A stretch of 49,240 nucleotides of DNA from Candidatus Tiamatella sp. GTDB taxonomy: Archaea; Thermoproteota; Thermoprotei_A; Sulfolobales; Acidilobaceae. Location of the stretch: assembly GCA_015522645.1 (NCBI GenBank), contig WALV01000036.1, forward strand, positions 1 through 49,240, written 5' to 3'. A program made the translations under genes and the position numbers. This document shows positions 1-49,240 of the stretch, in pieces. The notes beneath the pieces were generated by a model. It was not told where the DNA came from, did not search any database, and saw only the letters and a program-made list of their open reading frames with translations. The stretch's first letter is position 1. Every line of letters begins with the position of its first letter.

Positions 1-50
1 GGCCCCCAATATAAACATTCAGTATAGTGTAATATTATAGGTAATGGTTT

Positions 51-863
51 TTAGATAATGTACACATAATCCGCTATTATAAACATGTCATTTTTCATGG
101 TTCTAACTAGAGCAAGAGGCAATTCTCCCCAGGTAATCTCTCTTGTAGTTATAATTAGCTTCCTAAATGGATACTGGAAATACTTCCCCACTCTATCTGG
201 AACTGTACCTATATGCTCGCAATGCCCTGATCCCATAATTGCGTAAACTAAATCAATCCCGGAATTCAGCTCTTCTGCGATGGAAAGCGACATAACCTCA
301 TCTTTATAGCTTTGTGCAAGGACGAGGGATTCCACGCCAAAAACTGACATAGGTCCTTCTTGGGGGATGAGCTGAGCGAACCGTTTATAATACTCCCTGG
401 GATAAGTCTTGATATCGCTGGCTTTTAACCCATATTTCTCCAGTAAACAGGGTTTCAGTCCTTCCCTAACAATTCTCTTGGCTTCATCCCTAGGAGGCAT
501 TAGCCCTTTGACGGGTAACTCGTGTTTTTTAGCGTATAGGAGGACAGGTTTATAGTAATCTAAGTTGAATCCCTCTGGTCCTTTGGAGTATTTATCTACA
601 AACGATTCCCATGAAATTCTGCCGCCAAGGAACATATCAAGTATCTTTTGTTGGTTGACATTAAAATGCTCCATTCCTATAACTAATTTGAGTTTTTTCT
701 TATTGGAGAGCTCGTGTAAGCTCCTGAGAATAGATAATTCTCCTTCAACTACATCCTTGTTTTCATGAAGTTCGCCGAAGAAAATCACAGAGGGCGTTAG
801 AGTTACAGGTATTTTACCCGGCTTAACGGTTATTTCCCTATCTATGCTATAAAAACGACCCAT
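51..863 (-). CDS. ChaN-like (Cofac_haem_bdg / DUF399) protein
   Basis: The 270-residue protein has an N-terminal GELHENK motif (Glu31, His33), then GMEHFN near residue 63 and GSGHCEHIG near residue 212. These match the ChaN/DUF399 fold, whose characterised bacterial members bind haem and are linked to iron. I see no signal peptide or lipobox, so a cytoplasmic location is likely, unlike the bacterial lipoproteins. The ATG at 863 follows an AGGGAT-type ribosome site. It lies 9 nt after marC and probably forms an operon with the GTPase and marC upstream. Family assignment is good; the function in archaea is not known. Confidence 0.7.
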   Translation of the reverse strand: MGRFYSIDREITVKPGKIPVTLTPSVIFFGELHENKDVVEGELSILRSLHELSNKKKLKLVIGMEHFNVNQQKILDMFLGGRISWESFVDKYSKGPEGFNLDYYKPVLLYAKKHELPVKGLMPPRDEAKRIVREGLKPCLLEKYGLKASDIKTYPREYYKRFAQLIPQEGPMSVFGVESLVLAQSYKDEVMSLSIAEELNSGIDLVYAIMGSGHCEHIGTVPDRVGKYFQYPFRKLIITTREITWGELPLALVRTMKNDMFIIADYVYII

Positions 864-872
864 TTTTTATCC

Positions 873-1469
873 CTACGATGGATTTAAGTGTAACCCTTCC
901 CTGATCATTGATACGGCGAAGGCTGCCATTATCATTGCCATTAATTTTTCGAATACTAAGCTACCATTTTTACCCATATACTTGAACAGGCTATCTCCTG
1001 CTAACAGTATAGGGTATGCTATAACTAGATTTACGATAGTACTTATGAGGGCGAACTCTAGTCCCCACATATATTTTATATAGATAACTGTTGATATAGC
1101 AGCAGGTCCTGCTAGTAATGGCATTGCTAAGGGGACTATGGCTATGTTTTCATTTGACGATTGTTTAGGCCCAAGGTCTATTTCTAGTAGAATTGCTATG
1201 AAGTAGATTAGAAGAATTATTCCGGCGGCTATCCTAAAATCATCTACTGTAACGTCTAGAATATCGAAAATTATATCTCCTAGTATAGCGAAGAAGAGCA
1301 TTATAAAAGCTGCCACTAGAATACTCATAGATATTATATGACGGCGTATTTGACTTGAATAGTTTTTGGTAAGTATAAAGAAATACGGGCTATTTCCTAT
1401 TGGGTCCAGCACTATGAATAACATTAGAATCGGCACTAGAAGACCATTCCCATACAACTCGTATTGCAA
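873..1469 (-). CDS. MarC-family integral membrane protein (UPF0056)
   Basis: The 198-residue protein is almost entirely hydrophobic with about six predicted helices. The N-terminal FIVLDPIGNSPYF and the central PLAMPLLAGPAAIST are hallmark MarC-family sequences. Transported substrates are not established for this family, and the original link to multiple antibiotic resistance was later withdrawn. The TTG start lies 2 nt after the GTPase stop and is served by a GAAGGG-type site inside that gene, indicating translational coupling. Length is normal for the family. Confidence 0.85.
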   Translation of the reverse strand: MQYELYGNGLLVPILMLFIVLDPIGNSPYFFILTKNYSSQIRRHIISMSILVAAFIMLFFAILGDIIFDILDVTVDDFRIAAGIILLIYFIAILLEIDLGPKQSSNENIAIVPLAMPLLAGPAAISTVIYIKYMWGLEFALISTIVNLVIAYPILLAGDSLFKYMGKNGSLVFEKLMAMIMAAFAVSMIREGLHLNPS

Positions 1470-1471
1470 GG

Positions 1472-2287
1472 TTATTCCCTTCTCCCAGCCTTGTATCTAA
1501 AATCGACTGGAGACGGGGATATGTAAAACAGTATCTTTGCTTTATGGTAATCCCTTATTATTGTTCTGGCTGCTTCTTCTATTAAAGGTTCACCGCTGAG
1601 TTTGTATTTCCATCCACGGTTTAATGCAAGTGTTTCCATGATTTTCAACGGGTCTTTGACTGTTATTCCATAAGCATCAATGAATGCGTCCGGGTTGTAG
1701 TTTAGGATTTTTTCAATTAAAGCTATTGCAGGTGGCACAGGATCTTGTAATTCTTCCGGGCTTTTACCTCTTATTATCGAGTCTGGCCATCCTCCTTCAA
1801 TGGGTATAACTCCAGGGGTGTCTAGGAAATAGAAACCTGGTTCGATTTTGTATAATTGGACATGCCGCGTGTATCCATGGCTCCCCGGGATTGGGCTAGT
1901 CATTGCACTATGCTTAGCTTTTAACGCGTTTATTATGCTTGACTTACCTGTCTTAGGATACCCGACTACAGCTACAGTGAACGGGGTTGTTTCCGCTATA
2001 GATTTTATGAAACCTCTGAGTCGCCGTGTTCCTAGCCTTCTAGTTGCTGACATATAGAAAGCTTCATACCCAGCTTTTCTGAACTGGTAAACCCATTCCT
2101 CAGCTATTTCCCTTGGGACTAGGTCACTCTTGTTTAGAGCTATGATCAACTTTTTACCGAGCGCGCCGGCCATCTCTTCTAATCTATTGCTGTGAGTAGC
2201 TAATGGATCCCTTATGTCCAGCACTTCAACAACTATATCTGCTTTATTAATAGTTTTTGCCAGCAATCGCCATGATGCTAAATCCAA
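1472..2287 (-). CDS. Circularly permuted GTPase (YlqF/RbgA/MJ1464 type)
   Basis: The G motifs occur in permuted order. RDPLATHS is near residue 26, the G4 motif NKSD at 52-55, the G1 P-loop GYPKTGKSS at 109-117 and the G3 motif DTPGV at 156-160. This order defines the YlqF/RbgA/Nog1-like permuted GTPases, whose studied members act in late ribosome subunit assembly. The basic C-terminus could contact RNA. The start is TTG, preceded by GAGGGGAT. It heads the minus-strand operon with marC and the ChaN-like gene. An archaeal ribosome-assembly role is inferred from the family. Confidence 0.85.
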   Translation of the reverse strand: MDLASWRLLAKTINKADIVVEVLDIRDPLATHSNRLEEMAGALGKKLIIALNKSDLVPREIAEEWVYQFRKAGYEAFYMSATRRLGTRRLRGFIKSIAETTPFTVAVVGYPKTGKSSIINALKAKHSAMTSPIPGSHGYTRHVQLYKIEPGFYFLDTPGVIPIEGGWPDSIIRGKSPEELQDPVPPAIALIEKILNYNPDAFIDAYGITVKDPLKIMETLALNRGWKYKLSGEPLIEEAARTIIRDYHKAKILFYISPSPVDFRYKAGRRE

Positions 2288-2417
2288 TATTATCCCCTCA
2301 CATATCGCCTGGTATAATGTATTGTTGGCGTTAATCTAGAGCTAAAATATGTTACATAGAAATCATAGTGACTGTGGTCAGTAAAATCCTGTTGTGACAC
2401 CGGTGCATGATTAAGAG

Positions 2418-3038
2418 TTATTTAGACTCATAAATTTGAACTATGGATCTAATGAAATTGTATATATCGGAAGCTTCTACTTTGGTTGAAGAATCCGCAT
2501 ATAAACTATAGTATAATGGAGTTTGCCCGTTTTCCCCTACCATTTGGAGGGAGAATACATAGTATAATGCTTTTCCATCGGTGTTTATATTATACTTGGA
2601 CTTAGTTAATGATAAATTATCTAATATTTCATGTAACTTGTCCGCTTTTATGCCTTTTTCTGAGTAAAAGATGAGTACTCCTTTCTTATGCAGGAATTTC
2701 TCCTCTAAACTAGACAGAATTTTCCCATTAAATCCGAACTGTAAATCATCTAGGTTTACGACTAAAACATCACCTGGGTTTACGTCTTGCAGCTTCGTAT
2801 TTTTCAGGACAACAATGCTCGGAACAGCATTCCGCGTTAATTTAAGGCTTTTCATTTCCATAGCAGTTTCATTTGAGAAAACATAAACGGTTACCAGTTT
2901 TAATCCATCAGAGCTATCATCGAAAGACGAGGTTACTCCGTTAATGGGTTGATACCTGCTATTAAAGGCTGTAACAGTACCAAAAGTTAACGCTACCATT
3001 GCCAGAGTTATAATTCCTACTGCTTTCATATAAACCAC
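2418..3038 (-). CDS. Secreted or membrane-anchored hypothetical protein
   Basis: I do not recognise the family. The 206-residue protein begins with a short charged end and a hydrophobic segment (residues about 5-24) ending in TVTAFNS, consistent with a signal peptide or N-terminal anchor. The rest is soluble mixed alpha/beta with several N-x-S/T sequons. The start is either GTG 3038, behind an AGGGGG-rich site, or ATG 3029, which would remove three residues. It stands alone, with 130-166 nt free on each side. Confidence 0.6.
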   Translation of the reverse strand: MVYMKAVGIITLAMVALTFGTVTAFNSRYQPINGVTSSFDDSSDGLKLVTVYVFSNETAMEMKSLKLTRNAVPSIVVLKNTKLQDVNPGDVLVVNLDDLQFGFNGKILSSLEEKFLHKKGVLIFYSEKGIKADKLHEILDNLSLTKSKYNINTDGKALYYVFSLQMVGENGQTPLYYSLYADSSTKVEASDIYNFIRSIVQIYESK

Positions 3039-3204
3039 ATCTACTCCCCCTTTGTTTATAATACTGTTCTATTGGTATAACGAGATGCTAACCCTAAAGG
3101 TATGTTGAGTTTAATAGTTTTATAAAGGAGCCATCTAGGTAATTTCTCGGCGGCATTATACGTTTTCATTTCTATATAGTATTACCTTATTTATTTCATA
3201 GGAA

Positions 3205-3648
3205 TTAGTGTAAACTACATAGTTCCAGTATACCATTTCCCATTAAACGATAGGAGTCGAGTAATAGTTTAGCTTTCATGGTTTCCTGGGGTTTCAAGTT
3301 GTATTCTGCAGTTTCTTGGCTGAGATCACGTAGTAAGTTATTTGCCAGTTCTATTCTTTCTCGGATAAACCTTTCAAGGTTACCGCATTCACCGGGTACT
3401 ACGTATTCGAGTGATATCAGTTCTATTAACAGTGCCGATAATAATTCCTCTAGGAAGGCAATAAACCTGTATTGTATAGGTATTTTTGTTAGGCTCGAAC
3501 CGGTATTAACAGGTAATAAGCCGGGTCTCTCGTATAAATGGAAATTTCCTTTTATCTCTCTAGTGAATTCCTCGAATTCTTTTAATGATTCTCCTCTAAT
3601 AGCGGACCAGAAGAGGTTGTATAGGTATTCCATTAAGTGGAACACCAC
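3205..3648 (-). CDS. Helical hypothetical protein, same frame as and abutting the thioredoxin
   Basis: The 147-residue product is not recognised. It is predicted to be helical, with a Leu-rich central segment (about residues 66-82, FLEELLSALLIELISLEY) and acidic/basic amphipathic helices on both sides. Its GTG start follows the thioredoxin TGA without any gap and in the same frame, so translation is either re-initiated or, less likely, read through. An internal ATG at residue 6 is an alternative start. The two probably work together because they share one transcript. Confidence 0.55.
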   Translation of the reverse strand: MVFHLMEYLYNLFWSAIRGESLKEFEEFTREIKGNFHLYERPGLLPVNTGSSLTKIPIQYRFIAFLEELLSALLIELISLEYVVPGECGNLERFIRERIELANNLLRDLSQETAEYNLKPQETMKAKLLLDSYRLMGNGILELCSLH

Positions 3649-4065
3649 TCATGAAGATGCTAGATCAATATAAGATGATAGTTTCTCTTTTAGTTTTTCT
3701 TTGGCCATACTGCCGATTAGTGTGTCTACATGCTTGGAGTTAACTATTATTGCTATACTTGGTATATGATCTATTAGGTATCTGTCAGCTATATCAGCGC
3801 TTTTATCAACGTCAACCTTGGCGAAAACCAGTTTTGGCTTAGCCAGTTCGATAGCTAAGTCCCTGTAGGTAGATAGGTATGATATGCATGGCCCGCACCA
3901 GTCAGCTGTGAAAAATAGGAATACTGCTTTATTGTTTTCCACTATTTCGTCGATATTATGCCTGTTAACTTCTACTATGGGATCCTTTAGTTTTAGCTCG
4001 AGGAAATCAGCTCTTTCTCGGAGTTTCTCGGCAAGCTTAAGCAGTTTTTCATCCAAATCATTCAC
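3649..4065 (-). CDS. Thioredoxin-like protein
   Basis: The 138-residue protein has a charged N-terminal helix of about 35 residues followed by a thioredoxin fold. FLFFTADWCGPC contains the redox-active WCGPC, and the cis-Pro loop is HIPSIAI. FAKVDVDKSADIADRYLI is typical of the family. It acts as a cytosolic protein-disulfide reductant. The start may be GTG 4065 or TTG 4056; GGGTG upstream fits the TTG better. It is transcribed divergently from tes across a 123-nt region holding an inverted repeat. Confidence 0.9.
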   Translation of the reverse strand: MNDLDEKLLKLAEKLRERADFLELKLKDPIVEVNRHNIDEIVENNKAVFLFFTADWCGPCISYLSTYRDLAIELAKPKLVFAKVDVDKSADIADRYLIDHIPSIAIIVNSKHVDTLIGSMAKEKLKEKLSSYIDLASS

Positions 4066-4113
4066 CCAGCATTCCAGGTGGTATATATGGATAATATAAT
4101 CTGTGTATCGTTT

Positions 4114-4142
4114 TTTACCCTTTATCCGGGTAAAAGGGTAAA
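4114..4142. promoter_or_regulatory. 10-bp perfect inverted repeat next to the tes promoter
   Basis: TTTACCCTTT (4114-4123) and AAAGGGTAAA (4133-4142) are exact reverse complements separated by ATCCGGGTA. The right arm ends 4 nt before the tes TATA box, over the BRE and upstream promoter region, and the site lies between divergent start codons. The position and symmetry suggest the operator of a dimeric regulator. A transcript terminator is less likely because no T-tract follows. The regulator is unknown. Confidence 0.55.
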
Positions 4143-4146
4143 CACC

Positions 4147-4154
4147 TATATATA
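4147..4154 (+). promoter_or_regulatory. TATA box of tes
   Basis: TATATATA begins 42 nt before the tes ATG, placing the predicted transcript start near 4173-4177. That leaves a short leader of about 12-16 nt containing a GGTGGGGTG ribosome site. This is consistent with archaeal TBP/TFB promoters. Confidence 0.6.
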
Positions 4155-4188
4155 GTGATGAATTCAGATGGTTGGTGGGGTGAAATAA

Positions 4189-5943
4189 ATGGAAGTTAAC
4201 ACTGAGAAAATATTACCGCCTCCAAGTAATGTGAAGGTAGAAAACGGGGGGGCCTATGTTGAGATAGCAGGAAGAAAAATAAAGCTTGGCGGTCCAGTGC
4301 CTCCTCTCAGGGAAGGTGAAAAGCATCTTAACATAACAACAAGCATATGTCCTATATGTTATAGACTTCTCCCCGCAAGAGTCTTTGAAAGAAATGGAAA
4401 GGTGTATATTAGGAAAATATGCCCCGAGCATGGTGAAACAGAAGAGCTTTACTTTGGAGACGCGCAGTTATACAGGAGATTCATGAAGTATGAAGAGACT
4501 GGTAAAGGCGTTAAGAAACCATACGTAGGAGTAGGAGCACCCTGCCCATTCTCCTGTGGATTATGCGCGATGCATGAAAATCACACCGCCTTAGCCAACT
4601 TAGTGGTCACGAATAAATGCAATCTAAGTTGCTGGTATTGCTTTTTCTACGCGGAAAAAGCAGGATACATTTACGAACCTACATTAGATCAGATACGCTA
4701 TATGATCAAGCGTTACAAAAGACAAGGAGTCACTATGGCTGTTCAAATAACCGGTGGAGAACCCACTATGAGGGATGACCTCGTTGAAATAGTCAAGCTC
4801 CTAAAAGAGGAGGGTGTTAGACACGTACAATTGAACACCAACGTTATCAGATTTGCGGAAATGTATTTCCAGAATCCTGTTAAAGCTATAGAATATACTA
4901 GGCAACTAAGATTGGCAGGAGTGAACACGGTATACATGAGTTTCGATGGTGTGACACCTAAAACTAACTGGAAAAACCACTGGGAAGTTCCTTTTGTTTT
5001 CGAAGTGTTTAGAAAGGCAAGTATGACTAGTGTCGTCCTAGTCCCGACACTCATAAAAGGGGTAAACGATCACGAGATGGGTGACATCATTAAGTTCGCA
5101 GGTAAACACATAGATATTGTGAGAAGCGTTAACTTCCAACCTGTTTCATTGACTGGCCAAATGAAAAAACATGAAAGGGAGAAACTGAGAATAACTATTG
5201 CCGATGCCATAATAAACATTGAAAAGCAAACAGAAGGCCAGATCCCTAGAGAGGCGTGGTTCCCGATACCAGTAGCCGCTAAGTTTTCCAAGTTTGTAGA
5301 AGCTATGACTGGCACTGAGCAGTTTTGCATGGCCAACCATCCTATGTGCGGAGCTGGTACATATATATTTGTCGAAAGAGACAGTGAAGGAATACCAGTC
5401 AAATACATTCCTATAACAAGCTTCTTTGATGTTGACGCTTTTATTGAATACCTTGATGAGAAAAGAATTGAAATGGAGAAGGCAAGCCTGAAGAAAATCA
5501 AAGCCATAAGAATGATGGTTGACCTTAGAAAGTTTGTTGATTCAGAAAAACTACCTAAAGGACTAAGCTTCACCAAGCTATTATATAACATATTTGTAAA
5601 ACGGAACTATGATGCCCTCGGAGAGTTACATTATAATATGATGTTCCTTGGTATGATGCATTTCATGGACCCATACAACTACGATGTAACAAGGGTTAGG
5701 CGTTGCAATATACACTACTTAATGCCTGACGGGAGAATAGTGCCATTCTGTGCATTCAATGTTGTCCCAGAACTGTATAGGGACTACATTCAAGAGCAAT
5801 ATAAGATCTCTGGTGAAGAATATGAGGAGCAACTGAAGCAGGGTGGAATAGGTCCAGGAGTAAAATACAATAGATCGAAATACTGGAAGATAATAAAGAA
5901 TAGTCCAATATACAAGGAAGCCTACAAAGGCATAATCTTTTGA
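4189..5943 (+). CDS. tes: Radical SAM tetraether lipid synthase (Tes family)
   Basis: The 584-residue protein belongs to the COG1964/MJ0619 radical SAM family, whose members were shown to couple the phytanyl chains of archaeol into tetraether (GDGT) lipids. Visible features in order are an N-terminal zinc-like CPICYRLLP...CPEHG (about 54-80); C119PFSCGLC126xxHxxH132, for an additional cluster; the radical SAM C144NLSCWYC151; GGEP near 190; and Cys-rich C-terminal parts (CMANHPMC, CNIHY...PFCAF) for auxiliary clusters. The ATG follows a strong GGTGGGGTG. It has its own promoter with an adjacent inverted repeat. Length is normal and no key residue is missing. Confidence 0.85.
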   Translation: MEVNTEKILPPPSNVKVENGGAYVEIAGRKIKLGGPVPPLREGEKHLNITTSICPICYRLLPARVFERNGKVYIRKICPEHGETEELYFGDAQLYRRFMKYEETGKGVKKPYVGVGAPCPFSCGLCAMHENHTALANLVVTNKCNLSCWYCFFYAEKAGYIYEPTLDQIRYMIKRYKRQGVTMAVQITGGEPTMRDDLVEIVKLLKEEGVRHVQLNTNVIRFAEMYFQNPVKAIEYTRQLRLAGVNTVYMSFDGVTPKTNWKNHWEVPFVFEVFRKASMTSVVLVPTLIKGVNDHEMGDIIKFAGKHIDIVRSVNFQPVSLTGQMKKHEREKLRITIADAIINIEKQTEGQIPREAWFPIPVAAKFSKFVEAMTGTEQFCMANHPMCGAGTYIFVERDSEGIPVKYIPITSFFDVDAFIEYLDEKRIEMEKASLKKIKAIRMMVDLRKFVDSEKLPKGLSFTKLLYNIFVKRNYDALGELHYNMMFLGMMHFMDPYNYDVTRVRRCNIHYLMPDGRIVPFCAFNVVPELYRDYIQEQYKISGEEYEEQLKQGGIGPGVKYNRSKYWKIIKNSPIYKEAYKGIIF

Positions 5944-6030
5944 TTTTACCCCCAGATTTACCAAGTTCAAATATAATTAGTTTATAATCAAACAATCATA
6001 TAATGAATTAATTGAAAAGAGGTGATCCTC

Positions 6031-6372
6031 ATGGCATTAGAAGAGTATCAGAAGTTAATAACTGAGGCATTCGAGAAGGCAAAAGCGAAAGTACCTGAAA
6101 TAGCCAGCTGGAACAAGGTTTACCAGTTTGAGACGGAGGAAGGAGATCAGTTCTACATTGAGATAAGTGGTGGGGAATTAAAGATAGTTGAAGGAAGGCA
6201 CTCAAGCCCAATTGCAACTCTCAAGATGTCTAGGCAGGTTCTAGATCAAGTCTTGAAAGGAGAGCTTGATGCTATGAAAGCCTTCATGACGGGGAAAATG
6301 AAGATAACGGGGAACGTGTTCGACACAGCGAACCTAAGGAAGATGATAAACGCTGGCTTAGGGAAAGAGTAA
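6031..6372 (+). CDS. SCP2 sterol-carrier-domain protein
   Basis: The product of about 113 residues matches the SCP2 fold. EGDQFYIEISGGELKIVEG forms the sheet, and ELDAMKAFMTGKMKITGN is the characteristic C-terminal lipid-tunnel signature. Such domains bind fatty acyl or isoprenoid lipids. I place the start at ATG 6031 because a GAGGTGATCC site lies directly before it; an in-frame GTG at 6022 falls inside that site. It lies 88 nt after tes on the same strand, and I infer a role in handling lipids near Tes. That link is not established. Confidence 0.8.
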   Translation: MALEEYQKLITEAFEKAKAKVPEIASWNKVYQFETEEGDQFYIEISGGELKIVEGRHSSPIATLKMSRQVLDQVLKGELDAMKAFMTGKMKITGNVFDTANLRKMINAGLGKE

Positions 6373-6431
6373 TCCATACTTCTTTTTATTTCTCTACTAT
6401 ATCCTCTTTATTCTCCTCGGAGTGAACTCCA

Positions 6432-7574
6432 GTGTTATATTTTAGGCTAGGCGGGATTCTGTATGGAGAACAGCTGGAATTCAAAAGCGATGTATGCCTG
6501 TCCTTTAACAGCGACTGCATACTTGAAGGCATAGAAACCCACTCTTCGTGTCCTCTAGAAACAAAGAATGCTTCAAGCTACATTTTATTACCTTCACCTG
6601 CGAATTCCCATACACATCTGGCTGACTGGATAATACCAGAATATGGAACTGATCTCAGCCTTGAAGAACTGGTTGCACCTCCAAACGGATTGAAACATGT
6701 CCACCTCAAAGGAACGAGTGTAACGTCGAAAACCAGCGGGTATGTAGAAGCATTAAACTACGCAGAAACCACAGGAACGCTGTTGATAATGGATTACAGG
6801 GAAGAAGGAATAGATGGATGCATGATTGCAAGGAAAGCCTTGCTCTCATCTAAGTTTAAAGGCACACTAAAAATACTAGGCAGACCAAACGGGAACATAG
6901 ATGATCACAGTTATTTATCTAGTTTAATAAGCAAATGTGATGGTTTTGGCTTACCTTCTCCATTATACTATTCGGAGGAAACTCTAAAAGATATAGCCAA
7001 GCTATCTGTTCAAAAGGACATTATAGTCTCTGCGCATATAGCTGAAACAAGAGAAGCGAGAAGGCAAGGAGATTTCGAGCTGCTTTTAAGTTACTTGAAA
7101 CCTGCATTTATAGTTCACGGCACATATTTAAGCGAAGGCGATATGGCTATTCTCAATGAAAGGAATATTCCAGTGTCGATCTGCCCGAGGAGTGTGTTGT
7201 TCCACTCTACTGGGATTCCCCCGGTAAGAGCATTTTTTGATAGTAATGTAAGGATAATGATAGGATCGGATAATGCTGCTTGGTCTACCCCTGATCCATG
7301 GATAGATGCGTCTATCCTGTACTTCATAGGGAGAAGCCAGGGCATTAAGTCAAGGGAGTTTGATCTATGGGTGCTTAAAGGATTATTTTTAAACCCGTAT
7401 GTTTCGATAGGGTTGGATCCTCCTTTGATAGAGGAAGGTAAACCTATTCATGGTGTTCTAGCAGATGGAGTATCGACAGGGTTATTAAGAGCTGAGAATA
7501 AATATGCTGGAATAATAAAGAGAGTCGATAGGCGGTCTATAGTATCTAGATTCTCGTGTTCTAGGTTTTTGTGA
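6432..7574 (+). CDS. Amidohydrolase-superfamily enzyme (COG0402-like)
   Basis: The 380-residue TIM-barrel hydrolase has the metal motif H60THL, a central SAHIAE (likely H ligand), FIVHGTYLS (second His) and the Asp motif GSDNA. The composite-sandwich ends are present, including a C-terminal IHGVLADGV region. Members deaminate or hydrolyse cyclic amidine or amide compounds such as S-adenosylhomocysteine, guanine and related nucleosides; the substrate here is not determinable. The GTG start follows GGAGTGA. It continues the plus-strand run after tes and SCP2. Confidence 0.75.
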   Translation: MLYFRLGGILYGEQLEFKSDVCLSFNSDCILEGIETHSSCPLETKNASSYILLPSPANSHTHLADWIIPEYGTDLSLEELVAPPNGLKHVHLKGTSVTSKTSGYVEALNYAETTGTLLIMDYREEGIDGCMIARKALLSSKFKGTLKILGRPNGNIDDHSYLSSLISKCDGFGLPSPLYYSEETLKDIAKLSVQKDIIVSAHIAETREARRQGDFELLLSYLKPAFIVHGTYLSEGDMAILNERNIPVSICPRSVLFHSTGIPPVRAFFDSNVRIMIGSDNAAWSTPDPWIDASILYFIGRSQGIKSREFDLWVLKGLFLNPYVSIGLDPPLIEEGKPIHGVLADGVSTGLLRAENKYAGIIKRVDRRSIVSRFSCSRFL

Positions 7575-7628
7575 ACAGTATTTATAGACTACTAGTAACT
7601 CTGTCTATGATTAGAGGGTGTATAGTAG

Positions 7629-8387
7629 GTGTCGATGGTACAATATGGCTGGAAGCAAGCGATGCTTTCTCAAGTATCAATAATAGTATTCAGCTTAGCA
7701 GCCGCATTCTTCAGGCACTACTATGGTTACATTATTGCCTTGTTCTTTATAGTATACTTTGTGGCTATGGCAAAACTGAATAAGTCTCGGGCAGGTAAAG
7801 GAAAGGTTTCTCCAGAAGAAATGCAATCCTCTAAGAAGTTCATTGAAGAGAAAAATGCACGCGACATAATGATGGAGGATAAGGAAATATCCAAGGATAT
7901 GGCTGAGCAAATGAACGCTATGAAAGTAATGATGATACCAAGCCTGATAGTCATGGTATACTTTTTCCTTCTATGGAAATATGTCCCCGCCATAGGTGAC
8001 AGTCTAACGCCTTACGTTAACTCTCACTCAATAGCATATTTCATCGCGTTCCTCGTGTACTTCGAAGGAAGCTTTGCAATAACATGGGGTTCACGATGGT
8101 ATATGATGGGGAAGACAGGTCATATGGTGTCATATAATATGCCTACTTCATACACGGTGACAGAAAAAGGTATCCTGGTGGGTGGACTCTTGGGGCCGCA
8201 GCCCATACCGTTCCCGTTCGAAGATAATGTTGAGATAAATCTAAATGAGAAAAGGAAATTTGTAGAAGTGGTGCAATACAAAGACAAGAATATAATTAAA
8301 ATAAGGTTATATACCAAACAACCAAAACGGCTCTACGATATATTATCAAGGTACGGTATGAAAGGTAAGGATGGGGGGTCGAAGTAG
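7629..8387 (+). CDS. Multi-pass membrane protein, DUF2208-like
   Basis: The 252-residue protein has two N-terminal membrane segments (about 15-27 and 34-47) and a charged cytoplasmic stretch (50-93). Two more membrane segments (about 100-118 and 130-150) and a soluble C-terminal domain with YTVTEKGILVGG follow. This layout resembles the archaeal DUF2208 membrane family, but I cannot confirm it. GTG 7629 fits the GAGGGTG site; ATG 7635 would trim two residues. The function is unknown. It converges on the phosphohexomutase with 22 nt between stops. Confidence 0.65.
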   Translation: MSMVQYGWKQAMLSQVSIIVFSLAAAFFRHYYGYIIALFFIVYFVAMAKLNKSRAGKGKVSPEEMQSSKKFIEEKNARDIMMEDKEISKDMAEQMNAMKVMMIPSLIVMVYFFLLWKYVPAIGDSLTPYVNSHSIAYFIAFLVYFEGSFAITWGSRWYMMGKTGHMVSYNMPTSYTVTEKGILVGGLLGPQPIPFPFEDNVEINLNEKRKFVEVVQYKDKNIIKIRLYTKQPKRLYDILSRYGMKGKDGGSK

Positions 8388-8409
8388 GTAATAAGAGATA
8401 AAGGGTTTT

Positions 8410-9837
8410 TTAAATTCTTTCTAACCCGAAGTGCTCTTGGAGTCCTGTTATTGTTATACTTAAATCTCTGGCTGTGGAAATAACTAAGTCCTTCGAGGTC
8501 TTGAAAAGTTCCATGAGGTCGTTTTTATTCTTCGCTTGCATATATAGCCTAATCTTGCTTTCAGTACCGCTTCTCCTTAGTAATATCCATTTCTCATTAT
8601 CCCATCTGAGCCTAATACCATCAAGCTCTGAGATACTTACATTACCTTTTCCCAGGACATCTAGTATTCGTTCTCTTAGAACACCGTATAACCTCTCCTT
8701 CTCCTCGTCTCCTTGAAGGGAAAATGAAACCCGTATACTAGGATAAAATGGAAGTTCTTCGAAGAGTTCCCTAAGACTCTTGCTGGTAGATGATAGAATT
8801 CTGGCAATCAACGCGGCTTCGTAAATACCGTCAACCCAGAGCCCCCATTCAGGGTCGATAAGTTTCCAAGGTTCAGCTCCTAATAAAGCACCGGGTATAT
8901 CCCTCAGTTTTTCGTGGACTTTACCGAGCTTAGCCCTTACAATTCTTCCACCCATAGATTCAGCTATTTCCTCTACCTCTAGCCCTACGTCTACGGATAT
9001 TACCAAGGTACCATTCCTATCCTTTAGCTTTTCTTTAGCGAATAAGGCTATGAGAAGATCCTGCTTTACGAATCCGTAGCTAGGAATGACAACTGCTAGT
9101 CTGTCAGCATCCCCGTCATGTGCTAGTAGCGCTTCCACGTTAAGGTTCTGCACGCTCTCGGAATAAGGTTTAAGAACATCGTCCCTAGGCTCCGGCGTTC
9201 TACCCGGAAAAGTCCCATCGGGATGGCAGTTAATCGATATAACATCAGCATTCAAATAACGGAGGATTTTAGGTGTAACATTGCTAGCTGCACCATTAGC
9301 ACAATCAATAGCTATCCGGGGTTTCCTCTTGAAGTCCCCTACTTCCAGTCTCTCAACTATATCCCTCATATACCTAGACTGAACTTCGGTACCAAGAACC
9401 ATTCTCCCGACTCTATCCCAGTTTGCATGTAAACGTGAAGATTCGGGTACACCGATAAGTGCTTCCAAGTCTCTCTCCATACTCTCCGTGTACTCCATTC
9501 CCTTTTCATCGAAAACCTTTAACCCATTGTCAGGTGGAGGATTATGGCTGGCTGTCACCATTATACCTGACTTACTGTCCGTGTGCGGTACACTGTAAGC
9601 TAGCACGGGTGTAGGAACCATTTCTAGATATATAGCGTCAACCCCACCAGCCATTAGTCCAGCCGCGGCAAGCTGGGAGAGCAGGGGACTAGTAGTTCGA
9701 ACGTCATGGCCGACTGTCGCGGTACCCAAGCCTCCAATATAGAATGCTACAGCTAAACCTAGTCTATAAGCTAGTTCTGGATGAACTTTATCTAGGTATC
9801 TACCGCGAATGCCTGCTGTTCCGAACAACCTTCCCAT
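8410..9837 (-). CDS. Alpha-D-phosphohexomutase (phosphoglucomutase/phosphomannomutase/GlmM type)
   Basis: The 475-residue protein has all four domains. It begins with LFGTAGIRGRY, has the phosphoserine loop TAS97HNPPPDNG, the Mg-binding DGDADR (about 242-247) and a C-terminal phosphate-binding RRSGTESKIRLY. Archaeal members interconvert hexose-1- and -6-phosphates or glucosamine phosphates for glycan synthesis. The sugar-binding loop (GAEPWKL) deviates from the common GGExSGH, so specificity is uncertain. It starts 1 nt downstream of the THUMP gene stop, so the two are co-transcribed. Confidence 0.9.
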   Translation of the reverse strand: MGRLFGTAGIRGRYLDKVHPELAYRLGLAVAFYIGGLGTATVGHDVRTTSPLLSQLAAAGLMAGGVDAIYLEMVPTPVLAYSVPHTDSKSGIMVTASHNPPPDNGLKVFDEKGMEYTESMERDLEALIGVPESSRLHANWDRVGRMVLGTEVQSRYMRDIVERLEVGDFKRKPRIAIDCANGAASNVTPKILRYLNADVISINCHPDGTFPGRTPEPRDDVLKPYSESVQNLNVEALLAHDGDADRLAVVIPSYGFVKQDLLIALFAKEKLKDRNGTLVISVDVGLEVEEIAESMGGRIVRAKLGKVHEKLRDIPGALLGAEPWKLIDPEWGLWVDGIYEAALIARILSSTSKSLRELFEELPFYPSIRVSFSLQGDEEKERLYGVLRERILDVLGKGNVSISELDGIRLRWDNEKWILLRRSGTESKIRLYMQAKNKNDLMELFKTSKDLVISTARDLSITITGLQEHFGLERI

Positions 9838-9838
9838 T

Positions 9839-10435
9839 TTAATATCCCTTCATTTTAGGTATAGATAATATTCTGCTAGGAGGACCTATAGTCAAGCTCG
9901 CAAGCTCTGTATAACCGTATAGCTGAACTATCTTAATGTATACAAGACATTGAGGGTCTGATAAGTTTACTGGATTGTTTATTTCTGACGCTATTATTTT
10001 AATGGCTTCATCCCTAGGAAGCCACCCCTTCACTTTTTCCGGGTCCCTACTATAGAGATGCCCGTCCATCCTTATGGCAAAGCTACTCTTATTACTGCAT
10101 TTCTCATAGAAAACCCGTTTAACCCATTCACTTACCTCTTCCACATAAGGCTCTACAACCTTGTCAACAGGGATTACCCTAAGTATAGGGGTATCCTTAT
10201 CAACTAATGCCCTCCTAAAACTCTCTACAGCCTTATCCGACTCATCGACTCTAAGAAACATTACGTTAGGTTGTACGTCGACAATAATAGGCCTATTTAA
10301 CAAGTCTAGTACCTGCCGCCTCGCTACGATGTAATTACGATACGTAGGCAGATGAGTTATTATTAAGTTGAAGGCTTCTGGCAACCTATTACCTACCTCT
10401 TTTATACCAAATACAAAGGTCGATGGGATCCTCAT
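9839..10435 (-). CDS. THUMP-domain RNA-binding protein (COG1818-like)
   Basis: The 198-residue protein ends in a THUMP-like region: SFAIRMDGHLYSRD, then GWLPRDEAIKIIASEINNPV and DPQCLVYIKIV. The N-terminal half resembles the small COG1818 proteins related to Tan1. THUMP domains bring tRNA-modifying enzymes to the acceptor stem; no catalytic domain is visible here, so it may be an adaptor, for example for a tRNA acetyl- or thio-transferase. ATG start at 10435. It shares a short divergent promoter region with the riboflavin-pathway reductase. Confidence 0.7.
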   Translation of the reverse strand: MRIPSTFVFGIKEVGNRLPEAFNLIITHLPTYRNYIVARRQVLDLLNRPIIVDVQPNVMFLRVDESDKAVESFRRALVDKDTPILRVIPVDKVVEPYVEEVSEWVKRVFYEKCSNKSSFAIRMDGHLYSRDPEKVKGWLPRDEAIKIIASEINNPVNLSDPQCLVYIKIVQLYGYTELASLTIGPPSRILSIPKMKGY

Positions 10436-10441
10436 ATATAT
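10435..10441 (+). promoter_or_regulatory. TATA box of the riboflavin-pathway reductase
   Basis: TATATAT centres about 33 nt before ATG 10471. A start near 10464 would give an almost leaderless mRNA, matching the absence of a Shine-Dalgarno site. The element touches the start codon of the divergent THUMP gene. Confidence 0.45.
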
Positions 10442-10470
10442 CTATGTTTAACCAGCAACACTAACAATGG

Positions 10471-11142
10471 ATGTTGATAATGGAACGGAAAATGCTCCCC
10501 AGGGTCACGATATTCTCTACGATGACAGTTGATGGGAAAATAGCTAGCAAAACAGGATACTCGAAACTCTCATGTATACATGACCTTGAAAGACTCCACA
10601 GGCTCCGGTCTTCCCATGACGCAGTAATGGTGGGAGCTAACACTGTGCTAGTGGATGATCCGCAGTTAACGCTTAGGCACGTCTCGGGGAAACAGCCCAC
10701 GCGGATAGTTGTGGATGCTCTTCTTAAAACACCAAGCAGAGCTAAAGTATATCGTCAACCTCCGAAAACCTTCATCATCACATTCAAGGGTAACGTGGTA
10801 GAGGCTTTAAAGAAATATCCAGGTATAGAAGTGATAGGAGTCCCCTATAAATTCGATGACATCCTAGATCTCGAGGATGCTTTGAGCAGGCTTTATATGA
10901 ATGGAATTAGAACCGTGCTAGTCGAAGGGGGTGGATACCTAAACTGGACATTATTCAAGCTCCGCTTGGTAGATGAGCTGCGCGTTACTATATCACCGTA
11001 CGTATTCGGTGGTAATAGGGTTTGCCTGGTCTCTGGGGACGGGTTCGATGGTTATGTAGAGAGGGCGGAATTGTTGCTGAGAAAAATAGAAAGATGCGAG
11101 TGTGGTAACGAAGTTCACTTAGTGTATGATGTAAAGAAGTAA
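10471..11142 (+). CDS. 2,5-diamino-6-ribosylamino-pyrimidinone phosphate reductase (RibD C-terminal/RIB7 family)
   Basis: The 223-residue dihydrofolate-reductase-fold protein has MTVDGKIAS (about 15-23), SHDAVMVGANTVLVDDPQLTLR, PTRIVVDALL and the NADPH-site VEGGGYLNW. These match the archaeal reductase of flavin and F420/deazaflavin-precursor biosynthesis, which reduces the ribosyl side chain of the pyrimidine intermediate. Length and motifs are complete, with no fused deaminase, as usual in archaea. Start codons at 10471 and 10480 are in frame. It stands alone between divergent and downstream promoters. Confidence 0.88.
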   Translation: MLIMERKMLPRVTIFSTMTVDGKIASKTGYSKLSCIHDLERLHRLRSSHDAVMVGANTVLVDDPQLTLRHVSGKQPTRIVVDALLKTPSRAKVYRQPPKTFIITFKGNVVEALKKYPGIEVIGVPYKFDDILDLEDALSRLYMNGIRTVLVEGGGYLNWTLFKLRLVDELRVTISPYVFGGNRVCLVSGDGFDGYVERAELLLRKIERCECGNEVHLVYDVKK

Positions 11143-11191
11143 ACTACTTTCCATATCTATACTAAAATTATGCGAAAAAGAATTACTTATC

Positions 11192-11200
11192 CTTATAAAA
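11192..11200 (+). promoter_or_regulatory. Promoter of the acyl-CoA gene cluster
   Basis: CTTATAAAA is a close match to the crenarchaeal TATA box. It predicts a transcript start near 11220 and a leader of about 60 nt, ending in the GGAGGTG site before TTG 11284. Confidence 0.6.
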
Positions 11201-11283
11201 CCGGCTCTTACACTATATCCATGCGAACCAAAATAAAAGAGGGTTAAATCGAATTAGCTCCATTAGGAGGTGCTGTAACAGTC

Positions 11284-12474
11284 TTGACTAGAAATGTTGC
11301 AATAGTTGGAACAGGACACTCCAAATTCGGAAACAGGCATGACGTAAACATGCCAGAACTTGCATGGGAAGCAATAAAACAAGCAATCGATGAAGCTGGA
11401 ATAGAGCAAAAAGATGTTGAATTTGTAAGTTTTTCGAATGTAGGCGGATGGAGTAGCGAAGGACTAGCATCAGTCGTATCCCTAGAGTATGCAGGGTTAA
11501 CAGGTGCAGGGCTCTATAGAGTCGAAGCAGCATGTTCTTCTGGCAGTGCTGCTATAAAAGCAGCACATGATGCAATAGCAAGCGGAGAAGCAGATATAGC
11601 AATGGCTATAGGACTAGAGAAAATGAATGAAAGCCCCACCCCCACTGTAATAGAGTTCATAGGGAGAGCAGGTAACTTCTTCTGGGAATTCCAGAACTTT
11701 GGACTCACATTCCCAGGATACTATGCGCTTTACGCTACAGCATATATGGCAAAGCATGGTGCCACTGAAGAAGACTTGTGTAAAGTAGCAGTCAAAAACC
11801 ATTACTATGCGAGTCTAAACCCAAAGGCCCACTTCCCAATTCCTATAACAGTCGAGAAATGTATGAAAAGCAGATATATAGCATGGCCCCTAAAGCTATA
11901 TGACTGCAGTCCAATAACCGATGGAGCAGCAGCAGTAGTTCTGGCTAGTGAAGAGGTAGCTAAAAAACTCACGGATAGTCCTGTCTGGATAGAAAGCATA
12001 GGGGTAAGCAGTGGTACAAGCAACCTATCGAGAAGAGACGATTTCCTCCACTTGGAAGCGGGTACATTAGCTGCTGATAGGGCATATAAGAAAGCAGGAT
12101 TATCCAGGGACGACATAGTCAAGCATGTGGATGTTGCCGAAGTACACGACTGCTTCACAATAGCGGAAATACTAGCATACGAAGATCTGGGATTCGCTAA
12201 GAGAGGAGAGGGATACAAATTAATCAGGGACCAGGAGACCTATAAAGGCGGGAAGATACCTGTAAACCTCTCAGGAGGATTAAAAGCTAAAGGACACCCA
12301 CTAGGAGCCACAGGTATTAGCATGGCTGTCGACTTATCTAGGCAATTACAGGGTCGTGTAGAGAAGGAAAGACAAGCAGATATCAAGGTTGGCCGTGCAT
12401 TAGCCCACAATATAGGTGGAACAGGCCATTATGCCTATGTCACACTATACAGCCTATCCAAGCCTAGGAGGTGA
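11284..12474 (+). CDS. Thiolase (SCP-x / archaeal acetoacetyl-CoA thiolase type)
   Basis: The 396-residue thiolase begins VAIVGTGHSKFG. The nucleophile is Cys84 in VEAACSSGSAA, with VHDCF and GGLKAKGHPLGATG supplying the catalytic His residues. The C-terminal AHNIGGTGHYAYV lacks the second Cys of the classical CxGGG motif, as in SCP-x and archaeal thiolases that work with a DUF35 protein. The reaction is either acetoacetyl-CoA formation for the mevalonate pathway or acyl-CoA thiolysis. The TTG start follows GGAGGTG with 11 nt spacing, and the N-terminus aligns with the family. Confidence 0.88.
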   Translation: MTRNVAIVGTGHSKFGNRHDVNMPELAWEAIKQAIDEAGIEQKDVEFVSFSNVGGWSSEGLASVVSLEYAGLTGAGLYRVEAACSSGSAAIKAAHDAIASGEADIAMAIGLEKMNESPTPTVIEFIGRAGNFFWEFQNFGLTFPGYYALYATAYMAKHGATEEDLCKVAVKNHYYASLNPKAHFPIPITVEKCMKSRYIAWPLKLYDCSPITDGAAAVVLASEEVAKKLTDSPVWIESIGVSSGTSNLSRRDDFLHLEAGTLAADRAYKKAGLSRDDIVKHVDVAEVHDCFTIAEILAYEDLGFAKRGEGYKLIRDQETYKGGKIPVNLSGGLKAKGHPLGATGISMAVDLSRQLQGRVEKERQADIKVGRALAHNIGGTGHYAYVTLYSLSKPRR

Positions 12475-12479
12475 TCATA

Positions 12480-13028
12480 ATGCCCAGTCAAAAAGAACAG
12501 GCGGATATGTTCCTCAAGCAAATGGAGTCATTTGCCAATGAGATGAAGAAAGCAGTAGGGGTACCTATAATACCTGAACCAAAAAGTGGTGCACAGTTAT
12601 GGTATGATCAGAGGGAAATAACACTAAAGTTCCTAATAAGTGTCGAGAAAACGAAGAAGTTCTTCCATGAAGGCCTAGCTCAAGGTAAGTTACTGGCGAC
12701 TAGGTGTAAAAAATGCGGTAGAATATACTTCCCACCACAAGTAGATTGCCCATATTGCAAGACTAGTGAAATGGAATGGGTTGAACTGCCGAAAGAGGGG
12801 GAACTCGTCACCTATACAATAATCACAACAAGACCATATAGCTTCGGCCACTACCCCGATTATACGGTTGGAGTAGTGAAACTTAAGAACGGTGTTCAAA
12901 TAACAGCATGGGTAAGAGAAACTGATCCCAAGAAACTCTGTGTGGGAATGCCGGTTAAACTAGAGATCGTTAAAAGAGAACCGGAAGGATACTATACCTA
13001 CGAATTTGTACCCATAGAAGAAGAATAA
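12480..13028 (+). CDS. DUF35 zinc-ribbon/OB-fold acyl-CoA-associated protein
   Basis: The protein of about 182 residues has an N-terminal helical extension, a zinc ribbon (CKKCGRIYFPPQVDCPYC, four Cys) and an OB-like domain with ELVTYTIITTRP and YTVGVVKLKNGVQITAWV. In archaea such proteins bind the CoA moiety and bridge thiolase to HMG-CoA synthase in a channelling complex. ATG 12480 is chosen because GGAGGTGATC lies 4 nt before it; that site overlaps the end of the thiolase gene, so the pair is translationally coupled. The N-terminal extension (about 60 residues) is longer than in minimal members. Confidence 0.85.
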   Translation: MPSQKEQADMFLKQMESFANEMKKAVGVPIIPEPKSGAQLWYDQREITLKFLISVEKTKKFFHEGLAQGKLLATRCKKCGRIYFPPQVDCPYCKTSEMEWVELPKEGELVTYTIITTRPYSFGHYPDYTVGVVKLKNGVQITAWVRETDPKKLCVGMPVKLEIVKREPEGYYTYEFVPIEEE

Positions 13029-13101
13029 GATTATAATCTCTTTTTAAACCACTTACATCCACTTTTTCGCTCTTGAACAACTATGGAGGTGCGAAGATTA
13101 A

Positions 13102-14298
13102 ATGGTATTTCCATTTCAAAGCATAGAAGACTTCAAGATAGAGGTAAATGAAGAGCATGAACTTTTCAGAAAAGCAGTTAGAGAATTTGTGGAGAACACT
13201 GTTATCCCTAGGTGGCAACAGGTAGAAAAGGAGAACCGAATACCCGAGGAGATTAATCAGGGAATGAAAGATTTAGGCCTCTTCGGTGTAGGTATACCTG
13301 AAAAATATGGAGGTCAAGGCGGAGGACAAGTTCTTACAGCTATTCTTACAGAGGAGCTCGCTAGAGGTATACCTAGTCTAGCTGTTTACCTTGGCGTGAA
13401 TTCACTGTATGCAATACCGATACTCATGTTCGGGAACGAGGATCAGAAAAAGAAGTACGTTACACCTATAGCTAAAGGAGAGAAGAAAGGTGCCCACGCA
13501 AATACAGAACCCGGAGCCGGTAGTGATGTAGCTGGCATACAGTCTAAGGCTAGGAAGGAGAATGATCATTACATATTGAATGGCCGGAAAATATTCATAA
13601 GTGGAGCAGAAGAAGCCGACTATCTTGTAGTATCTGCTAGGACAAGCCCGCCTGGAGAAAAGAGATGGCAGGGTATAAGCGTTTTTATTGTAGAAAAAGA
13701 TTGGCCCGGTGTAAAGGTTGGACAGAAGTTCAATGTCATAGGTATGAGGGGCGAACAACCGAACGAGGTTATCTTAGAGGATGTTAAAGTACCAGCGGAG
13801 AACCTAGTCGGACAAGAGGGTATGGGGTTCAAGATTGTAGTAACAACCTATGATCATACCCGTATAGGAATAGCGGCACAAGCAGTAGGTATAGGCCAGG
13901 CAGCCTTTGAGAAGGCATTGAATTATGCTTTACAAAGAGAAACATTCGGCCAGCCACTTATAAACCATCAGGCAATTCAATTCAAACTAGCTGATATGTA
14001 TATGAAAGTTGAGGCAAGTAGATTACTTACATTATGGGCGGCAACACTAGCAGACCAGGGTAGAAGCGAGTTCATAATTGCAAGTAGCCTAGCAAAAGCC
14101 TTCGCAACGGAAGCCGCAGAATGGATAGCGAGACAGTCGATACAGGTGCATGGTGGTTATGGAGCAGACTGGGAAATGGGCATTGAGAGATATCTCAGAG
14201 ATGCTGTTATAACAACTATATATGAAGGTACTAACGAGATTCAGAGACTCACAATAGTAAGGACTCTATTGAGGCAAGCTATGGGTATGAGAGTCTAA
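13102..14298 (+). CDS. Acyl-CoA dehydrogenase
   Basis: The 398-residue flavoenzyme has a complete ACAD fold: YGGQGGG, NTEPGAGSDVAGI, FISGAEEADYLVV, HTRIGIAAQAVGIGQ, RETFGQPL and QVHGGYGADWE. The catalytic base Glu375 is in YEGTNEIQ. It oxidises acyl-CoA to the 2-enoyl-CoA with electrons passed to ETF or a ferredoxin-type acceptor; no etf genes are nearby. The ATG follows GGAGGTG. A T-rich stretch and a TTTTTAAACC element in the 73-nt gap could be a terminator or its own promoter, so co-transcription with the thiolase is probable but not certain. Confidence 0.93.
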   Translation: MVFPFQSIEDFKIEVNEEHELFRKAVREFVENTVIPRWQQVEKENRIPEEINQGMKDLGLFGVGIPEKYGGQGGGQVLTAILTEELARGIPSLAVYLGVNSLYAIPILMFGNEDQKKKYVTPIAKGEKKGAHANTEPGAGSDVAGIQSKARKENDHYILNGRKIFISGAEEADYLVVSARTSPPGEKRWQGISVFIVEKDWPGVKVGQKFNVIGMRGEQPNEVILEDVKVPAENLVGQEGMGFKIVVTTYDHTRIGIAAQAVGIGQAAFEKALNYALQRETFGQPLINHQAIQFKLADMYMKVEASRLLTLWAATLADQGRSEFIIASSLAKAFATEAAEWIARQSIQVHGGYGADWEMGIERYLRDAVITTIYEGTNEIQRLTIVRTLLRQAMGMRV

Positions 14299-14360
14299 AC
14301 GTATTCTTAACTAATTTTTCCTCTACAAATCTACAAAAAACACTGTATGCCAGGGCTCTT

Positions 14361-15017
14361 CTAAGGCTTCTTCCTGGAGAACTTGTATATGTGTTTTAAA
14401 GCCTCTCCAGGATTCAGATCAAATAAGTCCTTGATCCCCTCAGGTTCCTTCAAACGATAAACTCTCCATCCACCAATAGCAGCTCTCCATACCCCTGTAA
14501 TGGCTTTCTCTTCCCTCAATAGATTATACTGATTTAGGAATGCAGACCATACTACGGTGGGGAAATCGCAAACACCGAATTTACCATCAAAAAAGCCGCT
14601 GCCTAATGCTATCCTAACCCCTATCTCATCCAACTCATATAAAGGAATAAAGTCACCGTTTATAGAAGCATCTATAGGTAGGTATATGTACCCCCAATCC
14701 TTTTCAGCTAATATATTGAACTCCCAACTGGCTATTACATGGAGGCCTGTAATTATAATATCCCGGTACCCTTCAAGCTTATCATTCAATAACTCAAGGA
14801 TCATAGAGCCCGTTTTCCTTTTGGCATTATATGCAATTCTATTATCAGGAAAATACAGGACAGTAGGTCCCTGAATATTCAAATTTTCTACATCACTAAC
14901 ACTGTAAATAACCTGTAATTCCATTCTATTACCATTAGGCAGACGGCATTCTCCTCTTTTTGTATCGCAATTAGTAGCTTCAGGGCACTCGTTGCCGATT
15001 ACAAATGCATCTAGCAC
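14361..15017 (-). CDS. Hypothetical protein with Cys-rich N-terminus, possibly amidohydrolase-derived
   Basis: The 218-residue protein is not confidently recognised. Residues 10-24 hold three Cys in ECPEATNCDTKRGEC. From about residue 92 the text IIITGLHVIASWEFNILAEKDW, then IPLYELDEIGVRIALGSGFFDG, resembles the second half of the amidohydrolase barrel (HG...L, then GVxxALGTD). The usual Asp ligand is absent, and no HxH motif is present. It may be a shrunken, non-catalytic relative. It converges on the acyl-CoA dehydrogenase with 62 nt between stops. Confidence 0.6.
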   Translation of the reverse strand: MLDAFVIGNECPEATNCDTKRGECRLPNGNRMELQVIYSVSDVENLNIQGPTVLYFPDNRIAYNAKRKTGSMILELLNDKLEGYRDIIITGLHVIASWEFNILAEKDWGYIYLPIDASINGDFIPLYELDEIGVRIALGSGFFDGKFGVCDFPTVVWSAFLNQYNLLREEKAITGVWRAAIGGWRVYRLKEPEGIKDLFDLNPGEALKHIYKFSRKKP

Positions 15018-15118
15018 TGTTACACACCGCTAGTACGGTTTGATTTGTCTTTCGGGGCATATTTATTATTACACTGCTTTCATGACTATAAGTAAGGACG
15101 CGATAAGGGTGGATCAGA

Positions 15119-15289
15119 ATGCCTATCCCAGGCAAGGATAAGTTAACAGTGGAAATAAAGGAGAAAATAGATTCTGCATATGAATCAGCTGTAAGAAAGC
15201 TTGAGAAAAGAAAAGAAGAAAACATTATGAAGTTGAAGGGAAAGCTAGAAGAGGCCGCTGCCAACTTCAAGTCAAAGTTATCAGAGTGA
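15119..15289 (+). CDS. Small coiled-coil protein (56 residues)
   Basis: ATG 15119 follows GGGTGGATC with normal spacing. The frame encodes 56 residues, highly charged, Lys/Glu/Ala-rich with a heptad pattern (VRKLEKRKEENIMKLKGKLE). It looks like a single helix or coiled-coil, comparable in style to the peripheral-stalk H/E-type helices of archaeal ATPases or to histone-like oligomers, but no family is established. The stop lies 6 nt from the stop of the convergent two-helix membrane protein. A minus-strand frame across the same DNA has no ribosome site, so this strand is preferred. Confidence 0.6.
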   Translation: MPIPGKDKLTVEIKEKIDSAYESAVRKLEKRKEENIMKLKGKLEEAAANFKSKLSE

Positions 15290-15295
15290 ATACGA

Positions 15296-15559
15296 TTAAG
15301 ACGGAATTATTTTTCTTGAAGCATAATAATAGAATGCGATCAATATTAGAGTCAAAGCCAGAGCCGCTATAAGGAGTCCCCACGCAATCCTCTTGTTTGA
15401 GCCGAAAACGATAGGGATAGGCCCTATTATAACTACAGCTCCTCCCTCAACATTTCCTTCACTACCCAAGGCTAGGTAAAGGATACCTACTAAAATAATG
15501 ATCATGCCAGCAAAGATAAGTATTATACCTATTTCCTGGGAGCCCACGCCTACCCCCAA
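15296..15559 (-). CDS. DUF131 / TIGR00304-type two-helix membrane protein
   Basis: The 87-residue protein has two membrane helices (about 8-30 and 59-80) flanking GGAVVIIGPIPIVFGSNKR. That loop is the signature of the archaeal DUF131 family, whose function is unknown. The stop of cdvC precedes its start by 24 nt in the same orientation, so it probably belongs to the division transcript. The location invites a link to membrane remodelling, but nothing in the protein shows this. Confidence 0.8.
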   Translation of the reverse strand: MGVGVGSQEIGIILIFAGMIIILVGILYLALGSEGNVEGGAVVIIGPIPIVFGSNKRIAWGLLIAALALTLILIAFYYYASRKIIPS

Positions 15560-15583
15560 ATTGAAATAGGAATGCTGTAGCTT

Positions 15584-16765
15584 TTAAAGAGCTTTATATT
15601 CCTCGAACCATTTATCATACATTTCAAGCATCTTTCTATTGACACTAGGCTTTCTCTTCGAGATCACTAGTTCAAAGTCTTTCATTGACAGGGGCCTAGG
15701 TTTTTCTTCTCCCCCCTTGTTCTCGAAGAACTCTCTTACAGTTACCATATATGCGGCTTGCACCACGTCTTTTATATCGCTCCCGCTATAGCCTTCCATT
15801 ATTTCTGCAAGTATGTCTAGATTCACATTGCTGTCCAGGTCTAATTTACATGTATATAGTTCTAGTATCTTCTTTCTAGTTTCCTTGCCTGGGAGTGGTA
15901 TGAATATCCTTTTCTGGAATCTTCTTATGAATGGTTCATCGAGTTTCCACGGCTTGTTTGTGGCTCCTATAACGTATACATGATAGTCTTTATCTTTGTC
16001 CTGTAATCCATCCATTTCTTTTAGGAATTGGTTTCTAACTCTAACCTCTCCACCTACTTCACTAATGTTTACACCTAGTAGTGCATCTATCTCATCGATG
16101 AATATTATCACAGGAATACCAGTTTCAGCTTTGGTTCTAGCATACTTAAAGAGTCTCTTTACGTTTTTCTCGCCCTCTCCGAGCCATTTACTCATAATGC
16201 TTGCTGCATCGACGTATAGGAACTCGCCATCGACCTCGTTAGCTATGGCGGCTGCAAGCATGGTCTTGCCATTGCCTGGTGGACCGAATAATAAAATGCC
16301 CCTAGGCCAGCCCAGAGGGAACAGGTCCGGGCGCTCTATGGGGAATATTATTGCTTCTTTTATAGCTTGTTTAGCGTCTTCAAGCCCAGCGATCTCGTCG
16401 AAGGTAACATTAGGCTTCTCAGTTTGCACGAACGCTGGTGGCTTGATTTTCTCGGGGTTTACAGGATCAAGTGCTTCTTGCTCCTCCTCGGGTTCATCAT
16501 CTTCGACATATATTTCACCATCCCTTGAAGCGCCTTGGGGGATCATCATTTTCTTGAGAGCTGTAACACGGTTTCTATATTTACGTATGTAGAGAATGAA
16601 TGTATCCCGCAAAGGGTGATCAGGATAGAGCTTCACCGCTCTCTCGAGAAGAGTTGCAGCTGCCTCATAATTCCTGATAGCCGCGTCATAGTTCTTTTTA
16701 GAGTCGTTTTCAACAGCGGCTAAAGCATATCTCTTAGCGTGTTCTACAATATACGCTTCACTCAA
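15584..16765 (-). CDS. cdvC: CdvC, Vps4-type AAA+ ATPase of cell division
   Basis: The protein of about 393 residues starts with an MIT domain (about 1-70, tetratricopeptide-like helices), then an acidic linker rich in Glu/Asp. One AAA+ domain follows: Walker A GPPGNGKT (about 161-168), Walker B IIFIDE (about 220-225), sensor GATNKPW and the arginine fingers FIRRFQKR. It disassembles ESCRT-III filaments during cytokinesis and binds CdvB by MIT-MIM2 contact. I choose TTG 16765 because GGGGTG lies 7 nt before it; TTG 16780 would overlap that site. It lies downstream of cdvB, with a gap of about 100 nt. Confidence 0.93.
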   Translation of the reverse strand: MSEAYIVEHAKRYALAAVENDSKKNYDAAIRNYEAAATLLERAVKLYPDHPLRDTFILYIRKYRNRVTALKKMMIPQGASRDGEIYVEDDEPEEEQEALDPVNPEKIKPPAFVQTEKPNVTFDEIAGLEDAKQAIKEAIIFPIERPDLFPLGWPRGILLFGPPGNGKTMLAAAIANEVDGEFLYVDAASIMSKWLGEGEKNVKRLFKYARTKAETGIPVIIFIDEIDALLGVNISEVGGEVRVRNQFLKEMDGLQDKDKDYHVYVIGATNKPWKLDEPFIRRFQKRIFIPLPGKETRKKILELYTCKLDLDSNVNLDILAEIMEGYSGSDIKDVVQAAYMVTVREFFENKGGEEKPRPLSMKDFELVISKRKPSVNRKMLEMYDKWFEEYKAL

Positions 16766-16865
16766 CTCTTTACACCCCAATCACTATGAAATCCTTTGGA
16801 TTATCATTCATGGATACCTGTGAAGGTTATTTTACGTGGTGTTAATAAAAGAGGTTAGGGAGCTA

Positions 16866-17657
16866 TTAGGCGTGGTCTCTCTGTAAAAGCTTTACTTTAC
16901 CTTCTCTTGCTAGTTTGCCTAGTATTCTCCTTGCATCGCTTGCCGATAAATTGAACTGTCTAGCTATTTCGGAGACTCTGACTGGCTTGCCCTTGTTTTC
17001 TACCAGGTACATGTAAACTCTGTCCTCCAATCTCGGCTCAGGCGGCTCCGGGAGATATAGGTCTCCAACAACCTTATTCACCTCCTCCGCCGCTGCTCGA
17101 GAGGCCTCGAATAATAGATCCCTGGCTATTCCTTCATACCTAGCTCCACTGTTCTCTGACTCGGCTTCCGCTATACCGTGCATGCTTCCTATACCTACTT
17201 CAACGTTAGACTCGAGTGTGCGGTACCCCTGTATTGCCCGTGCGAGAGATGCACTAGCTAACTTGAGTTTCTCGTTAGCTGCAGTGGAAGCACCCTGAAG
17301 CTGTGGAAGCACGAAGCTCAGAGTTCTTAGTATAGGTTCAACGCTCTTGGCCTCCCTGATCCTGAATATAGCATTCTCAACTAAGTTGGCTATAGTCTTA
17401 TATGTAACAGCTATCTTCTTCTGGTTATGAATATGAACAGCTATATTTACAGCCTTGTCCTTCTCCTTGTTCTTAAGAGCTCTTTCCATTTCTCTCTTAA
17501 GCTCGGTTATCTGGTTTAATGTAGTGAAGTATGCCTGGTTTATACTATCCTTAGCTTCTTCCAGGCCTATAAGGACATGTTCATACTCCATGTTTACCCC
17601 TACGCCCCCAGAAGCATCGGTCTTAAAACCGAATATCTTGGCTATGCTCTTTATCAT
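16866..17657 (-). CDS. cdvB: CdvB, ESCRT-III division protein
   Basis: ATG 17657 is preferred to the longer in-frame start at 17726 because GGTGG stands just before it and MIKSIAKIFGF is a plausible N-terminus; this gives 263 residues. It has an Snf7-type helical core (about 20-195), a Pro-rich MIM2 motif (LYLPEPPEP, about 201-209) for the CdvC MIT domain, and a C-terminal winged helix (about 212-258, SEIARQFNLSASDARRILGKL). In Sulfolobus this winged helix recruits CdvB to CdvA at the membrane. cdvA itself is not adjacent: the next gene upstream is divergent. Confidence 0.93.
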   Translation of the reverse strand: MIKSIAKIFGFKTDASGGVGVNMEYEHVLIGLEEAKDSINQAYFTTLNQITELKREMERALKNKEKDKAVNIAVHIHNQKKIAVTYKTIANLVENAIFRIREAKSVEPILRTLSFVLPQLQGASTAANEKLKLASASLARAIQGYRTLESNVEVGIGSMHGIAEAESENSGARYEGIARDLLFEASRAAAEEVNKVVGDLYLPEPPEPRLEDRVYMYLVENKGKPVRVSEIARQFNLSASDARRILGKLAREGKVKLLQRDHA

Positions 17658-17927
17658 AATGTACCACCGTCCTCTTCCTTCCAAGACAATAATTACACTA
17701 CAATCTGCCAATATGGTATTTGACATGGTAATACACGGTTCTTACCTTACAGGAATTAAGGGGCTCCGCTACCCCAGGGGTGCCATCATGGATTTCTCTG
17801 GTTGGCATAACTCACTTCATTGCCCCAACATATGTTTCTCCCTATACAGCAATAGTAATATTGTTCTGGCAAGACAGTTAAATAGTATATATCTTCCTAC
17901 TTAAACCTAATATACCGGTGAGATTGA

Positions 17928-19949
17928 ATGAGGGGGACCTGGAGTTTTCTAGCAATTATAATAGTGTTCTTGGCAATTACATCCAATATTACACCTGTTT
18001 ACTCAGTGGCAGGGTACAAGAAAATAGTCACGAGAAGTATTGACGTTGCAGCGGTTCTTGCTGGTGGAGAGGAAAGCGGGGAAGAGAAGGGTGTTCTAAG
18101 TAGGCTAGTTGTTACTGTAGCTTACCCGGGGTCAGGTAAAGTTTATGTGTCAACGAATCCTCTCACAATGCTCGATACACAGGCGGCAGCTAGAATAGCA
18201 GCTATGGTAGCAGCCAGGATGGCTGGTGTCAGTTTTTGGAAGTATGACTACTTCTATGAGATGAAATCTGATAGCATAGTAGTGGGGGGTCCTAGTGCGT
18301 CTGCAGCTATGACTGCTTTGACTTTAGCATGCTTACTAGATACTCCGGTTAGGAATGATACTGTGGTAACAGGAATGATTAACCCGGATGGCACGATAGG
18401 TCCTGTAGGTGGTCTAGATGGGAAATTACATGCCGTTGCAACCAGAGACAAAGTATTCGTTATACCTGTTGGACAGAGGAATTATACCTACATTGTCTAT
18501 GAGAAGGAAGAACTACCTTTCGGCCTTGTTATATATCGCCAGAAACCCGTGACTGTTGACCTTGTGAAACTAGGAAAACAATTAGGTGTCACAGTTGTCG
18601 AGGCTTCCGACATAAACGAGGTTTACTATTATCTGACAGGGAAGCATTTGGCTTTCCATAGTAAACTACCAGGACAATTTTACAGCGATGAATTCAATAG
18701 AATAAGTATGCTACTAGAAGATAGAGTCAGACAACTTAACTCTACCTACCATGAATTGGCTCCTAGGGCTCCCTCAAATATTAGGAAATACGCGGGTGAC
18801 CTATATTCACAGGCAATGGAATTTTATAATGACTCTATTAAAGCTCCAGTGACATACAGGCTATATCTTCTGGTCGAAGCAGGTGCAAGCTTGGAGAAGG
18901 CTAATGCTCTTATTAATGCATCAATGAATGATTGGGCTGTCACGGGATTAGTTCGATATGTATATAACTCTATTAACCAGACGATGGGTATAATAAACCA
19001 ATGCAGCCAACCATGCACACCGTTCACCGTTGAGTTCAAGACGTACTTAGCCTCTCTAGTAGAGGAGTCATTTAACATGTTTAAATCAGCTATATCTCAA
19101 TTATACAATAAGTCCGATAAACTCTATTTACCTGTCTCAATATTTGGGACTATAACTGTGACTCCACTCTATACACTAGTTGATGCGTACTGGAAAATAG
19201 TTTTGGCAAACACGCTACACGCTGTTTTACTGGATTACGAGAATAATCCTGTTACATCCGGTGAACTGATTACAACGTATGATGTAAGGAAGGTTGCCAT
19301 TGAAGAGGCAGAGATAGCCAGAAGCATGCAAGGCTATGCTGTTAGCCTGGCTAATGAACTAGGTGTTCAGCCGGATTCCCTTGTAAAAGCATTGCAATTC
19401 TTCTCTAATGCTACGAGTGATTTAGACAATGGAAAATACTTTAGTTCGCTATCATACTCAATGCTAGCTATAGAATACTCAACTATGTCGTTTATAGAAA
19501 TGTTCGGATTAAAAGGACAGTTATACATACCCTCTCTCAATAAGATGGTTCAAAACGAGCTATCTAAATACGCTAGCAATAATACAGTGCCATTCGCTTC
19601 ATACATGCTGTACACTGTCTCTGAGAGCTTAATAGATAAAGGTCAAACAGAAACAGGTTACATGTTGATGGAGAAATCAATGTTATACGCTAGCCTCTAC
19701 ACGCTGCTATCGAAGAAAGTAGCGCCTGAAAACACTACTATTATCACATCTACACCAACTATTAGTGGCTCGCGGACAAACACTTTTACAGTAACCATCA
19801 CACAAACCCGAAGCACTACAATAACTGCAACCCATACTGCTTCCCAGGCACAGGGTAGCGCCCAGACTATCGGAGCAGTAGTAATCTTCGCGGCAATAAT
19901 ACTCGTATTCATAGTAGGATATGCTATAGGAAAACTAGGTAAGAGCTAA
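17928..19949 (+). CDS. Membrane-anchored extracellular Lon-like (S16) protease
   Basis: The 673-residue protein has an N-terminal signal peptide (about 1-26) and a Lon-type proteolytic domain with Ser123 in GGPSAS and Lys166 in GGLDGKLHAV. These form the Ser-Lys dyad seen in Lon and in the COG1750 archaeal proteases. A long helical domain follows (about 230-600), with many N-glycosylation sequons. A Ser/Thr-rich stalk (about 606-645) leads to a C-terminal membrane helix (about 650-668) and a short basic tail. No AAA+ domain is present, so it acts ATP-independently outside the cell. ATG 17928 follows GGTGAG. Confidence 0.82.
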   Translation: MRGTWSFLAIIIVFLAITSNITPVYSVAGYKKIVTRSIDVAAVLAGGEESGEEKGVLSRLVVTVAYPGSGKVYVSTNPLTMLDTQAAARIAAMVAARMAGVSFWKYDYFYEMKSDSIVVGGPSASAAMTALTLACLLDTPVRNDTVVTGMINPDGTIGPVGGLDGKLHAVATRDKVFVIPVGQRNYTYIVYEKEELPFGLVIYRQKPVTVDLVKLGKQLGVTVVEASDINEVYYYLTGKHLAFHSKLPGQFYSDEFNRISMLLEDRVRQLNSTYHELAPRAPSNIRKYAGDLYSQAMEFYNDSIKAPVTYRLYLLVEAGASLEKANALINASMNDWAVTGLVRYVYNSINQTMGIINQCSQPCTPFTVEFKTYLASLVEESFNMFKSAISQLYNKSDKLYLPVSIFGTITVTPLYTLVDAYWKIVLANTLHAVLLDYENNPVTSGELITTYDVRKVAIEEAEIARSMQGYAVSLANELGVQPDSLVKALQFFSNATSDLDNGKYFSSLSYSMLAIEYSTMSFIEMFGLKGQLYIPSLNKMVQNELSKYASNNTVPFASYMLYTVSESLIDKGQTETGYMLMEKSMLYASLYTLLSKKVAPENTTIITSTPTISGSRTNTFTVTITQTRSTTITATHTASQAQGSAQTIGAVVIFAAIILVFIVGYAIGKLGKS

Positions 19950-19950
19950 A

Positions 19951-21102
19951 ATGGAGACCCTGAAACTAGCAGTAGTAGGCGGAGGATTCGCAGGGCTCTA
20001 CGCCGCGTATAGGCTATCTGAGACGCATGAAGTGACACTCTATGAAGAAGATGACATTGTAGGACGGCCCAAGCATTGCACAGGACTGGTTTCCAGGTGG
20101 ACTATGGAGAAAATAGGTCCTCCTGCATTAAATTCGCTTGAGAATTCTTTTAATAAAATAACTTTCATCGCAGAGTCTTCTAGAGTTGAATTCGAGAGAG
20201 ATTCAATAGCTGTGAAACTTGACCGAATAGGCCTCGAACAGAGGCTTTTGAATGAAGCCAAGAAAAATGGTGTAACCGTTAGAATGCCATACAGGGTAAG
20301 CTCTGTGACACCAAAAGGAGAAGTGTTATCATTTAATGGAACCAAACATCAGTTCGATGCTGTTATAGTTGCTGACGGACTCGCCGGCATGGTATCCAGT
20401 AGTCTAGGAATTAACAAGTATAACTATAGGAGGATTCTAGGAGTAAACATAGACGTCAAATTAAACCATGGCATGAATACCGACGAGTTCAAGATAATCT
20501 TCTCAGACATATTCAAAGGCTTCTTCGGATGGATAGTCCCTACTTCTCCAGATAAACTTATCGTAGGCGGGGGAAGCATAGGTCTCGTAAGAATCCAGGA
20601 TATAATTTCAGGGATAAACATTCACGGAGAGATAAGAGATAGGTATGGTGGCATTATATTAACAGGACCTCCCGCAAGGAAACCTTATAGGGGGTTAGCA
20701 TTCGTTATCGGTGATGCGGCTGGCTTAACTAAGCCTTTCACAGGAGGCGGATTATATCCTAGTGTAAAAGTTGTTGATTGTTTCAGTTCAAAAAGCCTGG
20801 ATTACTGGCAAAGATGTTTAGATGGGATAGTCAGGGAACTGAGATCACAGCTTCACATTGCAAGGATTTTCCAGGAAGACCTGTCCCCGGGAAGTATAGC
20901 TGATTTATTTGATGTCGCCAAGAAACATGGAATTAGCGAGATACTATCACATAAACTTGACTATGATAGGCATGAGGAACTAGTTTCCCTGGCTTTTTCA
21001 AGGAAGGTTGAAACTCTTAAGGCAGGAGTGGAATACTTATTCAAACACCCCGTATCCGGTTTGAGTTTGCTAAGGAGAATGCTATTCGTTCTTGTCACTT
21101 GA
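19951..21102 (+). CDS. FAD-dependent geranylgeranyl-reductase-family protein
   Basis: The 383-residue flavoprotein starts with the dinucleotide-binding VVGGGFAGLYAAYRLS and the acidic strand end LYEED. It has PKHCTGLVS (a conserved Cys of the geranylgeranyl reductase family) and the second FAD motif FVIGDAAGLTKPFTGGGLYP. Archaeal members saturate the isoprenoid chains of ether lipids; related proteins reduce quinone side chains. It starts 1 nt after the Lon-like protease stop, hence shares its transcript. Substrate is inferred from the family only; a genome often has several paralogs. Confidence 0.8.
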   Translation: METLKLAVVGGGFAGLYAAYRLSETHEVTLYEEDDIVGRPKHCTGLVSRWTMEKIGPPALNSLENSFNKITFIAESSRVEFERDSIAVKLDRIGLEQRLLNEAKKNGVTVRMPYRVSSVTPKGEVLSFNGTKHQFDAVIVADGLAGMVSSSLGINKYNYRRILGVNIDVKLNHGMNTDEFKIIFSDIFKGFFGWIVPTSPDKLIVGGGSIGLVRIQDIISGINIHGEIRDRYGGIILTGPPARKPYRGLAFVIGDAAGLTKPFTGGGLYPSVKVVDCFSSKSLDYWQRCLDGIVRELRSQLHIARIFQEDLSPGSIADLFDVAKKHGISEILSHKLDYDRHEELVSLAFSRKVETLKAGVEYLFKHPVSGLSLLRRMLFVLVT

Positions 21103-21721
21103 GAACTTTACCGGTCTCCATGTACCATAAATATAGATCCAGAACTCCAGGTTCTAAACCTACTAATGATGCTAGTTCTCTAACAGTGTTTTCTATATCA
21201 AAATAACGGCGTCTAGTTAGTGTTTTAGTTCGTTTTATAATACTATAACTCTCAAGTAAGTCTAAGATATGGTAATCAAGTATTGCGACATCGAAAAAAC
21301 CAACGTTTCTTAGGAAATGACTAGCCTCCTTGTATCCTATTCCCTTTACATTTGAAACCAGCCATTCCCTCATATTGAAGGTATTCCGCTGACTTGACAG
21401 AATCTCTTTCAAGTTAACGGCATATCTTCTAGCTAGCACTATATAATTAGCTCTTGCCTTAGGGAACCTATGGCCTAGTCTACGAAGCTCTCGGGCAAGC
21501 TCCTCCTTGCTACAAATGAAAAAGCATTCCCCGATCTCACGCTGGATTCTAATGCCTCTCTCTGCACTGTAATTAGCTGTTAGAATGCAGAATGCCAATT
21601 CACTGAACCATCTCTTCGAGCCTTTTTTGTTAACCCCGAGGAACTCACTCACTCTACGTTCTATCAAGGAAGACACGTTACTATGAATAAGTTCCCTTAC
21701 CTTGACAGCTAATCTTTCCAT
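21095..21721 (-). CDS. ogg: 8-oxoguanine DNA glycosylase/lyase, Ogg2 family
   Basis: The protein of about 208 residues has the helix-hairpin-helix VKGIGYKEASHFLRNVG, with the catalytic Lys (about 131), and the catalytic Asp (about 149) in AILDYHIL. The overall length matches archaeal Ogg2 enzymes such as the Methanocaldococcus one. It removes 8-oxoguanine and nicks the abasic site. The start is uncertain: ATG 21721 is used, while GTG 21742 and TTG 21736 near an AGGGGTG site are alternatives. The last 8 nt overlap the convergent flavoprotein gene. Confidence 0.85.
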   Translation of the reverse strand: MERLAVKVRELIHSNVSSLIERRVSEFLGVNKKGSKRWFSELAFCILTANYSAERGIRIQREIGECFFICSKEELARELRRLGHRFPKARANYIVLARRYAVNLKEILSSQRNTFNMREWLVSNVKGIGYKEASHFLRNVGFFDVAILDYHILDLLESYSIIKRTKTLTRRRYFDIENTVRELASLVGLEPGVLDLYLWYMETGKVLK

Positions 21722-21742
21722 GCCGGTATTAATCAATAACAC

Positions 21743-22177
21743 CCCTAGTATTCGTTAAATAAGCATCATGGAGCTATATTTGAATTCTCTAGGAATACAA
21801 TACATGTCCACCTTGTATAGTAAAATGAGGGTTAACTTCTATAAAGCATATAGGAACGGGCCTTAACAATGGTTCTTGATAAATACCCGACGGCTAAAGG
21901 CATTCTCTCGTTATGACTATGGTAATATCTGATGCCTCTAAACTTAGTGGCCGCGGGATCTACGAATGTAGAAAAGAATCTTACTGGGAGAACAGTGTTT
22001 ACCATGGAAATGATGGAAGACTAACATAGAAAATGTTAAAAAATCTCCCGGAATACCTGAACAGGTAACTAAGTTAACCTCCTCTACCCTAAGGAAGTAG
22101 ATAATGTTTAAATAGTTAAAACAATCGGGTTCATATAGCTGGAAATCTCATATACAAACACCGTGAGGTGAAAGAAT
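21743..22177. other. 435-nt intergenic region without a recognised gene
   Basis: No convincing open frame or tRNA is visible. The centre has AGGCAT (21898-21903) and ATGCCT (21932-21937) as inverted arms around a 28-nt loop, with flanking GGC/GCC that could extend the stem. The right end carries the ferredoxin ribosome site GTGAGGTG (22163-22170). A small RNA or a long regulatory leader is possible but unproven. Confidence 0.3.
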
Positions 22178-22411
22178 ATGCCTATAAAAGTCTGGATAGA
22201 CAGAGATGAATGTATATCTGATATGGTATGTGTGAGTCTTTGCGGCGAAGTCTTCGAGATGAGTGAAGAGGACGGCAAGAGCCAAATAATAGCCCAGTTC
22301 AGGGTAAACGATGATGTTAGCCAGGGAGTAGTCCCAGACGATCTAAAGGACTGTGTGGAGAGCGCTGCAGAGAGCTGCCCCGTAAGTATAATTCACTTCG
22401 AAGAGCAGTAA
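22178..22411 (+). CDS. Monocluster ferredoxin with an Asp-ligated [4Fe-4S] site
   Basis: The 77-residue ferredoxin has Cys12-x2-Asp15-x2-Cys18 and Cys67-Pro as cluster ligands. Cys22 and Cys59 are placed like the disulfide pair of Pyrococcus furiosus ferredoxin, whose text CIGDAICASLC is close to this CISDMVCVSLC. The Asp ligand implies a cluster that can convert between three- and four-iron forms. It is the likely electron carrier for ferredoxin oxidoreductases such as the AOR-family enzyme at 33-34.9 kb. The strong GTGAGGTG site and stand-alone gene suggest high expression. Confidence 0.92.
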   Translation: MPIKVWIDRDECISDMVCVSLCGEVFEMSEEDGKSQIIAQFRVNDDVSQGVVPDDLKDCVESAAESCPVSIIHFEEQ

Positions 22412-22463
22412 AACTCAAATAAGAAGAAATAGGGGGGATCTTGATACCCCCGGACTATTTTAT

Positions 22464-23891
22464 TTACTCTTTCAACTTCTTAGAAACCCATTCACTATGA
22501 TCCTTATAGTCCATAACGGTGATTCCTACTTCGCTTAGCTTATCCCTTATCATGTCGCTTAGCTTATACATCTTATTCTTCCTAAGCTCGTTTCTAACCT
22601 CTATTATAAGATCCACTAGACTTCTGAAGAATTCATAGTCTACACCCCTGGTCTCGGTTTCCCTATACGAGTAAACACTATTCAATTGATCAGCGAATTC
22701 CTTAGATAGCAAAGCTAGAGCTCCGCTTTCAGAATACTGGAGCTCTCCGTGGATAAACTTTGTGAAATCCCAGACATATTTGATGGCTTCCCCGAAGTTG
22801 AAATCATCGCTTAATGCTTCATGGAATCCTAGAATAATGGATGACAGTATTTTCATCCTATTGACATCTTCATCGGAGTCATAATGGCTTTGAGAAGCCT
22901 CGCTCAATTTTCTCTCAATTATGGATTCAGCACTAAGTAGTCTTTCATATAATCTTCTCGACTGGTTTATAATAGTCTCATTATATTCCAGGTGGCTGCG
23001 ATAATGTGTTGAGAGTATCCATAGCCTAAGAACAGGGACGCCGAGTTCCTTAATGGCGTCCTTCAACGGTATAATATTCTTGAGGCTCTTACTCATCTTC
23101 TCTCCTTTTATCATCAGGTAGCCAGTATGAAGCCAGTATTTCACCCATGGCCTTACACCCAGGGCGGCCTCACTCTGTGCTTTTTCGTTTTCATGGTGCG
23201 GGAAAACTAGATCTTCTCCTCCGCCATGGATATCTATTCTCTCTCCAAGGTATCGTGTTGACATAACGGAGCATTCAATATGCCATCCGGGTCTCCCGGG
23301 GCCCCATGGGCTTTCCCAGTAAGGTTCTCCTGGTTTTCTCCTCTTCCATAAGACAAAGTCATATGGGTGTTTTTTATCTGATAGAAATTCTTCCTCTTGC
23401 CCCCATAGTTCATTATTTAGCCTACCGCTGAGCTCTCCGTAGAACTTGTATTTGTCAACATTGAAGTAAACGCTTCCATTAGACTCATACGCGTATCCTT
23501 TCTTAATTAATTTACTAACAAAAGATATGATATCCTGGATATGTGATGTAACACGTGGATTATAGTGAGGTCTCACTTTCAACTCCTTCAATAATTCTAG
23601 GTATTCCTCTATATACATGTCAACTATAGCTTCCCAAGGTTCCCCGGTTTCCCTGCTTTTATTGATTATTTTATCATCTATGTCGGTTATGTTCTGTACA
23701 TGTATAACCTTGTATCCTCTGAGCTCAAGGTATTTTTTGATCCCATCAAAGGAAACATACATTCTACCATGTCCTATGTGGCTGTGATCATATACAGTAG
23801 GGCCGCACGTGTACATTTTTACTATAGGAGGATTATTAGGCTCGAACTCTTCCTTCCTTCTCCCAAGAGTATTGAAAACCTTTATTGGCAC
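22464..23891 (-). CDS. cysS: Cysteinyl-tRNA synthetase
   Basis: The 475-residue class I synthetase has the zinc and HIGH region MYTCGPTVYDHSHIGHGR, HIECSVMSTRYLG, GGGEDLVFPHHENEKAQ and the KMSKS loop EKMSKSLKN. It charges tRNA-Cys in the cytosol. Length is normal. The GTG start at 23891 is preceded by AGGTGAT with about 8 nt spacing. It follows the kptA gene on the same strand with about 100 nt between them. Confidence 0.97.
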   Translation of the reverse strand: MPIKVFNTLGRRKEEFEPNNPPIVKMYTCGPTVYDHSHIGHGRMYVSFDGIKKYLELRGYKVIHVQNITDIDDKIINKSRETGEPWEAIVDMYIEEYLELLKELKVRPHYNPRVTSHIQDIISFVSKLIKKGYAYESNGSVYFNVDKYKFYGELSGRLNNELWGQEEEFLSDKKHPYDFVLWKRRKPGEPYWESPWGPGRPGWHIECSVMSTRYLGERIDIHGGGEDLVFPHHENEKAQSEAALGVRPWVKYWLHTGYLMIKGEKMSKSLKNIIPLKDAIKELGVPVLRLWILSTHYRSHLEYNETIINQSRRLYERLLSAESIIERKLSEASQSHYDSDEDVNRMKILSSIILGFHEALSDDFNFGEAIKYVWDFTKFIHGELQYSESGALALLSKEFADQLNSVYSYRETETRGVDYEFFRSLVDLIIEVRNELRKNKMYKLSDMIRDKLSEVGITVMDYKDHSEWVSKKLKE

Positions 23892-23993
23892 AATAAATTA
23901 TCACCTAGACTATAAACAGAGAGGCGTGTAGACATTAAAACTTAAACTGAATTAGAAAACCGTATTATCTAAGCCAGAATGTTCGCAATTCAA

Positions 23994-24638
23994 TTACTTG
24001 CATTCCTGGAATCCTTGAATTGCAGAGGAAGGGACTCTTTCTACTAGAAATACTTTGGATGTGGCCTTGTATATCCTGTAACCTAATTCACGAAGCCTAG
24101 TGCAGTCAATAATCAAGTAAATAGGTATTCCTCTTCTCCGCCTTGCAACCATACAGGCATCCTCTGGTGTTGGAGACAGATGAACATACAAGCGTTTCCC
24201 GGGTAGTAAACCTCTTGATAGAATGCTATTCAGTCTATTAATCTGCGTTCCATGAAACAATACTAAAGGTTCAGCACCCCGATATCTTATATCTATTCCA
24301 ATACTATGACCATATCTAGCCCTTACTTTATTATGCCTGTATTCAAACCGGGATTTTGGATCTGTCTCGATTATGCCGATAATGGATTCTTTGTTTATAT
24401 TCATAGTATCTCCAAGAACGGATTGCAACGCATTAACGAGTTCGTTTAGACTTGCCCACCCATGCCTGTCTATTTTAACGTCATATTTGAATGGCTCATG
24501 CCTGAGTATTCTACTCATCAATTTACTGATCATCAAAAGTTCTTTCCCACTATAAATCAGAACAGGATTTTCGCATTCATTCATATCTCTGGTGAACAGT
24601 AATTCCCCGCCTCTAGTCCGACACTTATATAAACCCAC
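23994..24638 (-). CDS. kptA: RNA 2'-phosphotransferase (Tpt1/KptA)
   Basis: The 214-residue protein has the KptA core: ISKLMSRILRHEP, DRHGWASLNELVNALQ, VRARYGHSIG, LFHGTQINRLNSILSRGL and YVHLSPTPEDA. Arg, His and Arg residues for NAD+ use are visible. It moves an RNA 2'-phosphate to NAD+, the last step of some tRNA splicing. The N-terminal extension (about 30 residues with three Cys) is longer than in bacterial members, and RARYGHS replaces the common RANQGHS. Whether archaea use it in splicing is unclear. Confidence 0.88.
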   Translation of the reverse strand: MGLYKCRTRGGELLFTRDMNECENPVLIYSGKELLMISKLMSRILRHEPFKYDVKIDRHGWASLNELVNALQSVLGDTMNINKESIIGIIETDPKSRFEYRHNKVRARYGHSIGIDIRYRGAEPLVLFHGTQINRLNSILSRGLLPGKRLYVHLSPTPEDACMVARRRRGIPIYLIIDCTRLRELGYRIYKATSKVFLVERVPSSAIQGFQECK

Positions 24639-24696
24639 TCAGACTCGCCATTATAGAATAACCATTATATCCCTTATTTCTTAAAACACGAAATTA

Positions 24697-24753
24697 GGGT
24701 AGACCCCGACAGCCGGTTTTATCCGGCTAGGGATGAAAGGGTCTCTCCCGGCT
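24697..24753 (+). promoter_or_regulatory. Leader with nested and competing hairpins before the PLP-fold regulator
   Basis: AGACCC (24701-24706) pairs with GGGTCT (24739-24744). Inside, AGCCGG (24711-24716) pairs with CCGGCT (24723-24728) over a 6-nt loop. A second CCGGCT at 24748-24753 could pair with the same AGCCGG and would break the outer stem, as in a switch. The segment lies downstream of a TATATC-like element (24666-24671) and upstream of the GAGGG ribosome site (24771-24775). A 5' leader of some 90 nt is unusual for a crenarchaeal gene. Confidence 0.5.
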
Positions 24754-24781
24754 ATCATCTATACTTACCCGAGGGATACTA

Positions 24782-26014
24782 TTGGATCTGATTTGTCCAG
24801 ATGGAGGTAAACCTGTTAATGGATTAATTTGCGAAGACGGAGCCAGCATTGGCGTTCCGAGAGATCTTTCCCACATTAAAGGATTCATGGAAAGGATATC
24901 TATGTCAGAAGGGTCAACGCCTATATTTGGTTCGATAGAATTTGAAGGACTCTACTTCAAGGATGAAACAAGGAATCCAACGGGTAGCTTCAGGGATAGG
25001 TCGGCCGTGACTAGTATAGCATTCCTAGCCTATTCAAGGGCTAATAGTATAATAGTGTCGGGAGACGGAAACACTTGTGCATCGTACGCTGCATACGCAG
25101 CTAGAACGGGGATATCGTGCACTTCAGTTATGCCGGAAGATAGTGATATCGTCAAAGTAGAGCAGGTAAGGGTATACGGGTGCAAGGCTCTCTTAAAAGG
25201 TGGAACTATGGACGAAACCCACTATATCGCAGAAAAAATGGGTTTAAAATATAATATGATACATATTAGAGTGGACAACGACCCGTATTCCCTATTGGGG
25301 CTTGTTAGGTTAGGCCTCGAGATTTCAGAGCACGTTAAAGAGAACTCGTTTGACGCAGTAATCGTTCCAGTCGGCTCCGGTGCTACATTAGCCTCCATCT
25401 ATACTGCCTTCAGGATGGAAAGTATTAAGAATGTGAGAATAATAGGTGTTCAGGCCGGCGAGGGCTCTTATGCCTCGCTATTCTCAGGGGATAAACCTAT
25501 GGAGTCTGGTGTTCATTACAGTATAAGATACATGAGTCCGCCTTTGCTATCAGCTGCTTATAACGCCACCCTATTGACCGACGGGTGGGGGACGTACGTT
25601 CCATTACCCCAGGTCTACGAGGAGTCTATAATGCTATCCGAGAAGGAGGGTGTTTTCGCGGAACCAGCAGCTGTAGCTGGCTATATTGTAGGAAGGAATC
25701 TTGTCAGTGAGAGAAAGTGGAGGGTTTTAATACTGATAACTAGCACTGGGTTAAAGACGGTTTCCCCTCGAACTCGATCATTGATAGGTGAAACTAAGAT
25801 AGGAATACTTCAGATTCTTAGAAAACATAAGCGTCTTCACGGGTATATGATTTGGAAGCTTTTAGGCGGTCGTATTTCGCCTCAAGCTGTCTATTCGAGC
25901 TTGAAATGGTTAGAGGAGAAAGGCTTAGTCTCTTCCTCGGTTATTGGTCGTAGAAAAGTGTATGAAATATCTGTTGAAGGAGTGAAGGCTCTTGAAATAC
26001 TGAGGCATGCATAA
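24782..26014 (+). CDS. PLP fold-type II (threonine-synthase-like) protein lacking the Schiff-base Lys, fused to a winged helix
   Basis: The 410-residue protein has two parts. Residues about 1-335 match threonine synthase-type fold II: FKDETRNPTGSFRDR, the substrate loop SGDGNTCASYAAYAA, the phosphate loop PVGSGATLAS and the ring-contact STGLK. The lysine that holds PLP in NPTGSFKDR is Arg here (codon AGG). Residues about 340-410 form a winged helix (IGILQILRKHKRLHGYMIW, SPQAVYSSLKWLEEKGLV) like PadR or MarR proteins. I infer a ligand-sensing DNA-binding regulator, an analogue of MocR/PdxR built on another PLP fold, or an altered enzyme. The TTG start follows GAGGG. An ECF transporter operon follows. 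Confidence 0.8.
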   Translation: MDLICPDGGKPVNGLICEDGASIGVPRDLSHIKGFMERISMSEGSTPIFGSIEFEGLYFKDETRNPTGSFRDRSAVTSIAFLAYSRANSIIVSGDGNTCASYAAYAARTGISCTSVMPEDSDIVKVEQVRVYGCKALLKGGTMDETHYIAEKMGLKYNMIHIRVDNDPYSLLGLVRLGLEISEHVKENSFDAVIVPVGSGATLASIYTAFRMESIKNVRIIGVQAGEGSYASLFSGDKPMESGVHYSIRYMSPPLLSAAYNATLLTDGWGTYVPLPQVYEESIMLSEKEGVFAEPAAVAGYIVGRNLVSERKWRVLILITSTGLKTVSPRTRSLIGETKIGILQILRKHKRLHGYMIWKLLGGRISPQAVYSSLKWLEEKGLVSSSVIGRRKVYEISVEGVKALEILRHA

Positions 26015-26030
26015 TATTTCTTTATCCGAT

Positions 26031-26052
26031 ATTAAACATTAAACTTTAATAA
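26031..26052 (+). promoter_or_regulatory. Promoter of the ECF operon with a repeat over the TATA box
   Basis: Two tandem ATTAAAC units (26031-26037, 26038-26044) run into TTTAATAA (26045-26052). The second unit also forms the palindrome ATTAAA-C-TTTAAT (26038-26050). TTTAATAA is about 31 nt before GTG 26079, so the S-component mRNA would be nearly leaderless. A protein bound to this palindrome would cover BRE and TATA and repress. The wHTH protein encoded immediately upstream is the obvious candidate, by inference. Confidence 0.5.
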
Positions 26053-26078
26053 CATACTGGTTCCTCATTCTTAAAACG

Positions 26079-26810
26079 GTGAAGGAATTGTCATCTAGAG
26101 GGCTAGAAGTCAAGATAATTGTTTACAGTGCAATCTTAACAGCCTTAGTGTTCGGGGCAACAATGGTAGCCATGGAAATCCCTGCAACAGGAGGCTATTT
26201 CAACCTAGGAGAAACAATGGTTTACACTTCTGCAATTATAGGAGGCCCTCTAGTAGGTGCAATTGCAGGAGGCATAGGAAGCTCTCTCGCAGATATCTAC
26301 AGTGGATACGGGAACTATGCACCAGGAACATTACTCATAAAAGGTATCGAAGGATTCATAGTGGGCTATTTATTCCTGTACTTGACTCGTAAAGGGTCCA
26401 AGTGGATAGGCACCTATCTTCTACCTATTATTGGGATAGTGGATGCTGGACTCTACTGGCTTGGAACACAATATTTAGTAGGTGAAGCTACATTCTATGT
26501 TTTCAGTAAAGCAGTAACATTCCATGTAGGGGTATGGTTTTGGGCTCTAGTATCACTACTTCTAGCAATACCGGCTATATACTTCTACGCCAAAAGCGAT
26601 ATAGAGGGACTCACGATAACTTACAGCATTATACCAGGAGGCTTAGAAATGATACTGGGATACTATCTATATGAGATAATAGTAATAGGGCTAACGCCGC
26701 AACAAGCGGGAACAGAAGTACCATTTAATTTTGGACAGATGATCATAGGCTTATTCGTAGCGCTCTACCTGGCAAAAGCGCTGAGAGAAGCAGGAGTAAG
26801 GGTGTTGTAG
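26079..26810 (+). CDS. ECF transporter S component (substrate-binding membrane protein)
   Basis: The 243-residue protein has six to seven hydrophobic segments. GGYFNLGETMVYTSAIIGG, then GGIGSSLADIYSGYGNYAP, and LIKGIEGFIVGYL are close to the PF07155/QueT/riboflavin-like S-component pattern. The C-terminal part is longer than in the minimal S unit, with an extra pair of helices. It confers vitamin or precursor specificity; the ligand cannot be read from sequence. GTG start at 26079, probably leaderless. The ATPase gene follows after 5 nt. Confidence 0.82.
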   Translation: MKELSSRGLEVKIIVYSAILTALVFGATMVAMEIPATGGYFNLGETMVYTSAIIGGPLVGAIAGGIGSSLADIYSGYGNYAPGTLLIKGIEGFIVGYLFLYLTRKGSKWIGTYLLPIIGIVDAGLYWLGTQYLVGEATFYVFSKAVTFHVGVWFWALVSLLLAIPAIYFYAKSDIEGLTITYSIIPGGLEMILGYYLYEIIVIGLTPQQAGTEVPFNFGQMIIGLFVALYLAKALREAGVRVL

Positions 26811-26815
26811 GTATA

Positions 26816-28093
26816 GTGATAGTAAAAGCAGAAGGCTTAACTCTCAGGTATGATAATGTAAGGGTTTTTTCTAATATTTCATTTACAGTTAGAGGGGGGG
26901 AAGCCCTCATTCTGACCGGTAGAAATGGAAGCGGTAAAACCAGTTTACTAAAAATTATATCAGGTATTATACCTTGGATAAAGCAGGGGAAGGTGACAGG
27001 GGAAATCCGTATTGATGGTCTGAACCCTCTTGAGAACCCTGATCCCCTCGCATACAAGGTGAGAATGCTTCCACCCGATCCTCAGCAATTCCTCCTCGCG
27101 CCAACACCATACGATGATATAGGATTCTCATTGAGCATACTTGGAATGAGCAGTGTAAAAGAGAGAATTGGAGACATTGCTTCAAGACTAGCTTTCACAG
27201 ACATTTTGTTTAGCCCGGTGCTAGAATTAAGCAGTGGGCAACAACAGAAAACAGCTATTGCAAGTACAATAGCTCCAGGTGTAAAATGCCTCCTCCTGGA
27301 TGAACCCATTTCTCATCTAGACTGGATTGAGAAAGATAACCTATTAAAACTGATACGAGAGTTTAAAAATAATGGTTTTTGCTTTATTATAGCTACGCAT
27401 TACCCTGAATATTTCTATAATATAAGCGATGCTATCCTAACACTAGGAGAGCACTCCTCCGAATACTGTGATAATAAAGATTATAAGGTTAAAACAGAAA
27501 ATGATCAACGAGTCGTTTTGAAAGCTGCAGATATATCATATGTTTATCCTAACGGGAATACTGTTCTGAGAAAGATAAATCTAAGTTTACTGAAGGGGGA
27601 AATACTCGTAGTATACGGTAGAAATGGTTCCGGTAAATCAACCTTGCTCTACACTCTCGCTGGAGTATTAAAGCCTTCTACGGGTTGCATTAGTTTCGAG
27701 TCTAAGCCTGCTATTCTACCTCCAGATCCAGTTAAGGTGTTCACAATGCCTACCCTTAGAAAAGAGCTTTCGAGCTATAATCCTGATCCAAGTTTTATAC
27801 GGGCGTTTGATGTAGATGGTTTAATGAATAGGCCATTAAACTACCTTAGTACGGGGGAATTAAAGAAATCCGCTTTAACTGTTCTCTTTGCAACCGGCTC
27901 ACGTATACTGTTAATGGATGAACCAGAGGCAGGTTTAGACCCTATATCTAGGTGTCGGTTAGCAAAGCTGATTACGAGACTATCCAGTTTGGGAGCTTCC
28001 GTCATAGTGGCCACTCACGATAAAGATTTCGGCCATATGATTGCGACGAGGGAGCTTGTATTAGAAGAAGGTGAGTTAAGGAGTGTTGCTTGA
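26816..28093 (+). CDS. ECF transporter double ATPase (EcfA-EcfA' fused)
   Basis: The 425-residue protein contains two ABC ATPase domains. The first has GRNGSGKTS (about 36-44), signature LSSGQQQK, Walker B LLLDEP and switch His in ATHYPEY. The second (from about 235) has GRNGSGKST, signature LSTGELKK, Walker B LLMDEP and ATHDKD. A fused pair energises uptake through EcfT. Both halves keep all catalytic residues. GTG start; its stop lies inside the first codons of ecfT (11-nt overlap), indicating coupling. Confidence 0.92.
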   Translation: MIVKAEGLTLRYDNVRVFSNISFTVRGGEALILTGRNGSGKTSLLKIISGIIPWIKQGKVTGEIRIDGLNPLENPDPLAYKVRMLPPDPQQFLLAPTPYDDIGFSLSILGMSSVKERIGDIASRLAFTDILFSPVLELSSGQQQKTAIASTIAPGVKCLLLDEPISHLDWIEKDNLLKLIREFKNNGFCFIIATHYPEYFYNISDAILTLGEHSSEYCDNKDYKVKTENDQRVVLKAADISYVYPNGNTVLRKINLSLLKGEILVVYGRNGSGKSTLLYTLAGVLKPSTGCISFESKPAILPPDPVKVFTMPTLRKELSSYNPDPSFIRAFDVDGLMNRPLNYLSTGELKKSALTVLFATGSRILLMDEPEAGLDPISRCRLAKLITRLSSLGASVIVATHDKDFGHMIATRELVLEEGELRSVA

Positions 28094-28805
28094 AGAATTG
28101 TTTCTATTATTTTCATTTGTTACTACGTATAGAGATGCTCGTGGGATAGCTTGGAGGATAGACTATAGAGTTAAAATATTCATGGTAGTATCTGCATGGA
28201 TCTCAGTTTTATATTTCAAAACACTACTTACAATGGTACTATCAACAGTACCAGTCTTCATTTACATAAGCATGACTAATAGGAGGCTGGCGAAGTATGT
28301 TTTGTCACTCTCAAGCATTCCAGCGGTAATAGTATTCTTAGTCGTTGTAATAGTCTCCCCTTATCCTTTTGCTTCGATCACAGGTATCATACAAGGTTTC
28401 AGAATAGGGTACAAAGTCTATGTGATGTCAGCCTCGTCAATGGCCTTCATGACTACAACTAACCCGGTTACGGTCTCAGGTATGTTTAGAAGGTTTCCAC
28501 GCGTCCATGATTACAACATCATTCTAGCTCGACTAGTACCATTAACTTTGAAGGATCTCAGTCAAGTTATTGGGATACAGAGAAGCTTAGGAAGACCAAT
28601 GCATAGGGTCTTATTCCCTGTAACGGTGAGTACGCTGAGACGTGGAGATGAATTAGCTGAATCACTTTACATGAGAGGGTATGGATTGATGTCTGGGAGA
28701 AGCATTATAAGAGAACCAATAGGGATGAATATTGAATCCTTGTTTCAACTATTAATTTCGATGATTTGCCCCGTTATCTCTTATGGAATACTGCATTGGG
28801 TGTAA
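28083..28805 (+). CDS. ecfT: ECF transporter transmembrane component EcfT
   Basis: The 240-residue membrane protein has about five to six helices and the cytoplasmic coupling-helix text of the CbiQ/EcfT family, including TLRRGDELAESLYMRGYG, with the conserved Ala-x-x-ARG-like MRG motif. It links the ATPases to the S component. The GTG start overlaps the end of the ATPase gene. With its two upstream genes it makes a complete group-I-like ECF transporter in one operon. Confidence 0.88.
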   Translation: MLLEELFLLFSFVTTYRDARGIAWRIDYRVKIFMVVSAWISVLYFKTLLTMVLSTVPVFIYISMTNRRLAKYVLSLSSIPAVIVFLVVVIVSPYPFASITGIIQGFRIGYKVYVMSASSMAFMTTTNPVTVSGMFRRFPRVHDYNIILARLVPLTLKDLSQVIGIQRSLGRPMHRVLFPVTVSTLRRGDELAESLYMRGYGLMSGRSIIREPIGMNIESLFQLLISMICPVISYGILHWV

Positions 28806-28808
28806 AGA

Positions 28809-29228
28809 ATGCCTAGGATAAAGTATAAGAAAGCACCCGATGTATGCTGTTTAGCTGGCAGAATAATAAGCCAGGGATACTTTTCCCACGTTAAAAAGGA
28901 TAGGATTTGGTGTCTCTCAAGCTGGGGGGCAAAGACTAAGGCTATTGCAAGGATTCATGGACTATCAAGTGCTTGGATCGCCATAGGCCTGGAGCCCGGT
29001 TATATCATAGAGGTCATCGGAGAGAAATTCTACAGTCTATCCTTTGAGGAGCAGGTTAAAACGGTTATACATGAATTACTCCACATCCCTTACACATTCT
29101 CTGGAGGACTTAGGCCTCATGGAAGACTAGTTAATAGTAGAAGAGTCAACACTATTTACAGAAAGCTAAGTCTAGACAAGTTAAAAGACTGTTATTGTAT
29201 AAGTAGTATAAAACAAGGTGGATTATAA
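28809..29228 (+). CDS. Small HELLH metallopeptidase-like protein (COG4900-like)
   Basis: The 139-residue protein has a gluzincin/minigluzincin-like zinc site TVIHELLHIPY (HExxH) and a downstream His in LRPHGR that may be the third ligand. An N-terminal CC pair and a C-terminal CYC are also present. The layout fits the archaeal 'predicted metallopeptidase' COG4900 group, whose substrate is not known. It follows ecfT by 3 nt and its stop overlaps the next start (TAATG), so it belongs to the ECF transcript. Confidence 0.75.
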   Translation: MPRIKYKKAPDVCCLAGRIISQGYFSHVKKDRIWCLSSWGAKTKAIARIHGLSSAWIAIGLEPGYIIEVIGEKFYSLSFEEQVKTVIHELLHIPYTFSGGLRPHGRLVNSRRVNTIYRKLSLDKLKDCYCISSIKQGGL

Positions 29229-29860
29229 TGACCCAGCTGCCAACGAAGTTTCTAGAGGACACCTTGGAGACTAGAAAACGTTTAGTTGAACTATTACTAG
29301 AGAAAGGAATGGTTCCAGAGGTTGACTGTGAACTCGTTAAAACTAGTTATCTACTTTCACCAATAGTGGCCACTTATGGTCCTGCTGGAATAAATGCAGC
29401 TCCCTTCATGGTCTCATACCTTGTGAAGGATCAGTGTTTTGAGGAAGCCTTGAATGAACTTAGAACAATAGAAGAAAACTATTGGGGGAAAGGAATGCTA
29501 GCCCTCTTAAAGGGCCTGAGATTCATCTTAGATTACGTTTACAATGAGAAATGCAGTGACCCGGGAAGAATGGTTTCACATGCAATGTCTAAAAGACATA
29601 CGTGGATAAACATAATGTCAAACAAGCAGGCAACTCTAGCCATTCTGATTCCACCAGACAAAGGTGCTTATGAGGTCAGGACGACAGTAGAGATCTATGA
29701 ATCCGGTCCCATATTTGAATACGTGAATCTTTTACATGATTTAATGCATGCTATTCCAGAAGGTAAAAGATCCCATACATGGTATCCTGCAATGGTGTTC
29801 ACAGTACAGGAAATATATGATAACAGTTACCAGAAGCTAGGAGAAAAGATTTATCCTTGA
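29228..29860 (+). CDS. Hypothetical protein at the end of the ECF operon
   Basis: The 210-residue soluble protein is not recognised. It has a helical N-terminus, CFEEALNELRTIEENYWGKGMLALLKGLRF in the middle, and YVNLLHDLMHAIPEGKRSHTWYPA near the end. The HDLMH text looks metal-binding but lacks the Glu of HExxH. The ATG overlaps the stop of the metallopeptidase gene (TAATG), so production of the two is coupled and they may interact. It is not obviously a membrane protein. Confidence 0.65.
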   Translation: MTQLPTKFLEDTLETRKRLVELLLEKGMVPEVDCELVKTSYLLSPIVATYGPAGINAAPFMVSYLVKDQCFEEALNELRTIEENYWGKGMLALLKGLRFILDYVYNEKCSDPGRMVSHAMSKRHTWINIMSNKQATLAILIPPDKGAYEVRTTVEIYESGPIFEYVNLLHDLMHAIPEGKRSHTWYPAMVFTVQEIYDNSYQKLGEKIYP

Positions 29861-30174
29861 CTCTTTTTTGCCTTGAAGAATCTAGATCCTACTTTTAACC
29901 ATTGAAAGATCCTCCTTATTACACTAGCAGCAGAGCTAAAGTCAATATCTAAACTAGTTAGAAGTGCAACTACAAGTGCAGTTATTGCCAGTAAGTAAAT
30001 AACATAATTATGATGGCCAGACACGTTGGAAGCCATAGTTATTATCGGCTGTGAACTCTGATTGATTGATGGTATGCTCGAATAGTTAGATGGAGGATCC
30101 GTTGGCAGCGTGTTTACAGTGTTCACTTGTCTAACACGGCTTGCAATAGTCAAAGTCCAAGTTGTTATGTTCAC
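29851..30174 (-). CDS. Single-pass membrane protein with glycosylatable ectodomain
   Basis: The frame encodes about 107 residues. A Ser/Asn/Thr/Pro-rich N-terminal part carries several N-x-S/T sequons (NIT, NYS, NQS, NVS). One membrane helix (about 60-75) and a short basic C-terminus follow, giving an N-out, C-in topology. GTG 30174 is chosen because AAAGGGTG lies 9-14 nt before it; an upstream GTG at 30186 overlaps that site. Its last 10 nt overlap the convergent 29228-29860 gene. The family is not recognised. Confidence 0.5.
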   Translation of the reverse strand: MNITTWTLTIASRVRQVNTVNTLPTDPPSNYSSIPSINQSSQPIITMASNVSGHHNYVIYLLAITALVVALLTSLDIDFSSAASVIRRIFQWLKVGSRFFKAKKSQG

Positions 30175-30341
30175 GTGGAGAATCACCCTTTGAGGAATAG
30201 TGGCTTTTATCGGGGGGGTTGAACGATTCTGTTTTTACCTACCCATCGACAGGAATTCAAAATAGGGGGATGAGGAATACTCCTATGGACCGTATCTAAA
30301 AATGAGGTCTCCGGCAGAATCCGACCCCGACTCGGTGAAGT

Positions 30342-31202
30342 ATGATGTTGTATCTAGTTGGACTAGGTTTATGGTTGAAGCAAGTAACTCTGGAGGCTCT
30401 TGAAGCCCTAAAAGAATCAGATATCATATACCTTGATTCATACACGAATCTTTCCACAGATATAAACGTAGCGACACTGTCCCGAACAATAGGTAAACCG
30501 GTAGTAAAGGTTTCTAGAAACATGCTAGAGTTTCCTGGAGTGAAGAAAATAGTAACTGAAGCTCGGTTAAAAAACATAAGCATTGCAGTTATTGGGGACC
30601 CGCTTGCGGCAACTACTCATTCAATAATACTGGAAGAAGCAGCTGTGAGGAACGTGCCATACAAGATTATTCATGGCATATCTGGGGTTTATATATCAAT
30701 TCTAGATAGCCTTTTGCAGGCATACAAGTTCGGTAGAATCGTAACGCTAGTATACCCATTAAACGGGACATATCCATATAGTACCCTCTCATACTTATAT
30801 ACTAACATGTGCCTTGGATTACATACCTTGCTTCTACTGGATCTCAAACTCGATGAAGGCAAACTGATGAAAGCTCACGAAGCTGCATCGATTTTAATGG
30901 AAATGGAGGAAAGAAAGTGGGGGCAATGCATTCTAAATAATGCATTAGCTATAGTATTGGAAGCATCAGGGACTCCGAGGCAGAAAATAACAATAGGATC
31001 GTTAGAGGAAGTAGCTACAAATGAATTCCATGCAATTCCTCAGTCAATAATACTTCCTGGAAAACTCCATTTCGAAGAAGAAGAATTACTGAGGAGAATC
31101 TACAATACTGGGGAAGGAATTTTAAGAATACATCAGGAAACCCTAAAATCAAAGCTGAATGCTATATGTAAAAGAGCAGGTATCTCACAGGGAGATGATT
31201 AA
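30342..31202 (+). CDS. dph5: Diphthine synthase
   Basis: The 286-residue SAM-dependent methyltransferase has the tetrapyrrole-methylase-like fold: MLYLVGLGLW at the start, GDPLAATTHSIILEEA (about 85-100), HGISGVYISIL and PLNGTYPYSTLSYLYTN. It builds diphthine on elongation factor 2. The ATG pair at 30342/30345 follows GGTGAAG. trpS starts 1 nt after the stop, and its ribosome site is inside dph5, so the two are coupled. Length is typical for archaeal Dph5. Confidence 0.95.
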   Translation: MMLYLVGLGLWLKQVTLEALEALKESDIIYLDSYTNLSTDINVATLSRTIGKPVVKVSRNMLEFPGVKKIVTEARLKNISIAVIGDPLAATTHSIILEEAAVRNVPYKIIHGISGVYISILDSLLQAYKFGRIVTLVYPLNGTYPYSTLSYLYTNMCLGLHTLLLLDLKLDEGKLMKAHEAASILMEMEERKWGQCILNNALAIVLEASGTPRQKITIGSLEEVATNEFHAIPQSIILPGKLHFEEEELLRRIYNTGEGILRIHQETLKSKLNAICKRAGISQGDD

Positions 31203-31203
31203 A

Positions 31204-32325
31204 TTGAGTAGTGAAGTAAAACTAGATCCATGGGGACATATAAGCGTAAAGGATTATGGCTGGCTCATGAGAACATTCGGTATAAAACCATTCAATGAAG
31301 TACTTGATAAACTCAGAGAAATAGCCGAGCCGAACAGGTACATGAGAAGGGGGATAGTCTTCGGCCATAGAGATTTTGGCAAAAAGGTAATTAACCCTCT
31401 CTCCAAAGGAGAACCAGTAGCACTCCTGACTGGCTTCATGCCTAGTGGCAGATTCCATTTCGGCCATAAGTTGACTGCAGACCAGATCATATACTACCAG
31501 AAGCTAGGTGTTAAGGTACATGTAGTAATTGCCGATGCAGAAGCTTACGCTGTTAGAAAAATGGATAGAGAGAAGACCATAGAGATAGGCCTCTATGAAT
31601 ATATTGCAAACTTAATTGCATTAGGCCTTGATCCTTCCAAGGCAGTGTTTTACTTCCAGTCAAACCAGAAACCTACATACTATAGGCTAATCCAAATGTT
31701 CTCAAGGAAAGTAAGTCTAGCTGAGATGGAAGCAATTTACGGCACAATGGAGCCATCAAAAGTAGTATCAGCTCTTACACAGGCCGCTGATATTCTCCAT
31801 GTACAACTGGATGATTACGGTGGCTACAAAAACGTTATAGTTCCAGTAGGTGCAGACCAGGACCCTCATTTAAGGCTTGCACGAGATATCTCAGATAGAT
31901 TCCATAATGAACTAAACCTTGAGAGGCCAGCATCTACTTATCACATGTTACAGAGAGGTCTTGACGGGAACAAGATGAGCAGCAGTAAGCCTGATTCCAC
32001 GATATTCCTCACGGACGATCTAGAGGTTGCGAGATCCAAGCTAATGAAGGCGCTTACTGGTGGCCGTGCAACTGTTGAGGAGCAGAAACAACTTGGAGCT
32101 GAACCCTGGAAGTGCACAGTGTATGATTTCTATATGTTCCAATTAATAGATGACGACAAGCGGCTACAGGAAATATACGATTCTTGTATCTCAGGTAAAC
32201 TCTTATGCGGTCATTGTAAGAGAAATGCATGGAGTATATTAGAGAAGTTCCTAGAAGATCACCAGAAAAAACTAGAGAAAGCCAAGGATATTGTTTTGAA
32301 ATATGTGGATCCACCTAAATTTTAG
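31204..32325 (+). CDS. trpS: Tryptophanyl-tRNA synthetase
   Basis: The product of about 373 residues is a class I synthetase of the archaeal/eukaryotic TrpRS branch. The HIGH-like site is PSGRFHFGH (about 80-88) and the KMSKS-like loop is GNKMSSSKP. GADQDPHLRLARDIS and RPASTYHM are typical. I prefer TTG 31204 because GGAGATGATT at 31191-31200 is a good ribosome site 3 nt before it; ATG 31195 lies inside the site. The last 4 nt overlap the convergent PHP gene. Confidence 0.95.
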   Translation: MSSEVKLDPWGHISVKDYGWLMRTFGIKPFNEVLDKLREIAEPNRYMRRGIVFGHRDFGKKVINPLSKGEPVALLTGFMPSGRFHFGHKLTADQIIYYQKLGVKVHVVIADAEAYAVRKMDREKTIEIGLYEYIANLIALGLDPSKAVFYFQSNQKPTYYRLIQMFSRKVSLAEMEAIYGTMEPSKVVSALTQAADILHVQLDDYGGYKNVIVPVGADQDPHLRLARDISDRFHNELNLERPASTYHMLQRGLDGNKMSSSKPDSTIFLTDDLEVARSKLMKALTGGRATVEEQKQLGAEPWKCTVYDFYMFQLIDDDKRLQEIYDSCISGKLLCGHCKRNAWSILEKFLEDHQKKLEKAKDIVLKYVDPPKF

Positions 32326-32978
32326 AGTTTTCTTTTGATTCCCCATGCAATATGAACTAGAATAGCCTTAAAACCCGGGAGTCCCTTTATAGGAGTAGTA
32401 TTCCCTTTTCTAACGGCTTCAAGGAACGATTCAATACTATTATCATTGGCATCTACAAGTGTTACCGCAGATCCTATTTCCTCCTTTACGTGTGCATCAC
32501 TTCCAGCGGTTCCAGGTTTACCCAGCTCCCTAGCTACTTTCCACGCCTTCCTATTCAAGTACGGTAGGTTAGTAGCGTTCCATACCTCGATAGCATCAAA
32601 TAACCGTGGGTCCTCACGTATGAGATCACCAACAGCTGGCTCGTAGGGACTATAAGGGTGAGCAGCTATCATTATACAGTTATTCCCTAAAACCTCCTCT
32701 CTTAGCTCCCATGGGTCTTTAGACACATTCTGTAGAGGTTTATCGCATAAAACAAGTATGTCTCCTCGGGTTGTCCTAACTTCATTACCGAAAACTATAA
32801 TAGGCTTATTTAAACCATGCAGCTTGACCGCTTTGTCAGCTAGTATAGAGCCTCTGAATGTATTGTGGTCTGTAACAGCTAAAAAATCAAGGCCCTTCTT
32901 ATACGCTTCTAACACTACAGTTTCCGGAGAATCCCTCCCATCACTACTAGTTGTATGGCAATGCATTTCCGCTATCAT
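32322..32978 (-). CDS. PHP-domain phosphoesterase
   Basis: ATG 32978 overlaps the AOR stop as ATGA and follows GGAG. A longer frame to 33101 would run 120 nt into AOR and add non-family sequence. The protein of about 218 residues has the PHP metal motifs: MHCHTTSSDG, AVTDHNTF, GNEVRT, IAAHPYSPYEP and GSDAH. It hydrolyses a phosphate ester, possibly of the nucleotide or histidinol-phosphate type; the substrate is unknown. It is translationally coupled to the AOR-family gene, suggesting the same pathway. Confidence 0.88.
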   Translation of the reverse strand: MIAEMHCHTTSSDGRDSPETVVLEAYKKGLDFLAVTDHNTFRGSILADKAVKLHGLNKPIIVFGNEVRTTRGDILVLCDKPLQNVSKDPWELREEVLGNNCIMIAAHPYSPYEPAVGDLIREDPRLFDAIEVWNATNLPYLNRKAWKVARELGKPGTAGSDAHVKEEIGSAVTLVDANDNSIESFLEAVRKGNTTPIKGLPGFKAILVHIAWGIKRKL

Positions 32979-34852
32979 TTCTCCATCCAACTTGTCCTCA
33001 GCTCCACACCCATTATAGCCATGACGGCCTCGTTCTCGGCCCATGAGATACCTAGCTCCCTCAATGTCTCGGGTAAGGGAACCCCGTATTCTGGATGCCA
33101 TCCTCTTATTTCATAGTATTTTCTTAGTGCAGCTTTGAAGTCTTCTTCATTAATAAACGCTTTCGACCCTCTTGCTGGGCCCTCCTCTTCAGGCTCCCAC
33201 CATCTAGGAGGTATTGTATCATGTAGCGGTGGTGTAACCCAGTCTAGAACGTTGTGAATTCTAGCGAGGCTCTCCTCTCTACGGCTTGCTAGATATAAGT
33301 CTTCTATATCCACGTCCAAGCCAGTTGCATAGTTGTAGAGCTTCACTATTTCGTCATCCGTATAAGGAATGAAGATACATAATCCCAGGCTATCGAATAC
33401 AGTTTTCCTATCCCTATCACGAGCCAGACTCTCCACCACCTCAACTGCGGAACCGTCCATCGGCCTGTCCCTAGTCTCAGGCCAACCTCGTAAATGACTG
33501 GCTCCCACATCTGCTGTCGCATAACTTAAGGCAAACCCCCTAAGACCTCTCGGGTCCCATGCCGGTGCTTCTAGGCCTTTAACATGGATTGCCTTATCTT
33601 CTCCCATGCCCAGTAGCTCTGAGGCCTTCTTAACGCCTTCAGACAAAATAATCCCTATACCTTTCTTCTCACCAATTAGTTCCACGAGTTTTATAACTCC
33701 CTCTATATCACCGAATCCCTCTACTTCGATATCGAAATCCTTAGGGTCTATTAGCTTCTCTTCTACTAACTCTAGGAACCAAGCTATCGTGTTTCCCAGG
33801 CTTACGGAGTCGAGGCCGTAATTGTTGGCAAGATAATTCAAGTATAACACTGCCTTTGGTTCGAATATTCCTGTTGCGGCACCTAGCATAGCAATGTTCT
33901 CGTATTCCGGTTTAACCTCGAATTCTTCGTTGGCATACGATAGTTTAGTATACCTAGCACACTTAACAGGGCATGACTTGCCATGTATCCACCAGGGGGG
34001 CTCTTCCTCGAACTCCGAGATACCTTTATGGGATAACTTCTCTGCTAGTTCTAATGGAATATAGGGTTTCCTGAAATTATAGCTGGGCGACATCCCGGTC
34101 TGGGAACTGTATACTATGCCATTTAATGTTCCATGCTTTCTCGAGTCAGCTGTTTTTTCTGATGTCCTATATTTCTCGTATAGTTTATCCCATAACTCTC
34201 TGAATTCGTCGGGGGATGCTATAGGTATGTCTTGATCGCCATATGCTACTATCGCTTTTAGTTTCTTAGACCCCATGACGGCTCCTAATCCTCCTCTACC
34301 CGCGGCTCTTTGCGAGTCGGCGATGATGTTTGCATACTTAACTAGTTTCTCCCCAGCACGCCCTATCGATATAATACTAGCTTTCTCGTTAACTTCCGAT
34401 CTGAGCTTTTTAGCAACTTCAGAGTTATTCTTACCCCATAATTTCTCAGCGCTCCTTATTTCAGTTTCTCCATTATTCACGTAAATATATACCGGGTCCT
34501 TACTAGCTCCCTCAACTATCATCACGTCGAATCCCGCTTTACGTATAAGAGGGGAAAAGTAATCACCGAAAGAGCTATCCGTCAGTAGCCGAGTAAGAGG
34601 GCTTTTCGAGACTGCTACAGCCTTGCTAGATCCCGGGGCGAGACCGGATATTCCTCCAGCAGCCAGGATTACTTTGTTAGAGGGGGACAACGGGTCAGTA
34701 CCTGGGGGCACTTCCCTGTAGAAGTAGGCCACTCCAAGGCTTTTCCCTCCTAGATACATTTCTAGAATATTGTCATTTATATCTTCTATACATGTTTTAC
34801 TCGTTGAAAGGTTAACTCTCAGAAGCTTCCCGTTATAACCCATTATTCTCAC
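32975..34852 (-). CDS. Aldehyde:ferredoxin oxidoreductase-family tungstoenzyme
   Basis: The 625-residue protein keeps the bis-pterin sites AGRGGLGAVMGSKKLKAI (about 183-200) and WDPRGLRGFALSYATAD. The cubane-binding stretch is SCPVKCARY with the late Cys in LGLCIF. In most AOR enzymes the first group reads CxxCPxxC; here the first position is Gly (HGKSCPVKC), so one ligand appears to be missing. It would oxidise an aldehyde and reduce ferredoxin; substrate unknown. The PHP gene follows in ATGA overlap. Start by MRIMGYNGKLLRVNL, typical of the family. Confidence 0.9.
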   Translation of the reverse strand: MRIMGYNGKLLRVNLSTSKTCIEDINDNILEMYLGGKSLGVAYFYREVPPGTDPLSPSNKVILAAGGISGLAPGSSKAVAVSKSPLTRLLTDSSFGDYFSPLIRKAGFDVMIVEGASKDPVYIYVNNGETEIRSAEKLWGKNNSEVAKKLRSEVNEKASIISIGRAGEKLVKYANIIADSQRAAGRGGLGAVMGSKKLKAIVAYGDQDIPIASPDEFRELWDKLYEKYRTSEKTADSRKHGTLNGIVYSSQTGMSPSYNFRKPYIPLELAEKLSHKGISEFEEEPPWWIHGKSCPVKCARYTKLSYANEEFEVKPEYENIAMLGAATGIFEPKAVLYLNYLANNYGLDSVSLGNTIAWFLELVEEKLIDPKDFDIEVEGFGDIEGVIKLVELIGEKKGIGIILSEGVKKASELLGMGEDKAIHVKGLEAPAWDPRGLRGFALSYATADVGASHLRGWPETRDRPMDGSAVEVVESLARDRDRKTVFDSLGLCIFIPYTDDEIVKLYNYATGLDVDIEDLYLASRREESLARIHNVLDWVTPPLHDTIPPRWWEPEEEGPARGSKAFINEEDFKAALRKYYEIRGWHPEYGVPLPETLRELGISWAENEAVMAIMGVELRTSWMEK

Positions 34853-34965
34853 TGTTAACCCACCGTTAATGATATTATAGTTTGTAAACTATTTTAACTA
34901 GAATCTACTCAGTTTCAAATAAAACAGCTATACAATAATTATGATTAGTATGGAGGTGTTTAGAT

Positions 34966-35835
34966 CTGAGCCCCGATACCATAAACACTATAATCTGGAT
35001 GCTTTTCTGGCTCCTCTTCCTCATACCATTACTCTCACCGACCTATAGTTACCAAAGGCTTCGATCAGCACGAATAAAACTTCTACAGGTTCTAGAAAGA
35101 AAATATGGCTATAGATTTGTAACTCTTATACATAGACAGGAAAAAATAGGCCTCTTGGGCATTCCTATTTACCGTTTTATCGATATTGACGATAGTGAAG
35201 CAGTGATCAGAGCTATCCGCCAAACACCGAGAGATCAACCTATAGCGCTGGTCTTGCATACACCCGGTGGGCTAGTTCTTGCAGCTGCGCAAATAGCTAT
35301 GGCATTGAAGAGACATCCTGCCAAGAAAGTAGTGGTGATTCCTCATTACGCAATGAGCGGTGGAACGTTAATAGCCTTGTCTGCAGACGAAATATGGATG
35401 GACCCCAACGCTGTCCTAGGCCCACTAGACCCTCAGTTAGCTATAGACCAGACATTCCACGCTCCAGCCCCATCTTTAATCAAAATAGCAAAAACCAAAG
35501 GAAAAGACGCTGATGATAAGACATTATTAATGGCTGATGTTGCAGAGAAAGCGCTAATTGAAGTACAGGAATTCATTATTGAACTGGTCAAAGATAGACT
35601 CGGGGAAGAGAAGGCACGAGAGCTGGCGAAACTTTTAACCGAGGGCCGCTGGACGCATGATTATCCTATAACATTCGAGGAAGCCAGGAATCTAGGGTTG
35701 AACGTTAAAGATGAAATACCTATTGAGATATATGAATTCATGGAACTGTTCCCTCAAGCACCTATGAATAGGCCTGGAGTAGAGTATATACCTCATCCAT
35801 TGATACCATACAAGCAAAGGACAGCTTCAAGTTGA
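34966..35835 (+). CDS. SDH-type (ClpP-fold) membrane serine protease
   Basis: The core protein has one N-terminal membrane helix and a ClpP-like domain with LHTPGGLVLAAAQIA, HYAMSGGTLIALSADEI (catalytic Ser) and MDPNAVLGPLDPQL. These are typical of the PF01972 SDH_sah family found in bacteria and archaea. I extend the start to CTG 34966, which lies 7 nt after GGAGGTG. The added residues SPDTINTIIW fit the hydrophobic N-terminus of the family, whereas ATG 34999 has no ribosome site. It probably degrades membrane proteins. Confidence 0.85.
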   Translation: MSPDTINTIIWMLFWLLFLIPLLSPTYSYQRLRSARIKLLQVLERKYGYRFVTLIHRQEKIGLLGIPIYRFIDIDDSEAVIRAIRQTPRDQPIALVLHTPGGLVLAAAQIAMALKRHPAKKVVVIPHYAMSGGTLIALSADEIWMDPNAVLGPLDPQLAIDQTFHAPAPSLIKIAKTKGKDADDKTLLMADVAEKALIEVQEFIIELVKDRLGEEKARELAKLLTEGRWTHDYPITFEEARNLGLNVKDEIPIEIYEFMELFPQAPMNRPGVEYIPHPLIPYKQRTASS

Positions 35836-35857
35836 GTAGTGAGAGGATTCGTGAAAC

Positions 35858-36415
35858 TTGGAGTTGAGTGAACCGGAGTTAACCCCTATAGGATCCATAG
35901 GTTTTTTCACTGTGTACCCTAATGGCGAGATATTTCAAGCAGTAGAGTATAGATACTATGAGAAGAAGGGTTACTACCGGGGAGTACTCGAATCCAGGGA
36001 ACTCCTTGAACGAGAGAAAAAGATTCTGCGTCGTGGAATGGAGAATATTCTAAGTGAGGAGAGAGTATTAATCAACGGACAAGAAGTATCTTGGAGAGTG
36101 TTTGAACCCGATATTCTTCTCCCGGATTACCAATACCCCGTTATAGTATTCCATATTTCAATGCCTTTTAGTATAATGAAAGGGAGAAACATATACGAGG
36201 AATACTACGAGGAGGCTATTGCCGAATACAGTTACACAGCATATTGGTATTTCCCAAGATGTATGCAAGCATTGAATGTTGAAGCCTCCGGCCAGGTCAG
36301 AGTCTCGGATAACAACAGACTAGTTGTAATAAAAGTGTCTAAAGGGGATCATATAGAAGGGTATGAGAGCCTGCTATTCGAGAATAAATGCAGGCTCTGT
36401 TTAACCAGCGTGTAA
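35858..36415 (+). CDS. Hypothetical protein
   Basis: The 185-residue soluble protein is not recognised. It is rich in Tyr and Glu (YYEKKGYYRGVLESRELLEREKK; NIYEEYYEEAIAEYSYTAYWYF). A final CRLC pair could bind metal or form a disulfide. TTG 35858 and an in-frame TTG at 35864 are possible starts, after a weak GAGAGG site. It follows the SDH-type protease by 22 nt, so the two are probably co-transcribed. Confidence 0.6.
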   Translation: MELSEPELTPIGSIGFFTVYPNGEIFQAVEYRYYEKKGYYRGVLESRELLEREKKILRRGMENILSEERVLINGQEVSWRVFEPDILLPDYQYPVIVFHISMPFSIMKGRNIYEEYYEEAIAEYSYTAYWYFPRCMQALNVEASGQVRVSDNNRLVVIKVSKGDHIEGYESLLFENKCRLCLTSV

Positions 36416-36460
36416 TACTCGTTATAAAACACGGGGCATAACAACTCATTTAGATGGTGC

Positions 36461-39400
36461 ATGATGACCATGGATCCCGACGAGTTTATCGAGTACTATA
36501 AGCTGGGGGCTTCTATAAAGAGGTCTAAGCTAGGACAGTTTTCATATATGATAAAGAGGAAGACATTGAAGCGTGAGCTAGCTAGAATAGGGTTAGATTA
36601 TGGTTATACAGGAGATAAAGCACAACTCGAAGAATCGTTAGAAAAACTATTAAAGAGCAACAGTATATCATCCGCTTATTTATATGATATTCTATCTGAA
36701 ATAGAAGAACTGCCTTTGCTGGTTAAAATAGCTGAGAGAAACCCAGACCTTGTTGACACAGAAACGTTGAGACGGATTAGGGAATCCTTCTTCACCAAAG
36801 GGTGGATAAAGTGGGAGCAAAAAGTTTCAAATCTATTAAATTTAGATAGTTTTTATTCGTTGTTTGAAGGGAGTATTATGGGAATAACTAGAAGGGATAA
36901 GCAAACCAAGATAGTATTGTACAACGGGAAAAATTATGCGATTATTACACCGGAGAAAGATGCTGAAGGATTAAGCTATGATGCGTTAATACAAATCCTC
37001 AAACCACGTTTGATAATAACATACGGTATTGACAGCAGAGAAAAAATATACGAGAACGCACTTGATTTCAGGCTTTTATCCAAGCTAGCTATACCTCAAT
37101 TAGCATCCACTGAATTAGAATACGTTATCAGCAAACTATACAACACAGAGAACCTAGATTCTAGGCAGAAACTCGAGCTTTTCGTTGACTCATCTCTATG
37201 GATGATCCAGCGCATTATAGATAAGCTCCCCGAAATAAAGGATCTATTTCTACCTAAGGGAATTAGAGAACTAGTTAGACCACCATATAGTCCATCTAGG
37301 GTACCCTACTCTCCTCGGCTTGAGAGCGAGAATTATCCTCCTGGAGAAATGATATCGGAGACTCCGGGGAAAACATATTTGAAGGATACTGTTTTGGTCA
37401 CAGAGGTTATTAACCCGGTGGAACCGGTTTTCTCGCCATACGCTTTCATCCTCCCAAGCTTAGAGAATAGGGATTCGCCTTGGGAGAACTATGCTCAGCT
37501 ATTAATGTACATGACAGCGAGGAGTATGGGCTGGTGGTATGACCCGCTTTACCTTTTAGATGGACTCGAAGATTATCCAGGGTTCAAGAATGCGATTAAA
37601 AAGCTCGTGAAAGAAAAGCTGATATATAGAAAAGCATGTAAAGCCCCGCCTCCTAGGATCCAAGTTGCACCCTGGAACCTGAATAGGCTAATAGCAATAT
37701 GCGGCTCAAAGATAAAGGGTCGAAAGCTCGTAATAGACACTATATCCAATCCTCTTTTCGCGATTTTGAGCGGCAGAGGCATCACTGTTACAGAAAGGAG
37801 AATTATCCCTTACCGTCAATTATCCTATAAGCTGAGAGGCTGTGAAGAGAATTATAGTGATAACGGGGCAACTTATTGCCTGGAAGAGGATTTCCCTGAT
37901 AAACTGAAGCAGATCTTTCCTAGAATAGAAGTAATTGCACCTGAGAAGCTATTGCCAGCAGAATTAAAGGAAGATTTTAAGTGTGCAAGTAAACAGATGA
38001 GTAGCCCAGTTGTCCGTGTATTCGGTTTAACCGACTACATAACTGGTTTCCATGAATTAGCGACAGCTGTGTCGTCTCTCGTAGAGGGTGAAACAATTGT
38101 AGTAGTACCAAATAGTGCTATTCGAAAAATGCTTGAAAATATCAATACAGAGTTAACTGTTTTGACTTGGAGTGAGTTATTAGTATCCCCTTCTATGCTT
38201 GAAGGAAAAAAGCATCTGGTCATAGTTAACCCTGAAAAAATACTTACTAGGCAACTACCACGTTTATACTATTCTACGTTTGAACTACCGGTGGCTTTCG
38301 CTGAGCTAGTCAGGAACATATCTCTTAAAGTATCAAGGCTTTCCCACGGAGGAACTATAACGCTGATAACTAGAGTGCTACCGGAGTTATTGGAGGATAG
38401 AGTACACGTCCAAATAGTTGAGCCTAAAGGTTCTCCAAGAATGATTCCAACACCGGTTATAAAGGAGATGCATACGGATCTCTTGGAGAGGAGTGAAGAA
38501 ATTTTCCAGGATTACTGGTCTCGTAAAGGTATGAGTTTATCGATACGTAGTTACCAGAAAAGAATCATAGCATATGCATTGTCTATGTACACTACGGGAA
38601 TGCCGTCTGTGCTAGTAACAGTTCTACCCACAGGGTCAGGTAAGAGTGCAATATACCAGGTTTTAGGCCGTGTTCTAGGAGAATCCATGATAGGGCTTCC
38701 GGCTATTATAGTCTCTCCTCTTCGTACACTTATTCATGACCAGGTGAGAAGCCTTAATAATAAAGGATTTATCGCCGAATACATAGATGCAGGGATTACC
38801 CCGAGGAGAAGAAAGGCAATCTTTGAGCTTTATAAAAACGGTCTACTGGATTTCCTCTATATTACGCCGGAACGTTTTGAAGACCCGGTTGTCCAGGAAA
38901 TGATTAATCCCCCTAGAAGACCAGTTTTCATTGTTCTTGACGAGGTTCACACGCTCTCAAAGTGGGGCAGGACTTTTAGACCAAGCTACCTGCATATGGC
39001 TAGAGTTCTCACGGAGAGGAACAAGGCTAGTCCAAAGATACCTCTTCTCGGTTTTACAGCAACCCTTCCACCCGGTATAGACAGGGATGTCGTCCAGATA
39101 ATGGTGGGTCATTCGGTAGATCCTGCGATAGTTAACATAGGTTTAGATGACCCATACAGGAGGCATGAGGAATTCGGATGGCATCAGTCAAGACCTTTAA
39201 TTCTGGAAGGACCTGTTGTAAGGAAGGAATTGAAATTTGATATTGAACCTGTTGCAACAGTTAATGAGCGTAAAGAAAAGCTTCTATACATACTGTCCTC
39301 ACTTTCCCGTCGGCTTGATTCAAAGAAGACGCCTTACGTGGGAATAGTATTCACCGGATTCGTTGAAAGCGAAGAGGCTCCTTGGGCTAACGTTGATTCA

Positions 39401-40840
39401 GTGGTCGACTTAATAAACAGTAGATTTGGCTATGATTACGCTATTGGTTATCACGGATCACTATCTGATAAAGAGAGATTGGAAATTGAAAGAGTTATTT
39501 ACAATTCTAGTGAAACTGGTAGTAAGCCTAGAATAGTAGTTGCTACAAAAGCATTCGGTATGGGTGTAGACATACCTAATATTAGATATGTCATCCACTA
39601 CATGCTAAGTGAGAGCATAGAGGATTATTACCAAGAAGCAGGAAGAGCCGGTAGGGACAGCAGAGTCGCTTACATTGTTTCGCTCTATTCGAATGGAGAC
39701 AAGGAACTAAGGAGAAGACTACTAGAAATGGAAACCATACAGCCCTCCAGTCTAATAAGAACATACAATCTTTTAGTTGAGATGCACAATTGGTTGAAGA
39801 AACACTCAGCGAACATTGAAGTGGACCCCTATACATTAATATTGCCCTCAGAGGCGTTCATACCCGTCACACCGGTAAAAGTTAGAAGAGACAGGACGGC
39901 TCCATTAAGAGCAGCTCAGAGAATACTAGATATTCTAGCTGAACAAGAGATCCTGACATATGAAACTTTCACTACTAGTTTATCGCCCATTAAAGCAGAT
40001 TATAGTGAAGTAGAGCCTTTCGCCGAGTCGTTATATCCTGTGGCACCCAAGCTTTACCTAGTAGCTGGAAGACTTCCAAGGGAATTGACTCCCGTTAGCA
40101 TATCATATAACATAGGTAAAATAAGGGAAGACACAATAGTGATTCCGTTGAACATAAATTGTTGCGGTAACACTATATTCGAATCAAGCTCGTTCAACGG
40201 CTCCTATAGGAAGGCATTGCTAAATAAAGGTAAACGAAGCTATGTGGTGGTACGCTTAAACCCTGAATACGAGTATAAGCCTCTTAATATACTCCCCTAC
40301 ACGCTTCTTAACTACCTTTTCAGAAGAGAAGAAGAGGACATTGAGAGGATAGAATACCTAGACAAGCTATTGGCTAAAGCGGTTGATGCGAAGCTTCAGG
40401 GCAAAGTAGTTGATAGGATAGTAAAAGAAGGCATAAAATCGTATTTCAACAAAACCCCGAGGAGCGTAGGTGAGGACTTTAATTTCAGGAATGGATTCAT
40501 AAAGACTTGTAATAGAAAAGAGGAGTGCGTGCTTCCGGTTGCTAATGAACTAGGATTACTAATGTACAACACTGGTTTCAACAGTAGAAGAGTCGTTCTT
40601 GCCGTAGAGAAAAGCGAAGATGCCAAGATAGTGAATAGCGTACTCCTAAAAAGCGGTGTCGAAGCACCTCCTACGGTTTTAAAATACGGTAATTTACGGA
40701 AAGGGTTTGCTAGGAGGGGGTTGCTCTACCTTATGGATAAAGGGTACATTGTTGCCTTCTTGGAGGCTAACAAGTATGTTGACATGGAGGAAATGGCTAG
40801 GATGTATCCGTATCTCTACGTATATCTCTATAAGGTTTAA
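36461..40840 (+). CDS. Large RecQ-like SF2 helicase with an unrecognised N-terminal half
   Basis: The 1459-residue protein has a RecQ-like motor at about 695-1105: motif 0 IRSYQKR, Walker A PTGSGKSA (about 723-730), SPLRTLIHDQV, motif II DEVH (about 826), WGRTFRPSYLHM, TATLPP, YHGSLSD, TKAFGMGVDIPN and QEAGRAGRD. DEVH replaces DEAH. No RecQ zinc or HRDC domain is visible. Residues 1-690 are unrecognised; about 560-660 faintly resembles the last helicase part of DinG/XPD enzymes, and a Pro/Tyr linker is at about 270-290. The gene is four times a bare helicase in coding length. Repair or defence is possible. Confidence 0.85.
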   Translation: MMTMDPDEFIEYYKLGASIKRSKLGQFSYMIKRKTLKRELARIGLDYGYTGDKAQLEESLEKLLKSNSISSAYLYDILSEIEELPLLVKIAERNPDLVDTETLRRIRESFFTKGWIKWEQKVSNLLNLDSFYSLFEGSIMGITRRDKQTKIVLYNGKNYAIITPEKDAEGLSYDALIQILKPRLIITYGIDSREKIYENALDFRLLSKLAIPQLASTELEYVISKLYNTENLDSRQKLELFVDSSLWMIQRIIDKLPEIKDLFLPKGIRELVRPPYSPSRVPYSPRLESENYPPGEMISETPGKTYLKDTVLVTEVINPVEPVFSPYAFILPSLENRDSPWENYAQLLMYMTARSMGWWYDPLYLLDGLEDYPGFKNAIKKLVKEKLIYRKACKAPPPRIQVAPWNLNRLIAICGSKIKGRKLVIDTISNPLFAILSGRGITVTERRIIPYRQLSYKLRGCEENYSDNGATYCLEEDFPDKLKQIFPRIEVIAPEKLLPAELKEDFKCASKQMSSPVVRVFGLTDYITGFHELATAVSSLVEGETIVVVPNSAIRKMLENINTELTVLTWSELLVSPSMLEGKKHLVIVNPEKILTRQLPRLYYSTFELPVAFAELVRNISLKVSRLSHGGTITLITRVLPELLEDRVHVQIVEPKGSPRMIPTPVIKEMHTDLLERSEEIFQDYWSRKGMSLSIRSYQKRIIAYALSMYTTGMPSVLVTVLPTGSGKSAIYQVLGRVLGESMIGLPAIIVSPLRTLIHDQVRSLNNKGFIAEYIDAGITPRRRKAIFELYKNGLLDFLYITPERFEDPVVQEMINPPRRPVFIVLDEVHTLSKWGRTFRPSYLHMARVLTERNKASPKIPLLGFTATLPPGIDRDVVQIMVGHSVDPAIVNIGLDDPYRRHEEFGWHQSRPLILEGPVVRKELKFDIEPVATVNERKEKLLYILSSLSRRLDSKKTPYVGIVFTGFVESEEAPWANVDSVVDLINSRFGYDYAIGYHGSLSDKERLEIERVIYNSSETGSKPRIVVATKAFGMGVDIPNIRYVIHYMLSESIEDYYQEAGRAGRDSRVAYIVSLYSNGDKELRRRLLEMETIQPSSLIRTYNLLVEMHNWLKKHSANIEVDPYTLILPSEAFIPVTPVKVRRDRTAPLRAAQRILDILAEQEILTYETFTTSLSPIKADYSEVEPFAESLYPVAPKLYLVAGRLPRELTPVSISYNIGKIREDTIVIPLNINCCGNTIFESSSFNGSYRKALLNKGKRSYVVVRLNPEYEYKPLNILPYTLLNYLFRREEEDIERIEYLDKLLAKAVDAKLQGKVVDRIVKEGIKSYFNKTPRSVGEDFNFRNGFIKTCNRKEECVLPVANELGLLMYNTGFNSRRVVLAVEKSEDAKIVNSVLLKSGVEAPPTVLKYGNLRKGFARRGLLYLMDKGYIVAFLEANKYVDMEEMARMYPYLYVYLYKV

Positions 40841-41280
40841 GACTCGTCTAAATACCTACAGGAGTCAGCTAGCTTACCAAGTGAATCCTTTACGGACTGA
40901 TATATTTCAATAGCATCTTTTTTGAAGCCATTACTGTAAAGCGTCCTTAGCCCTCCGCAGAGAATGAAGGAGTACATGCTGATTAAAGCGTCGGTTTTTA
41001 CCTTTAGTTTACTTATAAATTCTTCCCAGCCTTTACTGGTCAAGCGGTAGAGGATTCTTTCACCACTCTTCACCCTCCCTCTCTCAACATCATACGTTTC
41101 TATTAGCCCCTCTTTCTCCATGTGATCCAGTAGAGGATACAGTGTACCCGGAGCAGGTTTCCATTTATCCCCGGTTAAAGTACTCACTTTCTTTAAAATC
41201 TTATAGCCATGCATGGGTTCTTCCGCTAGGAGTCTAAGGACAAGCATCTTCAAGCTATCTCTGTATGGTGCTCTAGGCAA
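40837..41280 (-). CDS. PadR-family transcriptional regulator
   Basis: The 147-residue protein has a PadR winged helix in its first about 90 residues: MLVLRLLAEEPMHGYKILKKV, PAPGTLYPLLDHMEKEGLIE and a wing with RILYRLTSKG. A helical C-terminal dimerisation part follows. It binds DNA as a dimer and usually represses its own operon. The start is TTG 41280 (MPRAPYRDS) or possibly ATG 41247. An inverted repeat sits next to the start. The last 4 nt overlap the convergent helicase gene. Confidence 0.9.
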   Translation of the reverse strand: MPRAPYRDSLKMLVLRLLAEEPMHGYKILKKVSTLTGDKWKPAPGTLYPLLDHMEKEGLIETYDVERGRVKSGERILYRLTSKGWEEFISKLKVKTDALISMYSFILCGGLRTLYSNGFKKDAIEIYQSVKDSLGKLADSCRYLDES

Positions 41281-41283
41281 TTT

Positions 41284-41296
41284 ATACCACCGGTAT
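41284..41296. promoter_or_regulatory. Inverted repeat at the padR start
   Basis: ATACC (41284-41288) and GGTAT (41292-41296) are inverted arms around ACC. They lie 3-16 nt upstream of the PadR start, overlapping TATAAAT on the minus strand. A PadR dimer binding here would regulate its own gene. The arms are short, so this is tentative. Confidence 0.4.
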
Positions 41297-41417
41297 TTTA
41301 TCTAGTCTATAACTTGATTGTGTAATGTAGGTTTTATATTATTTTTGCCAATATTTTTATGGTTAATATATCTAACTTTAACACTTCTGATGGAATCTAA
41401 ACCTGGATTAATACACG

Positions 41418-41423
41418 TTTTAA
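41418..41423 (+). promoter_or_regulatory. TATA-like element of tmcA
   Basis: TTTTAA lies about 30 nt before ATG 41451, so the mRNA is predicted to start at or just before the start codon. No Shine-Dalgarno site precedes the ATG, consistent with a leaderless message. Confidence 0.4.
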
Positions 41424-41450
41424 GTTCCCGCACTTTCAAGTATTATCTTT

Positions 41451-43952
41451 ATGGGAGAAAATGCCATGGTAAGAAAGGAAATAGAAGATAAAGCCGTCGA
41501 GATTACCAGTAAGCTAGTTGAATTTACACCCAGAGGATATCAAAGAATACAGACCAAAATAGGGAAAGCATTATCAGTGGCTATCGATAACAATCACCGC
41601 GTGGTAGTGGTTCTATCAGGTAAGAACCCTGTTATTATCGGATCACTGACAGCGAGGCTTATGCTGTACTATGAGAAAGTTGCTAGAAAGAAATGTAGGA
41701 ATGGAATAAATTTACTATACGTATTCCATGACGAGTACGAAGATGCTCTTCTAAGAAAAGAAATAGTCAAAAAGGCTGTAAAGAAACGTTCAAAAAAGAT
41801 CAGACAGACAACAGCGGTTTACGAGGTATCAGAGAAGTACCTTGGGACAACGTTTCAAGCTCTAATTCTTGACCTAACAAATGATCTGAAGCCCAATGAT
41901 GTGGGGAGGCTAATAGGTATTGTACAAGGTGGTGGAATAATAATAATACAAGCTCCATCGTGGGAGGAGTGGGATTCCACTATGACTATTTTCAAACAAA
42001 ACCTGCTTGTACCAGGCTATAATCAGCCGAGGCATATATTTATTTCATGGTTCAAGCGAAAGCTACTAGAGCACGATATAGGCATATTTGTATATGACTC
42101 AGATAGTGGAAAACTCCTTTCTGGAACATCTGAACGAACAGTAAAAGACAACAAGAGAGTCATTGAACTACCTGAAAATAATAGGTATCCACTGGAGCTA
42201 TATAGACTATCTTTAACCCAGGACCAAGTGAATGTTATAAATGCCATGGAATGGTTTTATGAGAGACCCCCAAAAGGCAAAAAGAAGATCTTGATAGTTA
42301 CAGCAGATAGAGGCAGGGGGAAAAGCTGCGCTGTAGGATTAGGTCTAATAGGCTTCGCTCACGCCTTAAGGAAACACAAACACAAAGTAAGAATACTTGT
42401 CACCGCACCCAGTTTGGATAGCGTCCAAAGCCTATTTCTATTAGCAATAAGAGGAGCTGAAGCACTGGGATTGAACCCTAAACTCAGAGAGAAGAACAGT
42501 AGAATAATAGAGGTTCAAGGTGATGGCTTTAGTATGGAATATTGGGAGCCAATGATTATTCCAAAGCTACCAAGCGATATTGTAGCTGTAGACGAGGCCT
42601 CAGGAATACACGTCCCACTCCTTCATAAAATATGGAAACACCACAGACGTATAGTGTTCGCCTCCACCATTCACGGATATGAAGGAGCGGGCAGGGGATT
42701 CTCAATAAGATTCCTAAAAACGGTTAAGGAAGACCCATCAACGATAGTAAAGCATGTAGATATGGATGAACCGATCAGATACAGTAAGGAAGATCCTATT
42801 GAGAAATGGCTATTCGATACCCTAATACTGGACGCTGAAGTCGATAAACTGGATGAAATCGATCTAGAAGACATAACTTCGGGAAACTTGATATATGAGA
42901 AAGTAGATCCATACTGGCTATTCTCACCCGGTGGAGAGAGAATATTGAGAAGACTCTTCTCAATATATGTTCTTGCCCATTATAGAAACGAGCCTGACGA
43001 CCTTGCCATTCTAGCCGATGCACCGCATCATATTATACGTATAGCTAGAACAGTTAGAGGAGGAAAAGTTATCGGAGCAATACAGGCTGCTTACGAGGGA
43101 GGCTTAGGTGAGGAGGTGATAGCCAGTCTTCTTAGAGGCGATAAGATTCCCGGGAACATAATTCCTGATAGAATGCTGAAACATCATAGGATTAGGGAAT
43201 ACGGGCTAATGAGGGGTCTACGAATAGTCAGGATAGCGACACACCCAGAGGTTCAGGATATGGGTATAGGGAGTTTTATGTTATCAAAGATACATCAAGA
43301 GTCGATAGAGGCAGGTTTAGACTGGCTTGGCTCCGGGTTCGGGGTTAATGGGAAACTGTTGAGATTCTGGCTTAAAAACGGGTTTCTAGTTTTGCATATT
43401 AGTCCGGATAGGAACCCTGTAAGCGGTGAGTATACAATTCTAGTAATGAAGCCCATAGGAAAGTTATCATCGGAGCTGATAACCTATAGTGCCAGGCTCT
43501 ATAAATCAAAACTCTTAGATAGCTTATGTGATACATATAGAGACATGGAAATAGACGTAGCACACCACATGTTGTATATGTATCCGCCCATAAAGGTTAA
43601 CAACCAATCTCCCGAACTATCACCTGTAAACCTTGATAGATTATGGATTTATAGTTATGGTCCAATGACGTATGAAGCAGCCACAGACATAGTGGTTAAA
43701 CTAGCAAAGCACTACTTCTCAACAACACCCAACTCCCAACCAGTCTTAGACGAACTAAAAGAAAGAATTCTAATAGGAAAAGCACTTCAGGGAAGGGAAT
43801 GGGAAGATGTAGCGTCAGAGCTAAGGGTTTTCAGGCATAAAGTAATGCTTGAACTTAAGGATGCTGTGAGGAAATTAGGAGAAGAATGGTACGGTCTAAA
43901 TATCAACGGTGAAGCGGGCGTTAAAGCAGAAGATTTAGGATTAAAATTCTAA
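41451..43952 (+). CDS. tmcA: tRNA(Met) cytidine acetyltransferase TmcA
   Basis: The 833-residue protein has the order typical of TmcA/Nat10 family enzymes: an N-terminal DUF1726 part (about 1-250), a helicase-like ATPase with P-loop TADRGRGKSCAVG (about 283-295), Walker B VAVDEASG (about 380), and a GNAT domain with IATHPEVQDMGIGSFML and GFGVNGKLLRFWLKNG. A tRNA-binding helical tail follows. It makes N4-acetylcytidine; in hyperthermophiles the family also modifies rRNA. It probably has a leaderless start. The last 4 nt overlap the convergent 43949-44302 gene. Confidence 0.93.
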   Translation: MGENAMVRKEIEDKAVEITSKLVEFTPRGYQRIQTKIGKALSVAIDNNHRVVVVLSGKNPVIIGSLTARLMLYYEKVARKKCRNGINLLYVFHDEYEDALLRKEIVKKAVKKRSKKIRQTTAVYEVSEKYLGTTFQALILDLTNDLKPNDVGRLIGIVQGGGIIIIQAPSWEEWDSTMTIFKQNLLVPGYNQPRHIFISWFKRKLLEHDIGIFVYDSDSGKLLSGTSERTVKDNKRVIELPENNRYPLELYRLSLTQDQVNVINAMEWFYERPPKGKKKILIVTADRGRGKSCAVGLGLIGFAHALRKHKHKVRILVTAPSLDSVQSLFLLAIRGAEALGLNPKLREKNSRIIEVQGDGFSMEYWEPMIIPKLPSDIVAVDEASGIHVPLLHKIWKHHRRIVFASTIHGYEGAGRGFSIRFLKTVKEDPSTIVKHVDMDEPIRYSKEDPIEKWLFDTLILDAEVDKLDEIDLEDITSGNLIYEKVDPYWLFSPGGERILRRLFSIYVLAHYRNEPDDLAILADAPHHIIRIARTVRGGKVIGAIQAAYEGGLGEEVIASLLRGDKIPGNIIPDRMLKHHRIREYGLMRGLRIVRIATHPEVQDMGIGSFMLSKIHQESIEAGLDWLGSGFGVNGKLLRFWLKNGFLVLHISPDRNPVSGEYTILVMKPIGKLSSELITYSARLYKSKLLDSLCDTYRDMEIDVAHHMLYMYPPIKVNNQSPELSPVNLDRLWIYSYGPMTYEAATDIVVKLAKHYFSTTPNSQPVLDELKERILIGKALQGREWEDVASELRVFRHKVMLELKDAVRKLGEEWYGLNINGEAGVKAEDLGLKF

Positions 43953-44302
43953 GCACATCCTTCTAGTAATTTCTTAATCAGATTCTTGCATTCACCTATT
44001 TTATCCCTGGCGTAACTAGACCCGTACGTAGACGCTTTCAATAACATGTTCAAAGTATCGCATAAAACCTCCTTATAGTCTAGGAGACCCTTACTTTCAA
44101 GCTCAACAGGACTCACAGGAGTGTCATCCGTTGAGATAAAAGGCAGGCCGCTTTCAGGCCTCTTCGTTCTCAAGAAAAATCCTTCATTATTTATGGCCAG
44201 GGTTCTACCATTCTTAAGCATAACATTAACTTCATACTCTCCCCTAGGAGGGGCTAAACATTTAATCAATGCCCAATCATCTAGATTGGCGCAGTCACAC
44301 AT
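43949..44302 (-). CDS. Hypothetical protein, Cys-rich ends
   Basis: The 117-residue protein is not recognised. It begins MCDCANLDDWALIKC and ends with CKNLIKKLLEGCA; a short beta domain (YEVNVMLKNGRTLAINNEGFFLR) lies between, then a helical tail. The Cys at both ends could bind zinc or a cluster. It is unrelated by orientation to tmcA, with which it overlaps tail to tail by 4 nt. Confidence 0.5.
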   Translation of the reverse strand: MCDCANLDDWALIKCLAPPRGEYEVNVMLKNGRTLAINNEGFFLRTKRPESGLPFISTDDTPVSPVELESKGLLDYKEVLCDTLNMLLKASTYGSSYARDKIGECKNLIKKLLEGCA

Positions 44303-44382
44303 ATTGATGCACCAACAACATCTTAGAGAGGAAATTAGATAAATACACTCTATATAGATAGAAAAGGCTAGGATGGTGCATA

Positions 44383-44694
44383 ATGATAATAGAGATAGGG
44401 CCAGCTTTTTGGCTCGCAGTAATCTTGACGGTAATAATAGTTTTCATACTAGTTAGATCAGTATTAGCCACGAAGAGGCTTATCAATAAGTACAAAGACC
44501 ACATTAAAAAAACTATGGACATAGAAGAAGTACGCAGGTTCCTCGATGAAGAACCTAAGGCTAGTGTTATTGTAGTAGAAAGCCCATTGAAGGATAAGAT
44601 TAAGGTCTTATGGGTGTCAAGAAGAGGGAATATAGGCGTCTCGGTTGTAATGGATGCGGCGTCAATGGAAGTGCTTAAAGTAGACGAACACTAG
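44383..44694 (+). CDS. Small membrane-anchored hypothetical protein
   Basis: The 103-residue protein has one N-terminal membrane helix (about 8-26) and a soluble part with SVIVVESPLKDKIKVLWVSRRGNIGVSVVMDAASMEVLKV. Family not recognised. ATG 44383 lies after GGATGGTG. The TtuA-like gene begins 18 nt after its stop, so they may share a transcript. Confidence 0.6.
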   Translation: MIIEIGPAFWLAVILTVIIVFILVRSVLATKRLINKYKDHIKKTMDIEEVRRFLDEEPKASVIVVESPLKDKIKVLWVSRRGNIGVSVVMDAASMEVLKVDEH

Positions 44695-44712
44695 GGTATA
44701 AGGTGTCATCAT

Positions 44713-45663
44713 GTGGCTAAATGTAGAATTTGCGGCAAGCCTGGATTTGTTTATGTTAGTGAATATAAGGGGTATCTATGCAAGGAGCATTACTCGAGGT
44801 TCATCGAGTCTAAAGTGGATAGATGCGTTAAACGGTTTGCATTGCTTAGAGGAATAAAAAGGCTTTTAATAGGGTTATCAGGCGGAAAAGACAGCATAGC
44901 GCTTCTCTACATAATGAACCGTCTATACGGAGATAAAATAGAATTGGAAGGTTTACACATAAATCTAGGTATTCCTGGATACAGTGGAGAATCACAGCAA
45001 ATAGTTGATAAACTAAGTTCCATTACAGGAATCAAAGTCTCCTTCATTAACCTATGCGCGGATTATGGCTTCTCGATAAAGAAAGCAGCAGATTACTACT
45101 TTAAAAAAAGAATTAACAGGCCTCCATGCAGCGTCTGCGGTACAGTTAAGCGGTACCTCTTGAACAAGTATGCAGTAGAAAAAGGATTCGATGCCGTTGC
45201 TACTGGACATAATCTAGATGACATCTTAAGATTTGCGAGCACAAATATAGTAACAGGGGATGTTTCTAATCTAGTAAAACAAGTACCAAGAGAAGAATCC
45301 ACTCATCCAAAAATAGTAACAAAAATTCGTCCTTTATGCTATCTATCAAACAAAGAGACTCTCAACTACGTTGAAGCAAACAATTTACCAATAGTAAGAA
45401 CCACCTGTCCATACAAGCCCTCGGAAAGAAAACTTGCTCCTATGCTAGCCAGTAAAATAGGGGAAATAGAGGCAGTTATACCGGGATTCAAATCAATGTA
45501 CATAAATAACCTATGGAGAAAGATTATACCTTCAATTAAAACCGAACCAGTAGAACTTAACGAATGCGAGATTTGTGGTATGCCGACATCCATAAAGGTA
45601 TGCAGCTTCTGTAAAATAAGGCACATCCTAACCAGTGATCAAAGCGAAGAAAGGTTTTTATAG
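44713..45663 (+). CDS. ttuA: TtuA/Ncs6-type tRNA 2-thiolation enzyme
   Basis: The 316-residue PP-loop enzyme has N-terminal zinc Cys/His (C4xxC7...C23xxH26), the ATP loop LSGGKDS (about 55-61), the cluster/catalytic Cys in RPPCSVC and RTTCPYK, and the TGHNLDD motif. A C-terminal zinc ribbon CEICGMP...CSFC completes it. It adds sulfur to a tRNA uridine (position 54 or 34 in different members), stabilising tRNA at high temperature; the target position cannot be read here. GTG start after AAGGTG. Confidence 0.9.
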   Translation: MAKCRICGKPGFVYVSEYKGYLCKEHYSRFIESKVDRCVKRFALLRGIKRLLIGLSGGKDSIALLYIMNRLYGDKIELEGLHINLGIPGYSGESQQIVDKLSSITGIKVSFINLCADYGFSIKKAADYYFKKRINRPPCSVCGTVKRYLLNKYAVEKGFDAVATGHNLDDILRFASTNIVTGDVSNLVKQVPREESTHPKIVTKIRPLCYLSNKETLNYVEANNLPIVRTTCPYKPSERKLAPMLASKIGEIEAVIPGFKSMYINNLWRKIIPSIKTEPVELNECEICGMPTSIKVCSFCKIRHILTSDQSEERFL

Positions 45664-45703
45664 AATATAAGGACGACTAGAAACAAATAGAAACCAAAAC
45701 AGC

Positions 45704-45718
45704 ATGCCGTATAGGCAT
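45704..45718 (+). promoter_or_regulatory. Hairpin in the alba leader
   Basis: ATGCC (45704-45708) and GGCAT (45714-45718) form a perfect 5-bp stem around GTATA, 31 nt before the alba ATG. TATA-like elements lie near 45656-45669, so the hairpin would be transcribed. It may influence mRNA stability or serve as an operator; no evidence decides. Confidence 0.35.
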
Positions 45719-45749
45719 ACATACATGTCGAGTGAAAAAGGTGAGAAAA

Positions 45750-46043
45750 ATGGAAGAAGGAACACCCACACCTGCAAATGTAATCCTAATAGGTAAGAAA
45801 CCCGTAATGAACTATGTTTTAGCAACATTAACCCTACTCAGCAACACCGATGCCAATGAAGTAATAATCAAGGCTCGCGGAAGAAGCATATGCAAGGCAG
45901 TCGACACATCAGAAATAGTGAGAAACAGGTTCCTCAAGAATCTTGAAGTCAAGTCAGTGACTATCGGCAGCCAGCAAGTAACTAACCCTGACGGCAGGAC
46001 CAGTAGGGTCTCAACAATAGAAATAGTACTCTCAAAGGCATAA
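45750..46043 (+). CDS. albA: Alba chromatin/RNA-binding protein
   Basis: The 97-residue product begins [19 protein letters not shown]. Its adjacent K16 and K17 correspond to the acetyl- or methyl-regulated lysines of Sso10b. [32 protein letters not shown] and the STIEIVLSK tail complete the fold. It binds DNA as a dimer and also RNA. ATG 45750 is chosen because AAAGGTGAG precedes it; an in-frame GTG at 45732 would add six residues and has no such site. Confidence 0.95.
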
Positions 46044-46134
46044 CCATCTAATATTATTCCAAGACAAAAACCCAACGGTAGCAATGGTTTTTCTGAAAAC
46101 CCACTCTATACACAAAATACATCGATACGCGAAT

Positions 46135-46929
46135 TCACCTGTGAGTTATCATGAACCTGATTCTATCATAGAATGGTGAAATAGTCTCCCTCACATCGTC
46201 TATATACCGTCTTCTCCCCCTTATTTCATCAATCAGAGAGAGATCTAAACTAACCTCAAATAACCCTTCCTTATCTGTAACATTGAAGACAATATTACCT
46301 GTGGGATCGACCACAAAGCTTCCTCCTGATGTAGGTCTACCGTCTACATATGTTGTTCCCAGAGTATTTACCCCAACATAAAAGACCTGGTTCTCAGCAG
46401 CTCTCGCTACTCCTATACTGTGCCAAAGGTTTAGCCGGTCAAAAGGCATACTCGCAGGGTTATATACTAGTAGCGCTCCACTTAACGCATGAAGCCTAGA
46501 AATTTCTGGGTACATTATATCGACGCATGCGATGCAACCCACTAGACCAGCCTTCGTAGGCACAGGATCGATATAAACTCCAGGATTAATCTTACCCCTC
46601 TCCCCTACTGCATTGGAAGGATAGATTTTCTCACACGAAATCCTGCTTTCACTATTTACGGAGGCTAAACCGACACTTCTAATAGTATTACCTAGCCTAA
46701 CATACTGACACCCGGAGAATACGTATGCTCCTTTCCTAGTATTGGAAAGGTCTTCAACTATATTCATATACTCGACGATATCAACAGGATCCCTGGAGAG
46801 CCAGTTCTCAGACATAAATATAAGGTCAGCATCAGACGATTGAATTAATTCTCTCGCCTTCTCAACATTCTCCTCCAAACCACTATCGTCTCTAGAGAAT
46901 TGTAGAACTCCTATCTTAACTTCAGCCAA
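46135..46929 (-). CDS. Nitrilase/carbon-nitrogen hydrolase-family enzyme
   Basis: TTG 46929 with GAGGG upstream gives about 264 residues beginning LAEVKIGVLQFSRDD, the family N-terminus. The longer frame to 47112 adds about 61 residues over the divergent gene and has no family match. The triad is visible as Glu in MSENWLSRD, Lys in CEKIYPSN and Cys in GCIACVDIMYPE. It cleaves an amide or nitrile, or acts in NAD or amide metabolism; the substrate is not inferable. Confidence 0.85.
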   Translation of the reverse strand: MAEVKIGVLQFSRDDSGLEENVEKARELIQSSDADLIFMSENWLSRDPVDIVEYMNIVEDLSNTRKGAYVFSGCQYVRLGNTIRSVGLASVNSESRISCEKIYPSNAVGERGKINPGVYIDPVPTKAGLVGCIACVDIMYPEISRLHALSGALLVYNPASMPFDRLNLWHSIGVARAAENQVFYVGVNTLGTTYVDGRPTSGGSFVVDPTGNIVFNVTDKEGLFEVSLDLSLIDEIRGRRRYIDDVRETISPFYDRIRFMITHR

Positions 46930-47038
46930 ACCCTGTCCCTCACTTGATTGAAGTGAAAATACTAGGAGATTAAAAAGAATGCTAGAACCCCGGTGTCTCT
47001 GTTTTATTATATCTCCTGCTTCAAACCCAATATTAGGG

Positions 47039-48178
47039 ATGGTGACTATGAGTATACTAAAGCAAGTAACCTCAAAGACTAATGGGCAAAAGAGGCTATT
47101 GAAGGTACTCACGAACGGTAAGGGAAAAATAGTTGGAATCTTCGGCCCGAGTGGAACAGGTAAGAGTATGATCAGTTTATTATATGCGATAGACTCGATA
47201 CTTAATGATAGCTATAAGAGAGTGGTAATTTCAAAGCCATTAATCGATGTCGAAACAAGCAATGAGATCCCGTTATTAGAGAACCATGAAGTATGGAAGG
47301 AATCAGTTAAAGCTTACCTCAGGGATCTCGTATATAGGTTTGTGAACACGGAAATATTAGATGAGCTGGAGTCAAAAGGCAAGGTCTTATATGTCCACCC
47401 GCATCTACTTAGAGGAAGAAGTTTTGATGACTCTCTTATAATCATGGATGACGTTCAGAATGTTCCTTCAGATGTTGTTTTAGAAATAGTTCTACGGTTG
47501 GGTGAGAATTCGAGGCTAATCATAATTGGTGACCCTATACTTCAAGCTGTACCTAACAATACCGCGGCAATTGCTAGGAGCTTACTTTTAGGAGAGCTTG
47601 GAGGAACAGAGGTTGTTGACCTCGGTATTAAGGATATTGTAAGGCCGGGGGCGAAACTTGGTATAAAGCTTTTATTCGAGGCCAGGATGAGGAGGCGGGA
47701 TCTATCAAAGACAGAGAAACAAGCTTTGAATGCAGCATCAAGGATAGCGCCAGATGCCTCCATCATTACTGTCGTGGACCTTAAATCATTGAAGAATAAA
47801 TGGAATATATCAAGTGAACATGCCCCTGATATGGTTGTTATAGTGAAGGAGGGGCATTTACCTCGCTTGATAGGGACTGGCGGTGAGAGAATAAGTAAAC
47901 TCGAGGATGAGTTAGGTGCAAGGATTAGAGGCTTGGAACTTACTCTAGATTTCACAGAGTTTATAAGGGCTATACATCCGGTAGGCTGGGTTCACAAGCA
48001 TGTGAGGAAGGCTGATTTAGTGGGGTCTGATATAGTTTTTATTGTAGGAAAAGAGGGCATAGGAGCATTTATAGGTCAGAAAGGATTCCATGTAAGGTTC
48101 CTCGAGGATGCTTTAAGAAGGCTTATAGGAGTGGGAATTAGAGTGGAGGAACCCGTGCCGGCTAAAAAGAGGAAATAA
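47039..48178 (+). CDS. PhoH-like ATPase with KH RNA-binding domains
   Basis: The protein of about 380 residues joins a PhoH-type P-loop ATPase (FGPSGTGKSM, RGRSFDDSLIIMDDVQN, IIGDPILQAV) to two C-terminal KH-like modules (PRLIGTGGERISKLEDELGA; GAFIGQKGFHVRFLEDAL). In archaea this fusion is likely an RNA helicase or RNase-associated motor. The start is ATG 47039 or 47048 (MSILKQV), before which GGATGGTGA lies. The divergent nitrilase-family gene begins 110 nt away. Confidence 0.85.
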   Translation: MVTMSILKQVTSKTNGQKRLLKVLTNGKGKIVGIFGPSGTGKSMISLLYAIDSILNDSYKRVVISKPLIDVETSNEIPLLENHEVWKESVKAYLRDLVYRFVNTEILDELESKGKVLYVHPHLLRGRSFDDSLIIMDDVQNVPSDVVLEIVLRLGENSRLIIIGDPILQAVPNNTAAIARSLLLGELGGTEVVDLGIKDIVRPGAKLGIKLLFEARMRRRDLSKTEKQALNAASRIAPDASIITVVDLKSLKNKWNISSEHAPDMVVIVKEGHLPRLIGTGGERISKLEDELGARIRGLELTLDFTEFIRAIHPVGWVHKHVRKADLVGSDIVFIVGKEGIGAFIGQKGFHVRFLEDALRRLIGVGIRVEEPVPAKKRK

Positions 48179-48186
48179 ATCGTCTC

Positions 48187-48519
48187 TCAATCCTCTTCGT
48201 ATATTTCGACTAGAACTCTGGCTTTAACCTTATTATTGGAGAATAATGGCGGTTTATCGCCAAGGTCAATACTGATAACTACAGGATTCCCCATATCATC
48301 CTTGAATCTTACCTCAGCGACATACTTCTTCTTGGGGCCTTCTTCCATGCTCTTCATCAGCGTTTCATAGATCCTAGTCAAAGCCATTTGAAATGACAAA
48401 GGAGAGCTTATATCTTCAGGTGATAAGCTTATGGCCTGAAATCCTCCCATGACTTCCCCTATTTTCGCTTCTCCTTCGAATATTGCTTTTGTTTTAGACA
48501 GGTCTCTGTTCTCTTCCAT
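48187..48519 (-). CDS. Hypothetical protein
   Basis: The 110-residue acidic soluble protein is not recognised. SPLSFQMALTRIYETLMKSMEEG is a helix; KKKYVAEVRFKDDMGNPVVISIDLG and VKARVLVEIYEED look like beta strands. It ends 9 nt from the stop of the convergent PhoH-KH gene. Start ATG 48519, with AGGTGTAA before it. Confidence 0.6.
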   Translation of the reverse strand: MEENRDLSKTKAIFEGEAKIGEVMGGFQAISLSPEDISSPLSFQMALTRIYETLMKSMEEGPKKKYVAEVRFKDDMGNPVVISIDLGDKPPLFSNNKVKARVLVEIYEED

Positions 48520-48612
48520 TTATATTACACCTCAAACCCGTGTCACACCATATATACTTTGTGGTTCCCACCTTATTTACCTAAGGCCCCACGCAGGTAT
48601 ATAATTATCTGC

Positions 48613-48622
48613 CTTTAAAATA
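48613..48622 (+). promoter_or_regulatory. TATA box of the CBS protein gene
   Basis: CTTTAAAATA predicts transcript start near 48642 and a leader of about 28 nt with the GGGTGAA ribosome site. Confidence 0.5.
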
Positions 48623-48669
48623 TAGAAAATGGAAACAGTTCTATTATAAGAAGTTATGGGTGAAATGAA

Positions 48670-49053
48670 TTGAGTCGGGAATACAAAGTTAGAGATGTAA
48701 TGCTGGAAAAGCCAGTTACAGTACAGGAAGATGAGACGGTTAATAATGCAGTTAGAAAGATGGCTGAGCTAAATATAGGTGCCATACCTGTTGTTAACGA
48801 GAAAGGCAAGATTGTAGGCATATTCTCCGAACGCGATCTGCTGAGAAGAGTTGCAGCAAAAGGTCTTTCTTATAATACTAAAATAAAGGAGGTTATGACT
48901 AGGAACCCTGTAACAATATCTCCGGAGGCAACAGTTGAAAAGGCAAAGGATGTTATGGCCAAAATAAAGGCGCGTCATTTACCTGTGATAGACGAGAACG
49001 GGCATTTGGTTGGTGTTGTCAGTCTTTCAGATATCGAGTTCAGTGTATACTGA
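48670..49053 (+). CDS. Tandem CBS-domain protein
   Basis: The 127-residue protein is one CBS pair: VRDVMLEKPVTVQEDETVNNAVRKMAELNIGAIPVVNEKGKIVGIFSERDLL (about 7-58), then VMTRNPVTISPEATVEKAKDVMAKIKARHLPVIDENGHLVGVVSLSDI (about 76-123). Such stand-alone pairs bind adenosine nucleotides or SAM and act as energy sensors for partner enzymes, none of which is identifiable here. TTG start after GGGTGAA. Confidence 0.92.
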   Translation: MSREYKVRDVMLEKPVTVQEDETVNNAVRKMAELNIGAIPVVNEKGKIVGIFSERDLLRRVAAKGLSYNTKIKEVMTRNPVTISPEATVEKAKDVMAKIKARHLPVIDENGHLVGVVSLSDIEFSVY

Positions 49054-49127
49054 TTTTACAGTGCTTTCTATAATTTTATCTTGTTTCAAGGCGTCATATA
49101 ATTATTGACCCTGCGGGGAGCGTTGAA

Positions 49128-49240
49128 TTGAAGAGGGTCTCCAGAGCCTTACATAGTATTTTGGCTGTGAGGAGAGCCGGAAACGGTGAGCTCTCCGCGG
49201 GGGGTATTACTTCTTTAAAAATTTTTGACAGGTATAGATA
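49128..49240 (+). CDS. Start of a gene cut by the window end
   Basis: TTG 49128 follows GGGGAG with 7 nt spacing and a TATATAA-like element near 49096-49102. The frame stays open for 37 codons to the window edge (KRVSRALHSILAVRRAGNGE...). Family not recognised. A strong hairpin with a GAAA loop lies inside, so an RNA gene is an alternative reading. Confidence 0.35.
   Translation, partial: MKRVSRALHSILAVRRAGNGELSAGGITSLKIFDRYR
49171..49196. repeat. Inverted repeat with a GNRA-type loop
   Basis: GGAGAG (49171-49176) pairs with CTCTCC (49191-49196). Inside, CCG (49177-49179) pairs with CGG (49184-49186) around GAAA, leaving a 4-nt bulge. It lies within the open frame at the window end. Structured RNA is possible, but chance within coding DNA cannot be excluded. 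Confidence 0.35.

Follow-up and report, generated by a model that had tools for sequence, protein, structure and literature searches.

Is an archaeal protein that looks like threonine synthase, but has lost the lysine that anchors PLP and gained a C-terminal winged helix, an enzyme or a regulator, and if a regulator, of what? The gene in question, which we call REG, lies in the window (the whole stretch of 49,240 nucleotides of Candidatus Tiamatella sp. DNA that was analysed) and is followed there by the genes of an ECF transporter. We propose that REG is a one-component, PLP-responsive and probably non-covalent repressor of vitamin B6 supply, convergent with bacterial PdxR, and give this reading a probability of roughly 0.78. 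The features on which the analysis draws are collected in Table 1.

Table 1. Features of REG and of the adjoining ECF operon (positions in the window)
Feature	Position	Strand	Remarks
REG, proposed vitamin B6 regulator (threonine-synthase-like pseudoenzyme with C-terminal winged helix)	24782..26014	+	410 aa, TTG start, TAA stop
Shine-Dalgarno-like GAGGG	24771..24775	+	precedes the REG TTG start; kept in G001
KDETRNPTGSFRDR motif	24959..25000	+	Arg71 (AGG, 24992-24994) replaces the Schiff-base Lys
SGDGNT, residues 93-98	25058..25075	+	contains Asn97; substrate-loop positions 95 and 98 changed
GSGAT, residues 198-202	25373..25387	+	glycine loop that binds phosphate; threonine synthases have GNAGN (alignment)
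TSTGLK (STGLK = residues 321-325)	25739..25756	+	Thr320, likely partner of PLP N1
REG C-terminal winged helix	25790..26011	+	Pfam, AlphaFold2 model
Proposed operator, palindrome TATTAAACATT/AAACTTTAATA	26030..26051	+	promoter of the ECF operon
HmpT/PdxU-like S component of the ECF transporter (PF07155), proposed to bind vitamin B6	26079..26810	+	Pfam E 1.6e-27
ECF transporter ATPase with two fused ATPase domains	26816..28093	+	Pfam
ECF transporter T component, CbiQ-like, weak	28083..28805	+	E = 0.001, below gathering score; also called from its place in the operon and its overlap with the ATPase gene

The REG reading frame contains no internal stops and the opposite strand is not open; the TTG start is favoured because of the conserved Shine-Dalgarno-like element ahead of it. 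Pfam places a PALP domain at residues 39-319 (8e-46) and a PadR winged helix at residues 342-405 (4e-6, at the gathering score). An AlphaFold2 model built from a 32-row alignment (mean pLDDT 90.8) has two folded domains with a short low-confidence linker (residues 326-333) between them. The closest PDB folds to this model were all threonine synthases (2ZSJ, 2D1F, 6NMX and 1UIN; Foldseek E about 1e-19), which together with the PALP match assigns the PLP domain to fold-type II. In the model, the C-terminal domain consists of helices 337-349, 354-360 and 367-379, a two-strand wing (383-396) and a helix at 398-409, and among 22 family members 18 had a PF03551 (PadR) match in this domain. The initial annotation of this DNA had described the pocket loops SGDGNT, GSGAT and STGLK of fold-type II enzymes, an Arg (codon AGG) for the anchoring Lys of NPTGSFKDR, and a PadR/MarR-like winged helix at the C-terminus. 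All three descriptions hold: the loops are found at residues 93-98, 198-202 and 321-325, the Arg is residue 71 (codon from 24992) within NPTGSFRDR (residues 65-73), and the PadR match coincides with a separate folded domain in the model.

Relatives of REG were recovered with an alignment query of genome contigs; a search of the same kind with the single protein recovered none. The homologues fused to a winged helix come from Thermoproteota, Bathyarchaeia, Nitrososphaerota, Asgard archaea (Thor-, Loki- and Jordarchaea), Thermococcus and Thermoplasmata MAGs, and many of the genomes compared are MAGs. Across 93 distinct fused archaeal proteins the Schiff-base Lys is gone in 91, position 71 being occupied by Arg (46), Leu (24), Ile (9), Met (4), Tyr and Ser (2 each), Phe, Val, Thr and Ala (1 each), and Lys (2). 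The unfused homologues keep the Lys in 89 of 90 cases, the sole exception being a protein with Arg that is truncated by a contig end. Both congeners of the window species, whose proteins are 82% and 60% identical to REG, share Arg71, which is thus not a sequencing error. Other Lys-to-Arg fusions, for which the initial annotation had suggested a search, do exist, as part of a broader loss in which Leu, Ile, Met, Ser and other residues also take the place of the Lys; orthologs that keep the Lys, which it had counted against a pseudoenzyme, are confined to the two among 93. These two proteins (L063:4626-6071 and L077:6794-8224, both reading NPTNSFKDR) branch, weakly supported, within a group of Arg members, and may be reversions or surviving bifunctional enzymes. 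In a tree that contained true threonine synthases only, with outgroups and long branches removed, the fused proteins fell on one side of a branch with support of 95; a tree with distant outgroups was ambiguous between one and two origins of the fusion.

Loss of the Schiff-base Lys means that REG should not catalyse, and the remainder of the pocket was examined in the alignment. Asn97, which we take from threonine synthase structures to be the residue that contacts O3' of PLP in fold-type II enzymes, is kept in 86 of the 93 fused proteins, and Thr320, presumably the contact of N1, in 87. The phosphate loop of the fused proteins is still rich in glycine, GSGGT-like and not GNAGN, and the substrate-loop positions 95 and 98 have gone from Thr to Asn/Thr/Asp and Leu/Met. 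This pattern is the one predicted for binding of PLP without catalysis; a Lys-to-Ala mutant of another fold-type II enzyme, OASS K41A, is described as retaining PLP in an external aldimine.

The genes around REG point to vitamin B6. Clustering of the neighbours revealed that the same ECF-S family recurs beside REG in distant archaea, in either co-directional or divergent orientation. Among the REG genomes listed from a phylum sample of 300 genomes (at least 74 carry REG), an ECF-S gene lies within 2 kb of REG in 43 of 74, a divergent pdxS in 3, and one or the other in 46; in about a third of those listed, neither partner is found within this limit. REG is divergent from pdxS-pdxT in L210, L211 and L212 (Pfam confirms L210, and the pdxS of L212), and two further genomes have pdxS-pdxT-REG operons (L258:520-3290 and L259:472-3250). 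The REG members of these two operons have Ser71, and their winged helix has diverged so far that Pfam gives no match. In many Bathyarchaeia, the gene next after ECF-S is AIR-synthase-related (PurM/HypE-like; e.g. L070:2365-3360). The ECF-S gene of the window may instead start at TTG 26088, behind GGTGA (26078-26082).

Between REG and the ECF operon, the palindrome TATTAAACATTAAACTTTAATA (26030-26051) matches TATTAAA-N8-TTTAATA with zero mismatch in the window species and in both congeners, and with at most one mismatch allowed this pattern has a single site each in the window's genome and in G001. Comparable palindromes were found at ECF-S promoters of other archaea (TCTTAAAGTTTAAACTTTAATA in L150, TAGTATAGTTATAACTATACTA in L166 and ATATATAAGTTgaGACTTATATAT in L077, Lokiarchaeota). 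Their common half-site is TAKTAWAGTTN, and promoters of distant archaea share a palindrome of about 22 bp, TAKTAWAGTTN/NAACTWTAMTA. At least 9 of the 11 positions paired at 27 of 44 REG-adjacent ECF-S promoters, compared with 25 of 184 promoters used as controls (p 4e-10). A search of 12 whole Bathyarchaeia genomes with up to 2 mismatches returned 14 sites, and the reversed pattern returned none. Each of the 12 ECF-S promoters has a site; another site is a tandem copy, and the last lies at a pdxS promoter (G104), on a different contig from the REG gene. The pdxS promoter of G307 likewise has the motif, unlinked to REG, and weaker candidate sites precede pdxS in G223, G206 and G244; no convincing site was seen at the pdxS or ECF-S promoters of the REG genomes G229, G086 and others.

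A weight matrix, built from the same sites that it later scored, gave these sites 12.8-26.9 bits, versus at most 7.4 bits for 20 ECF-S promoters without an adjacent REG. When the window clade was left out of the matrix, the site at 26030 was still top-ranked across the whole window. A matrix without the Bathyarchaeia sites recovered the pdxS sites of Bathyarchaeia and missed their ECF-S sites, so the half-site has diverged between clades. A second matrix match in the window, at 1302, falls inside a gene (873-1469, minus strand) and was taken as a chance match.

The position of the operator also bears on the ligand. REG might sense an amino acid or an intermediate of the threonine pathway (threonine, O-phosphohomoserine) and control amino-acid genes, as its descent from threonine synthase would suggest; thrC is divergent from REG in one Bathyarchaeia lineage (L156-L159), and the Foldseek list includes a fold-type II Lys-to-Ala mutant, OASS K41A (PDB 1D6S), whose entry title gives PLP as an external aldimine. 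We considered thrC as a target because of this divergent position and rejected it: in that lineage the thrC promoter has no operator, which is found instead at the ECF-S promoter (and at pdxS). Since the operator is missing from the very thrC that adjoins REG, and since the recurrent partners of REG are the B6-type ECF-S and pdxST, an amino-acid sensor is unlikely.

What the transporter carries can be approached from homology and from gene distribution. In a comparison of the ECF-S profile with the PDB, the sole match was 4HZU chain S, HmpT of Lactobacillus brevis (E 1e-14), in which pyridoxamine is the bound ligand (PMC4860826); PdxU and PdxU2/HmpT are PF07155 proteins (PMC9997740). Of the six residues that line the HmpT pocket (PMC4860826), Glu41, Asn140 and Gln143 align with Glu45, Asn217 and Gln220 of the ECF-S protein, Tyr120 probably with Tyr195, and His84 and Gln87 are replaced by Lys88 and Glu91; HmpT has 166 aa and the protein of the window about 245. 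The one route of de novo PLP synthesis found in archaea includes PdxS (PMC9997740). ECF-S replaces PdxS across 300 genomes: 19 of the 145 that have ECF-S also carry PdxS, versus 125 of the 155 that lack it (p 4e-34, in counts that are phylogenetically non-independent), and in genomes at least 90% complete, 15 have both, 104 ECF-S only, 110 PdxS only and 19 neither. A stratified test within families, which alone corrects for kinship, gave an odds ratio of 0.105 (p 1e-5). The window's genome fits this distribution, as a search of it found no PdxS. From the distant homology and the complementarity with PdxS, we infer that ECF-S is a candidate subunit of a B6 importer. A different ECF S component (PF07155, 9e-9) adjoins pdxST in two Bathyarchaeia (L242:426-1304 and L243:2-757).

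The same data speak to the idea that REG controls another vitamin, the thiamine precursor HMP or riboflavin, for which the ECF-S protein would be specific. The name of PF07155 refers to riboflavin, HmpT originally took its name from HMP (PMC4860826), and ThiC was not found in the window's genome. Within families, however, ECF-S tracks the loss of PdxS and is associated neither with ThiC (odds ratio 1.7, p 0.77) nor with RibH (odds ratio 0.5, p 0.7), the window's genome encodes RibH, and both REG and the operator occur at pdxST too; we therefore rejected thiamine and riboflavin as the regulated vitamin, and consider this explanation very unlikely.

A third possibility is that REG is what databases call it. 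The NCBIfam model NF004170 (PRK05638, "threonine synthase", 442 positions) spans both REG domains (alignment 37-401) and describes the same architecture, a PALP domain followed by a winged helix. REG scores 197.9 bits against it, below the curated cut-off of 421 bits, and the proteins that do pass it (L031-L037) combine a winged helix with Arg in place of the Lys. Judged from the sequences, NF004170 / PRK05638 is the same protein family as REG, and the enzymatic function that it assigns is contradicted by the missing Schiff-base Lys. The possible new class suggested by the initial annotation is thus supported as a pseudoenzyme regulator and is not new as a family, being already in NCBIfam under the name threonine synthase. 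Our search of a collection of open-access papers found neither a fusion of threonine synthase with a winged helix nor an archaeal B6 regulator.

That REG is a threonine synthase, perhaps a bifunctional one with a DNA-binding tail or with another Lys in the catalytic role, would agree with the clear homology, the database name and the two fused proteins that keep the Lys. It is nevertheless highly improbable: the Lys is absent from the other fused proteins, including those over the PRK05638 cut-off; the window's genome encodes a separate Lys-bearing threonine synthase-like protein, as well as IlvA (threonine deaminase), and in several genomes the Lys-bearing paralogue adjoins REG; and Lys60, invariant in the fused proteins, is invariant in the unfused ones too and is thus not a newly gained substitute. 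NF004170 is a curated equivalog model with Lys-less, winged-helix-fused members, and is a likely source of misannotation. Through it, the PRK05638 name would carry a wrong enzymatic function into many archaeal genomes, with distorted predictions of amino-acid pathways as a consequence. Weak palindromes do arise by chance in AT-rich promoters, as the controls above illustrate, but a fusion that is vestigial and plays no part in DNA binding, with palindromes that are promoter elements or sites of some other regulator, hardly accounts for a winged helix with Tyr371 in 93 of 93 and His at position 373 in 88 of 93 fused proteins, for the absence of sites from the 20 ECF-S promoters without an adjacent REG, or for sites that are nearly unique in each genome.

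For REG as a repressor of vitamin B6 supply, we envisage the following mechanism. The sensor would be the threonine-synthase-type fold-type II domain, which without its Schiff-base Lys but with its ring, O3' and phosphate contacts kept most likely binds PLP, or a PLP-amino acid aldimine, with no covalent link to the protein. A REG dimer would set its two C-terminal winged helices on the palindrome of about 22 bp, and its targets would be the promoters of the ECF transporter, as importer of B6 vitamers, and of pdxST in genomes that have these genes. PLP-bound REG would most likely repress when B6 is plentiful, with PLP as corepressor; repression is favoured by the place of the operator, which overlaps the TATA-like region or comes after it, close to the start. 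The pdxS operators of G104 and G307, which come after a T-rich TATA-like stretch and end shortly before the ATG, fit repression. The sign could alternatively be the opposite, with activation in the absence of ligand as in bacterial PdxR.

Like REG, the bacterial regulators PdxR, MocR and GabR join a winged helix to a PLP-enzyme domain and have a role in B6 control. The initial annotation had drawn the parallel with MocR/PdxR and had guessed that the signal is free PLP, a vitamin B6-like compound or an amino acid. The neighbourhood, the complementarity with PdxS and the conserved operator back the parallel and favour free PLP or a B6-like compound, an amino acid now being less likely. Bacterial PdxR regulons comprise pdxST, pdxK and pdxU (PMC5320631), and comparative genomics, through adjacency and through operators at ECF-S and pdxST, suggests a similar regulon of B6 synthesis and transport for REG. 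The construction differs: MocR has a fold-type I aminotransferase domain and an N-terminal GntR helix, whereas REG has a fold-type II domain and a C-terminal PadR-like helix. MocR also has a PLP-binding Lys, which in GabR forms the internal aldimine (PMC6917764), whereas the REG family is mostly Lys-less, and the residue of REG that corresponds in function is Arg71. Archaea are stated to have no MocR regulators (PMC5320631). As REG has no homology to MocR/PdxR, the likeness is convergent.

With ThrC, the REG family shares the fold, the PLP ring and phosphate-loop positions and, in most members, an N-terminal zinc ribbon, and it differs in the missing catalytic Lys, the changed substrate loop and the added winged helix. 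PadR-family regulators share the winged helix with the C-terminal domain of REG; they have no enzyme domain, whereas in REG the winged helix sits behind a PLP-fold sensor. That this Lys-less fold-type II family is a hitherto unrecognised group of archaeal transcription factors which, in controlling both uptake and synthesis of B6, embodies the PdxR principle independently in archaea, alongside a candidate for the missing archaeal B6 importer, we regard as probable. If true, a PLP enzyme has been converted into a B6 regulator a second time, independently, this time out of the other major fold and with its catalytic Lys given up. For most prokaryotes no B6 transporter is known (PMC9997740), and archaea would gain candidates for three things together: a B6 regulator, an importer and an operator.

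Other genes of the window and its genome were also inspected. For pyridoxal kinase (PF08543), the window's genome gave sub-threshold matches only. A gene at 29228-29860 (plus strand), located a few bases past the ECF cassette and a metallopeptidase-like gene and kept in G001, has a sub-threshold match to PNPOx_N (pyridoxamine 5'-phosphate oxidase; E 0.005) and a single-sequence model with pLDDT 42; its product would fit B6 salvage, for which the match is too weak. Finally, a strongly conserved, hairpin-forming block lies upstream of REG, in the gap between kptA and REG (24701-24763, plus strand), and is kept in both congeners. It weakly resembles the Pyrobaculum H/ACA sRNA PyrR210 (RF02808, E 0.017, below the gathering score) and is probably a small guide RNA gene.
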